Assembly: GCA_027075275.1 (NCBI GenBank)
Contig: JALTBO010000098.1
Location: 14,742 to 63,268 of the forward strand
DNA: 48,527 nucleotides
Origin: Desulfurobacteriaceae bacterium
GTDB taxonomy: Bacteria; Aquificota; Aquificia; Desulfurobacteriales; Desulfurobacteriaceae
Reading direction: 5' to 3'
Every line of letters begins with the position of its first letter. Positions within the stretch are counted from its first letter, which is position 1. The translations under genes were made by a program, and so were the position numbers. Below are positions 1 through 48,527 of the stretch, one piece after another. Below the pieces are notes generated by a model. It searched no databases. It saw only the letters and a program-made list of their open reading frames with translations, and was not told the DNA's origin.

Positions 1-437
1 ATAACGTTGGGGAGCTCCTTCGGGCCCGGGGCCACGAGTACGGCTCAACAACGGGAAGGCCGAGGCGCTGCGGCTGGTTAGATCTCTTTGCAGTTAAGTT
101 CTCCGTTATGGTGAACGACCTTGACGGAGTTGTCATCACAAAGCTTGACGTTTTAGACGCCTTTGACGAGATAAAGGTCTGCGTAGGATACGAGCTTGAC
201 GGCGAGGTTATAGATAGGTTCCCGTCAACAGCTAAGGAGCTCTCCAGTGTTAAGCCGATATACGAAACTCTGCCTGGATGGAAAACTGAAACTACCCACG
301 TGAAGAGGTGGGATGACCTGCCCAAAGAGGCTCAGAACTTTATAAGGTTCATTGAAGACTACCTCGGAATTCCCGTTCCAATGGTTTCAACGGGGCCGCA
401 GAGGGACGAAACGATTACCTGCTGCGAGCTCTGGTAG
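1..437 (+). CDS. purA: Adenylosuccinate synthetase, C-terminal part (5' end outside window)
   Basis: This gene makes adenylosuccinate from IMP, aspartate and GTP, the first committed step from IMP to AMP. Only the last ~145 codons are present. The frame is open from base 3, and the ATG at 108 used by the ORF track is an internal methionine. The segment before it reads RARGHEYGSTTGRPRRCGW, the conserved PurA region with the GTTTGRPRR signature (here GSTTGRPRR). It is followed by NDLDGVVITKLDVLD, then YETLPGW and the C-terminal VSTGPQRDETI, all typical of PurA. Its 3' end overlaps the convergent methyltransferase gene by 23 bp. Identification is secure; only the start is unknown. Confidence 0.97.
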   Translation, partial: NVGELLRARGHEYGSTTGRPRRCGWLDLFAVKFSVMVNDLDGVVITKLDVLDAFDEIKVCVGYELDGEVIDRFPSTAKELSSVKPIYETLPGWKTETTHVKRWDDLPKEAQNFIRFIEDYLGIPVPMVSTGPQRDETITCCELW

Positions 438-1365
438 CTTCCAGCACTTTAAACTTTCTTCCCATGTCAACAAGGAGCATTAAGGCCTGGGGAGCTCCCC
501 CGGGCTCTAAAATTTTTTCAATTCCGTTTTCAAGAAGAAAGGAGCTCTGGTGAGTTAGCTTTTCAACTGTAAAACCTGTTCTTTCAAGGGTAGAGCTCAG
601 GTAGTCAAAGTCAACAAGGGCTGTTAGGTCTGTCTCTCCTGGGTAGCTCAAGTAGTCTTCAACCAACCTGTTTCTCCTGAAGGCCCTGAAGCTCTTTCTT
701 CCTGAGATTTCTCTGCACTTTCCGCCGTAGTCAAAGGTTATGAACAGCCCTCTTTTCAGTTTTTCAGAGAGCTCCCTCAAAAACTCCTCCCAGCCGATAA
801 AAAAGCAGTATTCTTCGCCCTCTCCTATCTGACAGGGAATTTCTCCGCTGAAAGGTACTGCATCCTCGTAGAGCTCCCCATTCTTCTCTCTTACTACAAC
901 CTCGCGGAGCTCCCCGTTCAAATTTTTAATTCTCTTAAAGGGAAATGCATCAAAGAACTCGTTTGAGATAACAATTCCCTCAAAAGGTTCAACTTCTTTC
1001 AGGCTTTTAACCCAGTTTATACCTTTGAGCCAATCAGGTTTTTCCCTTACCTCTAAGATCGTGTAGCTCTCAGGATTTAGCGTTTCAACAATATCCTTTG
1101 CCAGGAATCCCTTTCCGCCGCCGAGCTCTAGGATTTTTAAAGGCAGGGAGAGTTCCTCTGCCCTCCTTTTCAGGTAATCTGCAACAGTTTTCCCGAAGCT
1201 CTCTGAAACCTCTGGAGCCGTTACAAAGTCTTCTGCAGGGTTAGCTCCGGTTCTCTTTCTTGTGTAGTAGCCGAACTCTGGGTCGTAAAGGCAGATTTCA
1301 ACGAACCTGTCAAATGGTATGAAGCCTTTTTCTCTTATCTCTTTAACTATCTTCTCCTTCAACAT
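415..1365 (-). CDS. MidA/NDUFAF7-family (DUF185) SAM-dependent methyltransferase
   Basis: A 316-residue class I methyltransferase of the DUF185 family. The mitochondrial member (NDUFAF7/MidA) methylates an arginine in a complex I subunit; the bacterial substrate is not established. The N-terminus has the family block with YDPEFGYYTR and DFVTAPEVSESFG. The SAM-binding loop is ELGGGKG near residue 80, followed by VISNEFFDAFPF. The start ATG at 1365 overlaps the upstream dprA stop by 7 bp, so it is translated with dprA and pgeF. Its tail runs 23 bp into the end of purA on the other strand. The family call is strong, but the target protein is unknown. A complex I role would fit an Aquificota-type respiratory chain, but that is only an inference. 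Confidence 0.88.
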   Translation of the reverse strand: MLKEKIVKEIREKGFIPFDRFVEICLYDPEFGYYTRKRTGANPAEDFVTAPEVSESFGKTVADYLKRRAEELSLPLKILELGGGKGFLAKDIVETLNPESYTILEVREKPDWLKGINWVKSLKEVEPFEGIVISNEFFDAFPFKRIKNLNGELREVVVREKNGELYEDAVPFSGEIPCQIGEGEEYCFFIGWEEFLRELSEKLKRGLFITFDYGGKCREISGRKSFRAFRRNRLVEDYLSYPGETDLTALVDFDYLSSTLERTGFTVEKLTHQSSFLLENGIEKILEPGGAPQALMLLVDMGRKFKVLEATRARSR

Positions 1366-2369
1366 GCCATATATGTTGCTCCTTCCCGTTTTACAAGGTT
1401 TTTAAGCTCAAGCTTTGTGAGGATAATGGAGATTTTCCGGGGGTCTCTTCCTGTTATCTGTGAAATCTGGTCTGCCGTTAAAGGTTTTTCTAAAAGAAGC
1501 TGGTAAACTTCTCTGAGTTCCTCAGGAATTTCTCTTTCGGTTTTCGCCTTTTTGAGCTGTGGAACTATCTCAAAAATCTCGTTGAAGTCTGTTAAGGGAG
1601 GAGCTCCCTCCTTTATCAGCCTGTTTGTTCCCCTGCTGAAAGGAGAGTCTATACTTCCCGGAACGGCTAGAACCTCTTTTCCCTGCTCTAATGCGTAGTT
1701 AACGGTTATAAAAGTTCCGCTTTTCTCTGCCGCCTCAACTACAACCACGCATTCTGAGAGGCCGCTTACTATTCTGTTCCTCCTGGGGAAGAACTCCTTT
1801 CTGGCCTTTGTCCCGAGAGGAAACTCAGAGATAACAGCTCCACCTTTCTCTACTATTCTTTCTGCTAAGGATTTGTTTTCAAAGGGGTAGACCATATCAA
1901 CGGAGCTCCCAAGAACCGCCACAGTGTTTCCGCCGCCGGAGAGAGCTCCCCTGTGTGCGGCGCTGTCAATTCCCAGCGCAAGTCCGCTTACAACGGTTAT
2001 TTCGTTTTCCGAGAGGAACTTTCCGAGCCTGAAGGCAACGCTCCTTCCGTATGAGGAACACCTCCTTGAGCCTACAACTGCAACTGCCGGTTCCTCTTTC
2101 AGCTCTCCCCTGATGTAGAGAACTACAGGTGGTTGAGAGATGTTGAGGAGCTTTTTGGGGTAGTTTTTAGACGTAAACGGAACGATTTTGACTCCTAATT
2201 CCTCGGCCTTTTTTATCTCTTTTTCTGCCAGTTTAACTTCCTGGGAAATCTCTATTTTTTCTCTCTCTATTCCCTCTTTTAATGAACCGTAGTCATCAAT
2301 TAGCTTTTTAATTCTGTGAAAACCATAACCTTTTTTAAGTGAGAGAGCTAAAATTAAAAGGAGCTCCAT
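1359..2369 (-). CDS. dprA: DNA-processing protein DprA (Smf), recombination mediator
   Basis: DprA binds incoming single-stranded DNA during natural transformation and loads RecA. The 336-residue protein has an N-terminal helical (SAM-like) region of ~70 residues. The Rossmann-like core starts at VAVVGSRRCSSYG and runs through VVSGLALGIDSAAHRGAL, FFPRRNRIVSGLS, EKSGTFITVNYALEQGKEV and VPGSIDSPFSRGTNRLIKEGA, all hallmark DprA motifs. A C-terminal winged-helix DprA-type domain (~residues 270-336) follows. The ATG shares one base with the pgeF stop (TGATG), indicating translational coupling. The gene carries three GGAGCTCC octamers (about 1600, 1904, 2360), which matters for the uptake-signal idea raised in the findings. 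Confidence 0.96.
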   Translation of the reverse strand: MELLLILALSLKKGYGFHRIKKLIDDYGSLKEGIEREKIEISQEVKLAEKEIKKAEELGVKIVPFTSKNYPKKLLNISQPPVVLYIRGELKEEPAVAVVGSRRCSSYGRSVAFRLGKFLSENEITVVSGLALGIDSAAHRGALSGGGNTVAVLGSSVDMVYPFENKSLAERIVEKGGAVISEFPLGTKARKEFFPRRNRIVSGLSECVVVVEAAEKSGTFITVNYALEQGKEVLAVPGSIDSPFSRGTNRLIKEGAPPLTDFNEIFEIVPQLKKAKTEREIPEELREVYQLLLEKPLTADQISQITGRDPRKISIILTKLELKNLVKREGATYMAC

Positions 2370-2971
2370 CAGATTAACCTTATGGCAGAGAGAGTTCGCT
2401 TATCCGTTTTCTCTTTCCTGTAAGAGAAGAACCTGTCGTTGTTGCAGAAAGAACAAAGATTTAAGTCTTCAATTTCAGGAACACCTGCGGCTTTCAACTG
2501 TAGTTTGTTTGCTTTCTTTAAGTCAAACAGGAATTTTCCCCCTCCTATCTCCTGAAAACACCTCTTATACTCATTAGGGAAGAGTTTATAAACGTCTTCT
2601 CCTACTTCATAACACTTTCCGCAGATTCCCACTCCTAAAATGGCCTTTTTCACTCTGGAAAACCTGTTTATGTAGGAAACTGCGTTGAAAGTTATCCCCT
2701 TTAGCGTTCCTCTCCATCCAGCGTGAACTACTCCCGCAACCCCCTCTCCTATCAGGAAAACTGGAAGACAGTCTGCTGTCAGAACCCCTATCCAGAGGTT
2801 CTTTGTGTCTGTTATGAGCCCGTCTGCTACAGGGGGTCTTTGCGGAACGGAACCTACAAAGGATACGTTGGCCTCGTGAACCTGAACGGGAGTAATTACG
2901 GGAAACCCTTTTATTTCCTTTATTTCTCTGCCGTCCTCTGGTTTTTCTGATATGAAAATTTCGTATTCCAT
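2369..2971 (-). CDS. pgeF: PgeF/YfiH-family (laccase-domain) peptidoglycan-editing/purine nucleoside protein
   Basis: A member of the multicopper-polyphenol-oxidase-like YfiH/PgeF family. In E. coli PgeF edits mis-incorporated peptidoglycan precursors, and other members act on purine nucleosides. Seen here are VHEANV, the DCLPV block and VHAGWRGT with the metal-binding Cys and His, then GICGKCYEVG and the C-terminal NLCSFCNNDRFFSYR. At 200 residues it is about 40 shorter than most homologues, mainly at the N-terminus. The ATG at 2971 lies only 17 bp from the divergent start codon at 2989. It is the first gene of the pgeF-dprA-midA operon. The family is certain; its substrate here is not. Confidence 0.92.
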   Translation of the reverse strand: MEYEIFISEKPEDGREIKEIKGFPVITPVQVHEANVSFVGSVPQRPPVADGLITDTKNLWIGVLTADCLPVFLIGEGVAGVVHAGWRGTLKGITFNAVSYINRFSRVKKAILGVGICGKCYEVGEDVYKLFPNEYKRCFQEIGGGKFLFDLKKANKLQLKAAGVPEIEDLNLCSFCNNDRFFSYRKEKTDKRTLSAIRLI

Positions 2972-2988
2972 AGTGATAAAATTTTATC
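2972..2988. promoter_or_regulatory. 17-bp divergent intergenic palindrome with back-to-back -10 boxes
   Basis: The whole spacer between two divergent start codons is 17 bp and contains the perfect 14-bp palindrome GATAAAATTTTATC (2975-2988). On either strand it reads TAAAAT, a good -10 box. From the box, 6 nt remain to the rightward ATG and 9 nt to the leftward ATG. Both transcripts would then begin at or next to the start codon (leaderless). No convincing -35 is visible within the flanking genes. Confidence 0.5.
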
Positions 2989-3387
2989 ATGGCTGTTCTG
3001 GTTTTAAGGGTTGAGAAGAAAAGAAGAAAAGTGCCCCCTCTCTATTTCCTCACACCTTTACAGCAGTTCTGTCTGTTTGAGGAAACTTTCTCACAAATGC
3101 TGGACTCTTTAGACAGAAAAAGAATTACCAACAGGGCTCTTGTTGAGCTTATTGACAGGAAGGGCTGGAAAAAGCTGAGGGTTTTGAGGAAAAAGTTTGA
3201 AAAACTTGATGGAGCTTCCTTAAAGAAGCGTAAGGCCGTTTACAACGCTTTTTACAGGGTTTTCCAGAGGCTCCAGTGGGCACTTGATTCCGGGAGTGAA
3301 AGGGAGATTGAGCTGAAGGTTTGGCTCACCTCCTCTTTAGACTACCTCTGTGAGTTTGTTGAAGTTTTAGAGGGAATGGATGACTGA
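2989..3387 (+). CDS. Hypothetical helical protein, first gene of a three-gene operon
   Basis: I do not recognise this 132-residue protein. It is rich in Lys, Arg, Leu and Phe and reads as an all-helical cytosolic protein, with no signal peptide or membrane segment. No SD can be accommodated: the ATG is preceded directly by TTTTATC, consistent with leaderless translation. The 3' end overlaps the next gene (start 3380) by 8 bp, so the three genes are probably co-translated. Coding status is supported by this chain of overlaps, by codon use like the neighbours, and by lack of competing frames. Function unknown. Confidence 0.75.
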   Translation: MAVLVLRVEKKRRKVPPLYFLTPLQQFCLFEETFSQMLDSLDRKRITNRALVELIDRKGWKKLRVLRKKFEKLDGASLKKRKAVYNAFYRVFQRLQWALDSGSEREIELKVWLTSSLDYLCEFVEVLEGMDD

Positions 3388-3730
3388 AGTTTCAAGCAGA
3401 TGGGTTCTTCAGGAGGTTTTTGTTGACCCCTCTATAGAAGGGGTTAGTGAGTGCACTCTTAACCTCTCTGTGGTTTCAGAGGTTCTTGAGGGGAGTGGAA
3501 ACAGGTATAAGGTTGCCGTGGAGCTCTCCGGATCAGTGGTTGGAGACCAGTTTCAGGTTGCCAACCTGCGGTTTGTAAACGTCTCTGTTGTTGAGGTAAA
3601 GCCGGGAACGAGGAAGAAGACAGTTCTGAATAGAGTTGAAAAGGCAAAGGAGGGGGAGCTCCTCTCATTTCTTCCTGTCTACCTTTTAAAAGCCGGAATC
3701 TTTTTAAAGGAAGTTCACCGTGAGCTGTAG
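3380..3730 (+). CDS. Hypothetical beta-rich protein, second gene of the operon
   Basis: A 116-residue protein that I do not recognise. The pattern NRYKVAVELSGSVVG followed by LRFVNVSVVEV suggests a run of amphipathic beta strands. A more helical C-terminus (LLSFLPVYLLKAGIFLKEV) follows. This strand-then-helix layout faintly recalls SecB-like chaperones, but I see no diagnostic motif and would not name it so. Its ATG overlaps the stop of the previous gene and its end overlaps the next start by 11 bp, so the three products probably work together. Confidence 0.72.
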   Translation: MTEVSSRWVLQEVFVDPSIEGVSECTLNLSVVSEVLEGSGNRYKVAVELSGSVVGDQFQVANLRFVNVSVVEVKPGTRKKTVLNRVEKAKEGELLSFLPVYLLKAGIFLKEVHREL

Positions 3731-4418
3731 CTGCAGAGATGGAAAGAGGCTCTCTTCACTCTTAACGGAGGAGATTGAGGAATTTTTGGGAGCTCTCTCC
3801 AAAAACCCTAAAGCTTTTTCCCTTCTCCTTGAAGTTGTAAACAGCTTCAGACCAACAGATTCTCTGCAGGTTAAGGCTGAAAGGGTCTTCCTGGCAGTTA
3901 AAGATATGGTTGAGCTTGGACTTATAAGTTTTTCGTCTGCCGAGAGAGTTTTGAAAACCCTTAAAGCATTTTTCCTCTCGGGAGACCGCAGGAGGGGAGA
4001 CCTTTTAGAGGTTCTGGTTTCAAAGCTTGGTCCTTTCACCTTTAAAGGTAGGTATAGGAGAGTTAATCAGTGTAAAGTTTATAGGAAAAGAAAAAAGCTC
4101 TCAGACAAAGAGATAGACGTTGCCTTTTCCGGGAAAGAAGTTTTAGAGCTCCACGAGTGTAAGGCAAACATGGTTCGCCAGTGGAGAGACCCGTTAAGGC
4201 GGGGAAAGAGAGGAGGCAAGCTCAAGTTTCTCAACTCACTTCCTCAGGAATGTAAAAACGGCAGGAAAATAGTTCCCTGCTGCAGCGGTTTAGACGGGGA
4301 GTTTGCCTGCCAGTACGTTCAGATGGTCTTAAAGTTTTACAACTACCGACGGATTAAGGTTTTCGGGAGGAGGGAGCTCCTTCAGAAGTTCAGAGAGAAA
4401 CTCTCCCGAAAAGGTTAA
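3720..4418 (+). CDS. Hypothetical protein with a possible PD-(D/E)XK-like nuclease core
   Basis: A 232-residue protein starting at GTG, inside the end of the previous gene. The first ~100 residues are helical. From about residue 135 it reads DKEIDVAFSGKEVLELHECKAN. The spacing of an acidic residue in a strand (EIDVAF) and a following E-C-K (LHECK) matches the D...ExK active site of the PD-(D/E)XK nuclease superfamily. Basic stretches (RQWRDPLRRGKRGGK) and a Cys-rich segment (VPCCSGLDGEFACQ) follow. The nuclease reading is an inference from one motif pair. No methyltransferase or other restriction partner is adjacent. Confidence 0.72.
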   Translation: MSCSCRDGKRLSSLLTEEIEEFLGALSKNPKAFSLLLEVVNSFRPTDSLQVKAERVFLAVKDMVELGLISFSSAERVLKTLKAFFLSGDRRRGDLLEVLVSKLGPFTFKGRYRRVNQCKVYRKRKKLSDKEIDVAFSGKEVLELHECKANMVRQWRDPLRRGKRGGKLKFLNSLPQECKNGRKIVPCCSGLDGEFACQYVQMVLKFYNYRRIKVFGRRELLQKFREKLSRKG

Positions 4419-4450
4419 AATTTCTCCTCAAACTCTTTAGAGAGAGAACT

Positions 4451-4543
4451 GTGGATACGAAACTCTTAGAGCTTATTGTTATATTTATCGTCGGATTTAC
4501 AGGGTCAATGGTATTTCTCTACTTTGTTCTGAAGAAACTCTAA
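4451..4543 (+). CDS. 30-residue single-span membrane peptide (not in ORF track)
   Basis: A short ORF beginning GTG GAT ACG and ending TAA just before guaA, with a purine-rich AGAGAGAA upstream as ribosome site. It encodes a charged N-terminus (VDTK), a continuous hydrophobic stretch LLELIVIFIVGFTGSMVFLY, and a basic tail (LKK). That is the textbook layout of a one-helix inner-membrane small protein. It lies 32 bp after the previous gene and 12 bp before guaA. Its conservation is unknown; it could be a chance ORF, but the hydropathy and position are persuasive. Confidence 0.5.
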   Translation: MDTKLLELIVIFIVGFTGSMVFLYFVLKKL

Positions 4544-4555
4544 TCGGGAGAGGTT

Positions 4556-6112
4556 ATGGCCGTTAAAGACATCCACGAGAGCAAGATACTCATCTTAGAC
4601 TTCGGCTCACAGTACACTCAGCTAATAGCCAGAAGGCTCAGGGAGAAGCACGTTTACTGCGAGATCCACCCCTACAACACTCCTATTGAAAAGATTAAAG
4701 AGTTTAATCCAAAGGGAATTATCCTCTCAGGAGGGCCTGCAAGCGTTTACGCTCCAGATTCTCCAAAAGTGAGCAAAGAACTTTTTGACCTTGGAGTTCC
4801 CGTTTTAGGAATCTGCTACGGAATGCAGCTCATAACATACCTTTTCGGCGGAGAAGTTGTAAGGGCTGAGAGGCACGAGTATGGAAGGGCGGAGCTCCAC
4901 GTTTTAGACAGCTCAGACCTCTTCTACGGCCTGCCGGACAGGTTTACAGTCTGGATGAGCCACGGAGACAGGGTTTTAAAAATACCGGAAGGATTTGAGC
5001 CGATAGCGGAAACTGAGAACGCCCCCTACGCTGCAATTAGGAATAAAGAGAGAAAAATCTTCGGAGTCCAGTTCCACCCCGAAGTAAAACACACACAGTT
5101 CGGAGACAGAATCCTTGAAAACTTCGCCGTCAGGATCTGCGGCTGCGAGCAGACCTGGACGATGCACAACTTCATTGAGTATGAGATAGAGAAAATCAGG
5201 AAAACCGTTGGAGATAAGAACGTAATCTGCGCCCTCTCAGGAGGCGTTGACTCATCAGTAGTTGCAGCGCTTCTCCACAGAGCTATTGGAGACCAGCTCT
5301 ATCCGATTTTTGTTGACACAGGTCTTTTGAGGAAAGGAGAGAGGGAGTCTGTAGAGAGGACTTTTAAAGAGAAGTTCCACATGAAAAACTTTAGAGTTGT
5401 TGATGCTTCAGACCTCTTTTTAGAGAGGCTGAAGGGAGTTACAGACCCGGAACAGAAGAGGAAGATAATCGGCCACACCTTTATTGAGGTATTTGAGCAA
5501 GAGGCGAAGAAAATACCAAACGCAGAGTTCTTAGCTCAGGGAACGCTCTACCCGGATGTAATTGAGAGCGTTTCTGTTAAAGGACCATCAGCAACGATTA
5601 AGTCCCACCACAACGTTGGAGGGCTTCCCGAGAGGCTCAACTTTAAGCTGATTGAACCACTGAGGGAGCTCTTTAAGGACGAGGTAAGGGAGCTCGGTAA
5701 GGAGTTAGGCCTTCCAGATGAAATCATTAAGAGGCAGCCTTTCCCCGGCCCCGGCCTTGCAATCAGGATAATCGGAGAGGTTAAGCCTGAGTACCTGAAG
5801 ATACTGAGGGAGGCAGACGCCATCGTTTTAGAGGAGATAAAGAAAGCAGGCCTCTACGACAAGATATGGCAGTCCTTTGCCGTTTTCCTGCCCATCCAGA
5901 CTGTTGGAGTTATGGGAGACGTGAGAACCTACGACTACGTAATAGCCGTTAGAGCAGTTGAGAGCACAGACGGAATGACTGCAGACTGGGTAAAGCTTCC
6001 CTACGACCTTTTAGAGAGGATATCAAACAGGATAATCAACGAGGTTGAGGGAGTTAACAGAGTTGTCTACGACATTACCTCAAAACCACCCGGAACAATT
6101 GAGTGGGAGTAG
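4556..6112 (+). CDS. guaA: GMP synthase (glutamine-hydrolysing)
   Basis: Converts XMP to GMP using ATP and glutamine-derived ammonia. The 518-residue protein has the full domain order. First comes a class I glutamine amidotransferase with [12 protein letters not shown] near residue 16, the nucleophile Cys87 in GICYGMQ and FGVQFHPEV for the His/Glu. Next is an ATP-pyrophosphatase with the P-loop [10 protein letters not shown] near residue 225. A C-terminal dimerisation domain ends in [13 protein letters not shown], the invariant GuaA tail. The SD GGGAGAGG precedes the ATG at 4556. The nadA start overlaps or abuts its stop, so guaA-nadA-7017 are likely one transcript. Confidence 0.98.
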
Positions 6113-6114
6113 TT

Positions 6115-7017
6115 ATGGACGTTCTAGATAGGATAAAGGAGCTGAAAGAGGAGAAGAACGCTGTAATTCTTGCTCACTACTACGTTGACGGAGCCATTCA
6201 GGACGTTGCAGACTTTGTTGGAGACTCTTTAGAGCTTGCAAGGAAGGCTAAGGAAACAGAGGCAGACATTATCGTCTTCTGCGGCGTCTACTTTATGGCC
6301 GAAACGGCAAAGGTTTTAAACCCCAACAGAAAAGTTCTGATTCCCTACTACAAGGCCGGCTGCCTCATGGCAGACATGGCAATAGCTGAAGAAATCAAAG
6401 AATTCAGAGAGAAGAACCCTGAATACGCCGTTGTAACCTACGTAAACAGCTCTGCAGACGTTAAGGCCGTTTCAGATATTTGCTGTACCTCTGCAAACGC
6501 CATGAAGATCGTTGAATCTTTAGACGCAGAGAAGATTCTCTTCGTTCCAGACAAAAACCTTGGCTCCTACGTTGCAGAAAAGGTTAAGGGAAAAGAGATA
6601 AAGCTCTGGAGCGGCTACTGCCCCGTTCACCAGAAACTCACTCCGGAAGAGGTGAAGAGGGTTAAGGAGGAGAACCCCGACGCCGTTTTCGTTGTCCACC
6701 CCGAGTGCAGAAAAGAGGTAAGAGATCTGGCAGACTTTATAGGGAGCACCTCACAGATTGTCAGGTTTGTTAAAGAGACAGATGCAAAGAAGGTTATTGT
6801 TGGAACAGAGAAAGGAACGATTCATCAGCTTAAGAAACTGAGGCCGGACGTAGAGTTTATTCCCGCCTACAGCGAGTTTGTCTGCGACCAGATGAAGATG
6901 ATTACAGTTGAGAGGCTCCTTAAAGCCCTTGAGAGGGAGCAGTTTGAGGTTCACGTTGACCCTGAGGTTGCTAAAAGCGCCAGGAGGGCCATTGAGAGGA
7001 TGCTGGAGGTTAGATAG
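6115..7017 (+). CDS. nadA: Quinolinate synthase A (4Fe-4S)
   Basis: Condenses iminoaspartate with dihydroxyacetone phosphate to quinolinate in NAD synthesis. I place the start at the ATG at 6115, preceded by GGGAG, rather than at the GTG at 6103 given by the ORF track, which lies inside the guaA 3' end. Motifs are AHYY, GDSLELARKA, FCGVYFMAETAK, NSSADVKAVSDICCTSAN, VPDKNLG and FVVHPEC. Counting from this start, the three cluster cysteines fall at 83 (AGCLMADM), 169 (SGYCPVH) and 257 (EFVCDQ), the spacing seen in ~300-residue thermophile NadA. No nadB is in the window. Confidence 0.97.
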   Translation: MDVLDRIKELKEEKNAVILAHYYVDGAIQDVADFVGDSLELARKAKETEADIIVFCGVYFMAETAKVLNPNRKVLIPYYKAGCLMADMAIAEEIKEFREKNPEYAVVTYVNSSADVKAVSDICCTSANAMKIVESLDAEKILFVPDKNLGSYVAEKVKGKEIKLWSGYCPVHQKLTPEEVKRVKEENPDAVFVVHPECRKEVRDLADFIGSTSQIVRFVKETDAKKVIVGTEKGTIHQLKKLRPDVEFIPAYSEFVCDQMKMITVERLLKALEREQFEVHVDPEVAKSARRAIERMLEVR

Positions 7018-7472
7018 TGGAGAAGAGGGAGTTTAGAGTTAAGCAGGATATTCTCTTTATTGCAGTTCCGCTGATTTTTGACTTTCTGTTTCTGATTGGA
7101 GCTCTCTTCCTCTCCTCGCCGTGGAAGTGGATTCTCTCTGCTTTAGCCCTCATCTTTGCTGGAGTTGTCATCTGGCAGTCAAGACCTTTCCTCAAAAACT
7201 TTGAGCTTATTCTCACTCCAAAAGGTCTGAAAATCAGGGATTTTAGAGGGAAAACGGTTAGAGAGGTTGAGTGGAAGAAGGTTGAGGCGGCCGCTGCTGG
7301 CTACAAGAAGACCTGGCTCATCTACACCTACAGTTTCTACTTCAGGGTTAGAGGAGACGAGGACGTTCTCTTCGGCCTTGTTACGAGAGAGCAGGGATTG
7401 ACAGGGAAGTTCCAGCAGTTTATGAAGGTCTTTGTAAGGAAGAAGATTCCAGTTCAGGTTGTTAAGGCATGA
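7017..7472 (+). CDS. Two-helix membrane protein with a bacterial PH-like (YcxB-type) domain
   Basis: A 151-residue membrane protein starting with GTG that overlaps the last base of the nadA stop. After a short basic N-terminus there are two hydrophobic spans (ILFIAVPLIFDFLFLIGALF and WILSALALIFAGVVIW). A ~80-residue cytosolic part follows, with strands FELILTPKGLKIRDF and VREVEWKKVEAAAAG. That is the layout of small bacterial PH-domain/YcxB-like proteins, whose roles are generally unknown. The domain assignment is by pattern only. It sits in the same operon direction as guaA and nadA. Confidence 0.78.
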   Translation: MEKREFRVKQDILFIAVPLIFDFLFLIGALFLSSPWKWILSALALIFAGVVIWQSRPFLKNFELILTPKGLKIRDFRGKTVREVEWKKVEAAAAGYKKTWLIYTYSFYFRVRGDEDVLFGLVTREQGLTGKFQQFMKVFVRKKIPVQVVKA

Positions 7473-7528
7473 TTTTCAGGGTATATTTGAGATATATTGA
7501 TAACGATTCTCAGGAAGAGGTGGGTTAA

Positions 7529-7945
7529 TTGAAAGAGACCTCTACAAGGTTGGTTCTCCACTTTCCAAAGGAGACGTGGGACAAACCGGTTATCTACAAA
7601 TTAGTTAAGGACTACGACTTAGTTGTTAATATCTTGAGAGCCGAGATACTTCCAAAGATGGAAGGCTCCGCCGTTGTGGAGCTCCGCGGAGACAGAAAGA
7701 AAATAGGTGAAGCCGTAAAGTTCCTGCGGAGCCTCAAGATAAAGCTGAAACCCTTGGAGCTTGACATATTCAGAGAAGACGAGAAGTGCGTTCACTGTGG
7801 AGCCTGTATAGCTCCCTGCCCAACAAACGCCTTCTACTTAGACCCTAAAACCTACAGGGTTGAGTTCAACAAAGATAAGTGCGTAGGCTGCGGCCACTGC
7901 ATCCCCGCCTGCCCTCTAAGAATCATCTACTCGGCAGAGTTTTAA
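7529..7945 (+). CDS. NIL domain-containing 2[4Fe-4S] ferredoxin
   Basis: A 138-residue protein from a TTG start with a purine-rich AGGAAGAGGTGGG ahead of it. Residues 1-77 form a NIL domain (the ferredoxin-like fold also found at the end of MetN ATPases), with the VVNILRAEILPK stretch typical of the family. Residues ~85-138 carry two clusters, CVHCGACIAPCP and CVGCGHCIPACP. NIL-ferredoxin fusions occur in anaerobes near methionine/homocysteine metabolism and are thought to serve in sulfur transfer or reductive activation. No such partner gene is adjacent here, so its role is open. Confidence 0.92.
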   Translation: MKETSTRLVLHFPKETWDKPVIYKLVKDYDLVVNILRAEILPKMEGSAVVELRGDRKKIGEAVKFLRSLKIKLKPLELDIFREDEKCVHCGACIAPCPTNAFYLDPKTYRVEFNKDKCVGCGHCIPACPLRIIYSAEF

Positions 7946-8042
7946 TTTCATCTGATTTTTGGTTTATCCGCCTGCCTTTACTCAATTTGATAATTAACTG
8001 CTGAAGTCATAAGTTGATTTTCGAACCTATCTGGAGGCAAAT

Positions 8043-8285
8043 TTGAGAACCTATACAATTCGGCTGGACGACCGGTTCTTTGAGTTGCTTGAAGAACTTT
8101 CAAGGAAAACGAGAGCTCCCAAAAGTTCTGTTGTGAAGAGAGCTCTTCTTCTTTATAAACAAGAGCTTGAGAAAGAGGAAATGCTAAGGAATTTAATTGA
8201 ATCTGCTGAAGAACTTTCCAATGACCCTGAAAATCTGAAAGATATTGTAGAGTTAGAGGGAACGGTATCTGATGGGCTTGATTAG
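8043..8285 (+). CDS. Ribbon-helix-helix (CopG/RHH) antitoxin
   Basis: An 80-residue protein from a TTG start with GGAGG six bases upstream. The first ~45 residues (RTYTIRLDDRFFELLEELS then SSVVKRALLLYKQEL) are a classic RHH DNA-binding fold: one strand, two helices. The acidic C-terminus would wrap the toxin. It precedes and overlaps the MazF-type gene by 14 bp, the normal order for a type II module in which the antitoxin, alone and with the toxin, represses its own promoter. A possible promoter lies in the 97-bp upstream gap (TTGATA at about 7987 and CATAAG downstream, a short spacer). Confidence 0.9.
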   Translation: MRTYTIRLDDRFFELLEELSRKTRAPKSSVVKRALLLYKQELEKEEMLRNLIESAEELSNDPENLKDIVELEGTVSDGLD

Positions 8286-8622
8286 GGGAGGTATTTACTT
8301 AGCAAAACTCAGTCCTACAAAGGGAGCAGAACCTGGAAAGATAAGACCTGTAGTTATTGTTCAGAGGCAGGAAATTCTTGAAATATATCCTACTGTTCTT
8401 GTAGTTCCTTTAACCTCAAACTTAAAGGGTAAGTATCCTATGAGGCTTTTTATTAAAGCGAGGGAAAGACTTGAGAAAGATTCGGCTATTATGGTAGACC
8501 AGATGAGAGCCATTGACGTATCAAGGCTTATCCCGGATAGGATAGCTTCTCTTACGGTGGAAGAGATGGAGAAGTTGGAAAAAGCTATTTGCTTTTTTAT
8601 CGGATCTGATGACAGAATTTAA
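8272..8622 (+). CDS. mazF: MazF/PemK-family endoribonuclease toxin
   Basis: A 116-residue type II toxin that cuts RNA at short sequence motifs. Seen are RGGIYLAKLSPTKGAEPGK followed by IRPVVIVQR, the N-terminal strand and RPVVIV block with the catalytic Arg. VVPLTSNLKGKYPMRLFI follows, then the second catalytic block IMVDQMRAIDVSRLI with a Thr/Asp-type active site, and the C-terminal helix VEEMEKLEKAICFFIG. The length is typical. Its ATG lies inside the antitoxin 3' end (14-bp overlap). The gene ends at a strong hairpin. Compositionally it is slightly more AT-rich than its neighbours and carries no GGAGCTCC, consistent with a mobile module. Confidence 0.94.
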   Translation: MGLIRGGIYLAKLSPTKGAEPGKIRPVVIVQRQEILEIYPTVLVVPLTSNLKGKYPMRLFIKARERLEKDSAIMVDQMRAIDVSRLIPDRIASLTVEEMEKLEKAICFFIGSDDRI

Positions 8623-8624
8623 AG

Positions 8625-8644
8625 AGACCGGCAAAAGCCGGTCT
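8625..8644. terminator. Hairpin terminator between mazF and the lactate permease
   Basis: Perfect 8-bp stem AGACCGGC / GCCGGTCT with an AAAA loop in the 31-bp space between two convergent genes. The T-tracts are weak on both sides (CTTTAAATT on the minus strand, GGATTTC on the plus), so it may act in both directions. Confidence 0.75.
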
Positions 8645-8653
8645 GGATTTCAG

Positions 8654-10234
8654 CTATCTGCTTAAGAGAACTATCAGCTGAACCATAATTCCAACAAAGA
8701 GGGTTAAGGCCAGAACGGGCAAAATCAGGGTTTTGAGGAGCTCCCCCTCTTCTTTCCCCTTAACTCCAACCAAGGCGGCAGCGTTTGTCACCTTAGAGGG
8801 AGTTATTGCGCTTGCGATTCCCCCTGCAACTGCGTGGGCTCCGTAGATGGCCATGAAAGCGGGAGCTCCCACCGTTGAAACAACAGCTCCGTACTGAATC
8901 TTTGCAAAGAGAACGTTTGATGCAGTTTCACTTCCCCCTACGAAAGCCCCAAGGAGCCCTAAGAACGGAGAGATCAGCGGGTAGAGGTTTCCAAACCAGT
9001 CGGCAAAGGTCTTTCCGATTATGAAGTCCATATTGAGCTCTTTAAAGTTTGCCATTGGGTGGAGCTTTCCACCTACAAATTCCATTCCAGACCATGCCAT
9101 TATGAACGCAACTGCAAAGAAGAGGGAATAGGCAAGGAAAGGCCCCCAAACTCTCTTTATCCAGACGTTCAGGGCTCTGCTGAACTGCTCCTTTGTGGGC
9201 TTCAGGAAAGGAATTGAGACGATTATTGAAACGAAGATCCAGAAGTAGACGTGGGCCAGGACGTTCAGATCAACCTTCTTTCCTGCAACTGTGAAAACTT
9301 CTAAGTTCCCCGGTAGGGAGGCCAGGAACTTCTTAACGGGCGGGTAGTTTGTTATGAGTGAGAAGAAAAAAAGGAAAATCCAAGGAGAGGCGGCCTTCAG
9401 GAAATCGGAGTCTAACTTGACCTTTCCTTCTCCGTTCTTCCTATACATGTAGTAAGAGACAACCATTGTTGTAAGGCCTGCAATTATTCCTATAACCTCA
9501 ACGGGAACGATTTTCGTAAAGGCCAAAAAGAGGGCAGTTAGCGATAGAACGAGGCCTGCGACTGTTGCCCCCAACCAGTGCTTCCTTATTGATCTCCACC
9601 CGCCGACGAAGTAGAGCATCATAAAGGCAAATCCTACAGAGACCACCGGCAGGAATACTGTTATGTGTTGCGTGAAGCTCCAGATGAAGTGGTCAAGGTT
9701 CTTTATTCCCGGAGGGTGAATTCCAAAGGGCCCCCAGGCAACGTGGGCAGGCAGGGTTATTGGGATTGAGAGGAGTGCAAAGGATGTTAGAGGGTCGTAG
9801 CAGAGGACTGAGATTGCAACGGCCGCCAACGGTGTAAACCCTAAAGCTACGAAAACGGGAGGAAACAGGGCAGGAGTTACAACCCCTAAGGATGTAGCTA
9901 AAGAGCCGAACCCCATTCCTATGAAGAGTGTCTGCTGGACTTTGTCCTTCGTTATTGAAAGGATCGTTTTTACGATTTCGTCTAAGGCTCCGGTCTCTTT
10001 CATGAGGAATATCATGAACATAGTAAAGGCAACGGCGAACGTTATTGCAAAGGCCTTAACTATTCCGTAAACGCTCGCTCCCCAAACAACTGAAAGTGGC
10101 GTCTTGAAGTAGAGCCAGGCAACAAGCCCTGCGAATATCCAGCCGACAACTGACATAAAGACCCCTGAACGGGAAAAGAGGAGCATTCCAATTAGAACTA
10201 TTAGAATGGGGAGAACTGCCATGAGGAAGTCCAT
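8654..10234 (-). CDS. L-lactate permease (LctP/LldP) family transporter
   Basis: A 526-residue polytopic inner-membrane transporter with about 12-14 hydrophobic spans, of the lactate permease family (importing L-/D-lactate or glycolate with protons). Family marks include GMGFGSLATSLGVVTPALFPP in the first half. Near the C-terminus it has FVGGSETASNVLFAKIQ, matching the family GS(D/E)T-SN-LF--(L/I)Q motif, followed by GGIASAITPSKV. It lies downstream of the ACT and phenylacetate-CoA ligase genes, in the same direction with a 24-bp gap. The neighbours suggest a substrate that is an organic or aryl acid rather than necessarily lactate; that is inference. Confidence 0.9.
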   Translation of the reverse strand: MDFLMAVLPILIVLIGMLLFSRSGVFMSVVGWIFAGLVAWLYFKTPLSVVWGASVYGIVKAFAITFAVAFTMFMIFLMKETGALDEIVKTILSITKDKVQQTLFIGMGFGSLATSLGVVTPALFPPVFVALGFTPLAAVAISVLCYDPLTSFALLSIPITLPAHVAWGPFGIHPPGIKNLDHFIWSFTQHITVFLPVVSVGFAFMMLYFVGGWRSIRKHWLGATVAGLVLSLTALFLAFTKIVPVEVIGIIAGLTTMVVSYYMYRKNGEGKVKLDSDFLKAASPWIFLFFFSLITNYPPVKKFLASLPGNLEVFTVAGKKVDLNVLAHVYFWIFVSIIVSIPFLKPTKEQFSRALNVWIKRVWGPFLAYSLFFAVAFIMAWSGMEFVGGKLHPMANFKELNMDFIIGKTFADWFGNLYPLISPFLGLLGAFVGGSETASNVLFAKIQYGAVVSTVGAPAFMAIYGAHAVAGGIASAITPSKVTNAAALVGVKGKEEGELLKTLILPVLALTLFVGIMVQLIVLLSR

Positions 10235-10258
10235 ATCGACACCCCCTAATAAGGTCTT

Positions 10259-10702
10259 TTAGGTGTAGAACTCGGCAGCTTCAACCAACTTGTGGCCTTC
10301 GTCTGAGAGAAGCTTTAAAGCCCTCTCAAACTCTGAATCTGGAACTTTAAAGAAAAGAATTGCCCTGTTTGAGGCTCCAGCAAAGGCGTAGGTGTACTCA
10401 ACGTCTATTCCGTTCTCAGATAGGGTTTTAACTACCCTGTAGAAACCTCCGGGCCTGTCCTCAACCTCAACTGCAAAGACGTCTGTTTCACTGGCTGCAA
10501 ACCCTTCTGCAGAGAGAACTGCCCTTGCCTTCTCAGGGTTGTTCACAACCAGCCTCAGTATTCCAAACTCAGATGAATCTGCTAAGAAGAGTGCTCTTAT
10601 GTTTACTTCCGCCTCTGAGAGCGCCCTTGCAACGTCTGCAAGCCTTCCCCTCCTGTTCTCTAAAAAGACAGATATCTGCTTAACGGCGAACTTTCCCCTC
10701 AT
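10259..10702 (-). CDS. Tandem ACT-domain regulatory protein
   Basis: A 147-residue protein made of two ACT domains. One covers residues 5-70 (ISVFLENRRGRLADVARAL). The second covers ~77-145 (VFAVEVEDRPGGFYRVVKTL), with the expected Gly at each strand-helix turn where amino acids bind. Its ATG shares one base with the stop of the phenylacetate-CoA ligase gene (TAATG), so the two are co-translated. Paired ACT proteins of this size commonly accompany phenylacetate-CoA ligases in anaerobes and archaea, probably sensing aromatic amino acids. The ligand here is not known. Confidence 0.92.
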   Translation of the reverse strand: MRGKFAVKQISVFLENRRGRLADVARALSEAEVNIRALFLADSSEFGILRLVVNNPEKARAVLSAEGFAASETDVFAVEVEDRPGGFYRVVKTLSENGIDVEYTYAFAGASNRAILFFKVPDSEFERALKLLSDEGHKLVEAAEFYT

Positions 10703-12009
10703 TATCTCCCTCCTTCAAGCTGTCTTCTGTCAACGATTCTCTTTGCCTTACCCATGCTCCTCTCAAGGGTTTTGGGCTCAACAAGTTTCACTTTGGCGTT
10801 AATGTAGAGGTTGTTGAGGAGCTCCTCCTCTAACTTCCTCTGGAGCCTTTCCAGCGTTCCAACACCGTCCTTTAGGATACTCTCGTCAACCTCAACCCAC
10901 ACTTCTAACTTGTCTAAAACTCCTTTCTTATCAACAACTATCACGTAGTTTGGAGTAACCCCTTCAACTTTTGCGATAACGTGCTCAACCTGAGACGGGA
11001 AGACGTTTACGCCGTTGACTATCAGCATGTCATCTGCCCTTCCCTTGATGCTCTCTATGTAGAGAATCGTTCTTCCGCAGGGGCAGGGCTCTCTGTGGAT
11101 TACGGTAATGTCCTTTGTTCTATATCTGATCATCGGGAGGGCCTGCTTTGTTAGAGTTGTTAAGACAAGCTCTCCCTCCTCTCCATCTGGCAGGACTTCC
11201 CCCGTTTCAGGGTCTATGACTTCCGGGATGAAGTGGTCTTCAAAGACGTGGAGATTCCCGTGTTTACAGCTTGCAGCAACGCCGGGGCCGATTATCTCTG
11301 AAAGGCCGTATGCCTCTACATATTGAATTCCCCACTCCTCTGCAACTGTTTCCTTCAGCGCCTTAGATGCAGGCTCTGCTCCAAAAAATCCTGCCCTGAG
11401 CTTGAAATCCTCTTTAAGATTGTAGCCTTCTTCCTTCGCTACCTCTGCAAGGTGTAGTGCGAAAGAGGGCGTGCAGCAGAGGACGGTTGCTCCAAAGTCT
11501 TTCATGAGCATGAGCTGTCTTTTTGTGAAACCGCCGCTTGCAGGAACAACGGAAGCTCCGATTGCCTCTGCTCCGTAGTGAAAGCCCAGCCCTCCTGTAA
11601 AGAGGCCGTAGCCGTAGGCGTTGTGGACGATATCCTTCTCGTTCACATCTGCCATCAGGTATGTTCTTACCATTACCTCTGTCCAGACCTTGAGGTCGTG
11701 TCTGGTATAGCCTACAACTGTTGGCTTTCCCGTTGTTCCAGATGAGGAGTGGATCCTTACTACCTGCTCAAGTGGAACTGCAAAGAGACCGAATGGGTAG
11801 TTGTTTCTTAGGTCCTGCTTTGTTGTGAATGGAAGTCTCTTCAGGTCTTCTAAACTCTTGATGTCTGACGGTTTTACTCCTGCCTCGTCAAACTTTTTCC
11901 TGTAAAAAGGGACAAGGTGGTAAGCCCTCTCTACCGTCTCTTTCAGTCTTTTAAGCTGGAGTGACTGGAGCTCCTCCCTCGGCATGTAGTCCTTTTCCTT
12001 TAAGGACAT
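10702..12009 (-). CDS. paaK: Phenylacetate-CoA ligase
   Basis: A 435-residue ANL-superfamily enzyme that activates phenylacetate (or a related aryl acid) to its CoA thioester with ATP cleaved to AMP. The N-terminus has the PaaK-specific helix leading to [16 protein letters not shown]. The AMP-binding loop is [15 protein letters not shown], followed by [25 protein letters not shown] and the hinge region [25 protein letters not shown] precedes the ATG by about 6 nt. It is divergent from a second PaaK at 12092 across an 82-bp gap and followed by the ACT gene. In anaerobes such enzymes often run in reverse with indolepyruvate-type ferredoxin oxidoreductases to make ATP; no such oxidoreductase is in view. 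Confidence 0.95.
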
Positions 12010-12091
12010 TCCCTACCTCCCTTTCAGTTGAGTATGAAAATATTGTATAAAATTTAGCTATTATTAGATTTTTCAAAATCTTGGAGGAGGG
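12010..12091. promoter_or_regulatory. Divergent promoter region between the two paaK genes
   Basis: An 82-bp AT-rich spacer between divergent starts, each with a strong SD (GGGAGG for the minus gene, GGAGGAGGG for the plus gene). It contains TATAAA and TACAAT-like -10 candidates on the two strands around 12035-12055 and TAGATT nearer the rightward gene. No consensus -35 stands out. It must hold the control elements for both ligases, but I cannot fix exact boxes. Confidence 0.45.
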
Positions 12092-13354
12092 ATGTTCCAG
12101 AGGCGCCTTGAGACGTTAGAGAGGGAGCTCCTTGAGAAAATCCAGCTTGAAAGGCTCAGGAAAACGGTTCAGAGGATAAAGGAGAAGAACGAAAAATACT
12201 GGGAGAAGATTGGAAGAGTTGAGCCTGAGGATATAAAGAGTTTAGAGGATCTGAAAAGACTACCCTTTTTAACAAAGGAAGACTTGAGGCAGAACTACCC
12301 CTTTGGCCTTGCCTGCGGTGAAAAGTGCGAGTTTGTCAGGTTTCACATGTCCTCCGGAACTACTGGAACTCCGGTAGTTAACCCCTACACTCCAAACGAC
12401 GTTGAACAGTGGGGAGAGGTTATGGCAAGGTGCCTCTCCGCTGCAGGCCTTAGCTATACAGATGTTCTTCAGATTACCCCTTCCTTTGGCCTCTTCAACG
12501 GAGGTTTCGGCTTCCACTACGGAGCAGAGAAGATTGGCTGTTTTGTGGTTCCCATTGGCCCCGGAAGGAGCCTCCTTCAGCTGAAGTTCATGCAAGACTT
12601 CGGGACTACAGCCCTTGCAGGTATAGCCTCTTACGCCATAAGGCTCTTAGAGGTTGCTAAAGAGGAAGGGTTTGACTTCTCAGAAACGAACCTTAAGGTG
12701 GGAATTTTCGGCGCTGAAGTCTGGGGCAACGAGATGCGCCGCTACATAGAGAGAGAGATGGGGATTGAGACCTTTGACATTATTGGGATGACAGAGACAG
12801 GTGGAGTTGGATTGGGTATAGACTGCAGTGCCCACTCGGGAATCCACGTGTGGGAAGACCACTACATCGTTGAGATCATTGACCCTGAAACAGGTGAGGT
12901 TCTGCCAGACGGAGAGGAAGGAGAGCTTGTTGTAACAACTCTAACGAGGGAAGGGCTTCCACTTATCAGATACAGGACGAGGGACATAACCAAGGTTGTT
13001 TCAAGGGAGAGGTGCGACTGCGGAAGAACTTACCTGAGGCTTGACAGGATAAAGGGAAGAACAGACGACATGCTGAAGGTTAAGGGCGTCTGCTTCTACC
13101 CCAGGCAGGTTGAAGAAGTGATAATGAAGTACCCTGAAGTCCTTCCAAACTATCAGATAATCATCGGAAAGGTTGAGGGTAAAGATACTGTTGAGGTTGT
13201 TATTGAGTCTGAGAGGCAGGACGAGAGCCTGAAGGAGAGAATAGAGGAGGAAATTTACAGCCTTTTAGGCCTTCACATAAAGGTAACCCTCAAGAAGAAG
13301 GGAGAGATACCGAGGAGTGAGGGGAAGGCCGTGAGGGTTAAAAAGTTCAATTAG
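12092..13354 (+). CDS. paaK: Phenylacetate-CoA ligase, second paralogue
   Basis: A 420-residue paralogue of the divergent ligase. It shares the same domain order but differs in detail: the ATP loop HMSSGTTGTPVVNPYT, FGLFNGGFGFHYGAE, IIGMTETGGVGLG in place of the [10 protein letters not shown] block, and RIKGRTDDMLKVKGVCFYPRQVE at the hinge. GMTE versus GLSE suggests a different acid specificity. The ATG is preceded by GGAGGAGGG. It is followed 16 bp later by an outer-membrane porin gene, so uptake and activation may be co-expressed. The family is certain; the substrate is not. Confidence 0.94.
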   Translation: MFQRRLETLERELLEKIQLERLRKTVQRIKEKNEKYWEKIGRVEPEDIKSLEDLKRLPFLTKEDLRQNYPFGLACGEKCEFVRFHMSSGTTGTPVVNPYTPNDVEQWGEVMARCLSAAGLSYTDVLQITPSFGLFNGGFGFHYGAEKIGCFVVPIGPGRSLLQLKFMQDFGTTALAGIASYAIRLLEVAKEEGFDFSETNLKVGIFGAEVWGNEMRRYIEREMGIETFDIIGMTETGGVGLGIDCSAHSGIHVWEDHYIVEIIDPETGEVLPDGEEGELVVTTLTREGLPLIRYRTRDITKVVSRERCDCGRTYLRLDRIKGRTDDMLKVKGVCFYPRQVEEVIMKYPEVLPNYQIIIGKVEGKDTVEVVIESERQDESLKERIEEEIYSLLGLHIKVTLKKKGEIPRSEGKAVRVKKFN

Positions 13355-13370
13355 AGGAGGAGGTTGGGAA

Positions 13371-14813
13371 ATGAGGAGAGCTCTGCTTCTAACAACTGCC
13401 GTTCTACTCTCTACTTCCTTAGTTCCTGCAAGGGCTTCAGATCCAGAGGTTGAACAGCTGAAGCAGATGGTTGAACAGATGAGACAGGAGCTCCAGCAGG
13501 TTAAGGAGGAGAACAGGGAGCTCAAGCAGGAGGTTCAGATTTTAAGGAGTAAATTGGGGGGAGCTCCTGTAAGAGTGGGAAAGGGAGCTCCATCTTTTAA
13601 GAGCAAAACAGGAAAGGCTGTTGACTTCTACGGCTACTTCAAGATTGACGCTGCTTACTCAGACTCAAAGGCTGTTGGAAAGGACTTTATCCTCTTTGCC
13701 CTTCCAGAAAACTCAAAAGGCCCTGTTATTAACAGTGCATTCCCTTACCTGAAGCACAGCAACGATAACGACTTCAACATCAACTTCAAGCACAGCCGTT
13801 TTGGATTCCTCATAAGGACTAAAGAGGGAGACTACAACATACTTGGAAACTTTGAGTTTGACTTCTACGGTAATCTTGACGAGAACGATGATAACCCCAA
13901 CCACGCAGGCATCAGGGTAAGGAAGGCCTGGGTTCAGTTTGGAAAAGAGGACTGGAACGTAAGGGCCGGTCTTGATTGGATGCTCTTAACTCAGCTCTAC
14001 CCACATCTTTCAAACTTTCCCTCCGGTGCCATGATGGGTAACATCGGTTACCGTATTCCCCAGATAAGATTTACAAAGCTCTTCAAATTTGAGGAGAGCA
14101 AGTTAACTACACAGTTAGCTCTTGATAAGGTCTGGGGAGACCCTGACCCAACACTTAAACCCTGGATTGATACAGGTTCAAACTCCGGAAGGCCTGATGT
14201 TCAGGGAAGGCTGGCTTACGATTTCAACCTTGGGGGTGTGAAACTCCACGTTGGAGCTATAGGCCACGTTGGAAAGGAACAGGTCACCCTCTCTGATGGA
14301 AGTGAAAAAAACCTTGATACCTACTCTTACGGTCTGGAAGGAGCTGTTTCTCCAACCGGCTGGTTGACGATTTCTGGAAAGATCTGGAAGGGAAGGAACC
14401 TCGGAGGATGGTATACGGGCGGTGTAGGTCAGGGAGTTCTCTACGTTTACTCTGATGGAAAGGTTGATACGAAGTTAAAAGGTTATCCTGTTGACGCAAA
14501 AGAGATTGACGCTGAAGGTGGATGGGTAGAGGTGACCTTAAAGCCAGATCCCAAATGGGTTTTCCACTTAGGTTACGGTGTTGACAACCCGGATAACGAT
14601 GACCTTCAGTATAACGGCAAGTATCCCGTTCTTGCAAGGCTTAAAAACACAATGTACTACGCCAACGCCTTCTACAGGCTCACACACTCTTTAGGTTTTA
14701 TGGGAGAGTATTTAAGGGTTAAGACTGAATATCCAGATACAGATTTTGCCGGAGACTCCTACGGAGACGGAACGGTTAACAGGTTTCAGGGAAGCGTTCT
14801 CTACTTCTTTTAG
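13371..14813 (+). CDS. DcaP-like outer-membrane porin with N-terminal coiled coil
   Basis: A 480-residue secreted protein. Residues 1-22 form a Sec signal peptide with a basic start and cleavage near ARA-S. Residues ~25-65 are a Glu/Gln/Lys-rich coiled coil (EVEQLKQMVEQMRQELQQ), as in trimeric DcaP-type porins. The rest is a beta-barrel, with alternating aromatic strands from FYGYFKIDAAYSDS onward and a C-terminal Phe (SVLYFF), the BAM recognition signal. The SD GAGGAGG precedes the ATG. DcaP-like porins import dicarboxylates and other small acids. Placement directly after the aryl-CoA ligase hints at aromatic acid uptake, which is an inference. Confidence 0.85.
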   Translation: MRRALLLTTAVLLSTSLVPARASDPEVEQLKQMVEQMRQELQQVKEENRELKQEVQILRSKLGGAPVRVGKGAPSFKSKTGKAVDFYGYFKIDAAYSDSKAVGKDFILFALPENSKGPVINSAFPYLKHSNDNDFNINFKHSRFGFLIRTKEGDYNILGNFEFDFYGNLDENDDNPNHAGIRVRKAWVQFGKEDWNVRAGLDWMLLTQLYPHLSNFPSGAMMGNIGYRIPQIRFTKLFKFEESKLTTQLALDKVWGDPDPTLKPWIDTGSNSGRPDVQGRLAYDFNLGGVKLHVGAIGHVGKEQVTLSDGSEKNLDTYSYGLEGAVSPTGWLTISGKIWKGRNLGGWYTGGVGQGVLYVYSDGKVDTKLKGYPVDAKEIDAEGGWVEVTLKPDPKWVFHLGYGVDNPDNDDLQYNGKYPVLARLKNTMYYANAFYRLTHSLGFMGEYLRVKTEYPDTDFAGDSYGDGTVNRFQGSVLYFF

Positions 14814-14827
14814 GGGGGGCCTGGAGT

Positions 14828-15211
14828 ATGGAGGAGTGTTTCTGGAGGACCTGCCTCTACCTATCATCCGTTGATAGGGCAGGGGAGCTCCTTAAGTTTG
14901 ACCTTGGCAGGCGTATGAGGAGGCCATTCTTAACTTTAGGTAAATACACCTTTGGGAACTCCCTCATTGCCGTGTTTCTGACAGCTCAGGAGAGGAAGGG
15001 GAGGCCCTCTGTTAACATTGATAAGTGTGATAAATCTAAGTGCAAAGATTTCCACTGGAAGGAGAGGGCTTACGTTTATGAGAACAGGGGAAGGAGATAT
15101 CTCCTTATCCCTGTAGAGTTCCTGAAAGACGACGATGCGTTTAAGTTCTGCGGTTACTGTAGTATAGACAACTCTGAAGAGGTAAGGAAATGGGCAAGGG
15201 TGAGGGGTTAA
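14828..15211 (+). CDS. Hypothetical Cys-containing protein at the head of the CalpSTL-like operon
   Basis: I do not recognise this 127-residue protein. The ATG follows GGGGGGCCTGGAG. It contains RRPFLTLGKYTFGNSLIAVF, then two cysteine pairs (CDKSKC and, near the end, CGYC) that could bind a metal, and between them a strand pattern YVYENRGRRYLLIPVEFL. The RPFLTL...IAVFLTAQ...LLIPVE order weakly resembles a PemK/MazF-type barrel, but no catalytic motif is clear. It overlaps the sigma-like gene by 22 bp, so it is part of the same operon and perhaps a further partner or target of the protease. Confidence 0.72.
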   Translation: MEECFWRTCLYLSSVDRAGELLKFDLGRRMRRPFLTLGKYTFGNSLIAVFLTAQERKGRPSVNIDKCDKSKCKDFHWKERAYVYENRGRRYLLIPVEFLKDDDAFKFCGYCSIDNSEEVRKWARVRG

Positions 15212-16164
15212 GGCTCTCTGAGTCTGAGTTCTTGGAACTCCTAAAAAAAAGGGAGGGGGTTCTGTGGGAAAGGCTGAAATCTCACCTCTCCAACTTCTTA
15301 AAGGATAAAGCCTGTCTGAGGAAGGTTATAGGGGATAAGACGTTAGACTCTCTGCTTTTGGAGGTTCTTGAGAGCCTGACTCCTCAGAAGGTTGGTAGAA
15401 GAGACCTCAACTACCTTCTGGAATCTGCCCTGTTTGACACGTACCTTGAGTCGGTAGCTCAAGACATAGTTTCAGGAAAGTGCAATGGGGAACTCTTCTG
15501 GCTCTTAAGCAGGGCTACAGGCTACATCAAAAAGGAGCTTTTAAGGGTAAAGAGGGAGAGTAAGGATACTTTTAGAAAACTCTGCTCATTTTTAGGAATT
15601 GATGAATCTCTTGAGGGGGAGGAACTCCAGTCTCTCCTCTTCCCCGTGGTGAAGGAGAAGCTCTCCCTCTTCATAGAGAGGGGCTACAGCAACTACATGA
15701 GGCCCCTCTACAGTGCCCTTAAGAACTGGCTCAAAGACCAGATAGAGGCCTCTCTGGCGGCGAAGAGGACTGAAGGGGTTAGGGAAATTCTTTCCCTTGA
15801 TGAATATCTAATGGGAAACGAAGAGGAAGGTGGCTTAATGGTAGAGGACGTTTTATCAGATGAGGATGTTCCTGAAGAGCCCATCAGGTTTATCTGGGTT
15901 GATGATGCAGTTGATGAGCTCTGCCAGGCACTCACCGAGGACGAGCAGAGGCTCCTCTGCTCCATTCTGAGGTGGGAGAACTGCGGGCTTTCGCTCTCTC
16001 AGGATGCTTACTACCAGAGGCGTTCCCGTTTTCAGAGAGGGAAACTGAAGAAGATCCTGAATGGCTGGAAGGATAGAGGTTTTACAGAAGAAGAGATACT
16101 GGAAATTCTTGATTCCTTCTCAGGGTCTGTTTGCAGACGGCTGTGTCAGAAAATTAAGGTTTAA
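15190..16164 (+). CDS. Sigma-70-like protein, putative CalpS of a CalpL/T/S cassette
   Basis: A 324-residue protein that looks like a divergent sigma factor. Residues ~150-193 (SNYMRPLYSALKNWLKDQI) resemble the end of sigma region 2. The next ~35 residues (LSLDEYLMGNEEEGG...VLSDEDVPEEP) read like the acidic linker between sigma regions. Residues ~237-292 (VDELCQALTEDEQRLLCSIL, then AYYQRRSRFQRGKLKKIL) fit a region 4 helix-turn-helix. A ~140-residue N-terminal extension is unassigned. In the described CalpL/T/S system a sigma factor is held by the MazF homologue CalpT and freed by proteolysis. Gene order here is sigma, MazF-like, protease. The sigma call is by pattern only. Confidence 0.62.
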   Translation: MGKGEGLRLSESEFLELLKKREGVLWERLKSHLSNFLKDKACLRKVIGDKTLDSLLLEVLESLTPQKVGRRDLNYLLESALFDTYLESVAQDIVSGKCNGELFWLLSRATGYIKKELLRVKRESKDTFRKLCSFLGIDESLEGEELQSLLFPVVKEKLSLFIERGYSNYMRPLYSALKNWLKDQIEASLAAKRTEGVREILSLDEYLMGNEEEGGLMVEDVLSDEDVPEEPIRFIWVDDAVDELCQALTEDEQRLLCSILRWENCGLSLSQDAYYQRRSRFQRGKLKKILNGWKDRGFTEEEILEILDSFSGSVCRRLCQKIKV

Positions 16165-16200
16165 GCCGTTATCCTTTTTGTGAGATCTCCGGAGGAGAAA

Positions 16201-17031
16201 ATGGGATTGATGAAATACTTAATTGATGATTACAGGCGTTGGGTTTCCGGTGAGGCTTATCGGGAACTTGGTGTTCGAGAGGGAGCTCCTGGTGGCAAGG
16301 TCAGGAAGCTCCGTCCAGAAGTTGGAGATATTTTTGCTCTCTACACAGGAACCCTGCCCCTTTACGTTATGGTTGTTGAGGAGGATGAAGAGTTCCCAAC
16401 TGCTGTAGTTGTTACTCCCCAGTACGAGTTTGCAGGGAAGGAGGACGTTATTTTTAAGTTTGATAACCCCGAGAGCTCCCGCTGGGCTGCAGTTAAAAGT
16501 CTGGTTTTTTCCATCTATAGACCCTTTATTTCTGCCTCCTTTTACCTTGGCAGACCCTCTGAGGAAGAGGTTGGAATAGTTCTTAAGGGTCTGAAGGGAG
16601 AAGAGGTTCCGGCGGGGAGAACTGGTATTGATACAGAGTATGCCAGGGAGTTCAGAGAAATAGAGAAAGAGAGAGTAAAGCCTTTCTTACTTGCAACTGT
16701 TTCAACTTTTACGGAAGAGGTGAGCTCTATTGCCCTGCCTGAGCCCTTTCTTCTGACCATTGAAGAGGCCGGCAAGGTTCCTATGGCTGCAGCTGCCAAA
16801 GAAAGGGTTGTTGATACGCCTTTTGGCTACGTGGTTGAAGAAGGGAACAACGTTACCCTTGTCTTCAAAGAGGAGATTGCAGGTAAGGTAGGGGTTATTA
16901 AAGTTCCTACAGATAGGGGAGACCTTCCCATCTACTACGGGGAGCTCCGTCCCATTGAGTTTGTCAACCTCCCTGAAAGGGTCAGGAAAGCCATGAAGAA
17001 CCTGAAAGTGGAGGTAGAGGGTGAAGTTTGA
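16201..17031 (+). CDS. MazF-like protein, putative CalpT (protease target/anti-sigma)
   Basis: A 276-residue protein. I choose the ATG at 16201 because GGAGG sits five bases before it; the ORF-track GTG at 16180 has no SD. Residues ~40-140 match the PemK/MazF barrel in order: RPEVGDIFALYTG, LPLYVMVVEED, AVVVTPQYEF, DVIFKFDN, then AVKSLVFSIYRPF and YLGRPSEEEVGIVLKGL. The usual catalytic RPVVIV arginine is not obvious, so nuclease activity is doubtful. The C-terminal ~135 residues form a separate part (TPFGYVVEEGNNVTLVF...). Size and layout agree with CalpT, which the activated CalpL protease cuts into two fragments. It overlaps the Lon-SAVED gene by 11 bp. Confidence 0.65.
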   Translation: MGLMKYLIDDYRRWVSGEAYRELGVREGAPGGKVRKLRPEVGDIFALYTGTLPLYVMVVEEDEEFPTAVVVTPQYEFAGKEDVIFKFDNPESSRWAAVKSLVFSIYRPFISASFYLGRPSEEEVGIVLKGLKGEEVPAGRTGIDTEYAREFREIEKERVKPFLLATVSTFTEEVSSIALPEPFLLTIEEAGKVPMAAAAKERVVDTPFGYVVEEGNNVTLVFKEEIAGKVGVIKVPTDRGDLPIYYGELRPIEFVNLPERVRKAMKNLKVEVEGEV

Positions 17032-18445
17032 GGTTGAGGAGCTCCTCCGTTTGGGGAAGTTTTCAACGGCCTCTGAGCTCCTGAAGAGTAGGGGAAAGAA
17101 CCTTTCAGGGAAAGATATCGTCTCTCTTCTCAGCAGGGCTTTAGGGAAACCTCTCACTGAAGAGGAGGAACGGTTCTACTTTCTCCTTTTGAAGGAGCTC
17201 CTTTCCAGGCCCAACTGGAAGAAACTCCTCTCAGAGATTGCAGGGATTGGAGATAGGGAGTTTAAAAACTGGTACCTGTTCCGTTTTCCCGTTGTGAACG
17301 ACAGGGGAGAGGGAAGAATTGTAGAGGGTATTCTCATCAAACATACAGGGAAAGGGGGTAGAGTCCTCTTCGGTAAGAAGGTCGACCTGTCGAGGGTTGA
17401 GTCTGCAGCAGGTGAGGGTTTCTTCGTGGTTTTTGAGAGTGGGGAGTTTAAGGGAAACTCCTTTGAGGCTCCTCTCCTCTACACAGTCCTCTACGGTCCC
17501 GTTCCAGAGCCCTTTCTCCTTTCAGGGGTTTTAAAGGGGAACGGGTTTGAGGCCGATGAGGAGGAGGCAAAGAGGAGGCTTGCCCTGAGTGAGGGCAAGG
17601 TTCTCATATCCAGGTCCCGGGATATTTCAAGGCTCAGAGAACTCCTTGAAACGGATGAGGTTCAACTTCCCCTTTTAACTGTAAGGAAGAGTGGACAGCA
17701 GCTAAAACTCTTCTCCAAGGAAGTGTTTAAGGGCTGTAATTACGGTTTGGAGGAGCTGAAATCTTTAGGGCTGACCGATAGGGATTTAACTTTTCAACTC
17801 CCCTCAAACATTCCACCGGGGAACTGGATGGAGTACGTGGTCGGTTTCTCCAAAAAGTTGAGGAGGCTTTCAGATTTTGCCTCAAATCTTGGTAAGAGGT
17901 TCCGATTCCACCTCGGTTTTGACGGCCCTGCCTCCCTGTTTCTGGGTTTTGGTGTTGCAACGGGAATGGTTCCCTTCACTGTCTACCACTACAGGAAGGA
18001 GACTTCAGATTACGTGAGGGTAACCGATTGTACCAGGGACTACAAGGAGAGGACTGAAGAGTTTAGAGAGCTCCGTTTTAGTCTCCTTGAAGGGAAAATG
18101 GAAGAGGCCTGTATAGAGGTTAAGCTGGCTTCACACGAACCATTCTTCCCCAACTGCTCCAGCGTTTTAGAGGTTGAAATTAAGACAAAGAGGGGGAACA
18201 TAGAGCTGGAAAAGTTTGTAGATGTGGTGAGGGAACTCTACAGCTTCTTCAACCTGCTCTACGACAGGGGAGTTAGGAAGTTTAAGGTGATTTTGAGCGT
18301 TCCCGTTGTTGTTGGCTTTCTCCTTGGAACGGCCATTGGAAACTATTGGGACATTGAAGTTTATCAGTACTTTAAACCTGAGGAGAAGGTACTGCCTGTT
18401 TTAAACCTCAGGGAGATAGAAACCTTTGACCGGATTTCTATGTAG
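17021..18445 (+). CDS. Lon-like protease fused to a SAVED sensor, putative CalpL
   Basis: A 474-residue protein beginning at GTG after GGAGGTAGAGG. Residues ~95-205 resemble the Lon (S16) proteolytic domain. They have a candidate catalytic Ser147 in KGNSFEAPLLYTVLYG, the turn PVPEPFLLSGVLKGNGFEA, and a candidate Lys184 in EEEAKRRLALSEGKVLIS, mirroring the Lon order Ser...TGE...Lys...VLIP. Residues ~265-474 look like SAVED, a duplicated CARF-like cyclic-nucleotide sensor. Half one is FHLGFDGPASLFLGFGVA with VPFTVYHY; half two is VILSVPVVVGFLLGTAIGN with IEVYQYF and VLPVLNL. In CalpL, cyclic tetra-adenylate triggers oligomerisation and cleavage of CalpT. There is no signal peptide or membrane span. 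The ligand source is not encoded here. Confidence 0.72.
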   Translation: MKFEVEELLRLGKFSTASELLKSRGKNLSGKDIVSLLSRALGKPLTEEEERFYFLLLKELLSRPNWKKLLSEIAGIGDREFKNWYLFRFPVVNDRGEGRIVEGILIKHTGKGGRVLFGKKVDLSRVESAAGEGFFVVFESGEFKGNSFEAPLLYTVLYGPVPEPFLLSGVLKGNGFEADEEEAKRRLALSEGKVLISRSRDISRLRELLETDEVQLPLLTVRKSGQQLKLFSKEVFKGCNYGLEELKSLGLTDRDLTFQLPSNIPPGNWMEYVVGFSKKLRRLSDFASNLGKRFRFHLGFDGPASLFLGFGVATGMVPFTVYHYRKETSDYVRVTDCTRDYKERTEEFRELRFSLLEGKMEEACIEVKLASHEPFFPNCSSVLEVEIKTKRGNIELEKFVDVVRELYSFFNLLYDRGVRKFKVILSVPVVVGFLLGTAIGNYWDIEVYQYFKPEEKVLPVLNLREIETFDRISM

Positions 18446-18454
18446 AGGAACTGA

Positions 18455-19012
18455 TTACCAGTTAATTTCCGGTCTTCTCTCAACTTCCTCTCCAAACTTC
18501 AGGTACTCCATCTTTGTAAAGCCAAAGAGTTTTCCTACAAGGCCTGAGGGGAACGTATCAAGGGAGATGTTGAACTCCTGAACGATGTTGTTGTAAGTGT
18601 ACCGAAGCCTTGCTATTTCATCCTCAACTTCCTGGATACTCCTGTTTAAGTCTTCTGCAAGGTCTGAAGTTTTGAGTTCAGGGTAGTTCTCAAATGTTGC
18701 AAGAACGTTTCCAAGGATTGCCCGGGATTCTGCTTCCGCTTTTTCAATTTCTTTCGGTGAACTGGTTTTGAAGATGGAGGTGCGGAGCTCCGTCACCTTC
18801 GTCAGCGTCTCCTTTTCAAAATTTGCATAGCTCCTAACAGACTCAACCAACTGACTTATAAGGTCTAACCTCTTTTTGAGGGCAACCTTTACCTGGTTCA
18901 GCGTAGCCTGTGCCCCGTTCTTTAAGGTCTGAAACCTGTTGTAGACAGAAATGGTGTACAGGATAACCAGAACGAAAACTCCTAAAATAATCAGTAAAAC
19001 TATCTTTCCCAA
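18455..19012 (-). CDS. lemA: LemA family membrane-anchored coiled-coil protein
   Basis: A 185-residue protein. I start it at the TTG at 19012 because AAGGAGG lies five bases upstream and it yields the canonical LemA start [18 protein letters not shown]. The ORF-track start at 19078 would lie inside the upstream DUF2207 gene. After one N-terminal membrane helix comes a helical bundle with IYNRFQ-like [12 protein letters not shown], then [17 protein letters not shown] and [22 protein letters not shown]. That last segment corresponds to the family's YN..V..YN....FPS block. It is paired with DUF2207 as in many bacteria. The function of the pair is not established. Its 3' end is 9 bp from the convergent CalpL-like gene. 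Confidence 0.93.
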
Positions 19013-19031
19013 CGTTTCCTCCTTATTCGGT

Positions 19032-20822
19032 TTACCTTCCGCCGGCTCCTCCGCCTCCGAAGCCCCCTCCGGAGCCAAAGCCGGAGCTCCCCGACGGGCT
19101 TGCCTGAGAGATACTGCTTGAGAGGGTTGAGCTGAAAGATGAGAAATTCCCTCTCACAGCGTTAAGAGTTTTAACCTCTGGAATTTCAACTTTAGCAAAC
19201 TTTTTGAGTGCCTCCTCAACTTTTTCTGCAACTCCGAGGGCTGTTCCGTAAACCAGCCACTCCTTCCAGATTACCACATCTTCAGGGGCGTATTTTTTTA
19301 TAAGTGCAAAGTCTGAGAGGAATTTCTTAAACGCCTCCCATTGAAGTTTCTCCATGTAGTAGTTCTTCTTCCACCTTCCAAAAATCTGAGACGGAGAGGC
19401 GGCGGCTATAAGGCTCGCAATAAAAAGGGTAAGCGAGAGAATAAAGACGGAGTAGCCGTTGAACGTGGAGAAGAACCTGAGGAAGAAAAGGAGAGAGAAA
19501 GAGATGATGATGAAAAGGAAGAAAGAGAACCTGCCAAAAGTATCAGCAATTTTCACTCCCTTTAAGTTTAAGTGCCGGTTAACGAGCTCATCGTTTTCAT
19601 ACTTTAACAGAGAGTCCAGTTCAGCCTTCAAGCTCTTTAGATAGGAGATGTTCTTCTCATTCCTCGCCCACTCTACCCTGTTTTTAAGGGCTTTTAAAGA
19701 GAAGATGCCGTTAACCGAGTGGCGTTTAAAAAAGTCTGTAACCTTTTTTTCGTAAGGGTCTTCCGGCTCTTTCAGAACTTTAATCAAAAGGTCATCTCCT
19801 TCCGGTTTTACGCTGATAAACTCTCTCCTCATAAGGTCTAAAACCGTTGCGTAGAAGCCGTTCTCGTTGCCCTGTGCTGCATCTCCTGTAAAGAGGAGGT
19901 TAACCTCGTAGGGTTTCCTTTCCGGGTTGGGAATAAAGCTAAGGAACCTGGGAACTGTAAAATCCTTCTCTCTTCCGAACTTCAGGTAGATAAAGACAAG
20001 GGCTGGTGGGAGAAGAATCAGAAGGGTTTTAAGGAAAAGTATAAGGACGTTGCTGAGGGTGTGGAGGAGCATCGGAATCCTGTTTGCTCTTTCTGTTTTC
20101 CCTTTAACGTCTGAAACGTGCCGGGGAAAGCCGTAGGTGCTGAAAGGCAGGGTGAGGAGCTCCACTTCAACCAGGGAGTTCTGGGGAGCTCTCCCCCTCA
20201 CAACGACCTTTCCGTTTTCCCTTTCTACCGAAAACTCCTTCATATGGGAAAAGACTTCTACAATTTTGGTCTTTTCCGGAACAATCTCTATTACAACGTT
20301 TCTGTATGGAACGTGGAAGCCGGCCAGCTTGAAATTGAGATGGTAGAACCTTCCGTCTGTGTGGATGGGAGGGTAGAGATTGTATGTGGCGTTGAGTTTA
20401 TAGTCTCCCGGCGGGAATATATCTGGGTCAACAATTCCAACTTCGTTGGGCCTGCCGTAGAAAAGTGCTGTTTTTCTTGACCTTTCGCTTGTAAATTTCC
20501 CGTAGAGCTTTCCCCTGAAGTCTTTTACGTAGGAGTCTGAGGTTCCATTTTCGTTAATAACTTCAACGAACGGTTCAGAGAGTTTCTCTTTAAGAGTTAG
20601 CGGCACTTCCCAGTTCCTGAAAAGAACGTGGAACCTTCTATCTTTAACGTGGAACCTGTAGGTTTCGGAGAGCTCTATGGGAGATGAGAGGGTTATCCTG
20701 TAGTAAACGTCTGCCGTAAGGGGTTTAAAGAGGAGTCTCAGGTCAAACTCGGAAAGGAAAAGCCCCAAAAGGGAGATAATAGTAACAACGGCTATGATAA
20801 TTCCTGCCTTTTTACTTTCCAT
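19032..20822 (-). CDS. DUF2207 (YciQ-like) membrane protein with Gly/Ser-rich tail
   Basis: About 596 residues from my preferred ATG at 20822 ([13 protein letters not shown]); the longer ORF-track start runs into trmFO. It has an N-terminal membrane helix and a ~200-residue extracytoplasmic beta domain of the DUF2207 type ([17 protein letters not shown] to LPFSTYGFP). A membrane span ([24 protein letters not shown]) and a cytosolic region follow, then two more spans near residue 430-480. A low-complexity tail of Ser and Gly ([16 protein letters not shown]) ends the protein, as usual for this family. The tail ends 20 bp before lemA's start. On the minus strand TATAAA lies 12 bp ahead of the ATG, so the leader would be very short. 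Confidence 0.88.
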
Positions 20823-20868
20823 GGCAGGACTTAATTTATACCGGCAAATTCCTAATAAAGGGAGAGAT

Positions 20869-22176
20869 ATGAAAGTCATTAACGTTATAGGTGGAGGACT
20901 TGCAGGGGTTGAGGCGGCTTACAGGGCTGCTAAAGAGGGGAAGAAAGTTCGTCTCTTTGAGATGAGGCCGAAAAAGACAACTCCTGCCCATAAAACCGAC
21001 AAACTGGCGGAGCTGGTCTGCTCAAACACTCTGGGTGGTATAGACATTACAACCCCGAGAGGACTGTTAAAGGCTGAGATGGAGAAGTTGGGTTCTTTGG
21101 TTGTTGAGGCTGCAAAGAAGACTTCCGTTCCTGCCGGGGGAGCTCTGGCTGTAGACAGGGAGAAGTTTGCCGACTACATAACCGAGAAGATAGAGAGTAA
21201 TCCCAACATAGAGGTTGTAAGGGAAGAGGTTGCAGAGATTCCTGAAGAGGGAATAACCGTTGTTGCAACAGGTCCTTTAACCTCAGATAAGTTTTCCCGG
21301 TTCTTGAGGGAATACCTTGGAGAGGAGGAGCTCCACTTTTACGACGCCATTTCTCCCATCGTTTACGCCGATACTATTGACTACTCAAAGTGTTTCTGGG
21401 GCTCCCGTTACGGGAAGGGTGGAGACGACTACCTTAACTGCCCGATGACTGAGGAAGAATACGAGCGGTTTTACAACGCCCTTATGGAGGCTGAAAAAGT
21501 TCCCCTTAAAGACTTTGAGAAGGCCTGCTATTTTGAGGGGTGTATGCCGATAGAGGAGATGGCAGAGAGGGGAAAACAGACGCTGTTGTTTGGTCCTTTA
21601 AAACCTGTTGGCCTTATTGATCCGAGAACCGGGAAACAGCCCTTTGCTGTTGTTCAGCTGAGGAAGGAGAACAGGGAGGGAACCCTTTTAAACCTTGTTG
21701 GATTTCAGACGAAACTTAAATACCCTGAACAAAAAAGGGTCTTCAGGCTCATTCCCGGCCTTGAGAACGCAGAGTTTGCCCGTTACGGAAGCATTCACAG
21801 GAACACGTTTATAAACTCCCCGAAGCTTCTTCTCAGAACCCTTCAGCTGAAGAAGAACCCGAAAGTCTTATTTGCCGGCCAGATTACGGGAGTAGAGGGG
21901 TATCCTGAGTCTGCAGTTACCGGGATAATTGCGGGGCTTAACGCATCAAAGCTCTCCGATGGCGGGGAGCCGGTCTACCCTCCAGAGACTACAATGGTTG
22001 GAGCTCTCCTTAAATACATCACAACAGCAGACCCTAAAACATTTCAGCCAATGAACGCAAACTTTGGCCTCCTTCCACCTCCCGAAAGGAGAATAAAGGG
22101 TAAACTTAACCGTAGAAAATACCTTGCCGAAAGAGCACTGAGGGATCTGGAAAAATGGTTAAGAGAACTTTCCTAA
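20869..22176 (+). CDS. trmFO: Methylenetetrahydrofolate-tRNA (uracil-5-)-methyltransferase
   Basis: A flavoprotein that makes m5U54 in the T-loop of tRNA using methylene-folate. The start is the ATG at 20869 after AAAGGGAGAG, not the upstream ATG at 20794, which overlaps the divergent gene. The protein is ~435 residues. It has the FAD-binding N-terminus [15 protein letters not shown] and the TrmFO signature [20 protein letters not shown], then [25 protein letters not shown] and [20 protein letters not shown] follow, with NANFGLLPP near the end. The LysM gene begins inside its last 22 bp. Identification is secure. Confidence 0.97.
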
Positions 22177-23366
22177 TAGTTTCTTTAATGGCTTCTACAG
22201 TTTACGGTGCAACTTACCAGATAAACGTCATTAAAGAGCAGGTTTCTCCAAAGGTAGAGAAACGATTTGTTCTTTACAAAATAAAAAAAGGGGATACGTT
22301 GTTAAAAATAATGAAACGCTTTAAAATTCCCCGCCGTTTACTCTATAAAGTTGCCAGACTTAACAACATAAAGAACCCGAACTTAATTTACGCTGGCCAG
22401 GTTATAAGGCTTCCTGTAGGAGAGGGAACGTCTGTTGTAAAAACTGCCCGGAAAGTTCCTAAGAGATTGAATGAAGAAAGGGAGCTCCAGCTGATTCAAC
22501 AGCTGGGAGGAAGGGTAAACAGAGACGGTTACCTGTTTATCGGAAGTAGGAAGATTTCATTTAGACAGAATCCACTTGTAACAGTTGGAGAGAAGAGGTT
22601 TCTGATAGATTTTTCAAACCTTCCGGGAAGTGTGAAGAAAGCCCTATCAGAAGTGGGAATTTCGGTTGTAAATGGGAGCTCCCTTAATACCGTTCTTGAG
22701 TCTGCCATCTCTGCCAACTTCTCATCCCTTCAGAGGAACGGAACGCTCATTATGGGAGAGAACGACGTTCTAACTTACCACTACGACTACCTTGCCTACA
22801 ACCGGTTTACAGGTCAGAGAACCGTAATAAACACATCACCCGATACTCCTCCTCCTTTAAAGAACCTGCTCTCTGCCTATGGAATTGCTGTTGTTGAACC
22901 GCAGTTTAAAGTTCCAGACGATAGTGAAGGGTGGGGAGAGCTGAAAATTCTAACTGGAGGGGGATTAAACAAGATTTCTCAGCTTATCTACCTCCTGACA
23001 GGGAAAAAAGGACAGCAAATTCCGGAAGGTATGGTCTTTCCGGATCTAAAACTGGCAGTTGTTTACGATTACATCACTCCCGAAAAGAGAACCGGCTTAG
23101 AACTTCAGGGCTACAAAGTGTTCATTCTTACGGGAAACTTCCTCAGCGATGTAGAGTCAATCCTTTCACTTGTTCCCATGGCAAATAAGTTTGTAAAGCT
23201 TGTTCTCTACGAACCTCCGGGAACTCAAGGAAAAAGGTCAAAGTTTGTTATAGAAGGACTTTTGATCTCCACTCCCAAAAAAGATTGGTTTATGGTAGAT
23301 ACGTTTGATAAACAGGAGGAAATTCCATATCTCCGCTACAGGGGAGTAAACCTGATTGTTTATTAG
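22155..23366 (+). CDS. Secreted LysM-domain protein
   Basis: A 403-residue exported protein. Residues 1-18 are a signal peptide ([17 protein letters not shown]). A LysM domain follows at ~40-90: [20 protein letters not shown], then [20 protein letters not shown] and VIRLPV, which would hold it to peptidoglycan. The remaining ~300 residues are not a family I recognise. They are predicted mixed alpha/beta with no cysteines to suggest disulfides and no obvious catalytic motif. The ATG overlaps the 3' end of trmFO by 22 bp, though the functions seem unrelated. The gene carries two GGAGCTCC octamers. Confidence 0.85.
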
Positions 23367-23439
23367 AAAACTTGATAATAGATGATTTGCTATAATATCG
23401 CTTAAAATTTCCCGCTGTTTTCCTTTCAATTAAAGGGAG

Positions 23440-23465
23440 GAGTGCGGGGTTCAAACCCCGCACTC
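23440..23465 (-). terminator. Strong hairpin terminator after the 18-residue peptide gene
   Basis: Perfect 10-bp stem GAGTGCGGGG / CCCCGCACTC with a 6-nt loop, located 7 bp after the minus-strand peptide stop. On the minus strand it is followed by CTCCCTTTAATT, a weak T-tract. The loop TTCAAA gives it a passing look of a tRNA T-arm, but the loop is 6 nt and there is no acceptor or anticodon arm. Confidence 0.65.
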
Positions 23466-23472
23466 GGTACCG

Positions 23473-23529
23473 CTACTCGTCATCAGGTTGCGGTTTAGGT
23501 TTGGGTTTTCCTTTTCCCCTGCCAGCCAT
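23473..23529 (-). CDS. 18-residue Lys/Pro-rich peptide (not in ORF track)
   Basis: A minimal gene with a near-ideal ribosome site: AAGGAGGTGCCAG then ATG. The encoded peptide MAGRGKGKPKPKPQPDDE has a strikingly regular Gly-Lys and Lys-Pro alternation and an acidic end. It is followed by a strong hairpin terminator and lies 33 bp downstream of a small secreted protein gene in the same direction. The strong SD, exact terminator placement and non-random sequence argue for real expression. I know of no assigned function. A nucleic-acid- or membrane-binding basic peptide is one possibility. Confidence 0.6.
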   Translation of the reverse strand: MAGRGKGKPKPKPQPDDE

Positions 23530-23562
23530 CTGGCACCTCCTTGTAGAGATGTAGAAGAAAAA

Positions 23563-23907
23563 TTATTTTTTACTTTCTGAATTAGATGAGATCTTCGCTT
23601 CTTTCCACAATTTGTGGATCTTTTTGTATAGCTCCTTTTCAGCAATCCTTGCTTTTTTCTTACAGTTCCACAGTTGTTTTGTATCTTTTGCACTCTCTAT
23701 GCAGGCTTTTTCATCTTGGTAGATTTTAATTTCGCCGTTGATTTTTTCCAGTTCTATCTCTTTTCTCTTATCAAAAGAGATAGAGGCGTGTTTTTTGTGC
23801 CAGAACTTGTGTTTATGAACGGTTTCATGTTTAGTTGGTGTTCCAGCAGCAAAAGTGTTTGTTCCTAATAGACTGACGAGTACTGTTAGTAAGAGCCCTT
23901 TTCTCAT
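23563..23907 (-). CDS. Small secreted basic protein of unknown function
   Basis: About 114 residues from the ATG at 23907, chosen because GGAGG sits five bases upstream and a signal peptide begins there (RKGLLLTVLVSLLGTNTFAAG). The ORF-track start lies 28 codons further out, in the promoter. The mature part is rich in His and Lys (KHETVHKHKFWHKKHASIS), then a charged helix with two Cys (EKACIESAKDTKQLWNCKKKA). Those cysteines could form a disulfide in a helical hairpin. The His-rich start could bind metal. A good promoter precedes it. The family is not recognised. Confidence 0.7.
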   Translation of the reverse strand: MRKGLLLTVLVSLLGTNTFAAGTPTKHETVHKHKFWHKKHASISFDKRKEIELEKINGEIKIYQDEKACIESAKDTKQLWNCKKKARIAEKELYKKIHKLWKEAKISSNSESKK

Positions 23908-23938
23908 GTTTACCTCCATTAGTAGTAGTCTTCCTCTT

Positions 23939-23966
23939 AGTTTAGCGCGGTAAATTTTAAAGTCAA
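23939..23966 (-). promoter_or_regulatory. Sigma-70-type promoter for the small secreted protein operon
   Basis: On the minus strand TTGACT (plus 23961-23966) and TAAACT (plus 23939-23944) are separated by 16 bp, about 30 bp ahead of the ATG at 23907. This is the best -35 in the region and would drive the secreted protein and the 18-residue peptide. Confidence 0.6.
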
Positions 23967-24225
23967 TGGGTAAAAATTGCTTATATATCAATACTTTGAG
24001 GAAAGTATCTGCTGGAAAGCTTGAATTTCAATCAGTCTGTATAGGAAAAATGGGTATTTAGATAGTATTTTTTGGAAAAATTGCAACTAATGTTGATTAT
24101 TGATTAAGGAACCCCACTTCTATCTGTTAAGTTTAAAGTGTTTTAATTTAGGAGTACCTATTTTTTCTGTAGAGTTTAGAAGCAACTTTCTTTTAATTGA
24201 GAAACCCTGTTATTTTCTTAACCTT
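23967..24225. other. AT-rich stretch with no gene
   Basis: Together with the promoter this makes ~346 bp without a coding gene between the secreted-protein start and pgk's end. It is markedly more AT-rich than its surroundings, has no ORF with an SD, no GGAGCTCC, and no direct repeat that would suggest a CRISPR remnant. I see no recognisable RNA gene in it. It may hold an unrecognised small RNA or a decayed gene. Confidence 0.5.
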
Positions 24226-24249
24226 AAAGGGGTGGTAAACCACCCCTTT
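24226..24249 (-). terminator. Hairpin terminator after pgk
   Basis: Perfect 10-bp stem AAAGGGGTGG / CCACCCCTTT with a 4-nt loop, lying just past the pgk stop. Its stem begins with A's and ends with T's, so it can serve in either direction. Confidence 0.8.
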
Positions 24250-24253
24250 GAAT

Positions 24254-25468
24254 CTACGCTTTATCTGTAAGTGCCATTACTCCGGGGAGCTCCTTCCCTG
24301 CGAGGAACTGGAGGAAAGCACCGCCGCCTGTTGAAACGTGGTCTATCTCGTGTTCCAGGCCCAGCATCTCAATTGCTGCAACGCTGTCTCCACCACCAAC
24401 TATCCTTAGAGCCTCTTTGTGTTCAGCAACGATCTTTCCTATTGCCATCGTTCCAAAACGGAATTTTTCAAACTCAAATACACCCATGGGGCCGTTCCAC
24501 AGGATTGTTTTGGCGTCTGAGAGGGCTTCTTTAAAGAGCTCAACAGTTGCAGGGCCGATGTCTAACCCCATCATATCGTCTGGAATCTCCTTGTAGGTTG
24601 TAAGCTTTGTGTGGGCATCCTCTGCAAACCTGTCGGCATTGTTGCTGTCTACCGGTATGTAGAACTTAACGCCGTTCCTGTCGGCTTCTTCCATAATCCT
24701 CTTTGCCGTTTCTATAAGGTCGTCTTCAACCAGGGATTTCCCTACGCTGTAGCCGGCGGCCTTTAAGAATGTGTAGGCCATTCCGCCGCCTACAAGCATC
24801 TTGTCAACAATTTTCAGAAGGTTCTCAATTACTTCTAATTTCCCGGAAACCTTTGACCCGCCGATAATGAGAACTAAAGGCCTTTCAGGGTTTTCAAGGG
24901 CCCTCTCCAGATACTTTATCTCCTTTTCTAACAGAAAACCTGCAACTGCAAGTTTTACGAACTTTGTTATTCCGTAGGTTGAGGCGTGCTTCCTGTGGGC
25001 TGTTCCAAAGGCGTCGTTGACGTAGATATCTGCAAGAGCTGCAAGTTTTTTAGCAAACTCAGGGTCGTTTTTGGTCTCTTCAGGGTAGAACCTGACGTTT
25101 TCAAGGAGTGCTACCTCTCCTGGCTGGAGCTCCGCCACACCTTTTTCTGCAACCTCTCCAACGCAGTCTGGAATGAACTTTACCTCTTTCTCAAAAAGCC
25201 TTGAGAGCCTTTCTGCAACTGGCTTAAGAGAGAGCTTCGGGTCCCAGCCTTTTGGCCTGTCTAAGTGGGAGCAGAGGATTACCTTAGCCCTGTGGTCTAA
25301 CAGGTAGTTGATCGTTGGAAGGGCTGCCCTGATGCGCTTGTCGTTTGTGATAACGCCGTCTTCAATGGGAACGTTGAAGTCAACCCTTACAAAAACTCTT
25401 TTTCCCTCAAGCTCCTGTGGAGGAATATCCCTTAAGGTCATCTTTCTGAACATTGCTCTGTAAGGCAT
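24254..25468 (-). CDS. pgk: Phosphoglycerate kinase
   Basis: Interconverts 1,3-bisphosphoglycerate and 3-phosphoglycerate; in an autotroph it would work in gluconeogenesis. The 404-residue protein has the PGK signature RVFVRVDFNVPIEDG near the N-terminus. The substrate-binding RAALPTINYLLD, LCSHLDRPKG, VGGGMAYTFLKA, WNGPMGVFEFEKF and GGGDSVAAIE blocks follow. The start at 25468 has AAGGAGG upstream (10-nt spacer); an internal ATG at 25441 lacks an SD but would give the usual N-terminus. Either start lies within the nadD 3' end (35-62 bp overlap), so the two are translationally linked. Confidence 0.97.
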   Translation of the reverse strand: MPYRAMFRKMTLRDIPPQELEGKRVFVRVDFNVPIEDGVITNDKRIRAALPTINYLLDHRAKVILCSHLDRPKGWDPKLSLKPVAERLSRLFEKEVKFIPDCVGEVAEKGVAELQPGEVALLENVRFYPEETKNDPEFAKKLAALADIYVNDAFGTAHRKHASTYGITKFVKLAVAGFLLEKEIKYLERALENPERPLVLIIGGSKVSGKLEVIENLLKIVDKMLVGGGMAYTFLKAAGYSVGKSLVEDDLIETAKRIMEEADRNGVKFYIPVDSNNADRFAEDAHTKLTTYKEIPDDMMGLDIGPATVELFKEALSDAKTILWNGPMGVFEFEKFRFGTMAIGKIVAEHKEALRIVGGGDSVAAIEMLGLEHEIDHVSTGGGAFLQFLAGKELPGVMALTDKA

Positions 25469-26087
25469 CTTCCCGCCACCTCCTTATTGTTTCTTCAACC
25501 TTTTCCGGAACCATATAGGAAATCGGTTTCCCGGATTTTAACCTTTCTCTTATCTCTGTTGAACTGATTTCAATTAGCCTTCCCTCGTAAAGGGCAACTC
25601 TCCAGCCCTCAAGACTTGCCTTTCTCCGTTTAAAACGGGCAACAGGAGTCTTCAGGTTCAGCTTCTTCAGTACCTCTTCCGGGTTAACCTCCTCTCCCGG
25701 TCTTGAGACAATGAGAATTCTGGAGAGCTCCAGGATCCTCTCTGGTTTTCTCCAGAGGTGAAAGCTCTTAAACGAATCTGTTCCCATCATAAAAACCGGT
25801 TCTTCGCCGTAAACTTTGTGGAACTCCTCCAACGTCTGGTAGGTGTAGGAGATTCCCCCCTTTTTTATCTCGTAGTTCCACACTTTAAACCGAGGTTCTG
25901 GTTCTACTGCGGCTTTCAGGGCTTCAAGTCTGATCTCTGAAGGGATGAGGAGCTCCCCCTTTAGTGGCTGGACGTTTGCCGGAACAAAGAGAACTTCTTC
26001 AAAACCAAAGTCCTCTAAAACGTCTCTTGCAATAAGCAGGTGGCCTATATGAACCGGGTTAAAGCTCCCTCCAAAGAGCAGTTTCAA
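25407..26087 (-). CDS. nadD: Nicotinate-nucleotide adenylyltransferase
   Basis: Transfers AMP to nicotinate mononucleotide in NAD synthesis. The 226-residue protein has the nucleotidyltransferase N-terminus FGGSFNPVHIGHLLIARDV (HxGH motif), then FVPANVQPLKG, MMGTDSFKSFHLWRKPERI, and near the end the second motif ISSTEIRERLKSGK. It has a ~20-residue tail beyond the usual end (DALQSNVQKDDLKGYSSTGA), which arises because its reading frame continues into the pgk gene. GGAGG precedes the ATG. With nadA at 6115, NAD synthesis genes are dispersed in this genome. Confidence 0.96.
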   Translation of the reverse strand: MKLLFGGSFNPVHIGHLLIARDVLEDFGFEEVLFVPANVQPLKGELLIPSEIRLEALKAAVEPEPRFKVWNYEIKKGGISYTYQTLEEFHKVYGEEPVFMMGTDSFKSFHLWRKPERILELSRILIVSRPGEEVNPEEVLKKLNLKTPVARFKRRKASLEGWRVALYEGRLIEISSTEIRERLKSGKPISYMVPEKVEETIRRWREDALQSNVQKDDLKGYSSTGA

Positions 26088-26149
26088 GGTTTCCTCCCTT
26101 CAGTCTGAATTCTACCGTTTTCAAAATCTGGATAAACTTTAACCGCTGC

Positions 26150-26155
26150 TATAAT
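26150..26155 (+). promoter_or_regulatory. -10 box (TATAAT) for leuC
   Basis: A consensus TATAAT 36 bp before the leuC ATG in the spacer between divergent nadD and leuC. The region 16-18 bp upstream (CTGGAT) is only a partial -35 match. Confidence 0.5.
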
Positions 26156-26191
26156 TTGAAACCCTAAAACTCCACTTTAAGGAGAGAGAGA

Positions 26192-27466
26192 ATGGGAATG
26201 ACGATAACCCAGAAAATACTTGCAGACCACGCCGGGAAGAAAGAGGTCTACCCCGGCGAGTTAGTTATGTGTAAGGTTGATATCGCCCTTGCAAACGACG
26301 TTACAGCTCCCATAGCCATCAAGCAGGTTAAAGCCATTGGAGCCAAAAACGTCTGGGACAGAGAGAGAATTGCATTAGTTCCCGACCACTTTGTTCCTGC
26401 CAAAGACATAAAGGCTGCCGAACAGGTTAAGATGATGAGGGACTTTGCAAAGGAGTTCGGGATTAAACACTTCTGGCCTGAGGGAAGGGTTGGAATTGAA
26501 CACGCCCTTTTGCCTGAGCAGGGAGTTGTGGTTCCGGGAGACGTTGTAATCGGAGCAGACTCCCACACCTGCACCTACGGAGCTTTAGGCGCCTTCTCAA
26601 CGGGTGTCGGGTCAACAGACATGGCCTACGCTTGGCTTACAGGAGAGGTCTGGTTTAAGGTTCCCGAGCAGATGAAGTTCATCTACTACGGTAAGCGCCA
26701 GAGGTGGGTAGGTGGAAAGGACATCATCCTCTACGTTATTGGGATGATCGGCGTTGACGGAGCTCTCTACAAAACGATGGAGCACACCGGTGAGGCCATA
26801 AGGGAGCTCCCCATGGACGACAGGTTTACAATCTGCAACATGGCCATTGAGGCTGGAGCTAAGAACGGAATTATTGAGCCAGACGAGGTAACCCTTGAGT
26901 ACGTTAAGGGAAGGGCAAAGAGGCCCTACAAGCTCTACAAGTCCGACCCCGACGCAGAGTACTCAGAGGTTTACGAGATAGACGTTTCCAAAATTGAGCC
27001 TCAGGTTGCGTTCCCATACCTTCCCTCAAACACAAGGCCTGTAACAGAGGCTACTCACGTAACCATAGACCAGGTTGTCATAGGCTCCTGCACAAACGGA
27101 AGGATAAGCGACCTGAGGGTTGCAGCTCAGATACTCAAAGGGAAGAAAGTTAACCCCAACGTTCGCTGTATTATCATTCCGGCAACTCAGGAGATCTACA
27201 GGCAGGCACTGAAAGAGGGGCTCATTGATATCTTCCTTGATGCTGAGTGTGTGGTTTCTACTCCAACCTGCGGTCCGTGCTTAGGCGGGCACATGGGAAT
27301 CCTTGCCAAAGGCGAAAGGGCTGTTGCAACCACAAACAGGAACTTCGTTGGCCGTATGGGTCATCCTGAAAGCGAAGTCTACCTTGCCTCCCCTGCCGTT
27401 GCTGCCGCTTCTGCAGTCCTTGGAAGGATTGCCCACCCAGACGAAGTTGTCGGCTCAGAAAACTGA
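26192..27466 (+). CDS. leuC: 3-isopropylmalate dehydratase large subunit (aconitase family)
   Basis: Isomerises 2- to 3-isopropylmalate in leucine synthesis with a 4Fe-4S cluster. The 424-residue protein is the archaeal/thermophile LeuC type. It has [25 protein letters not shown], and the cluster ligands in VIGSCTNGR and [13 protein letters not shown], then the C-terminal [23 protein letters not shown]. The SD AAGGAGAGAG precedes the ATG. No small subunit (leuD) follows, so it must be encoded elsewhere. A homoaconitase-type specificity cannot be excluded from sequence alone, but LeuC is the simpler reading. Confidence 0.92.
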
Positions 27467-27471
27467 TTTTT

Positions 27472-27492
27472 GGGGGAGCTCCCTCCCCCTTT
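27472..27492 (+). terminator. leuC terminator built around a GGAGCTCC octamer
   Basis: Stem GGGGGAG / CTCCCCC with loop CTCC, followed by TTT, starting 6 bp after the leuC stop. The iterated octamer GGAGCTCC forms one arm and the loop. Confidence 0.65.
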
Positions 27493-27516
27493 CACAAAAG
27501 TTTAAGGAAGTTCAAG

Positions 27517-28131
27517 ATGGATCTCTTTGAAATCAGGAACTGGTTTGCCCACAACCTCTGTGGCTATTTGAGGGAAAAGGAGGAACAGGACTTTTTAAAA
27601 CTAAAAGCCGTTATTTCTTCCGTTTTTTCTGAGAATTCGGATATACCAGAAGCCGTTTTAGAAGAAGTAGTTTCGGAATTTCCCCTCTTTGAAAGGGAAG
27701 GAACTTTTCTGAAGTTTGTCCCCGACGACCCGGTTACAGAGGAGTATGTAAGGGAAAAGGCGGAAAAGTACAGGGAGTTTTTGAGGGAGCTCCCAGCCGA
27801 TTTTGAACCTGTTGAGGAGGATATAGAGAAGAACGTCCAAATGGCACGCCTCCTGTTTGAGAAAGGACTCTACTTTGAAGTTCATGAGATTTTAGAAGAA
27901 ATCTGGATGGGAGAATTTGGAAGGGAAAGGGACTTCCTCCAGGCCTTAATCCAGATAGGGGTTGCCTACTACCACCTCTCAAACTACAACACCCGAGGAT
28001 TTAAACTCCTCCTTGAGAACGCTTTAGAGCTCCTTGAGAACTATTCTGGAACGGTTCACACTGTCAACGTTGATAAACTTAAAGAGGATATTAAGAAAGC
28101 TATGGAGACTGAAGAGATTATCTCCTTTTAG
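27517..28131 (+). CDS. DUF309 domain-containing protein
   Basis: A 204-residue protein. The C-terminal half (~residues 105-175) is a clear DUF309: LFEKGLYFEVHEILEEIW, then RERDFLQALIQIGVAYYHLSNYNTRG and LLLENALELLENY. These match the family's G-yfE-HE--E--W and lqaLIQ-a-a--H motifs. The family is widespread, helical, and biochemically uncharacterised. The N-terminal ~100 residues are an unassigned helical region ending in a LPADFEPVEEDIE linker. It lies 50 bp after leuC past a hairpin and is closely followed (5 bp) by cutA. Whether it has anything to do with leucine synthesis is doubtful. Confidence 0.88.
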   Translation: MDLFEIRNWFAHNLCGYLREKEEQDFLKLKAVISSVFSENSDIPEAVLEEVVSEFPLFEREGTFLKFVPDDPVTEEYVREKAEKYREFLRELPADFEPVEEDIEKNVQMARLLFEKGLYFEVHEILEEIWMGEFGRERDFLQALIQIGVAYYHLSNYNTRGFKLLLENALELLENYSGTVHTVNVDKLKEDIKKAMETEEIISF

Positions 28132-28136
28132 GGGAA

Positions 28137-28454
28137 ATGATGGGAGTTCTTGCTGTTCTAACAACCTTTCCGGACAGGAAGTCTGCAGAATCTATACTGA
28201 AAACCCTTGTGGAGGAGAGGCTTTCAGCCTGCGCTCAAGTTGCTGGAGAGATAAAGAGCTTCTACTGGTGGGAAGGGAAAGTTGAGGAGGGGAAGGAGTA
28301 TCTGGCCATTTTGAAGACAACAGAAAAGACTTACCCGGAGCTTGAGAGGAGACTGGCGGAGCTCCACCCCTACGAGGTTCCACAGATAGTTGCCCTTCCA
28401 TCCTTTGCCGTTTTTACCCCTTACCTGAAGTGGTTAGAAGAAGAGGTTAAGTAG
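28137..28454 (+). CDS. cutA: CutA-family divalent-cation-tolerance protein
   Basis: A 105-residue trimeric ferredoxin-like-fold protein linked to copper/divalent metal tolerance. Seen are VLTTFPDRKSAESILKTLVE, the invariant ERLSACAQVAGEIKSFYWWEGK, and the C-terminal HPYEVPQIVALP with the usual HPYEVP motif. The length is typical and the ATG (or the next ATG three bases on) follows AGGGGA. It is sandwiched tightly between the DUF309 gene and a TSUP permease. Its exact physiological role is unsettled across bacteria. Confidence 0.95.
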   Translation: MMGVLAVLTTFPDRKSAESILKTLVEERLSACAQVAGEIKSFYWWEGKVEEGKEYLAILKTTEKTYPELERRLAELHPYEVPQIVALPSFAVFTPYLKWLEEEVK

Positions 28455-28455
28455 C

Positions 28456-29244
28456 TTGGAAGTTTACATTCTCCTCTTTACTGCCGGGATAGTTGCCGGT
28501 TTCGCCGCCGGTCTTTTCGGAATAGGAGGAGGAGTAATACTTGTTCCCTTATTTAACTATTTCTTTACTTCCTACCTTGGGGTTCCTGAGGAAATAGGTT
28601 TTAAGATTTCTGTAGCTACAAGCCTTGCTGTTATAACGGTTTCAACTCTATTTACATCGGGTCTTCACGTAGTAAGTGGGAAGGTTGACATTAGAGAGCT
28701 CCTCAAACTCCTTCCCTGGATATTTGCCGGTATTCTCTTTGGTGTTCTCTTTTCCCACTTCGTTTCAGGCCACGTTTTGAAAAAGATATTCGGCCTTTTC
28801 CTGCTCCTGCTGAGTGTTAAGCTGATTACAGATAGGGGGGGAGCTCCCAAATTCTCATTCAAAGAGAACGTTCTCCTTCCTGCTGTCCTCCTATTATCTG
28901 CCTTTTCCAGCGCCCTTTTGGGAATAGGTGGTGGAGTTGTTGTTAACACCCTTCTTTTCAGCCTCTCTCAAATTGAAACTAAACGGGTTGTTGCCCTTGC
29001 ATCTGTTATTTCATTTATAAACGCCTTCCTTGGGACTATTCTCTACATGGTTGTTCCAGCCCATAGAGTTCTGAGCTGGCAGGTTGGCTACATCTACATT
29101 CCGGCAGCTCTTTTTGTTGCCCTTGGGGGAATTATCGGAAGCAGGTTTGGGGTTAAGCTCCTCCACAGGATGAACCAGCATCTTTTAAGAAAACTTTTCG
29201 GCCTTCTCCTTGTTCTTATTGGACTGAAGATGTTGATAAAGTGA
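28456..29244 (+). CDS. TSUP (TauE/SafE) family sulfite/anion exporter
   Basis: A 262-residue inner-membrane protein with about eight hydrophobic spans in two repeats. Each repeat begins with the family's Gly-rich motif: AAGLFGIGGGVILVPLF near residue 17 and SSALLGIGGGVVVNTLLF near 155. It starts at a TTG one base after the cutA stop, with only a weak upstream GAGG. The family exports sulfite, sulfonates or organosulfur anions. For a sulfur-metabolising thermophile that is plausible, but the substrate is not readable from sequence. It ends convergently 17 bp from the cytochrome gene. Confidence 0.9.
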   Translation: MEVYILLFTAGIVAGFAAGLFGIGGGVILVPLFNYFFTSYLGVPEEIGFKISVATSLAVITVSTLFTSGLHVVSGKVDIRELLKLLPWIFAGILFGVLFSHFVSGHVLKKIFGLFLLLLSVKLITDRGGAPKFSFKENVLLPAVLLLSAFSSALLGIGGGVVVNTLLFSLSQIETKRVVALASVISFINAFLGTILYMVVPAHRVLSWQVGYIYIPAALFVALGGIIGSRFGVKLLHRMNQHLLRKLFGLLLVLIGLKMLIK

Positions 29245-29250
29245 AAGGGA

Positions 29251-29274
29251 AGGAACCCTCCTTAGAAGGTTCCT
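29251..29274. terminator. Possible hairpin in the convergent TSUP/cytochrome junction
   Basis: Stem AGGAACC / GGTTCCT with a 10-nt loop spans the end of the cytochrome gene and the 17-bp spacer. It has no good T-tract, so termination is uncertain. Confidence 0.35.
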
Positions 29275-30506
29275 CCTCCGTGGGAGTGGCACGTTACACA
29301 GGCGCCGCTGTAGTGTCCCTGAACGTCTATAGGAAGACCAAGGCCGTTGACTTGAGAGTAGCTTACCGTTCCTCCGTGGCAGGCAGCACAGAGAGATGGG
29401 ACAGTGCTCCTGTTGGCATCAATTGAGGAGTCATCATTTTTAACAGGAAGGTTTACATAAGCCTTCAGGTCTTCGGGGTTGGAAAGGTTGTAGCGTCTAT
29501 TTTGAGCGTAGATTCCCCCGGAGTAGCTCAGGTCTGTAAAGAAAGCTGTAGTTTGGGGATCTACCAGTGCGTATTTGATCTCTGATGAGTTGTCTACCTG
29601 TTTAACCTGTTTTACGACTGTTAAGGTCTCTCCTACTTTTTCAACAATCAGCTTGTCGTTGTTGCTTCCGTGGGGGTTGTGGCAGTCAACACATTCAAGG
29701 GCTGCGTGTTTTGTGTGGAAGAGGAGCTCCCCAGATAGAGTTATGTTCTTAAACAGTTTGTCTCCAGCTGAGTAGGTTCCTTCTCCGTGCCAGTTTCCAC
29801 TCCAGAAAGTTGCAATGTCCGGTGGGTTTTCCGGAGGTGTTACTTTTGTATCGGCCTGTCCGTCTCCGTTTGTATCTGCTAAGGGTTCTTCTGATACAGT
29901 TCCCCAGCCGTTTGAGTGGCAGGTTAGACAGAGTTCCTGAGAGTTTCTCTTAAACGTTCCACCAAGTTTTCCAAAATCGGTTTCAGGTTCAACAATTCCG
30001 TCCATATCCGGCTGCCAGTGGCAGACAACACAGTCAAAGTCATCAATCTTTCCGTTTCCGTTAAAGTCGTGGAAGTGTTTTCTTCCGGAAGTTCCTCTGT
30101 AGAAGTGAAGTCTCTCAAAGTTGTCGTGGCAGACTAGACATTTCCTCTCTACAGGCTCTCCTGTTCCCGTTTTTGTGGCTCCGTTTGTTCCGTGGCACGC
30201 AGAGCAGACGAGGATTGAATTGTTCCTGCCTACTTTCTCTACAGCATTATCAATGAGAGTCTGGTACCTATCTGCCGGCATATCCGGAGTTGCCATAGTG
30301 TGCTTAAAGTTCTGGTGACATCCAAGACAGTCGCTCTGCCCCCAGCCGTCTTTGTGGTTTTCGGGGGTTAGGTAAGGAGCGCTTCTCTTTGCAACGTTTA
30401 TTCCAAAGTCTCTGTAGTGGACGTCTGGTTTAGCAATTCCTCCGCCACCCCCACCGCAGCCTGCGGTTAAAAGGAGAGCTCCCGCCACAAGAAGCAGCCT
30501 TCTCAC
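29262..30506 (-). CDS. Octaheme c-type cytochrome lipoprotein
   Basis: About 414 residues from the GTG at 30506, chosen because GGAGG precedes it and a lipoprotein signal follows (RRLLLVAGALLLTAGC, lipobox LTAGC, then a Gly run). Eight CxxCH heme sites are visible in order: CLGCH, CSACH, CLVCH, CVVCH, CLTCH, CVDCH, CAACH, CVTCH. Two EF-hand-like calcium loops (DFNGNGKIDDFD and DTNGDGQADTKV) interrupt the heme array. The protein would be a periplasmic or surface electron carrier. I do not match it to a named enzyme family such as octaheme nitrite or tetrathionate reductase. An independent promoter precedes it. Confidence 0.88.
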   Translation of the reverse strand: MRRLLLVAGALLLTAGCGGGGGGIAKPDVHYRDFGINVAKRSAPYLTPENHKDGWGQSDCLGCHQNFKHTMATPDMPADRYQTLIDNAVEKVGRNNSILVCSACHGTNGATKTGTGEPVERKCLVCHDNFERLHFYRGTSGRKHFHDFNGNGKIDDFDCVVCHWQPDMDGIVEPETDFGKLGGTFKRNSQELCLTCHSNGWGTVSEEPLADTNGDGQADTKVTPPENPPDIATFWSGNWHGEGTYSAGDKLFKNITLSGELLFHTKHAALECVDCHNPHGSNNDKLIVEKVGETLTVVKQVKQVDNSSEIKYALVDPQTTAFFTDLSYSGGIYAQNRRYNLSNPEDLKAYVNLPVKNDDSSIDANRSTVPSLCAACHGGTVSYSQVNGLGLPIDVQGHYSGACVTCHSHGGGTF

Positions 30507-30550
30507 AGTTCCCTCCACCAATTGAAAAAGAAGAAAATAAACGATTCAAA

Positions 30551-30584
30551 ATCGTATTATACGATTATCCTTTTAGCGTGTAAA
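30551..30584 (-). promoter_or_regulatory. Promoter and palindromic operator for the octaheme cytochrome
   Basis: On the minus strand TTTACA (plus 30579-30584) and TATAAT (plus 30556-30561) are 17 bp apart, a near-consensus promoter starting inside the end of menG/ubiE. The -10 lies at the centre of the perfect palindrome ATCGTATTATACGAT (30551-30565). A further ACGATT half-site lies at 30541-30546, where a repressor could bind. Confidence 0.65.
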
Positions 30585-31227
30585 TTGTTGCCATACCAAA
30601 CATGAGAGGTTTGTAGCTTCCTCCTTTAAATCCCACTGTTCTGGCAAGATTGAGGAGTTCTTCATAGTGGGGAAAGTTTACAATTGTCTCGTAGAGGTGC
30701 TTTGTTACGTCTGCCTTAGACCGGAGCTTTCCCAATGGAAGCATTATCCTCTTTAAGAACTGAAGGAATAAAAACTTCAGCGCCGGGTTTTTTGGAATTG
30801 AAACCTCTAAAATCCTTGCTTCTCCTCCACTTTTAAGAACCCGTCTGATTTCAGACAGCCCTTTCTCCGGGTTCTCAAAGTGCCTCAGGCCTAAAGAGAC
30901 TATAACGGTGTCAAAGGTTTTATCGGGGAAAGGTGTGTTCAGTGCGTCTCCCCTAACAAAGAGCATTTCAGGATATTTCTCTTTTGCTACTTTCAGCATG
31001 GGAAGTGAATAGTCAAGCCCTACAACCGATTCTGCTTTATTTAGGAGGAGAGCTCCCGCATCACCCGTTCCGCAGGCAAGATCTAAAACTTTGCCAGGTT
31101 TTTCCAGACCTTTAACCAGTTCCCTTTGCCACTTAGGGATAATTCCTAAAGAGAGGAACCTTGAGATTGAGTCATACCTGTGTGCAATCCTGTCAAATAT
31201 TTCAACTCCTACCGGTTTTTTCTCCAA
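30565..31227 (-). CDS. menG: Demethylmenaquinone / 2-methoxy-6-polyprenyl-benzoquinol methyltransferase
   Basis: A 220-residue SAM-dependent C-methyltransferase of the UbiE/MenG family, completing menaquinone-type quinones. It has FDRIAHRYDSISRFLSLGI (the family's N-terminal motif), VLDLACGTGDAG for SAM, VVGLDYSLPMLKVA, VIVSLGLRHFENPEKGL, and C-terminal FPHYEELLNLARTVGFKGGSYKPLMFGMATIY. The start is TTG at 31227 with AGG nearby and no strong SD. It is divergent from hyuA. The quinone would feed the anaerobic respiratory chain in which cytochromes such as the neighbour take part. Confidence 0.93.
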   Translation of the reverse strand: MEKKPVGVEIFDRIAHRYDSISRFLSLGIIPKWQRELVKGLEKPGKVLDLACGTGDAGALLLNKAESVVGLDYSLPMLKVAKEKYPEMLFVRGDALNTPFPDKTFDTVIVSLGLRHFENPEKGLSEIRRVLKSGGEARILEVSIPKNPALKFLFLQFLKRIMLPLGKLRSKADVTKHLYETIVNFPHYEELLNLARTVGFKGGSYKPLMFGMATIYTLKG

Positions 31228-31238
31228 CCTGATAACCT

Positions 31239-31281
31239 CTAACGGTTTTAGATAACTATTTTAGAATAGCCAAAACGTTAG
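31239..31281. promoter_or_regulatory. Inverted repeat in the menG-hyuA divergent spacer
   Basis: CTAACGGTTTT (31239-31249) and AAAACGTTAG (31272-31281) form an inverted repeat with one unmatched base, spanning a TAGAAT -10 candidate. It could be an operator or an RNA stem just ahead of the hyuA SD. Confidence 0.4.
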
Positions 31282-31293
31282 CTGGAGAGAGAG

Positions 31294-33264
31294 ATGGTTA
31301 TCGTAGGCGTTGATACAGGGGGAACCTTTACAGACTTTATCTACCTGAAGGACGGTAAGTGGCAGGTTTTAAAACTCCTCTCAACGCCCCACAACCCTGC
31401 AGAGGCCGTTCTTAAAGGCCTTTCAGAGATTGGAGGAGAGGAGAGGAGAATAACCCACGGAACAACCGTTGCAACAAACGCAGTTCTTGAGAGGAAGGGG
31501 GCAAAAACGGCCTTCATAACAAATAGAGGTTTTGAAGACCTTTTAGAGATAGGGAGGCAGAACAGGGAGGAGCTCTACTCCTTCAGGGTAAGGAAGGTTA
31601 AACACCTTGTTCCCGGGGAGCTCACTTTTGGCCTTTCGTGCAGGCTCAACTCTAAAGGGAAGCACGTTGAAACTCTTAAAGAGGAAGAGGTTGAAGAGCT
31701 TGTAGAGAAACTGAAATCTTCAGGTGTTGAGTCTGTTGCTGTTTCTTTCCTCTTTTCGTTCTTAAACCCTGAAGACGAGATTAAAGTGAAGGAAATCCTT
31801 GAGAGGGAGGGATTTCCCGTCTCCGTCTCCTCAGAGATAGTTCCAGAGTTCAGGGAGTTTGAGAGGGCTTCAACGGCAGTTGTAAACGCCTACGTTATGC
31901 CGAAAATGAAGGGATACATCAGCTTCTTAGCTGAGAACCTTAAGGAGAAGGATACTCTCAGGATTATGCAGTCAAACGGAGGTGTTATCTCTCCGAAAAC
32001 TGCCGTTAAAGAGCCTGTTAGAACGGTTCTCTCAGGCCCTGCAGGTGGAGTTGTTGGAGCATGGAAGGTAGGGAAATTAGCAGGCTTTGAGAAGCTCATA
32101 ACCTTTGACATGGGTGGAACCTCAACCGACGTTTCGCTGATAGACGGAAGGCCTAAGCTCTCCGTTGAGTCAAAGATAGCAGGTTTGCCTGTAAAGGTTC
32201 CGGTAATTGAGATACACACCGTTGGTGCCGGTGGAGGTTCAATCGCCTGGGTTGACAGCGGGGGGGCTCTCCAGGTGGGCCCTGAGAGTGCCGGCGCAGA
32301 CCCGGGTCCAATATGCTACGGAAAGGGAGAGAGAATAACCGTTACAGACGCCAACCTCTTTTTAGGCCGTTTAGACCCGGAACACTTCCTTGGCGGGAAG
32401 ATGAAGCTCTACCCGGAAAGGCTTAAACCTTACTTTGAGGAGATGGCTAAAAGGTTAGGGATAACACCTATAGAGCTCGCTGAAGGTATTTTAGAGATAG
32501 CAAATACAAAAATGGCGAAGGCCTTAAGGGTAATCTCCGTTGAGAGGGGATACGACCCTGAGGAGTTTACCCTTCTCTCCTTTGGCGGTGCTGGTGGAAT
32601 GCACGCAGCCTACCTTGCAAGGGAGCTCTCCATACCCCGTGTCCTTATTCCCAAAAACCCTGGGATTCTCTCGGCCCTCGGAATGGTTCTCTCAGATGTT
32701 GTTAAAGACTACTCCAGAACCGTTATGCTGAAAGAGGAGGAAGCGACGGCCGAAATCCTTGAGGAGCACTTCAAAGAACTTGAGGAGAGGGCTAAAGCAG
32801 AGATGGAGAAAGAGGGTTTTGAGGGGGAGCTCCTCTTAGAGAGGCACTTAGACCTCCGCTACAGGGGGCAGTCTTTTGAGATAACGGTTCCCTACTCAGA
32901 GGAGTTTAAGAAATCGTTTGAGAAGGCCCACGAGAAACTCTACGGATACAGACACAGCAGAGACGTTGAAGTTGTTAACGTTCGGCTAAGGGCAGTTGGG
33001 ATAACGGAAAAGCCCTCTTTTGAGCCCTTAAAGGAGTGTGGAGAGGGATTCCCGGAGGGAGCTCTCTTAAAGTGCAGAAAGGTTTACTTTGACGGTGAGT
33101 GGATAGAAACTCCGGTTCTTAACAGGGAAAAGCTCCTTCCAGGCCACCAGTTTAAAGGCCCTGCAGTTATTGTTGAATACAGCTCAACAACGGTTGTTCC
33201 ACCCTTTGCTGAAGTGAGAGTTGACAGCTTTGGAAACCTCATCTTAGAGGTGGAGAATGGTTAA
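31294..33264 (+). CDS. hyuA: Hydantoinase/oxoprolinase subunit A
   Basis: A 656-residue ATP-dependent amidohydrolase subunit of the hydantoinase A/5-oxoprolinase/acetone carboxylase beta family. It starts with GVDTGGTFTDFIYL (actin-like phosphate loop), has ITHGTTVATNAVLERKGAK and the second loop DMGGTSTDVSLIDGRP, and contains GAGGGSIAWVDSGGALQVGP, SFGGAGGMHA and a C-terminal beta domain. The SD GGAGAGAG precedes the ATG. The last 8 bp overlap hyuB. Family members hydrolyse 5-oxoproline, N-methylhydantoin or related cyclic amides. The reaction here cannot be chosen from sequence. The absence of a third, Zn-finger subunit argues against acetone carboxylase. Confidence 0.93.
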   Translation: MVIVGVDTGGTFTDFIYLKDGKWQVLKLLSTPHNPAEAVLKGLSEIGGEERRITHGTTVATNAVLERKGAKTAFITNRGFEDLLEIGRQNREELYSFRVRKVKHLVPGELTFGLSCRLNSKGKHVETLKEEEVEELVEKLKSSGVESVAVSFLFSFLNPEDEIKVKEILEREGFPVSVSSEIVPEFREFERASTAVVNAYVMPKMKGYISFLAENLKEKDTLRIMQSNGGVISPKTAVKEPVRTVLSGPAGGVVGAWKVGKLAGFEKLITFDMGGTSTDVSLIDGRPKLSVESKIAGLPVKVPVIEIHTVGAGGGSIAWVDSGGALQVGPESAGADPGPICYGKGERITVTDANLFLGRLDPEHFLGGKMKLYPERLKPYFEEMAKRLGITPIELAEGILEIANTKMAKALRVISVERGYDPEEFTLLSFGGAGGMHAAYLARELSIPRVLIPKNPGILSALGMVLSDVVKDYSRTVMLKEEEATAEILEEHFKELEERAKAEMEKEGFEGELLLERHLDLRYRGQSFEITVPYSEEFKKSFEKAHEKLYGYRHSRDVEVVNVRLRAVGITEKPSFEPLKECGEGFPEGALLKCRKVYFDGEWIETPVLNREKLLPGHQFKGPAVIVEYSSTTVVPPFAEVRVDSFGNLILEVENG

Positions 33265-34795
33265 CCCGATAAAGCTTGAGGTGATAAAGAACGCCCTTAT
33301 CTCAGTTGCCGAGGAGATGGGGGCGGTTCTCCAGAGGACCGCCTTTTCACCCAACATAAAGGAGAGGAGGGACTTCTCCTGTGCTATCTTTGACCGCCAC
33401 GGTCGGATGGTTGCTCAGGCTGCCCATATCCCCGTCCACCTTGGCTCAATGCCTATGTCTGTAAGGAGTGTTGTTGAAAACGTTAAGCTGAAAGAAGGAG
33501 ATATGGCCGTTGTCAACGACCCCTTTAAAGGGGGAACACACCTTCCAGACATAACCGTTGTTGCTCCCGTTTACTTTAAGGGGGAGCTCCTCTTCTACGT
33601 TGCAAACCGTGCCCACCACTCAGACGTTGGTGGAATAACTCCCGGTTCAATGCCCCTCTCAACTTCAATTTTCCAGGAAGGTTTAGTAATTCCGCCGGTT
33701 AAGTGCGTTGAAAACGGAGAGGTTTTAACCGATTTCCTGAACCTTTTAAAGGCCAACACAAGAACTCCCGATGAGAGGGAGGGAGACTTTAAAGCTCAAA
33801 TTATGGCAAACAGAATCGGGATGAGGAGATTAAGGGAGCTCCTTGAGAAGTACGGTTCAGAGTTCCTTGAAGCCTACTCTGAAGCCCTCTTAGACTACTC
33901 AGAGAGGATGATGAGGAAGGTAATCTCCGAAATCCCCGACGGCGTTTACACCTCTGGAGACTTCTTAGACGACGACGGAGCGGGAAACAGGAATGTAAGG
34001 ATAAGGGTTGTTCTTACCGTAAAAGGAGATGAGGCAACAGTTGACTTCTCACCATCAGACCCTCAGGTTCGTGGCTGTTTGAACGCAGTTCGCTCAATAG
34101 TTGTCTCGTCAACCCTCTACGTTTTCAGGTGTCTGGCAGGAGAGGAGATACCCACGAACGAGGGAATATTAAGGCCGATAAAGGTTATAACGAAGCCGGG
34201 AACCGTTGTTGACGCTGAGTTCCCTGCGGCAGTTTCAGGTGGAAACGTTGAGACCTCTCAGAGGATAACAGACGTTTTACTCGGAGCTCTCTCAAAAGCC
34301 GTTCCTGAGAGAATCCCTGCAGCCTCTCAGGGGACGATGAACAATCTGACCTTTGGAAACGAGAAGTTTACCTACTACGAAACAATTGGAGGGGGAGCTG
34401 GAGCGGGGAACGGCTTTGACGGAGCAAGCGCTGTCCACACCCATATGACAAATACCCTCAACACTCCCGTTGAAGCCCTTGAGTTCCAGTTTCCCGTTAT
34501 GGTTACCCGCTACGGTGTGAGGAGAGGTTCCGGCGGAAGCGGAAGGTGGAGAGGGGGAGATGGGATTGTGAGGGAAATCCTCTTTTTAGAAGAAGTTGAC
34601 GTTACGGTTATATCGGAGAGGAGAGTCCACAGCCCCTACGGTTTAAACGGCGGAAAGCCGGGAAAGAGAGGAAGGAACGTTCTTATAGAGCCGGAAGGGG
34701 AGGAGGTGGAACTTCCTGCCAAGTTCACCCGCCGCTTTCACCCCGGTGAGAAACTGAGAATAGAAACTCCCGGAGGCGGCGGCTGGGGAAGTTAA
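33257..34795 (+). CDS. hyuB: Hydantoinase/oxoprolinase subunit B
   Basis: The 512-residue partner of hyuA. Characteristic blocks are KNALISVAEEMGAVLQRTAFSPNI, ERRDFSCAIFDRHGRMVAQA, HIPVHLGSMPMSV, NDPFKGGTHLPDI, NRAHHSDVGG and the Gly-rich GGGAGAGNGFDGASAVHTHM. The C-terminal block has RRGSGGSGRWRGGDGI, and the protein ends ETPGGGGWGS. Its ATG lies inside the hyuA end, so the two are made in equal amounts. The gene is followed by a 133-bp leader of the rpsB operon rather than by a transporter or amidase that might reveal the substrate. Confidence 0.94.
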   Translation: MVNPIKLEVIKNALISVAEEMGAVLQRTAFSPNIKERRDFSCAIFDRHGRMVAQAAHIPVHLGSMPMSVRSVVENVKLKEGDMAVVNDPFKGGTHLPDITVVAPVYFKGELLFYVANRAHHSDVGGITPGSMPLSTSIFQEGLVIPPVKCVENGEVLTDFLNLLKANTRTPDEREGDFKAQIMANRIGMRRLRELLEKYGSEFLEAYSEALLDYSERMMRKVISEIPDGVYTSGDFLDDDGAGNRNVRIRVVLTVKGDEATVDFSPSDPQVRGCLNAVRSIVVSSTLYVFRCLAGEEIPTNEGILRPIKVITKPGTVVDAEFPAAVSGGNVETSQRITDVLLGALSKAVPERIPAASQGTMNNLTFGNEKFTYYETIGGGAGAGNGFDGASAVHTHMTNTLNTPVEALEFQFPVMVTRYGVRRGSGGSGRWRGGDGIVREILFLEEVDVTVISERRVHSPYGLNGGKPGKRGRNVLIEPEGEEVELPAKFTRRFHPGEKLRIETPGGGGWGS

Positions 34796-34820
34796 GGTTT
34801 CTTTTTAAAACCAAATCGGA

Positions 34821-34887
34821 TATATTTCCCGTTGAAAACTCACCGGCCAGACTCCGGAAGGGGTGCCCTTTACGGGTTCTTCCGGAG
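34821..34887 (+). promoter_or_regulatory. rpsB promoter and structured 5' leader
   Basis: In the 133-bp gap between hyuB and rpsB, TATATT at 34821-34826 is a -10 candidate. It is followed by a long hairpin with outer stem CTCCGGAAG (34852-34860) / CTTCCGGAG (34879-34887) and an inner CCC/GGG pairing. There is no T-tract after it, so this is more likely a ribosomal-protein leader (S2 autocontrol site) than a terminator. The SD AGGAGG then precedes rpsB. Confidence 0.5.
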
Positions 34888-34928
34888 GATGAAGGCTCGG
34901 GAGGAAAAACCCATATCAGGAGGTAGAA

Positions 34929-35795
34929 ATGTCTGAAGAGATGAAAGAACAGCAGCCTCAGGAAACTCAGGAGGCTCAGGAAGTTCAGCAGGAGCAGACT
35001 CAGGAAGTTCAGGAGCAGGAGACCTTTAAGCCAAGGCCGCCGGGCCAGAGAGTTACGATGAAGGAGCTCCTTGAGGCCGGCGTCCACTTCGGCCACCAGA
35101 AGGAGCGCTGGAACCCCAAGATGAAGAAGTTCATCTTCACAGAGCGTAACGGCATCCACATCATTGACCTTCAGCAGACCATCAAGTACTTTGAGGAGGC
35201 CTACGACTACATTGCAGACCTTGTTGCAAACGGCGGAACAGTTCTCTTTGTCTGCACAAAGAAGCAGGGTCAGGACATTGTAGAGGAAGAGGCCAAGCGC
35301 TGTGGAATGTTCTACGTTAACAAGAGGTGGTTAGGTGGAACCCTCACAAACTTCCAGACCATCAGGAAGTCTGTTTACAAACTGAAGATGCTCAAGAAGA
35401 TGGAAGAAGAAGGGGTTTTAGAGCAGCTTCCTAAGAAAGAGGCTGTAAAACTCCGCAGGAAGAAGGAGAAGCTTGAAAAGTACATCGGTGGTATTGAGAA
35501 CATGAACCGCCTTCCTGATGCCCTCTTCATCGTTGACATCGTTAGGGAAGAAAACGCCGTTAGGGAGGCAAGGAAAGCAGGAGTTCCTATCGTTGCCCTC
35601 GTTGATACAAACGCAGACCCGGATCTCGTAGACTACCCGATTCCTGCAAACGACGATGCCATCAGAGCTATTAAACTTCTCACATCAAGAATTGCAGATG
35701 CGGTTCTTGAAGGAAAGATGAGGAGAGATGCGATAAAACTTGCTGAAGGTGAGGAAGCTGCCGAAGAAGAACTTGACTTCCTGCCAGAAGAGTAA
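34929..35795 (+). CDS. rpsB: 30S ribosomal protein S2 with Gln/Glu-rich N-terminal extension
   Basis: A small-subunit ribosomal protein. The conserved body begins around residue 38 with [25 protein letters not shown] and continues through [30 protein letters not shown] and [23 protein letters not shown]. At 288 residues it is longer than the usual ~240. The first ~35 residues form a low-complexity run of Gln, Glu and Thr (repeats of Q-E-x-Q-E-V-Q), and the C-terminus is acidic. The AGGAGG SD fits the ATG at 34929, so the extension is translated. It heads the classic rpsB-tsf-pyrH-frr order. Confidence 0.97.
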
Positions 35796-35810
35796 TTAAA
35801 GGAGGGGAAA

Positions 35811-36407
35811 ATGGCTGAAATAACAACTCAGATGATAAAGGAGCTCCGCGAGAAGACTGGAGCTGGAATAGTTGACTGTAAAAAGGCCCTCCAAGAGGCC
35901 GGCGGAGATATAGAGAAGGCCGTAGAGATACTCAGGAAGAAGGGTGCTGCTAAAGCTGCAAAGAAAGCTGAAAGGGCAACTGCCGAAGGAATCGTTGTCT
36001 CTTACATCCACGCAGGTGGTAAGGTGGGAGCTTTAGTTGAGCTCAACTGTGAAACAGACTTCGTTGCAAGAACGGAGGACTTTAAGAACTTAGGCCACGA
36101 GATAGCAATGCAGGTTGCCGCAATGGCTCCTGAGTACGTAAGCAGAGAGGAGGTTCCTGCTGAGGTAGTTGAAAAAGAGAAAGAGGTTCTCAAAGAGCAG
36201 GCACTTGCCGAGGGCAAGCCTGAGCACATAGTTGAGAAGATCGTTGAGGGAAGACTTTCCAAGTTCTTCTCCGAAAAGTGCCTCTTGGAACAGCCCTGGA
36301 TTAAAGATGACAGCAAAACAATAAAAGACCTTCTAACAGATTACATTACCAAGCTCGGCGAGAACATCAAAGTTAAGCGTTTCTGCCGTTTTGAAGTTGG
36401 CAAGTAA
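35811..36407 (+). CDS. tsf: Elongation factor Ts (short thermophile type)
   Basis: Guanine nucleotide exchange factor for EF-Tu. The 198-residue protein has the UBA-like N-terminus [20 protein letters not shown] with the EF-Ts signature. [27 protein letters not shown], the second signature, follows. It lacks the second core subdomain and coiled-coil module of the ~280-residue E. coli protein, as in Thermus and other thermophiles. AAAGGAGGGG precedes the ATG, 15 bp after rpsB. Confidence 0.97.
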
Positions 36408-36411
36408 TTCC

Positions 36412-37746
<1,335 letters not shown>

Positions 37747-37759
37747 GGAGGTGAGTAGA

Positions 37760-37936
37760 ATGGCTCACAAGATTGATCCTGAACTCTGCATCGGCTGTGG
37801 CGCATGTGCATCTGTATGCCCAACAAACGCCATCAGCCCAACTGACGATGGAAAATACTACATCAACCCAGACGACTGCATTGACTGCGGCGCCTGCGTG
37901 GAGGTCTGCCCAACAGACGCGATCTCAGCCGAGTAG
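37760..37936 (+). CDS. 2[4Fe-4S] ferredoxin
   Basis: A 58-residue low-potential electron carrier from the ATG at 37760; GGAGGTGA lies six bases upstream, so the ORF-track GTG at 37751, inside that SD, is rejected. Two clusters are bound by CIGCGACASVCP and CIDCGACVEVCP with the standard CxxCxxCxxxCP spacing. Such ferredoxins carry electrons for reductive carbon fixation in anaerobes; its precise partner is not shown by context. A strong terminator follows. Confidence 0.96.
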   Translation: MAHKIDPELCIGCGACASVCPTNAISPTDDGKYYINPDDCIDCGACVEVCPTDAISAE

Positions 37937-37948
37937 TCGGCAACCATC

Positions 37949-37978
37949 GGGGGCGTTTGGCCCCCTTTTTAATTTTTT
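37949..37978 (+). terminator. Rho-independent terminator of the rpsB-ferredoxin operon
   Basis: Stem GGGGGC / GCCCCC with loop GTTTG followed by TTTTTAATTTTTT, the best T-tract in the window. Confidence 0.9.
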
Positions 37979-38008
37979 GATTTTGATAAGGATGGGTAAG
38001 GGGAAAAT

Positions 38009-39322
38009 TTGCTATCAAACTTAGGTTATTACTACAATGTATCAAAACTTCTTACTGAAATTACAAACTTAAGTGCGGTTTTTGATTCCTCTCTCAGGGG
38101 GCATAATCTCAGGGTATCTCTAATATCTCTGGCGCTGGCTACCAAACTCTCCTTTTCCCGAGAGTTTTTACTTAACGTTTTAGTTGCCTCTCTTTTCCAC
38201 GACATAGGTATTCTTTTTTTTAAGGAAAAAGAGCAGATTTCCCTTTTAAAGGAGGAGAACTATAGAGATAAAGCTATACATCTTCACGCAATAATTGGAT
38301 ATAAGCTCCTGAGTAGATCTCCTTTTTTTAAAGAGCCGGCAAAGATTATAAGGGACCACCACAGAACCTATGCTGAATTTATTTCTTCGCCCAAAAAATA
38401 CTCTTTTCCTTCTCAGATAATTTTTCTTGCAGACAGAATTGATGTATGGATAACCAATAAACTATCTCGGGGACATTCTCTTTTAGATGTATTAAGCTCA
38501 CTGAAAGCTAAACTGGAGAGGGGGAGAGGTACTCTTTTTAATCCTAAATTGCTTGATATTCTGGCAAATTTTTATTTTGATAGAGAGGCTTTCTGGTTTA
38601 ACGTTTATACTGAGGAAGATTATGTGAAGGAAACGGTTCTTGAGTGGCTGGACCGTCTTGATTTTACGATGAGCATTGAGGAGCTCCTCAAAACTGTTAA
38701 TCTTTTCGGTTTTATAATTGATTTTAAAAGCCCTTTCACTGCAACCCACTCCTCGGGAGTTGCTCAGACTGCAACCCATCTGGCCTCTTACTTTCATTTC
38801 TCTCAGGAGGAGCTCCGGAAAATGAAAATAGCCGGTTTCCTTCACGATATCGGGAAAATTCTTATCCCGGTTGAAATACTGGAAAAGCCGGCCCGTTTAA
38901 ACGATGATGAGTTTTTCCTGATGAAATCTCACGTTTATCACACTTACAGAATTCTAAAGCGGTTTATAAACGATGAAGATATTGTTAAATGGGCTTCTTA
39001 TCACCACGAAAAGCTTAACGGAAAAGGTTATCCTTTTAAGTTAAAGGCAAATCAGATACCTTTAGGTGCGAGAATTATGGCAGTTGCCGATATGTTTACC
39101 GCCCTTACCGAGGAGAGGCCTTACAAAAGGGCTATGACAAGTTCAGAAGCTCTAAGAATAGTGATTCAGTCTTCTGAGAAAGGGGAGCTGGATAAACAGG
39201 TTGTTTCTGTGCTTGCCAGAAACCTTTCTACAATTGATAAAAGCAGAAAAGTTGCACAGGAAAGGGCATCGGAGCTCTACCGGGAACTTGAAAGGGTAGT
39301 GAAGAATTTTGATTTAAAGTGA
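38009..39322 (+). CDS. Dual HD-domain protein with C-terminal HD-GYP (c-di-GMP phosphodiesterase-like)
   Basis: A 437-residue cytosolic protein from a TTG start with AAGGGG upstream. The N-terminal half has an HD-like core (SLFHDIGILFF, IIRDHHRTY, IIFLADRIDV). The C-terminal half is a full HD-GYP domain: HSSGVAQTATHLAS, AGFLHDIGKILIP, SHVYHTYRIL, YHHEKLNGKGYP and MAVADMFTALTEERPYKRAM. The HHExxxGxGYP motif is intact, so c-di-GMP hydrolysis is likely. No receiver or sensor domain is obvious, so the first HD unit may act as the regulatory part. It is AT-richer than neighbours but has two GGAGCTCC. It overlaps pyrF tail-to-tail by 9 bp. Confidence 0.92.
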   Translation: MLSNLGYYYNVSKLLTEITNLSAVFDSSLRGHNLRVSLISLALATKLSFSREFLLNVLVASLFHDIGILFFKEKEQISLLKEENYRDKAIHLHAIIGYKLLSRSPFFKEPAKIIRDHHRTYAEFISSPKKYSFPSQIIFLADRIDVWITNKLSRGHSLLDVLSSLKAKLERGRGTLFNPKLLDILANFYFDREAFWFNVYTEEDYVKETVLEWLDRLDFTMSIEELLKTVNLFGFIIDFKSPFTATHSSGVAQTATHLASYFHFSQEELRKMKIAGFLHDIGKILIPVEILEKPARLNDDEFFLMKSHVYHTYRILKRFINDEDIVKWASYHHEKLNGKGYPFKLKANQIPLGARIMAVADMFTALTEERPYKRAMTSSEALRIVIQSSEKGELDKQVVSVLARNLSTIDKSRKVAQERASELYRELERVVKNFDLK

Positions 39323-40033
39323 TTCCTCAATTTCTGAAATAATCTTTTCTGCTGCCTCTTTTGGGTTGGGAGCTCCCGTTATCGGCCTCCCTATCACCAT
39401 GTAGTCTGTTCCAAGTTTAACAGCGTCTTTTGGGGTTACAACCCTCTTCTGGTCGTTCTTTGCAGCCCAGGTAGGTCTTATTCCCGGCGTAACCGTTATG
39501 AAGTCCTCTCCGAGGTTCTCCTTTATGAGCCTTACCTCTTTTGCAGAGCAGACAACTCCGTCAAGTCCTGCTTTCTTAGAGAGCTCCGCAAGCCTCAAAA
39601 CTTCATCTTCAACTGAAGACTCTATTCCAATACTTTTTAGGTCTTCTTCGTCCATACTCGTTAGAACGGTAACAGCTATGAGGAGTGGCCTCTCAACACC
39701 GATTTTTTCAGCGTATTCTCTGTTAAACTCTGCAACCTGTTTCAAGAACTCGTAGCCTCCGAGGGCGTGGACGTTGAACATCCAGACTCCAGCCTCTATA
39801 CCGACTCTGGCTGCAGACTTAACCGTATTTGGAATGTCAAGGTATTTGAGGTCTAAAAAAACTTTTTTTCCTCTCTTTGAAATCTCTTTAACAACCTCTA
39901 TTCCGCACCGGGAGAAGAGCTCTAGACCAACTTTGTAGTGGTTTACCGTATCTCCAAGTGTGTCAACTAAGTTAAGAGCCTTTTCGCACCTGTCAAAGTC
40001 AAGGGCTACGATTACCATCTCAGAGCTCCTCAA
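39314..40033 (-). CDS. pyrF: Orotidine 5'-phosphate decarboxylase
   Basis: Makes UMP from OMP, the last step of pyrimidine synthesis. The 239-residue protein has VALDFDRCEKALNLVD, YKVGLELFSRCG, and the catalytic KVFLDLKYLDIPNTV block (D-x-K-x-x-D). VCSAKEVRLIKE, TPGIRP and YMVIGRPITGAPNP at the phosphate-binding end follow. Its start overlaps the hom 3' end by 14 bp. The grouping hom-pyrF is not functionally meaningful as far as I can see. Confidence 0.97.
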   Translation of the reverse strand: MRSSEMVIVALDFDRCEKALNLVDTLGDTVNHYKVGLELFSRCGIEVVKEISKRGKKVFLDLKYLDIPNTVKSAARVGIEAGVWMFNVHALGGYEFLKQVAEFNREYAEKIGVERPLLIAVTVLTSMDEEDLKSIGIESSVEDEVLRLAELSKKAGLDGVVCSAKEVRLIKENLGEDFITVTPGIRPTWAAKNDQKRVVTPKDAVKLGTDYMVIGRPITGAPNPKEAAEKIISEIEESL

Positions 40034-41309
40034 TCATGCAGATGAAGGTGGGTTTTACTATCACGTCCAGCCTGTCTATTTCGGCTATTGCCCTATCTAT
40101 CTGCTCTTTTCTGGCAGGGTGGGTTGTCATAACTATCGGGACTCCACCCTCAAAGTCTAAACTCTTCTGGAGAGCACTCTTTATGCTTATCTGCTCTTTT
40201 CCAAGTATCTCTGCAATTTTTGCCAGAACGCCAGGTCTATCAACGGCTGTAAACCTTAAGTAGAAACTTGAAGTGAACTGATTTGGGGGTTTCAGGGGGA
40301 ACTCCTCCCTAACCTCTATCAAACATTCGGGAACATCGTAGGTATTTCCCAGAGCAACATCAACTATGTCTGAAACTACTGCGCTTGCCGTTGGCCTTCT
40401 ACCTGCACCTTTACCGTAGTAAAGGGTATCTCCCACAAAGTCTCCCTCTATCAGGCAGGCGTTGAATACTCCGTTAACGCTTGAGAGGATGTTCTCCTCT
40501 GGAATCATCGTTGGGTGAACCCTTACTTCAAGCTCTCCGTCTGTAGCTTTTGCTATTGCAAGGAGCTTAACAGAGTAGCCGAACTCCTCACGGGCTATCT
40601 CTATGTCTAAGGGGGTGAGCTCCCTTATCCCTTTAACAAAAACGTTTTCCGTTTTTACCCACCTGCAGTAGGCAAGGCTTGAGAGAATTGCGATTTTATG
40701 GGCTGCATCAAAACCTTCAACGTCTAGCGTCGGGTCTGCCTCTGCAAATCCTAACTCCTGAGCCTCTTTCAGGGCCGTTTCAAAACTTACCCCCTTCTGG
40801 CTCATCTCTGTAAGAATGAAGTTTGCCGTTCCGTTTATGATTCCGTAGATGGCTTCTACTCTGTTTCCTACAAGTCCTTCCCTTAGAGCCTTTATTACCG
40901 GTATTCCCCCTCCAACGCTTGCCTCAAACTTCAGCGAAACGCCGTTTTCCCTTGCCAGCTTAAAGAGCTCCTCTCCGTAGTCTGCAAGGAGTGCTTTGTT
41001 TGCCGTTATAACGTGTCTCTTCCTTTTTAGAGCTTCCTCTATTACCCTCTTTGCTACTCCCGTTCCCCCAATCAGCTCAACAACAGCATCGCATTGAACG
41101 TCAAGGGCTTTCAGGCCGTCGTTAAATATCTTCTCTTCTGGAACACCGAGGGCTTTCACTTTTTCGGTATCTCTATCTGCAACGAAGGCTATTTCAATAG
41201 GCTTTCCAATTCTTTTTCCTATCAGTTTTCGGTTTTTGAGAAGGAGCTCCACAACGCCGCCGCCAACAGTTCCGCAGCCGACGATTCCAACCTTGAAACT
41301 CTCCACCAC
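40020..41309 (-). CDS. hom: Homoserine dehydrogenase with C-terminal ACT domain
   Basis: Reduces aspartate semialdehyde to homoserine, leading to threonine and methionine. The 429-residue protein begins VGIVGCGTVGGGVVELL (Rossmann loop) and has VITANKALLADYG, the catalytic region FEASVGGGIPVIKALREGLVG, and GELEADPTLDVEG-like FAEADPTLDVEGFDAAHK. A C-terminal ACT domain (YLRFTAVDRPGVLAKIAEIL) covers ~350-425, presumably for threonine feedback. The gene is 11 bp after alaC in the same direction, a natural amino acid pair. Confidence 0.97.
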   Translation of the reverse strand: MVESFKVGIVGCGTVGGGVVELLLKNRKLIGKRIGKPIEIAFVADRDTEKVKALGVPEEKIFNDGLKALDVQCDAVVELIGGTGVAKRVIEEALKRKRHVITANKALLADYGEELFKLARENGVSLKFEASVGGGIPVIKALREGLVGNRVEAIYGIINGTANFILTEMSQKGVSFETALKEAQELGFAEADPTLDVEGFDAAHKIAILSSLAYCRWVKTENVFVKGIRELTPLDIEIAREEFGYSVKLLAIAKATDGELEVRVHPTMIPEENILSSVNGVFNACLIEGDFVGDTLYYGKGAGRRPTASAVVSDIVDVALGNTYDVPECLIEVREEFPLKPPNQFTSSFYLRFTAVDRPGVLAKIAEILGKEQISIKSALQKSLDFEGGVPIVMTTHPARKEQIDRAIAEIDRLDVIVKPTFICMIEEL

Positions 41310-41320
41310 CTCCTCCGGAG

Positions 41321-42538
41321 TTAGACGTTGATGTTCCTCAAGCCATACTTTTCAAACGCCCTTTTAATTCCTCTAACAGCCTGCTTTATTCTCAGTTCGT
41401 TTTCAACCAGCGCAAATCTTACGTATTTATCTCCGTATTCCCCGAACCCTATTCCCGGAGAGACGGCAACCTTTCCGTCTAAAAGGAGCATCTTCGCAAA
41501 TTCCAGAGAGCCCATAGACTGGAACTTCTCAGGGATCTTTGCCCAGACGAACATCGTTGCCTTCGGCTTCTCAACGTGCCAACCTATACGGTTGAGGCCT
41601 TCAACAAGTGTATCTCTCCTGCTCTCATAGATCTTCCTGTACTCCTCAACACAGGACTGGTCTCCTTTCAGGGCTATAATCGCCGCTATCTGAATGGGCT
41701 GAAACATCCCGTAGTCCAAGTAACTCTTCATTCTGTATAGGGCATGGATTATCTCCTTATTTCCGGCGGCAAAACCTACCCTCCAGCCTGCCATTGAGTA
41801 AGTTTTTGAAAGGGAGTAGAACTCAACGGCAACTTCTTTTGCTCCTTTTACCTGAAGGATGCTTGGGGGAACGTAGCCGTCAAAAGCTATTTCTGCGTAG
41901 GCAAGGTCCTGAATTACTATCAGTTTGTTCTCTTTCGCAAAGTCAACGATCTTTTCAAAGAAAGGAAGTTCAACGGTTGCCGTTGTAGGGTTGTGGGGAA
42001 AGTTCAAAATTAAGACCTTTGGCCTTGGCCAGCTCTCTTTGTAAGCCTTCACAATGGATTCAAAAAATGCCTCTTCGTCAAAACCTTCGTCTGTAAGGAT
42101 GGGAACGCTCCGGACGTCTCCACCGGCGATGATTATTGAGTAGGGGTGAATCGGATACGCCGGAGTTGGAACTATTGCTACGTCTCCCGGGTTTATGAGT
42201 GTAAGCGCTAAGTGGGCAAGTCCCTCTTTTGATCCAATTGTTGTAATAACTTCAGTTTCAGGGTCTAAGTCAACGTCATACTTCCTCTTATACCAGAGGG
42301 CTAAGGCCTCTCTCAGTTTGAAAAGGCCTTTTGTCTGGGAATACCTGTGGTTTTTCGGGTTCTGTGCAGCTTCACAGAGCTTGTCAACGATGTGCTGGGG
42401 GGTAGGAAGGTCAGGGTTTCCCATTCCAAGATCAACGATGTCCTCTCCTGCCCTCCTTAACTTCATCTTAAGGTCGTTGACAACTGCGAAAACGTAAGGT
42501 GGAAGTCTGTCTATTCTTGCAAACTGGAACTGAGGCAT
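41321..42538 (-). CDS. alaC: Class I aminotransferase, glutamate-pyruvate (AlaC-type)
   Basis: A 405-residue PLP enzyme. Blocks are [75 protein letters not shown] and the PLP lysine in [17 protein letters not shown]. The GYFDMG-like [18 protein letters not shown]-terminus and the [13 protein letters not shown] wording are characteristic of the AlaC/alanine-synthesising subgroup rather than AspC. The gene precedes hom. The specificity is a subfamily inference, while the fold and mechanism are clear. Confidence 0.92.
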
Positions 42539-42598
42539 TTTTTTACTCCTACCTTTGAGTAAGACCTAATTATACAGCCCTTTTGTTAGAATTTGGCT

Positions 42599-42795
42599 GC
42601 ACGGGTGAACGGGAAGTCCGGTGAGAGTCCGGCGCTGTCCCCGCAACCGTGAGCAGGGAATAACCGGGCCTTTGCCACTGGAGCAGAGAGGTTAAAAGCC
42701 GCTGCTCCGGGAAGGTACTGGCCTTTAAGAACCCTGCGAGCCGGGAGACCGGCCCGTGCGAAAACTCATCTGCCCTGCGGGGGTTCGGGGCAGGG
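42599..42795 (+). ncRNA. Cobalamin riboswitch (adenosylcobalamin-sensing leader)
   Basis: A closing stem GCACGGG (42599-42605) / CCCGTGC (42753-42759) encloses GGTGAACGGGAAGTCCGGTG, the GAGTCCGGCGCTGTCCCCGC core, GCCACTG and the B12 box GAGCCGGGAGACCGGCC. All are hallmarks of the class I cobalamin element. After the aptamer CCCTGC (42773-42778) can pair with GCAGGG (42790-42795), which touches the btuF SD GGGAGGTG. Control by SD masking is therefore more likely than termination, as there is no T-run. Confidence 0.96.
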
Positions 42796-42802
42796 AGGTG
42801 GA

Positions 42803-43558
42803 GTGAGAAGGGTATTCTTTTGCCTTTTAACGGTTTTCCTCCTTACGCTGAACAGTTTTGGGTTTGACAGGGTTGTTTCCCTCTCTCCGGCCCTTACCGA
42901 CATTATCGCTTACGTTGGAGCAGAGAAGAAGTTAATCGGCGTAACAGTTTTCTGTTCGGGAAAGGTCTGTAAAGGGAAGGAGAGGGTTGGAGGAATTGTA
43001 AACCCGAATATTGAGAGAATTTACAGTCTCCATCCAGATCTGATTGTTGCTACAACGATGACTCCCAAAAGGAACATTGAAGCCTTAAAACGCTTGGGTT
43101 TAAAGATTCTTATTTTCAGACTTGTTTCCCTTGAAGATGTAGTTGATGCTACCGGGAGACTGGGGGAGCTCCTTGAAGGAGATGGGGCAAAGGGGAGGGA
43201 ACTTTTAAGAAGAATAAGAGAGGGAGCTCTCCCTCTCTCCCGGTGTTTAAAGGGAAAGAAGGTTGTTGTCGTTATCTCTTTAAGGCCTTTGTATGTAGCA
43301 GGGAGCAGGAGCTATTTAGGTGAAATCCTTGAGCTGGCTAAAGCAGAGGTTGTTCCAGATACAACGTTTTCCGCTATCTCTTACGAAGCCCTTATGAGGC
43401 TTAAGCCAGACCTGATTCTCTATATAGGGAAGGAAAATTTCCAGTTTCCGGAAGAGTTTAAAGTGGTAGGAGTTAGCCCGTCTGATTACCTTCTCCATCC
43501 GAGTCCTCAAATCCTTAAGGGTATTGGGGAGCTCCGGAGGGCAATTTGCGGAAAGTAG
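42803..43558 (+). CDS. btuF: Vitamin B12 ABC transporter substrate-binding protein
   Basis: A 251-residue periplasmic binding protein: signal peptide (RRVFFCLLTVFLLTLNSFG), then the family III fold with VVSLSPALTDIIAYVGAEKKLIGV, NPNIERIYSLHPDLIVAT, a long linking helix and ALMRLKPDLILYIG. The GTG start follows GGGAGGTG directly downstream of the cobalamin riboswitch, which fixes the ligand as a corrinoid with good confidence. It overlaps the permease gene by 13 bp. Confidence 0.92.
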   Translation: MRRVFFCLLTVFLLTLNSFGFDRVVSLSPALTDIIAYVGAEKKLIGVTVFCSGKVCKGKERVGGIVNPNIERIYSLHPDLIVATTMTPKRNIEALKRLGLKILIFRLVSLEDVVDATGRLGELLEGDGAKGRELLRRIREGALPLSRCLKGKKVVVVISLRPLYVAGSRSYLGEILELAKAEVVPDTTFSAISYEALMRLKPDLILYIGKENFQFPEEFKVVGVSPSDYLLHPSPQILKGIGELRRAICGK

Positions 43559-44448
43559 TTCTTTCCCTTTTAATGGTTCTTCCTCCTCTCCTTCTCCTTT
43601 TTTGGGGTTCCCCACCGAAGGAAATTGTTGTATCCCTTAGATTTCCTGAACTCCTGCTCTCTTTTGGTTTTGGTGGTTCCCTTGCCGCCGCCGGAGCTGT
43701 TTTTCAGGGAACGTTGAAAAATCCACTGGCAGAACCTTATACTCTGGGAACTGCTGCCGGGGCTGCCCTTGGAGCAGCTGTGGCCTCGGTTATGGGATTT
43801 CCTGTTGAGTGGGGAGCTCTCTCTGGAGGCCTCTTTTCCGTTCTTCTCATACTTCTCTCTTTCAGGCTCTTTAGCGACCCTCTTTCCGTTCTCCTCTTTG
43901 GTGTCGGTTTAACTGCGTTCTTCTCAGCCTTAATCCTGTTTCTTTACGCCCTTTTTCCTGTCTATACCCTTCAGGAGGCGCTTCTCTTTACCCTTGGCTA
44001 CATTACGCCGGTTGAAATTTCAGTTGCCCTTTTCCTCTTTCTTGTCTCGCTTGTTTTTCTGTTTCTCCTTACTGCCCGTTCAAAGAGTTTAGACCTTCTC
44101 TCTTTGGGAGATGAAACGGCCTTCTTCTCAGGAATCAATCCGGGAAGGGAGAGGTTTCTCCTTCTGGTTCTCTCCTCTTTCCCCGTTTCACTTTTTATAG
44201 CCTACTGCGGAGTTGTCGGCTTTGTGGGAATTGTCATTCCCCACGCTGTTCGGTTTTTAGGTTACAGGACAGGAAAACTCCTTCTTCCCGTCTCTTTCCT
44301 TGTAGGTGGTAGTGTTTTAACGCTCTCACAATGGCTTGCAAGAACGCTCCTCTACCCGACGGTTCTTCCGGCCGGAGTTGTTACAGCCCTTTTAGGAGTT
44401 CCCCTCTTTCTCTACATCCTCTGGAGGTATACAGGTGGTAGAAGTTAG
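43546..44448 (+). CDS. btuC: Vitamin B12 ABC transporter permease (FecCD family)
   Basis: A 300-residue polytopic permease, slightly shorter than E. coli BtuC (326). It has RFPELLLSFGFGGSLAAAGAVFQGTLKNPLAEPYTLG, the family's first signature, and GVVGFVGIVIPHAVRFLGYRTGK, the ATPase-coupling loop. About nine hydrophobic spans are visible. The start is TTG with GGAGGG just upstream, inside the btuF end. The ATPase gene starts within its last 14 bp. Confidence 0.93.
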   Translation: MRKVVLSLLMVLPPLLLLFWGSPPKEIVVSLRFPELLLSFGFGGSLAAAGAVFQGTLKNPLAEPYTLGTAAGAALGAAVASVMGFPVEWGALSGGLFSVLLILLSFRLFSDPLSVLLFGVGLTAFFSALILFLYALFPVYTLQEALLFTLGYITPVEISVALFLFLVSLVFLFLLTARSKSLDLLSLGDETAFFSGINPGRERFLLLVLSSFPVSLFIAYCGVVGFVGIVIPHAVRFLGYRTGKLLLPVSFLVGGSVLTLSQWLARTLLYPTVLPAGVVTALLGVPLFLYILWRYTGGRS

Positions 44449-45136
44449 GGAGCTCTCCTTCGGTATTCTGAAAGATGTCTCCTTTACCGTTCCAGAGGGT
44501 TCCGTTGTTGGAGTTGTTGGGAAAAACGGAGCTGGAAAGACGACTCTTTTAAAGTGTTTGGGTGGTTTCTACAGCTATTCTGGGAGTGTAAAGGTTAACG
44601 GAAAAGAGGTGAGGGAGCTCCCACCGGAGGAGCGAGTAAAAGCAGTCAACTACCTGCCTCAGGACTTCTACCACCCGTTTCCATTTACAGTTTACGAGTT
44701 TCTCTCGTCTACAACAGGAAAGAGAGATGAAGAGATAGAGGAAGTTCTCAGCCACCTTGGAATTTCAGCTTTCAGGAACAGGCTCTTAAACGGCCTGAGC
44801 GGAGGAGAAAAGGTTAAGGTTCACCTTTCAAGGCTCCTTCTGATAGACCCTGAAGTTTACCTACTGGACGAGCCCGTTGCTTACTTAGACGTTTCTGTTG
44901 TTCCTTTAATCGGAGAGCTTGTCAGGGAAATCTCTAAAAGGGGAAAAACTGTCTTTATTACTTCACACGATATCGGTTTCCTCTACGAACTCTGCCAGCT
45001 GTTTGTGGGGGTAAGAGAGGGGGAGCTCCGTCTGTTTGGAAGTGGAGGGGAGCTCCTTAGAAAAAGCCGTGAAATTTTTGGCGTTGAACTGAGAGCCTTT
45101 GAGTGCAACGGAGAGACTTTCATAAAAACCGTTTAA
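44435..45136 (+). CDS. btuD: Vitamin B12 ABC transporter ATP-binding protein
   Basis: A 233-residue ATPase. Walker A is VVGKNGAGKTTLLKCL, the Q-loop is NYLPQDFYHPFPFTVYEF, the signature is LSGGEKVKVHLSRLLLI, Walker B with D-loop is VYLLDEPVAYLD, and the switch His is in FITSHDIGF. The start is GTG seven bases after GGAGG. It completes the inner-membrane importer with btuF and btuC and is followed 11 bp later by the outer-membrane receptor. Three GGAGCTCC octamers lie in it. Confidence 0.94.
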   Translation: MVEVRELSFGILKDVSFTVPEGSVVGVVGKNGAGKTTLLKCLGGFYSYSGSVKVNGKEVRELPPEERVKAVNYLPQDFYHPFPFTVYEFLSSTTGKRDEEIEEVLSHLGISAFRNRLLNGLSGGEKVKVHLSRLLLIDPEVYLLDEPVAYLDVSVVPLIGELVREISKRGKTVFITSHDIGFLYELCQLFVGVREGELRLFGSGGELLRKSREIFGVELRAFECNGETFIKTV

Positions 45137-45147
45137 GGAGGTGAAAA

Positions 45148-46950
45148 GTGAGGAGATTTTTAACTGTTGCAACTCTTTTAGCCCTGTCGGTTCCTGCTTT
45201 TGCCCAGAGTAATGAACCGGAGGTAACGGTAACCGCCACAAGGGTTTCAGTTCCAGTTGAAAACGTTGGAGACGACGTTGACATCATTACACAGGAACAG
45301 ATAAAAGAGATGGGCTTTACCTCAATAACAGATGTTCTTAAATACGTTGCTGGATTAACTATCTCATCAAATGGAGGCCCCGGTCAAACAACGAGTCTTT
45401 ACATGTTAGGTCTTCCAACAAAGCACATTCTTTTAATGATTGACGGTGTTCCTGTTTACGATCCATCTACGACAAACGGTCAACCAAATTTGGCATATAT
45501 AGATTTAAGCAACGTTGATAGGATAGAGGTTTTAAAGGGACCTCAGGGAGCTCTCTACGGCTCCGATGCAGTTGCCGGTGTGATAAATATCATTACAAAA
45601 AAACCTAAAAAAAGCACGATTTCTTTGAATTTTGAGGGAGGTAAGTATAAAACTTTTAAAGAGCGTATTTACTCGGCTTTAAAACTTAAAAATGGTTTTC
45701 TTTCTTTCACCGGTGAAGGTTTTAAGACAAACGGTTTTAGTGCTACTAATAAGAAATCTTATTCCTACGAGCCTGATAACGACGGTTACAGATATAAAAC
45801 AGGCTGGTTTAGTTTCGGATGGAATCCCATTTCCAGAGTTAAGATAACAGGAAATCTGAAGATGAAAGGGGGTTCTGCAGATTATGATTCTTCTTCTGTT
45901 TCGGCAGCTAAAACATCTTTTAATCAGTTCTTTGCTAATTTAAAGGTGGATACCATTCTAACGGATAAGCTTACTGTTTCTACGCTACTGGGAAATAATA
46001 GAGAGTTAAGAAATTACGGAAGTGATTATATAGGTATTGTTAGATACTTCTCATTTCAACCTGTTTACTACCTGACAGATAATCTTTTCATTACCGGTGG
46101 AGCTAACTACAGACAGGAGAAAGCAGAAATACCATCAAAACATGCAGTAAACTTGAAATCCCTCTTTTTAGAGGCGCACAGCGAATACTACGGTTTTTAT
46201 CTGACCGGAGCTGTAAGAAGGGATTTTCACAGCACCTTTGGAGATAAGACAACCTATAAAGTTTCTGCAGCTTACGGAGTTGAGAAGACGAGAACGACTT
46301 TTAAGGGAGAGTACGGAACAGGATTTAGAGCTCCCTCTATCTTCCAGCTTTACGGCTACGGTGGAAATGAGAATCTTAAAGCTGAAACAAGTGAAGGCTG
46401 GATTGTAGGTATTAAACAGTCTGTTCCAGAAGTTCATGGAGTTGAAACCTCTTTTGAAGTTGATTACTTCAAGAACCACGTCTGGAATATTATTGATTGG
46501 GATTTCAACCTTCCTGTAACTTCCTGGGGAGGTTATAGAAATTACAAGAAAGCCATTACTGAGGGTGTAGAAATAAAGCTTAACGTTAAACCCTGCAGGT
46601 ATTTCTCCATTTTTGGTAACTATACCCATACAAGGGCGAAAGAGTTTGATGGCGTTACCTGGAGTAGGCTTGCAAGAAGGCCGAAGTTCAACTATACCGT
46701 TGGTCTAAAAAGTGGGTATAAAAATATTAAGTTCTCTGTATGGGCTCTTCATTACTCCGATAGAGAAGATACAAACGGTAAAACTCTTGGCGGATTCACA
46801 ACCTACAACTGCTACGTTTCCTACGCGCTCAACGACAGGGTTAACATCTACGCTAAAGGTGTAAACCTTACAGATAAAGACTACGAGCTTGCCTACGGCT
46901 ACAACACTATGGGGAGAGCTCTCTTTATCGGAACCGATTTCAAGTTTTAA
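45148..46950 (+). CDS. btuB: TonB-dependent outer-membrane cobalamin receptor
   Basis: A 600-residue receptor: signal peptide (RRFLTVATLLALSVPAFAQ), TonB box EVTVTATRV right after it, plug domain (ITQEQIKEMGFTSITDVLKY, LMIDGVPVYDP, NVDRIEVLKGPQGALYGSDAVAGVINIITKKP), then a ~22-strand barrel ending LFIGTDFKF with C-terminal Phe. The GTG start follows AAGGAGGTG. Position behind the riboswitch-led importer identifies it as BtuB. The barrel half (about 45600-46700) is clearly AT-richer than the rest of the operon and lacks GGAGCTCC, so it may be fast-evolving or recombined. TonB/ExbBD are not in the window. Confidence 0.93.
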   Translation: MRRFLTVATLLALSVPAFAQSNEPEVTVTATRVSVPVENVGDDVDIITQEQIKEMGFTSITDVLKYVAGLTISSNGGPGQTTSLYMLGLPTKHILLMIDGVPVYDPSTTNGQPNLAYIDLSNVDRIEVLKGPQGALYGSDAVAGVINIITKKPKKSTISLNFEGGKYKTFKERIYSALKLKNGFLSFTGEGFKTNGFSATNKKSYSYEPDNDGYRYKTGWFSFGWNPISRVKITGNLKMKGGSADYDSSSVSAAKTSFNQFFANLKVDTILTDKLTVSTLLGNNRELRNYGSDYIGIVRYFSFQPVYYLTDNLFITGGANYRQEKAEIPSKHAVNLKSLFLEAHSEYYGFYLTGAVRRDFHSTFGDKTTYKVSAAYGVEKTRTTFKGEYGTGFRAPSIFQLYGYGGNENLKAETSEGWIVGIKQSVPEVHGVETSFEVDYFKNHVWNIIDWDFNLPVTSWGGYRNYKKAITEGVEIKLNVKPCRYFSIFGNYTHTRAKEFDGVTWSRLARRPKFNYTVGLKSGYKNIKFSVWALHYSDREDTNGKTLGGFTTYNCYVSYALNDRVNIYAKGVNLTDKDYELAYGYNTMGRALFIGTDFKF

Positions 46951-46959
46951 CTCCTTTTT

Positions 46960-46982
46960 GGGGGCTCCTGCCCCGCTATAAT
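46960..46982 (+). promoter_or_regulatory. Terminator hairpin merged with a leaderless promoter
   Basis: GGGGC TCCT GCCCC hairpin (46961-46974) after btuB is followed at once by TATAAT (46977-46982). The next ATG is only 7 nt beyond the -10 box, so the SDR transcript should start at the start codon. This repeats the hairpin-then-TATAAT layout at the tsf-pyrH junction. Confidence 0.6.
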
Positions 46983-46989
46983 TTTCCCT

Positions 46990-47781
46990 ATGGGAAAGAG
47001 AGTTCTGATTGCAGGGGCTTCAGGTTTTATAGGTTCCCACACGGTTAAAGCTTTATCTGAAAGGGGTTATAAGCCCATTCTCATCTCAAGGAACCCTGAA
47101 AAACTTAGAGGAAAATTTCCAGAGTTTTCCGTCTTCTCCCTTTCAGAGCTTGAAAAGGCCTTTTCGCTTAAACCCTTTGCAGTTGTTAATTCCGTTGGGA
47201 TTTTAAAAGAGGAAGGCTCAACCTACGAGGAAGTTCACGTTGAGCTCACAAGGAAACTTGTGGAGCTCTCTAAGAAGCACAGCGTTGAGAAGTTCGTCCA
47301 GATTTCAGCCCTTGGAACGTCGCCGGAAGAGAAGAGCCGCTACTTTAAGACGAAGTGGGTAGCTGAGGAGATTGTTAGAAATAGTGGAATTCTATACGCA
47401 ATCTTAAGACCTTCAATAGTTCTTGGAAAAGGGCAGAAGCTCTACGACGATTTAAGGAAGCTTTCACGGTTTCTTCCGATTCTGGGAGTTCCCCGTATGA
47501 AAGTCCAGCCCGTTAAAGTAGAGAAAGTTGTTGAAGCAGTTTTGAAAGCCGTTGAGTGTCAGATATCCGGAACCGTTGAACTCTGCGGAGATGAGGTTCT
47601 TACAATGGGGGAGCTCTTCAGGAGAGTTTTGAAAGAGATGGGGATAAAGAGACCTGTTGTTGAAGTTCCAAAAGTTTTCCTGTTTCCTTTTGCCGTTTTG
47701 GGAATTGGAGGCCTTGACTTAGAGCAGTTTAAGATGATTAAAGACAACACCTGTGGAGGAAAAGTTGGAAAGGTTAGATGA
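46990..47781 (+). CDS. Atypical SDR / NDUFA9-like NAD(P)-binding protein
   Basis: A 263-residue Rossmann protein of the extended/atypical SDR type. The N-terminus VLIAGASGFIGSHTVKALSERG holds the nucleotide loop. AVVNSVGILKEEGSTYEEVHVE, FVQISALGTSPEEKSRYFKTKWVAEE and YAILRPSIVLG follow. The Y-x-x-x-K of classical SDRs is replaced by the YFKTKW segment. Close relatives include complex I subunit NDUFA9-like proteins and sugar epimerase-like enzymes; enzymatic activity is uncertain. There is no SD; the ATG is probably leaderless (see the promoter entry). Its end overlaps the next gene by 17 bp. Confidence 0.9.
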   Translation: MGKRVLIAGASGFIGSHTVKALSERGYKPILISRNPEKLRGKFPEFSVFSLSELEKAFSLKPFAVVNSVGILKEEGSTYEEVHVELTRKLVELSKKHSVEKFVQISALGTSPEEKSRYFKTKWVAEEIVRNSGILYAILRPSIVLGKGQKLYDDLRKLSRFLPILGVPRMKVQPVKVEKVVEAVLKAVECQISGTVELCGDEVLTMGELFRRVLKEMGIKRPVVEVPKVFLFPFAVLGIGGLDLEQFKMIKDNTCGGKVGKVR

Positions 47782-48527
47782 GCTCTTTGATACTGCAGAG
47801 AGGGTTTTAGAGGGAGAAGAGAGCGTAGAGAAATTAAAGGAGTTCCCCGAGGGGAAACCGGTAAGGAAGCCTGTTGAGAACCCCTTTAAAAGGTCTGCAC
47901 TCATCGTTTCAGGAGACAGGGTTAAACACCTGAGAAAAGTTCTCTCAAGGCCTGCCGATGTAATCATCTTCAACGTTGAGGACGGGGTTTCAGACGAGAG
48001 GAAGCCCTTTGCGAGGCTCTTAATCAGAAAGCTCCTTCTGAACACCGATTTTGACGGAAGTAAGGAGATAGTTGTCAGAATTAACCCGATAGATTCCTGG
48101 TTTTTCTACGATGATTTGACGGAGCTCCTTCCTACCCTTCCCCACGGAATCCGCCTCAGTAAAGTCCGCTCTCCCGAAGACGTTGTTGCTTTAGACAGGC
48201 TAATTTCCGCCTTTGAAACTGCGAGGGGAATTGAAAAAGGATTCATAAAGATTCAGCTTTCTATAGAGACTCCGGAGGCCGTTGAGCGTTTAGCTGAAAT
48301 CCTTTCAGCTTCAGAGAGGATTAACGCCGTTTACCTTGGAATTTTAGATCTCTTTGGAGAGCTCTCCCTTCCCCAGAAGTTCCAGTCTGGAAAACTTGGG
48401 GAGTTCGTAAGGGAGTTTTTTGTCCTCCGCTCCCGTTCCCGCGGGGTTTACCCTATAGCCCCTGCGTATCAGGACTATAAAGACCTTGAGGGCTTTGAGG
48501 AGGAGGCAAAAGCCGAGAGAGAGATGG
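47765..48527 (+). CDS. CitE-like HpcH/HpaI aldolase family protein (3' end outside window)
   Basis: An open reading frame to the end of the window, absent from the ORF track because it has no stop here. I start it at TTG 47765, which has GGAGG five bases upstream; a GTG at 47753 is an alternative. About 254 residues are visible. After a ~35-residue lead comes RSALIVSGDRVKHLRKVLSRPADVIIFNVEDGVSDERKPFAR, read in overlapping parts, the CitE N-terminal core with the metal-binding Glu-Asp. Next is EIVVRINPIDSWFFYDDL, then KIQLSIETPEAVERLAEIL with the second metal-site Glu, then YLGILDL. The family includes citrate lyase beta and malyl/citramalyl-CoA lyases, relevant to CO2-fixing organisms. The exact reaction is undecided. 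Confidence 0.88.
   Translation, partial: MERLDELFDTAERVLEGEESVEKLKEFPEGKPVRKPVENPFKRSALIVSGDRVKHLRKVLSRPADVIIFNVEDGVSDERKPFARLLIRKLLLNTDFDGSKEIVVRINPIDSWFFYDDLTELLPTLPHGIRLSKVRSPEDVVALDRLISAFETARGIEKGFIKIQLSIETPEAVERLAEILSASERINAVYLGILDLFGELSLPQKFQSGKLGEFVREFFVLRSRSRGVYPIAPAYQDYKDLEGFEEEAKAEREM

Follow-up and report, generated by a model that had tools for sequence, protein, structure and literature searches.

An 18-codon candidate mini-gene between the convergent lysM and pgk genes of a Desulfurobacteriaceae bacterium

The window, which is the whole 48,527-nucleotide stretch of Desulfurobacteriaceae DNA analysed here, contains a very short open reading frame (ORF) between the convergent genes lysM and pgk. 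On balance we favor the reading that it is a translated, species-specific orphan mini-gene, closing a two-gene unit on the minus strand as its second cistron. The ORF runs from an ATG at 23529 to a TAG ending at 23473 and encodes the 18-residue peptide MAGRGKGKPKPKPQPDDE. Its translation is considered probable from the sequence because of the genome-wide base rates of its Shine-Dalgarno (SD) and ATG arrangement and because of the spacing between its stop codon and the hairpin that follows. A first-pass annotation had proposed a complete set of gene parts within 90 bp; the SD, ATG, stop codon and hairpin were all found, and the base rates reported below strengthen the proposal. The strand of the mini-gene, left unstated at that stage, is the minus strand.

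Table 1. Features of the lysM-pgk region, with positions in the window
Feature	Position	Strand	Basis or remark
LysM-domain gene (lysM), flanking, conserved in family	22155..23366	+	
Species-specific insert, 36% GC, between lysM and pgk terminator	23367..24225	.	
GC-rich hairpin GAGTGCGGGGTTTGAACCCCGCACTC	23440..23465	.	RNA fold; inverted repeat; stop-to-hairpin survey
18-codon ORF MAGRGKGKPKPKPQPDDE	23473..23529	-	ATG to TAG; stop TAG at 23473-23475
Perfect 6-bp stem TGCCAG/CTGGCA, start codon in ATGG loop	23520..23535	-	
Shine-Dalgarno AAGGAGGTG, 9 nt	23534..23542	-	GGAGG-to-ATG spacing 6 nt
Small secreted protein, C-x12-C motif, upstream cistron	23563..23907	-	ORF, signal-peptide-like start
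Sigma-70-like promoter candidate TTGACT-16-TAAACT	23939..23966	-	Consensus match only, upstream of secreted-protein gene
Hairpin in ancestral position beside pgk stop	24226..24249	.	Same position as the single lysM-pgk hairpin of most genus relatives
Phosphoglycerate kinase (pgk)	24254..25468	-	

Start signal and peptide composition

The SD and ATG of the peptide ORF are of true gene-start quality, and a ribosome binding site is present; the SD of Aquificales has been described as GGAGG-like (PMC4227106). The arrangement AAGGAGGT-N4-8-ATG occurs 25 times in the whole genome, with 22 of the sites being gene starts (one of these genes begins from an overlapping GTG), two lying antisense inside genes, and one being the peptide ORF. 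Further base rates were taken from a survey of 645 kb (44%) of the same genome, comprising 690 genes, called by a simple script that chooses starts by SD strength, and 42.8 kb of intergenic DNA (6.6%). An SD match of at least 9 nt is found in only 15 of these 690 genes. Intergenic ORFs of 8-69 aa with an SD match of at least 7 nt number six in the 645 kb, and the peptide start ranks second among them; the other five were identified by eye as ferredoxin, L34, L30, a 36-aa membrane-like protein and a 64-aa protein, and the last two are plausible small genes. In the closest sampled relative, of which 296 kb was covered, the intergenic ORFs with an SD match of at least 7 nt are all at least 46 aa long.

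Of 200 simulated 48.5-kb windows, 4 (about 2%, mean 0.025) contained an ATG-initiated ORF 10-50 aa long preceded by a 9-nt SD match, and simulation of the insert alone gave a 9-nt SD ORF in none of 5000. Scaled to the 1.48 Mb genome, chance alone is expected to provide about 0.8 sites with SD and ORF anywhere, and the weight of the argument therefore rests on the intergenic position.

The peptide is a basic Lys-Pro sequence with an acidic tail and a net charge of about +2. From this composition it is expected to be disordered, and its activity, if any, would most likely be weak electrostatic binding to nucleic acid, to the envelope or to its secreted neighbour. Of the six frames the proposed one has the highest codon log-odds, a comparison over just 17 codons. 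Within the repeat, the Pro codons vary at the wobble position (CCC, CCT, CCG, CCT) with Lys-Pro retained, which is a weak and post hoc point, and the Lys-Pro run could derive from simple AAACCN tandem composition. Lys-Pro-Lys-Pro is matched at the DNA level at a second site of the genome (contig C119, L291), within an open stretch of 38 codons whose sequence differs.

The hairpin, the upstream cistron and the species-specific insert

The hairpin had been described as a perfect 10-bp structure 7 bp past the stop codon. Its distance from the TAG is indeed 7 nt (spacer 23466-23472), but the structure is longer, with 11 bp and a 4-nt loop as RNA, or 12-nt arms separated by a 2-nt gap as an inverted repeat. 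The fold energy of the region is 4.5 standard deviations below that of shuffles. The lysM stop is 73 nt away from the same hairpin, and the stop of the secreted-protein gene 97 nt. For called genes that have an intergenic hairpin no more than 200 nt away, the genome median for the stop-to-hairpin distance is 9 nt, and when the hairpin at 23440-23465 is excluded, 19 of the 21 other gene stops with a nearby hairpin have it at 20 nt or less. The spacing thus fits the peptide stop, giving independent, if post hoc, support for the 18-codon ORF as the real end of the translated part.

A GC-rich 11-bp stem after a stop codon, as looked for in an intrinsic terminator, is present; no clear T-run was seen on either side of it (the tail reads CTCCCTTTAATT), and a terminator scan did not match it. 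The hairpin probably acts as a common terminator for the converging transcription units. Transcription may stop there although the structure departs from the canonical intrinsic type, because the hairpins between the convergent genes of its genus relatives also have no T-run. Comparison with Rfam gave nothing near threshold, the Yfr1 family scoring 21.3 bits against a cut-off of 38, and a search of the window for tRNA and tmRNA genes found none.

The secreted-protein gene stops 33 nt ahead of the peptide ATG. It had been annotated as a small secreted protein with its own promoter; the ORF with its signal-peptide-like start stands, while the promoter is a consensus match at background frequency, three such matches having been found against 1.8 +/- 1.3 in shuffles. 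The protein has no name in Pfam, NCBIfam or PADLOC. Distant relatives are present in other families of the class, with a best E value of 1e-5 (one genome) at about 29% identity; the query began at 23910 rather than 23907, and its one extra N-terminal codon has a negligible effect. The C-x12-C motif is common to the protein and these relatives, and in several genomes a response regulator and a kinase then follow. None of the relatives inspected is followed by a comparable peptide gene. The minus-strand gene at 23563-23907 in the window and those of L038, L039, L042, L044, L049, L051, L053 and L056 make up a family of secreted proteins of ~100 aa with a conserved C-x12-C motif, which in several genomes of the class is encoded directly upstream of a two-component response regulator and kinase. 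Its members appear to be periplasmic accessory or sensor proteins. A perfect 12-bp inverted repeat with an 8-nt loop also lies inside the secreted-protein coding sequence, at 23753-23784.

A full-length LysM gene is present in 21 of 22 family genomes. In the five other genomes of the genus lysM and pgk are direct neighbours, with one short hairpin between them in four and the genes almost abutting in the fifth (L014). In most of these relatives the hairpin immediately adjoins the lysM stop, and inspection by eye shows no T-run; its counterpart by position in the window is 24226-24249, beside pgk. Since the relatives' lysM and pgk are neighbours without the segment, 23367-24225, with the secreted-protein gene, the peptide and the hairpin, is an insert so far seen in this species only. 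Its edges carry no convincing target-site duplication, the repeat D2 (19 nt, 74%) being weak, and no sign of phage genes was seen in the immediate flanks (LysM, secreted protein, pgk). The convergent lysM-pgk hairpin itself (24226-24249 in the window; L006-L009) keeps its position and shape among genus members and differs in sequence.

Searches for the peptide returned only itself. A search of 101 genomes, 100 of them those of other relatives, gave no other match besides a chance one of 54% inside a larger ORF, and a degenerate SD-plus-peptide pattern allowing three mismatches found only the query across 136 phylum genomes, among which five belong to the same genus. A pattern scan of the genomes of about 85,000 species, which may leave out the window's own genome, gave 18 matches, all with other tails and mostly at the starts of longer proteins, and no relative. 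PADLOC had no match for the peptide, which was submitted as a tandem duplicate because of the length limit. The first-pass annotation had let its proposal depend on the peptide being conserved in close relatives; such conservation was not found, and the hairpin and the whole segment are likewise absent from them. Because the whole locus is missing there, with no decay, the missing peptide neither shows selection nor disproves a gene. By sequence the peptide is a species-specific orphan.

Translation model and competing explanations

An SD of this strength is typical of full-length genes, and the species-specific insert has the ORF at its edge. Both would suit a truncated or decaying gene start, in which the SD and first codons are a remnant, the remainder was lost at the insert boundary, and initiation may still occur and yield an inert peptide; N-terminal low-complexity Lys-Pro is also common in longer proteins, for example phage ORFs starting MAQRGRKPKPT. 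We regard such a remnant as unlikely, given that no longer protein with the same beginning was found in the genome or in relatives and that random truncation does not predict a hairpin at the usual distance past the stop. The same hairpin bears on the proposal that the ORF arose by chance in the 3' untranslated region of the secreted-protein gene, with the terminator hairpin as the sole functional element: its spacing fits the peptide stop and not the secreted-protein stop. The genome-wide expectation of roughly 0.8 sites, the two sites of the same pattern that lie by chance antisense inside genes and the absence of any conservation seen for the peptide are all in line with a chance ORF. Chance sites should mostly hit coding DNA, however, with only 6.6% of the surveyed DNA being intergenic, and the 5000 insert simulations gave no comparable ORF, so that we hold a chance origin to be distinctly unlikely.

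The start codon of the peptide is enclosed in a stem of 6 bp with a 4-nt loop, whereas the maximum in 269 other genes is 5 bp. In the folding model the SD is paired at 37 C, with an accessibility of 0.03-0.07, and is about half open at 75-80 C, reaching ~0.6 at 80 C; the SD region is predicted to be able to pair either 5' or with a CUCC beyond the hairpin. Translational coupling was considered and rejected, as masking a ribosome at the upstream stop left the predicted accessibility unchanged. In gene content and genome size the host organism and its relatives look like Desulfurobacteriaceae (Aquificota) and are hence probably heat-loving. By this model a thermophile could use the start site at its growth temperature; the stem-loop could also be a temperature or protein switch. 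Such a switch forms part of another explanation, that the ORF is a cis-acting translated element whose ribosomes alter the stability of the 3' end or read-through into lysM antisense RNA. The unusually large start-codon stem, the modelled opening with temperature and the 7-nt stop-to-hairpin distance, which sets a terminating ribosome onto the stem, agree with this. We nevertheless judge it very improbable: a short stop-to-hairpin distance is normal in the genome, the SD remained closed in the model with the ribosome mask, and there is no same-strand gene directly downstream, so that an attenuator or leader peptide would have no target.

If the ORF is, as we favor, a translated mini-gene closing a two-gene unit, transcription would begin upstream of the secreted-protein gene and cross both cistrons, and the near-perfect SD would load ribosomes onto the peptide ORF independently of the upstream gene, from a start site predicted to be folded at 37 C and sufficiently open in a thermophile. 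Translation would stop 7 nt short of the hairpin, which would halt transcription in both directions. Several points count against this reading: searches of the locus, the genus, the phylum sample and the genome contigs gave no homologue; the stem around the start codon surpasses those of all 269 genes compared, with the SD paired at 37 C in the model; and the promoter match stays at chance level and the hairpin is without a T-run.

Comparison with other very short ORFs

Intergenic small ORFs and microproteins of bacteria have been catalogued as the ismORF class, with 15-70 codons (Fesenko et al., PMC11188072). The peptide ORF is like them in length, intergenic position, unstructured composition and the lack of an assigned function, but the catalogue (PMC11188072) consists of families under purifying selection, whereas the peptide ORF is a single sequence with an unusually strong SD. 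With leader peptides and attenuators it shares a very short ORF, a strong SD and a hairpin directly after it; it differs in having neither a same-strand gene directly downstream nor a stretch of codons all specifying one regulatory amino acid. A role of this type was rejected, the next gene being lysM on the opposite strand with no same-strand gene directly downstream.

Lys/Pro/Gly-rich mini-ORFs of phages, such as L146 MARKPKPKPKPKPGGGY, L127 MAKPKGPKKPKPVKQPKGY, L128 MAHYGKPKPKKKPRKPKKK and L081 MAGKGKGKGKGKGGGRRKY, resemble the peptide in their 14-22 aa, strong SD, MA start and alternating Lys-Pro or Gly-Lys, a likeness of composition only, in phage ORFs chosen by pattern. They sit in phage gene clusters, whereas the peptide ORF lies beside pgk and lysM. 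ORFs of this kind, 14-30 residues long, Lys/Pro/Gly-rich and with a strong SD, recur on unrelated phage contigs (L080, L081, L127, L128, L146, L149 and L153), and some abut or overlap the next gene. To our knowledge they are undescribed as a class, a narrow literature search having given no match. A bolder proposal is that the ORF is a new or de novo functional 18-residue Lys-Pro microprotein, co-expressed with the C-x12-C protein, with a heat-opened start stem and possibly kin to the phage mini-ORFs; we think this quite improbable.

The study of the peptide points to recurrent Lys/Pro/Gly-rich mini-ORFs in phage genomes. It also suggests that in this genome a strong SD together with stop-to-hairpin spacing sorts plausible tiny genes from noise. 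If it is translated, the 18-codon ORF would be a clean, species-specific example of a mini-gene too short for gene callers, with every one of its signals intact.
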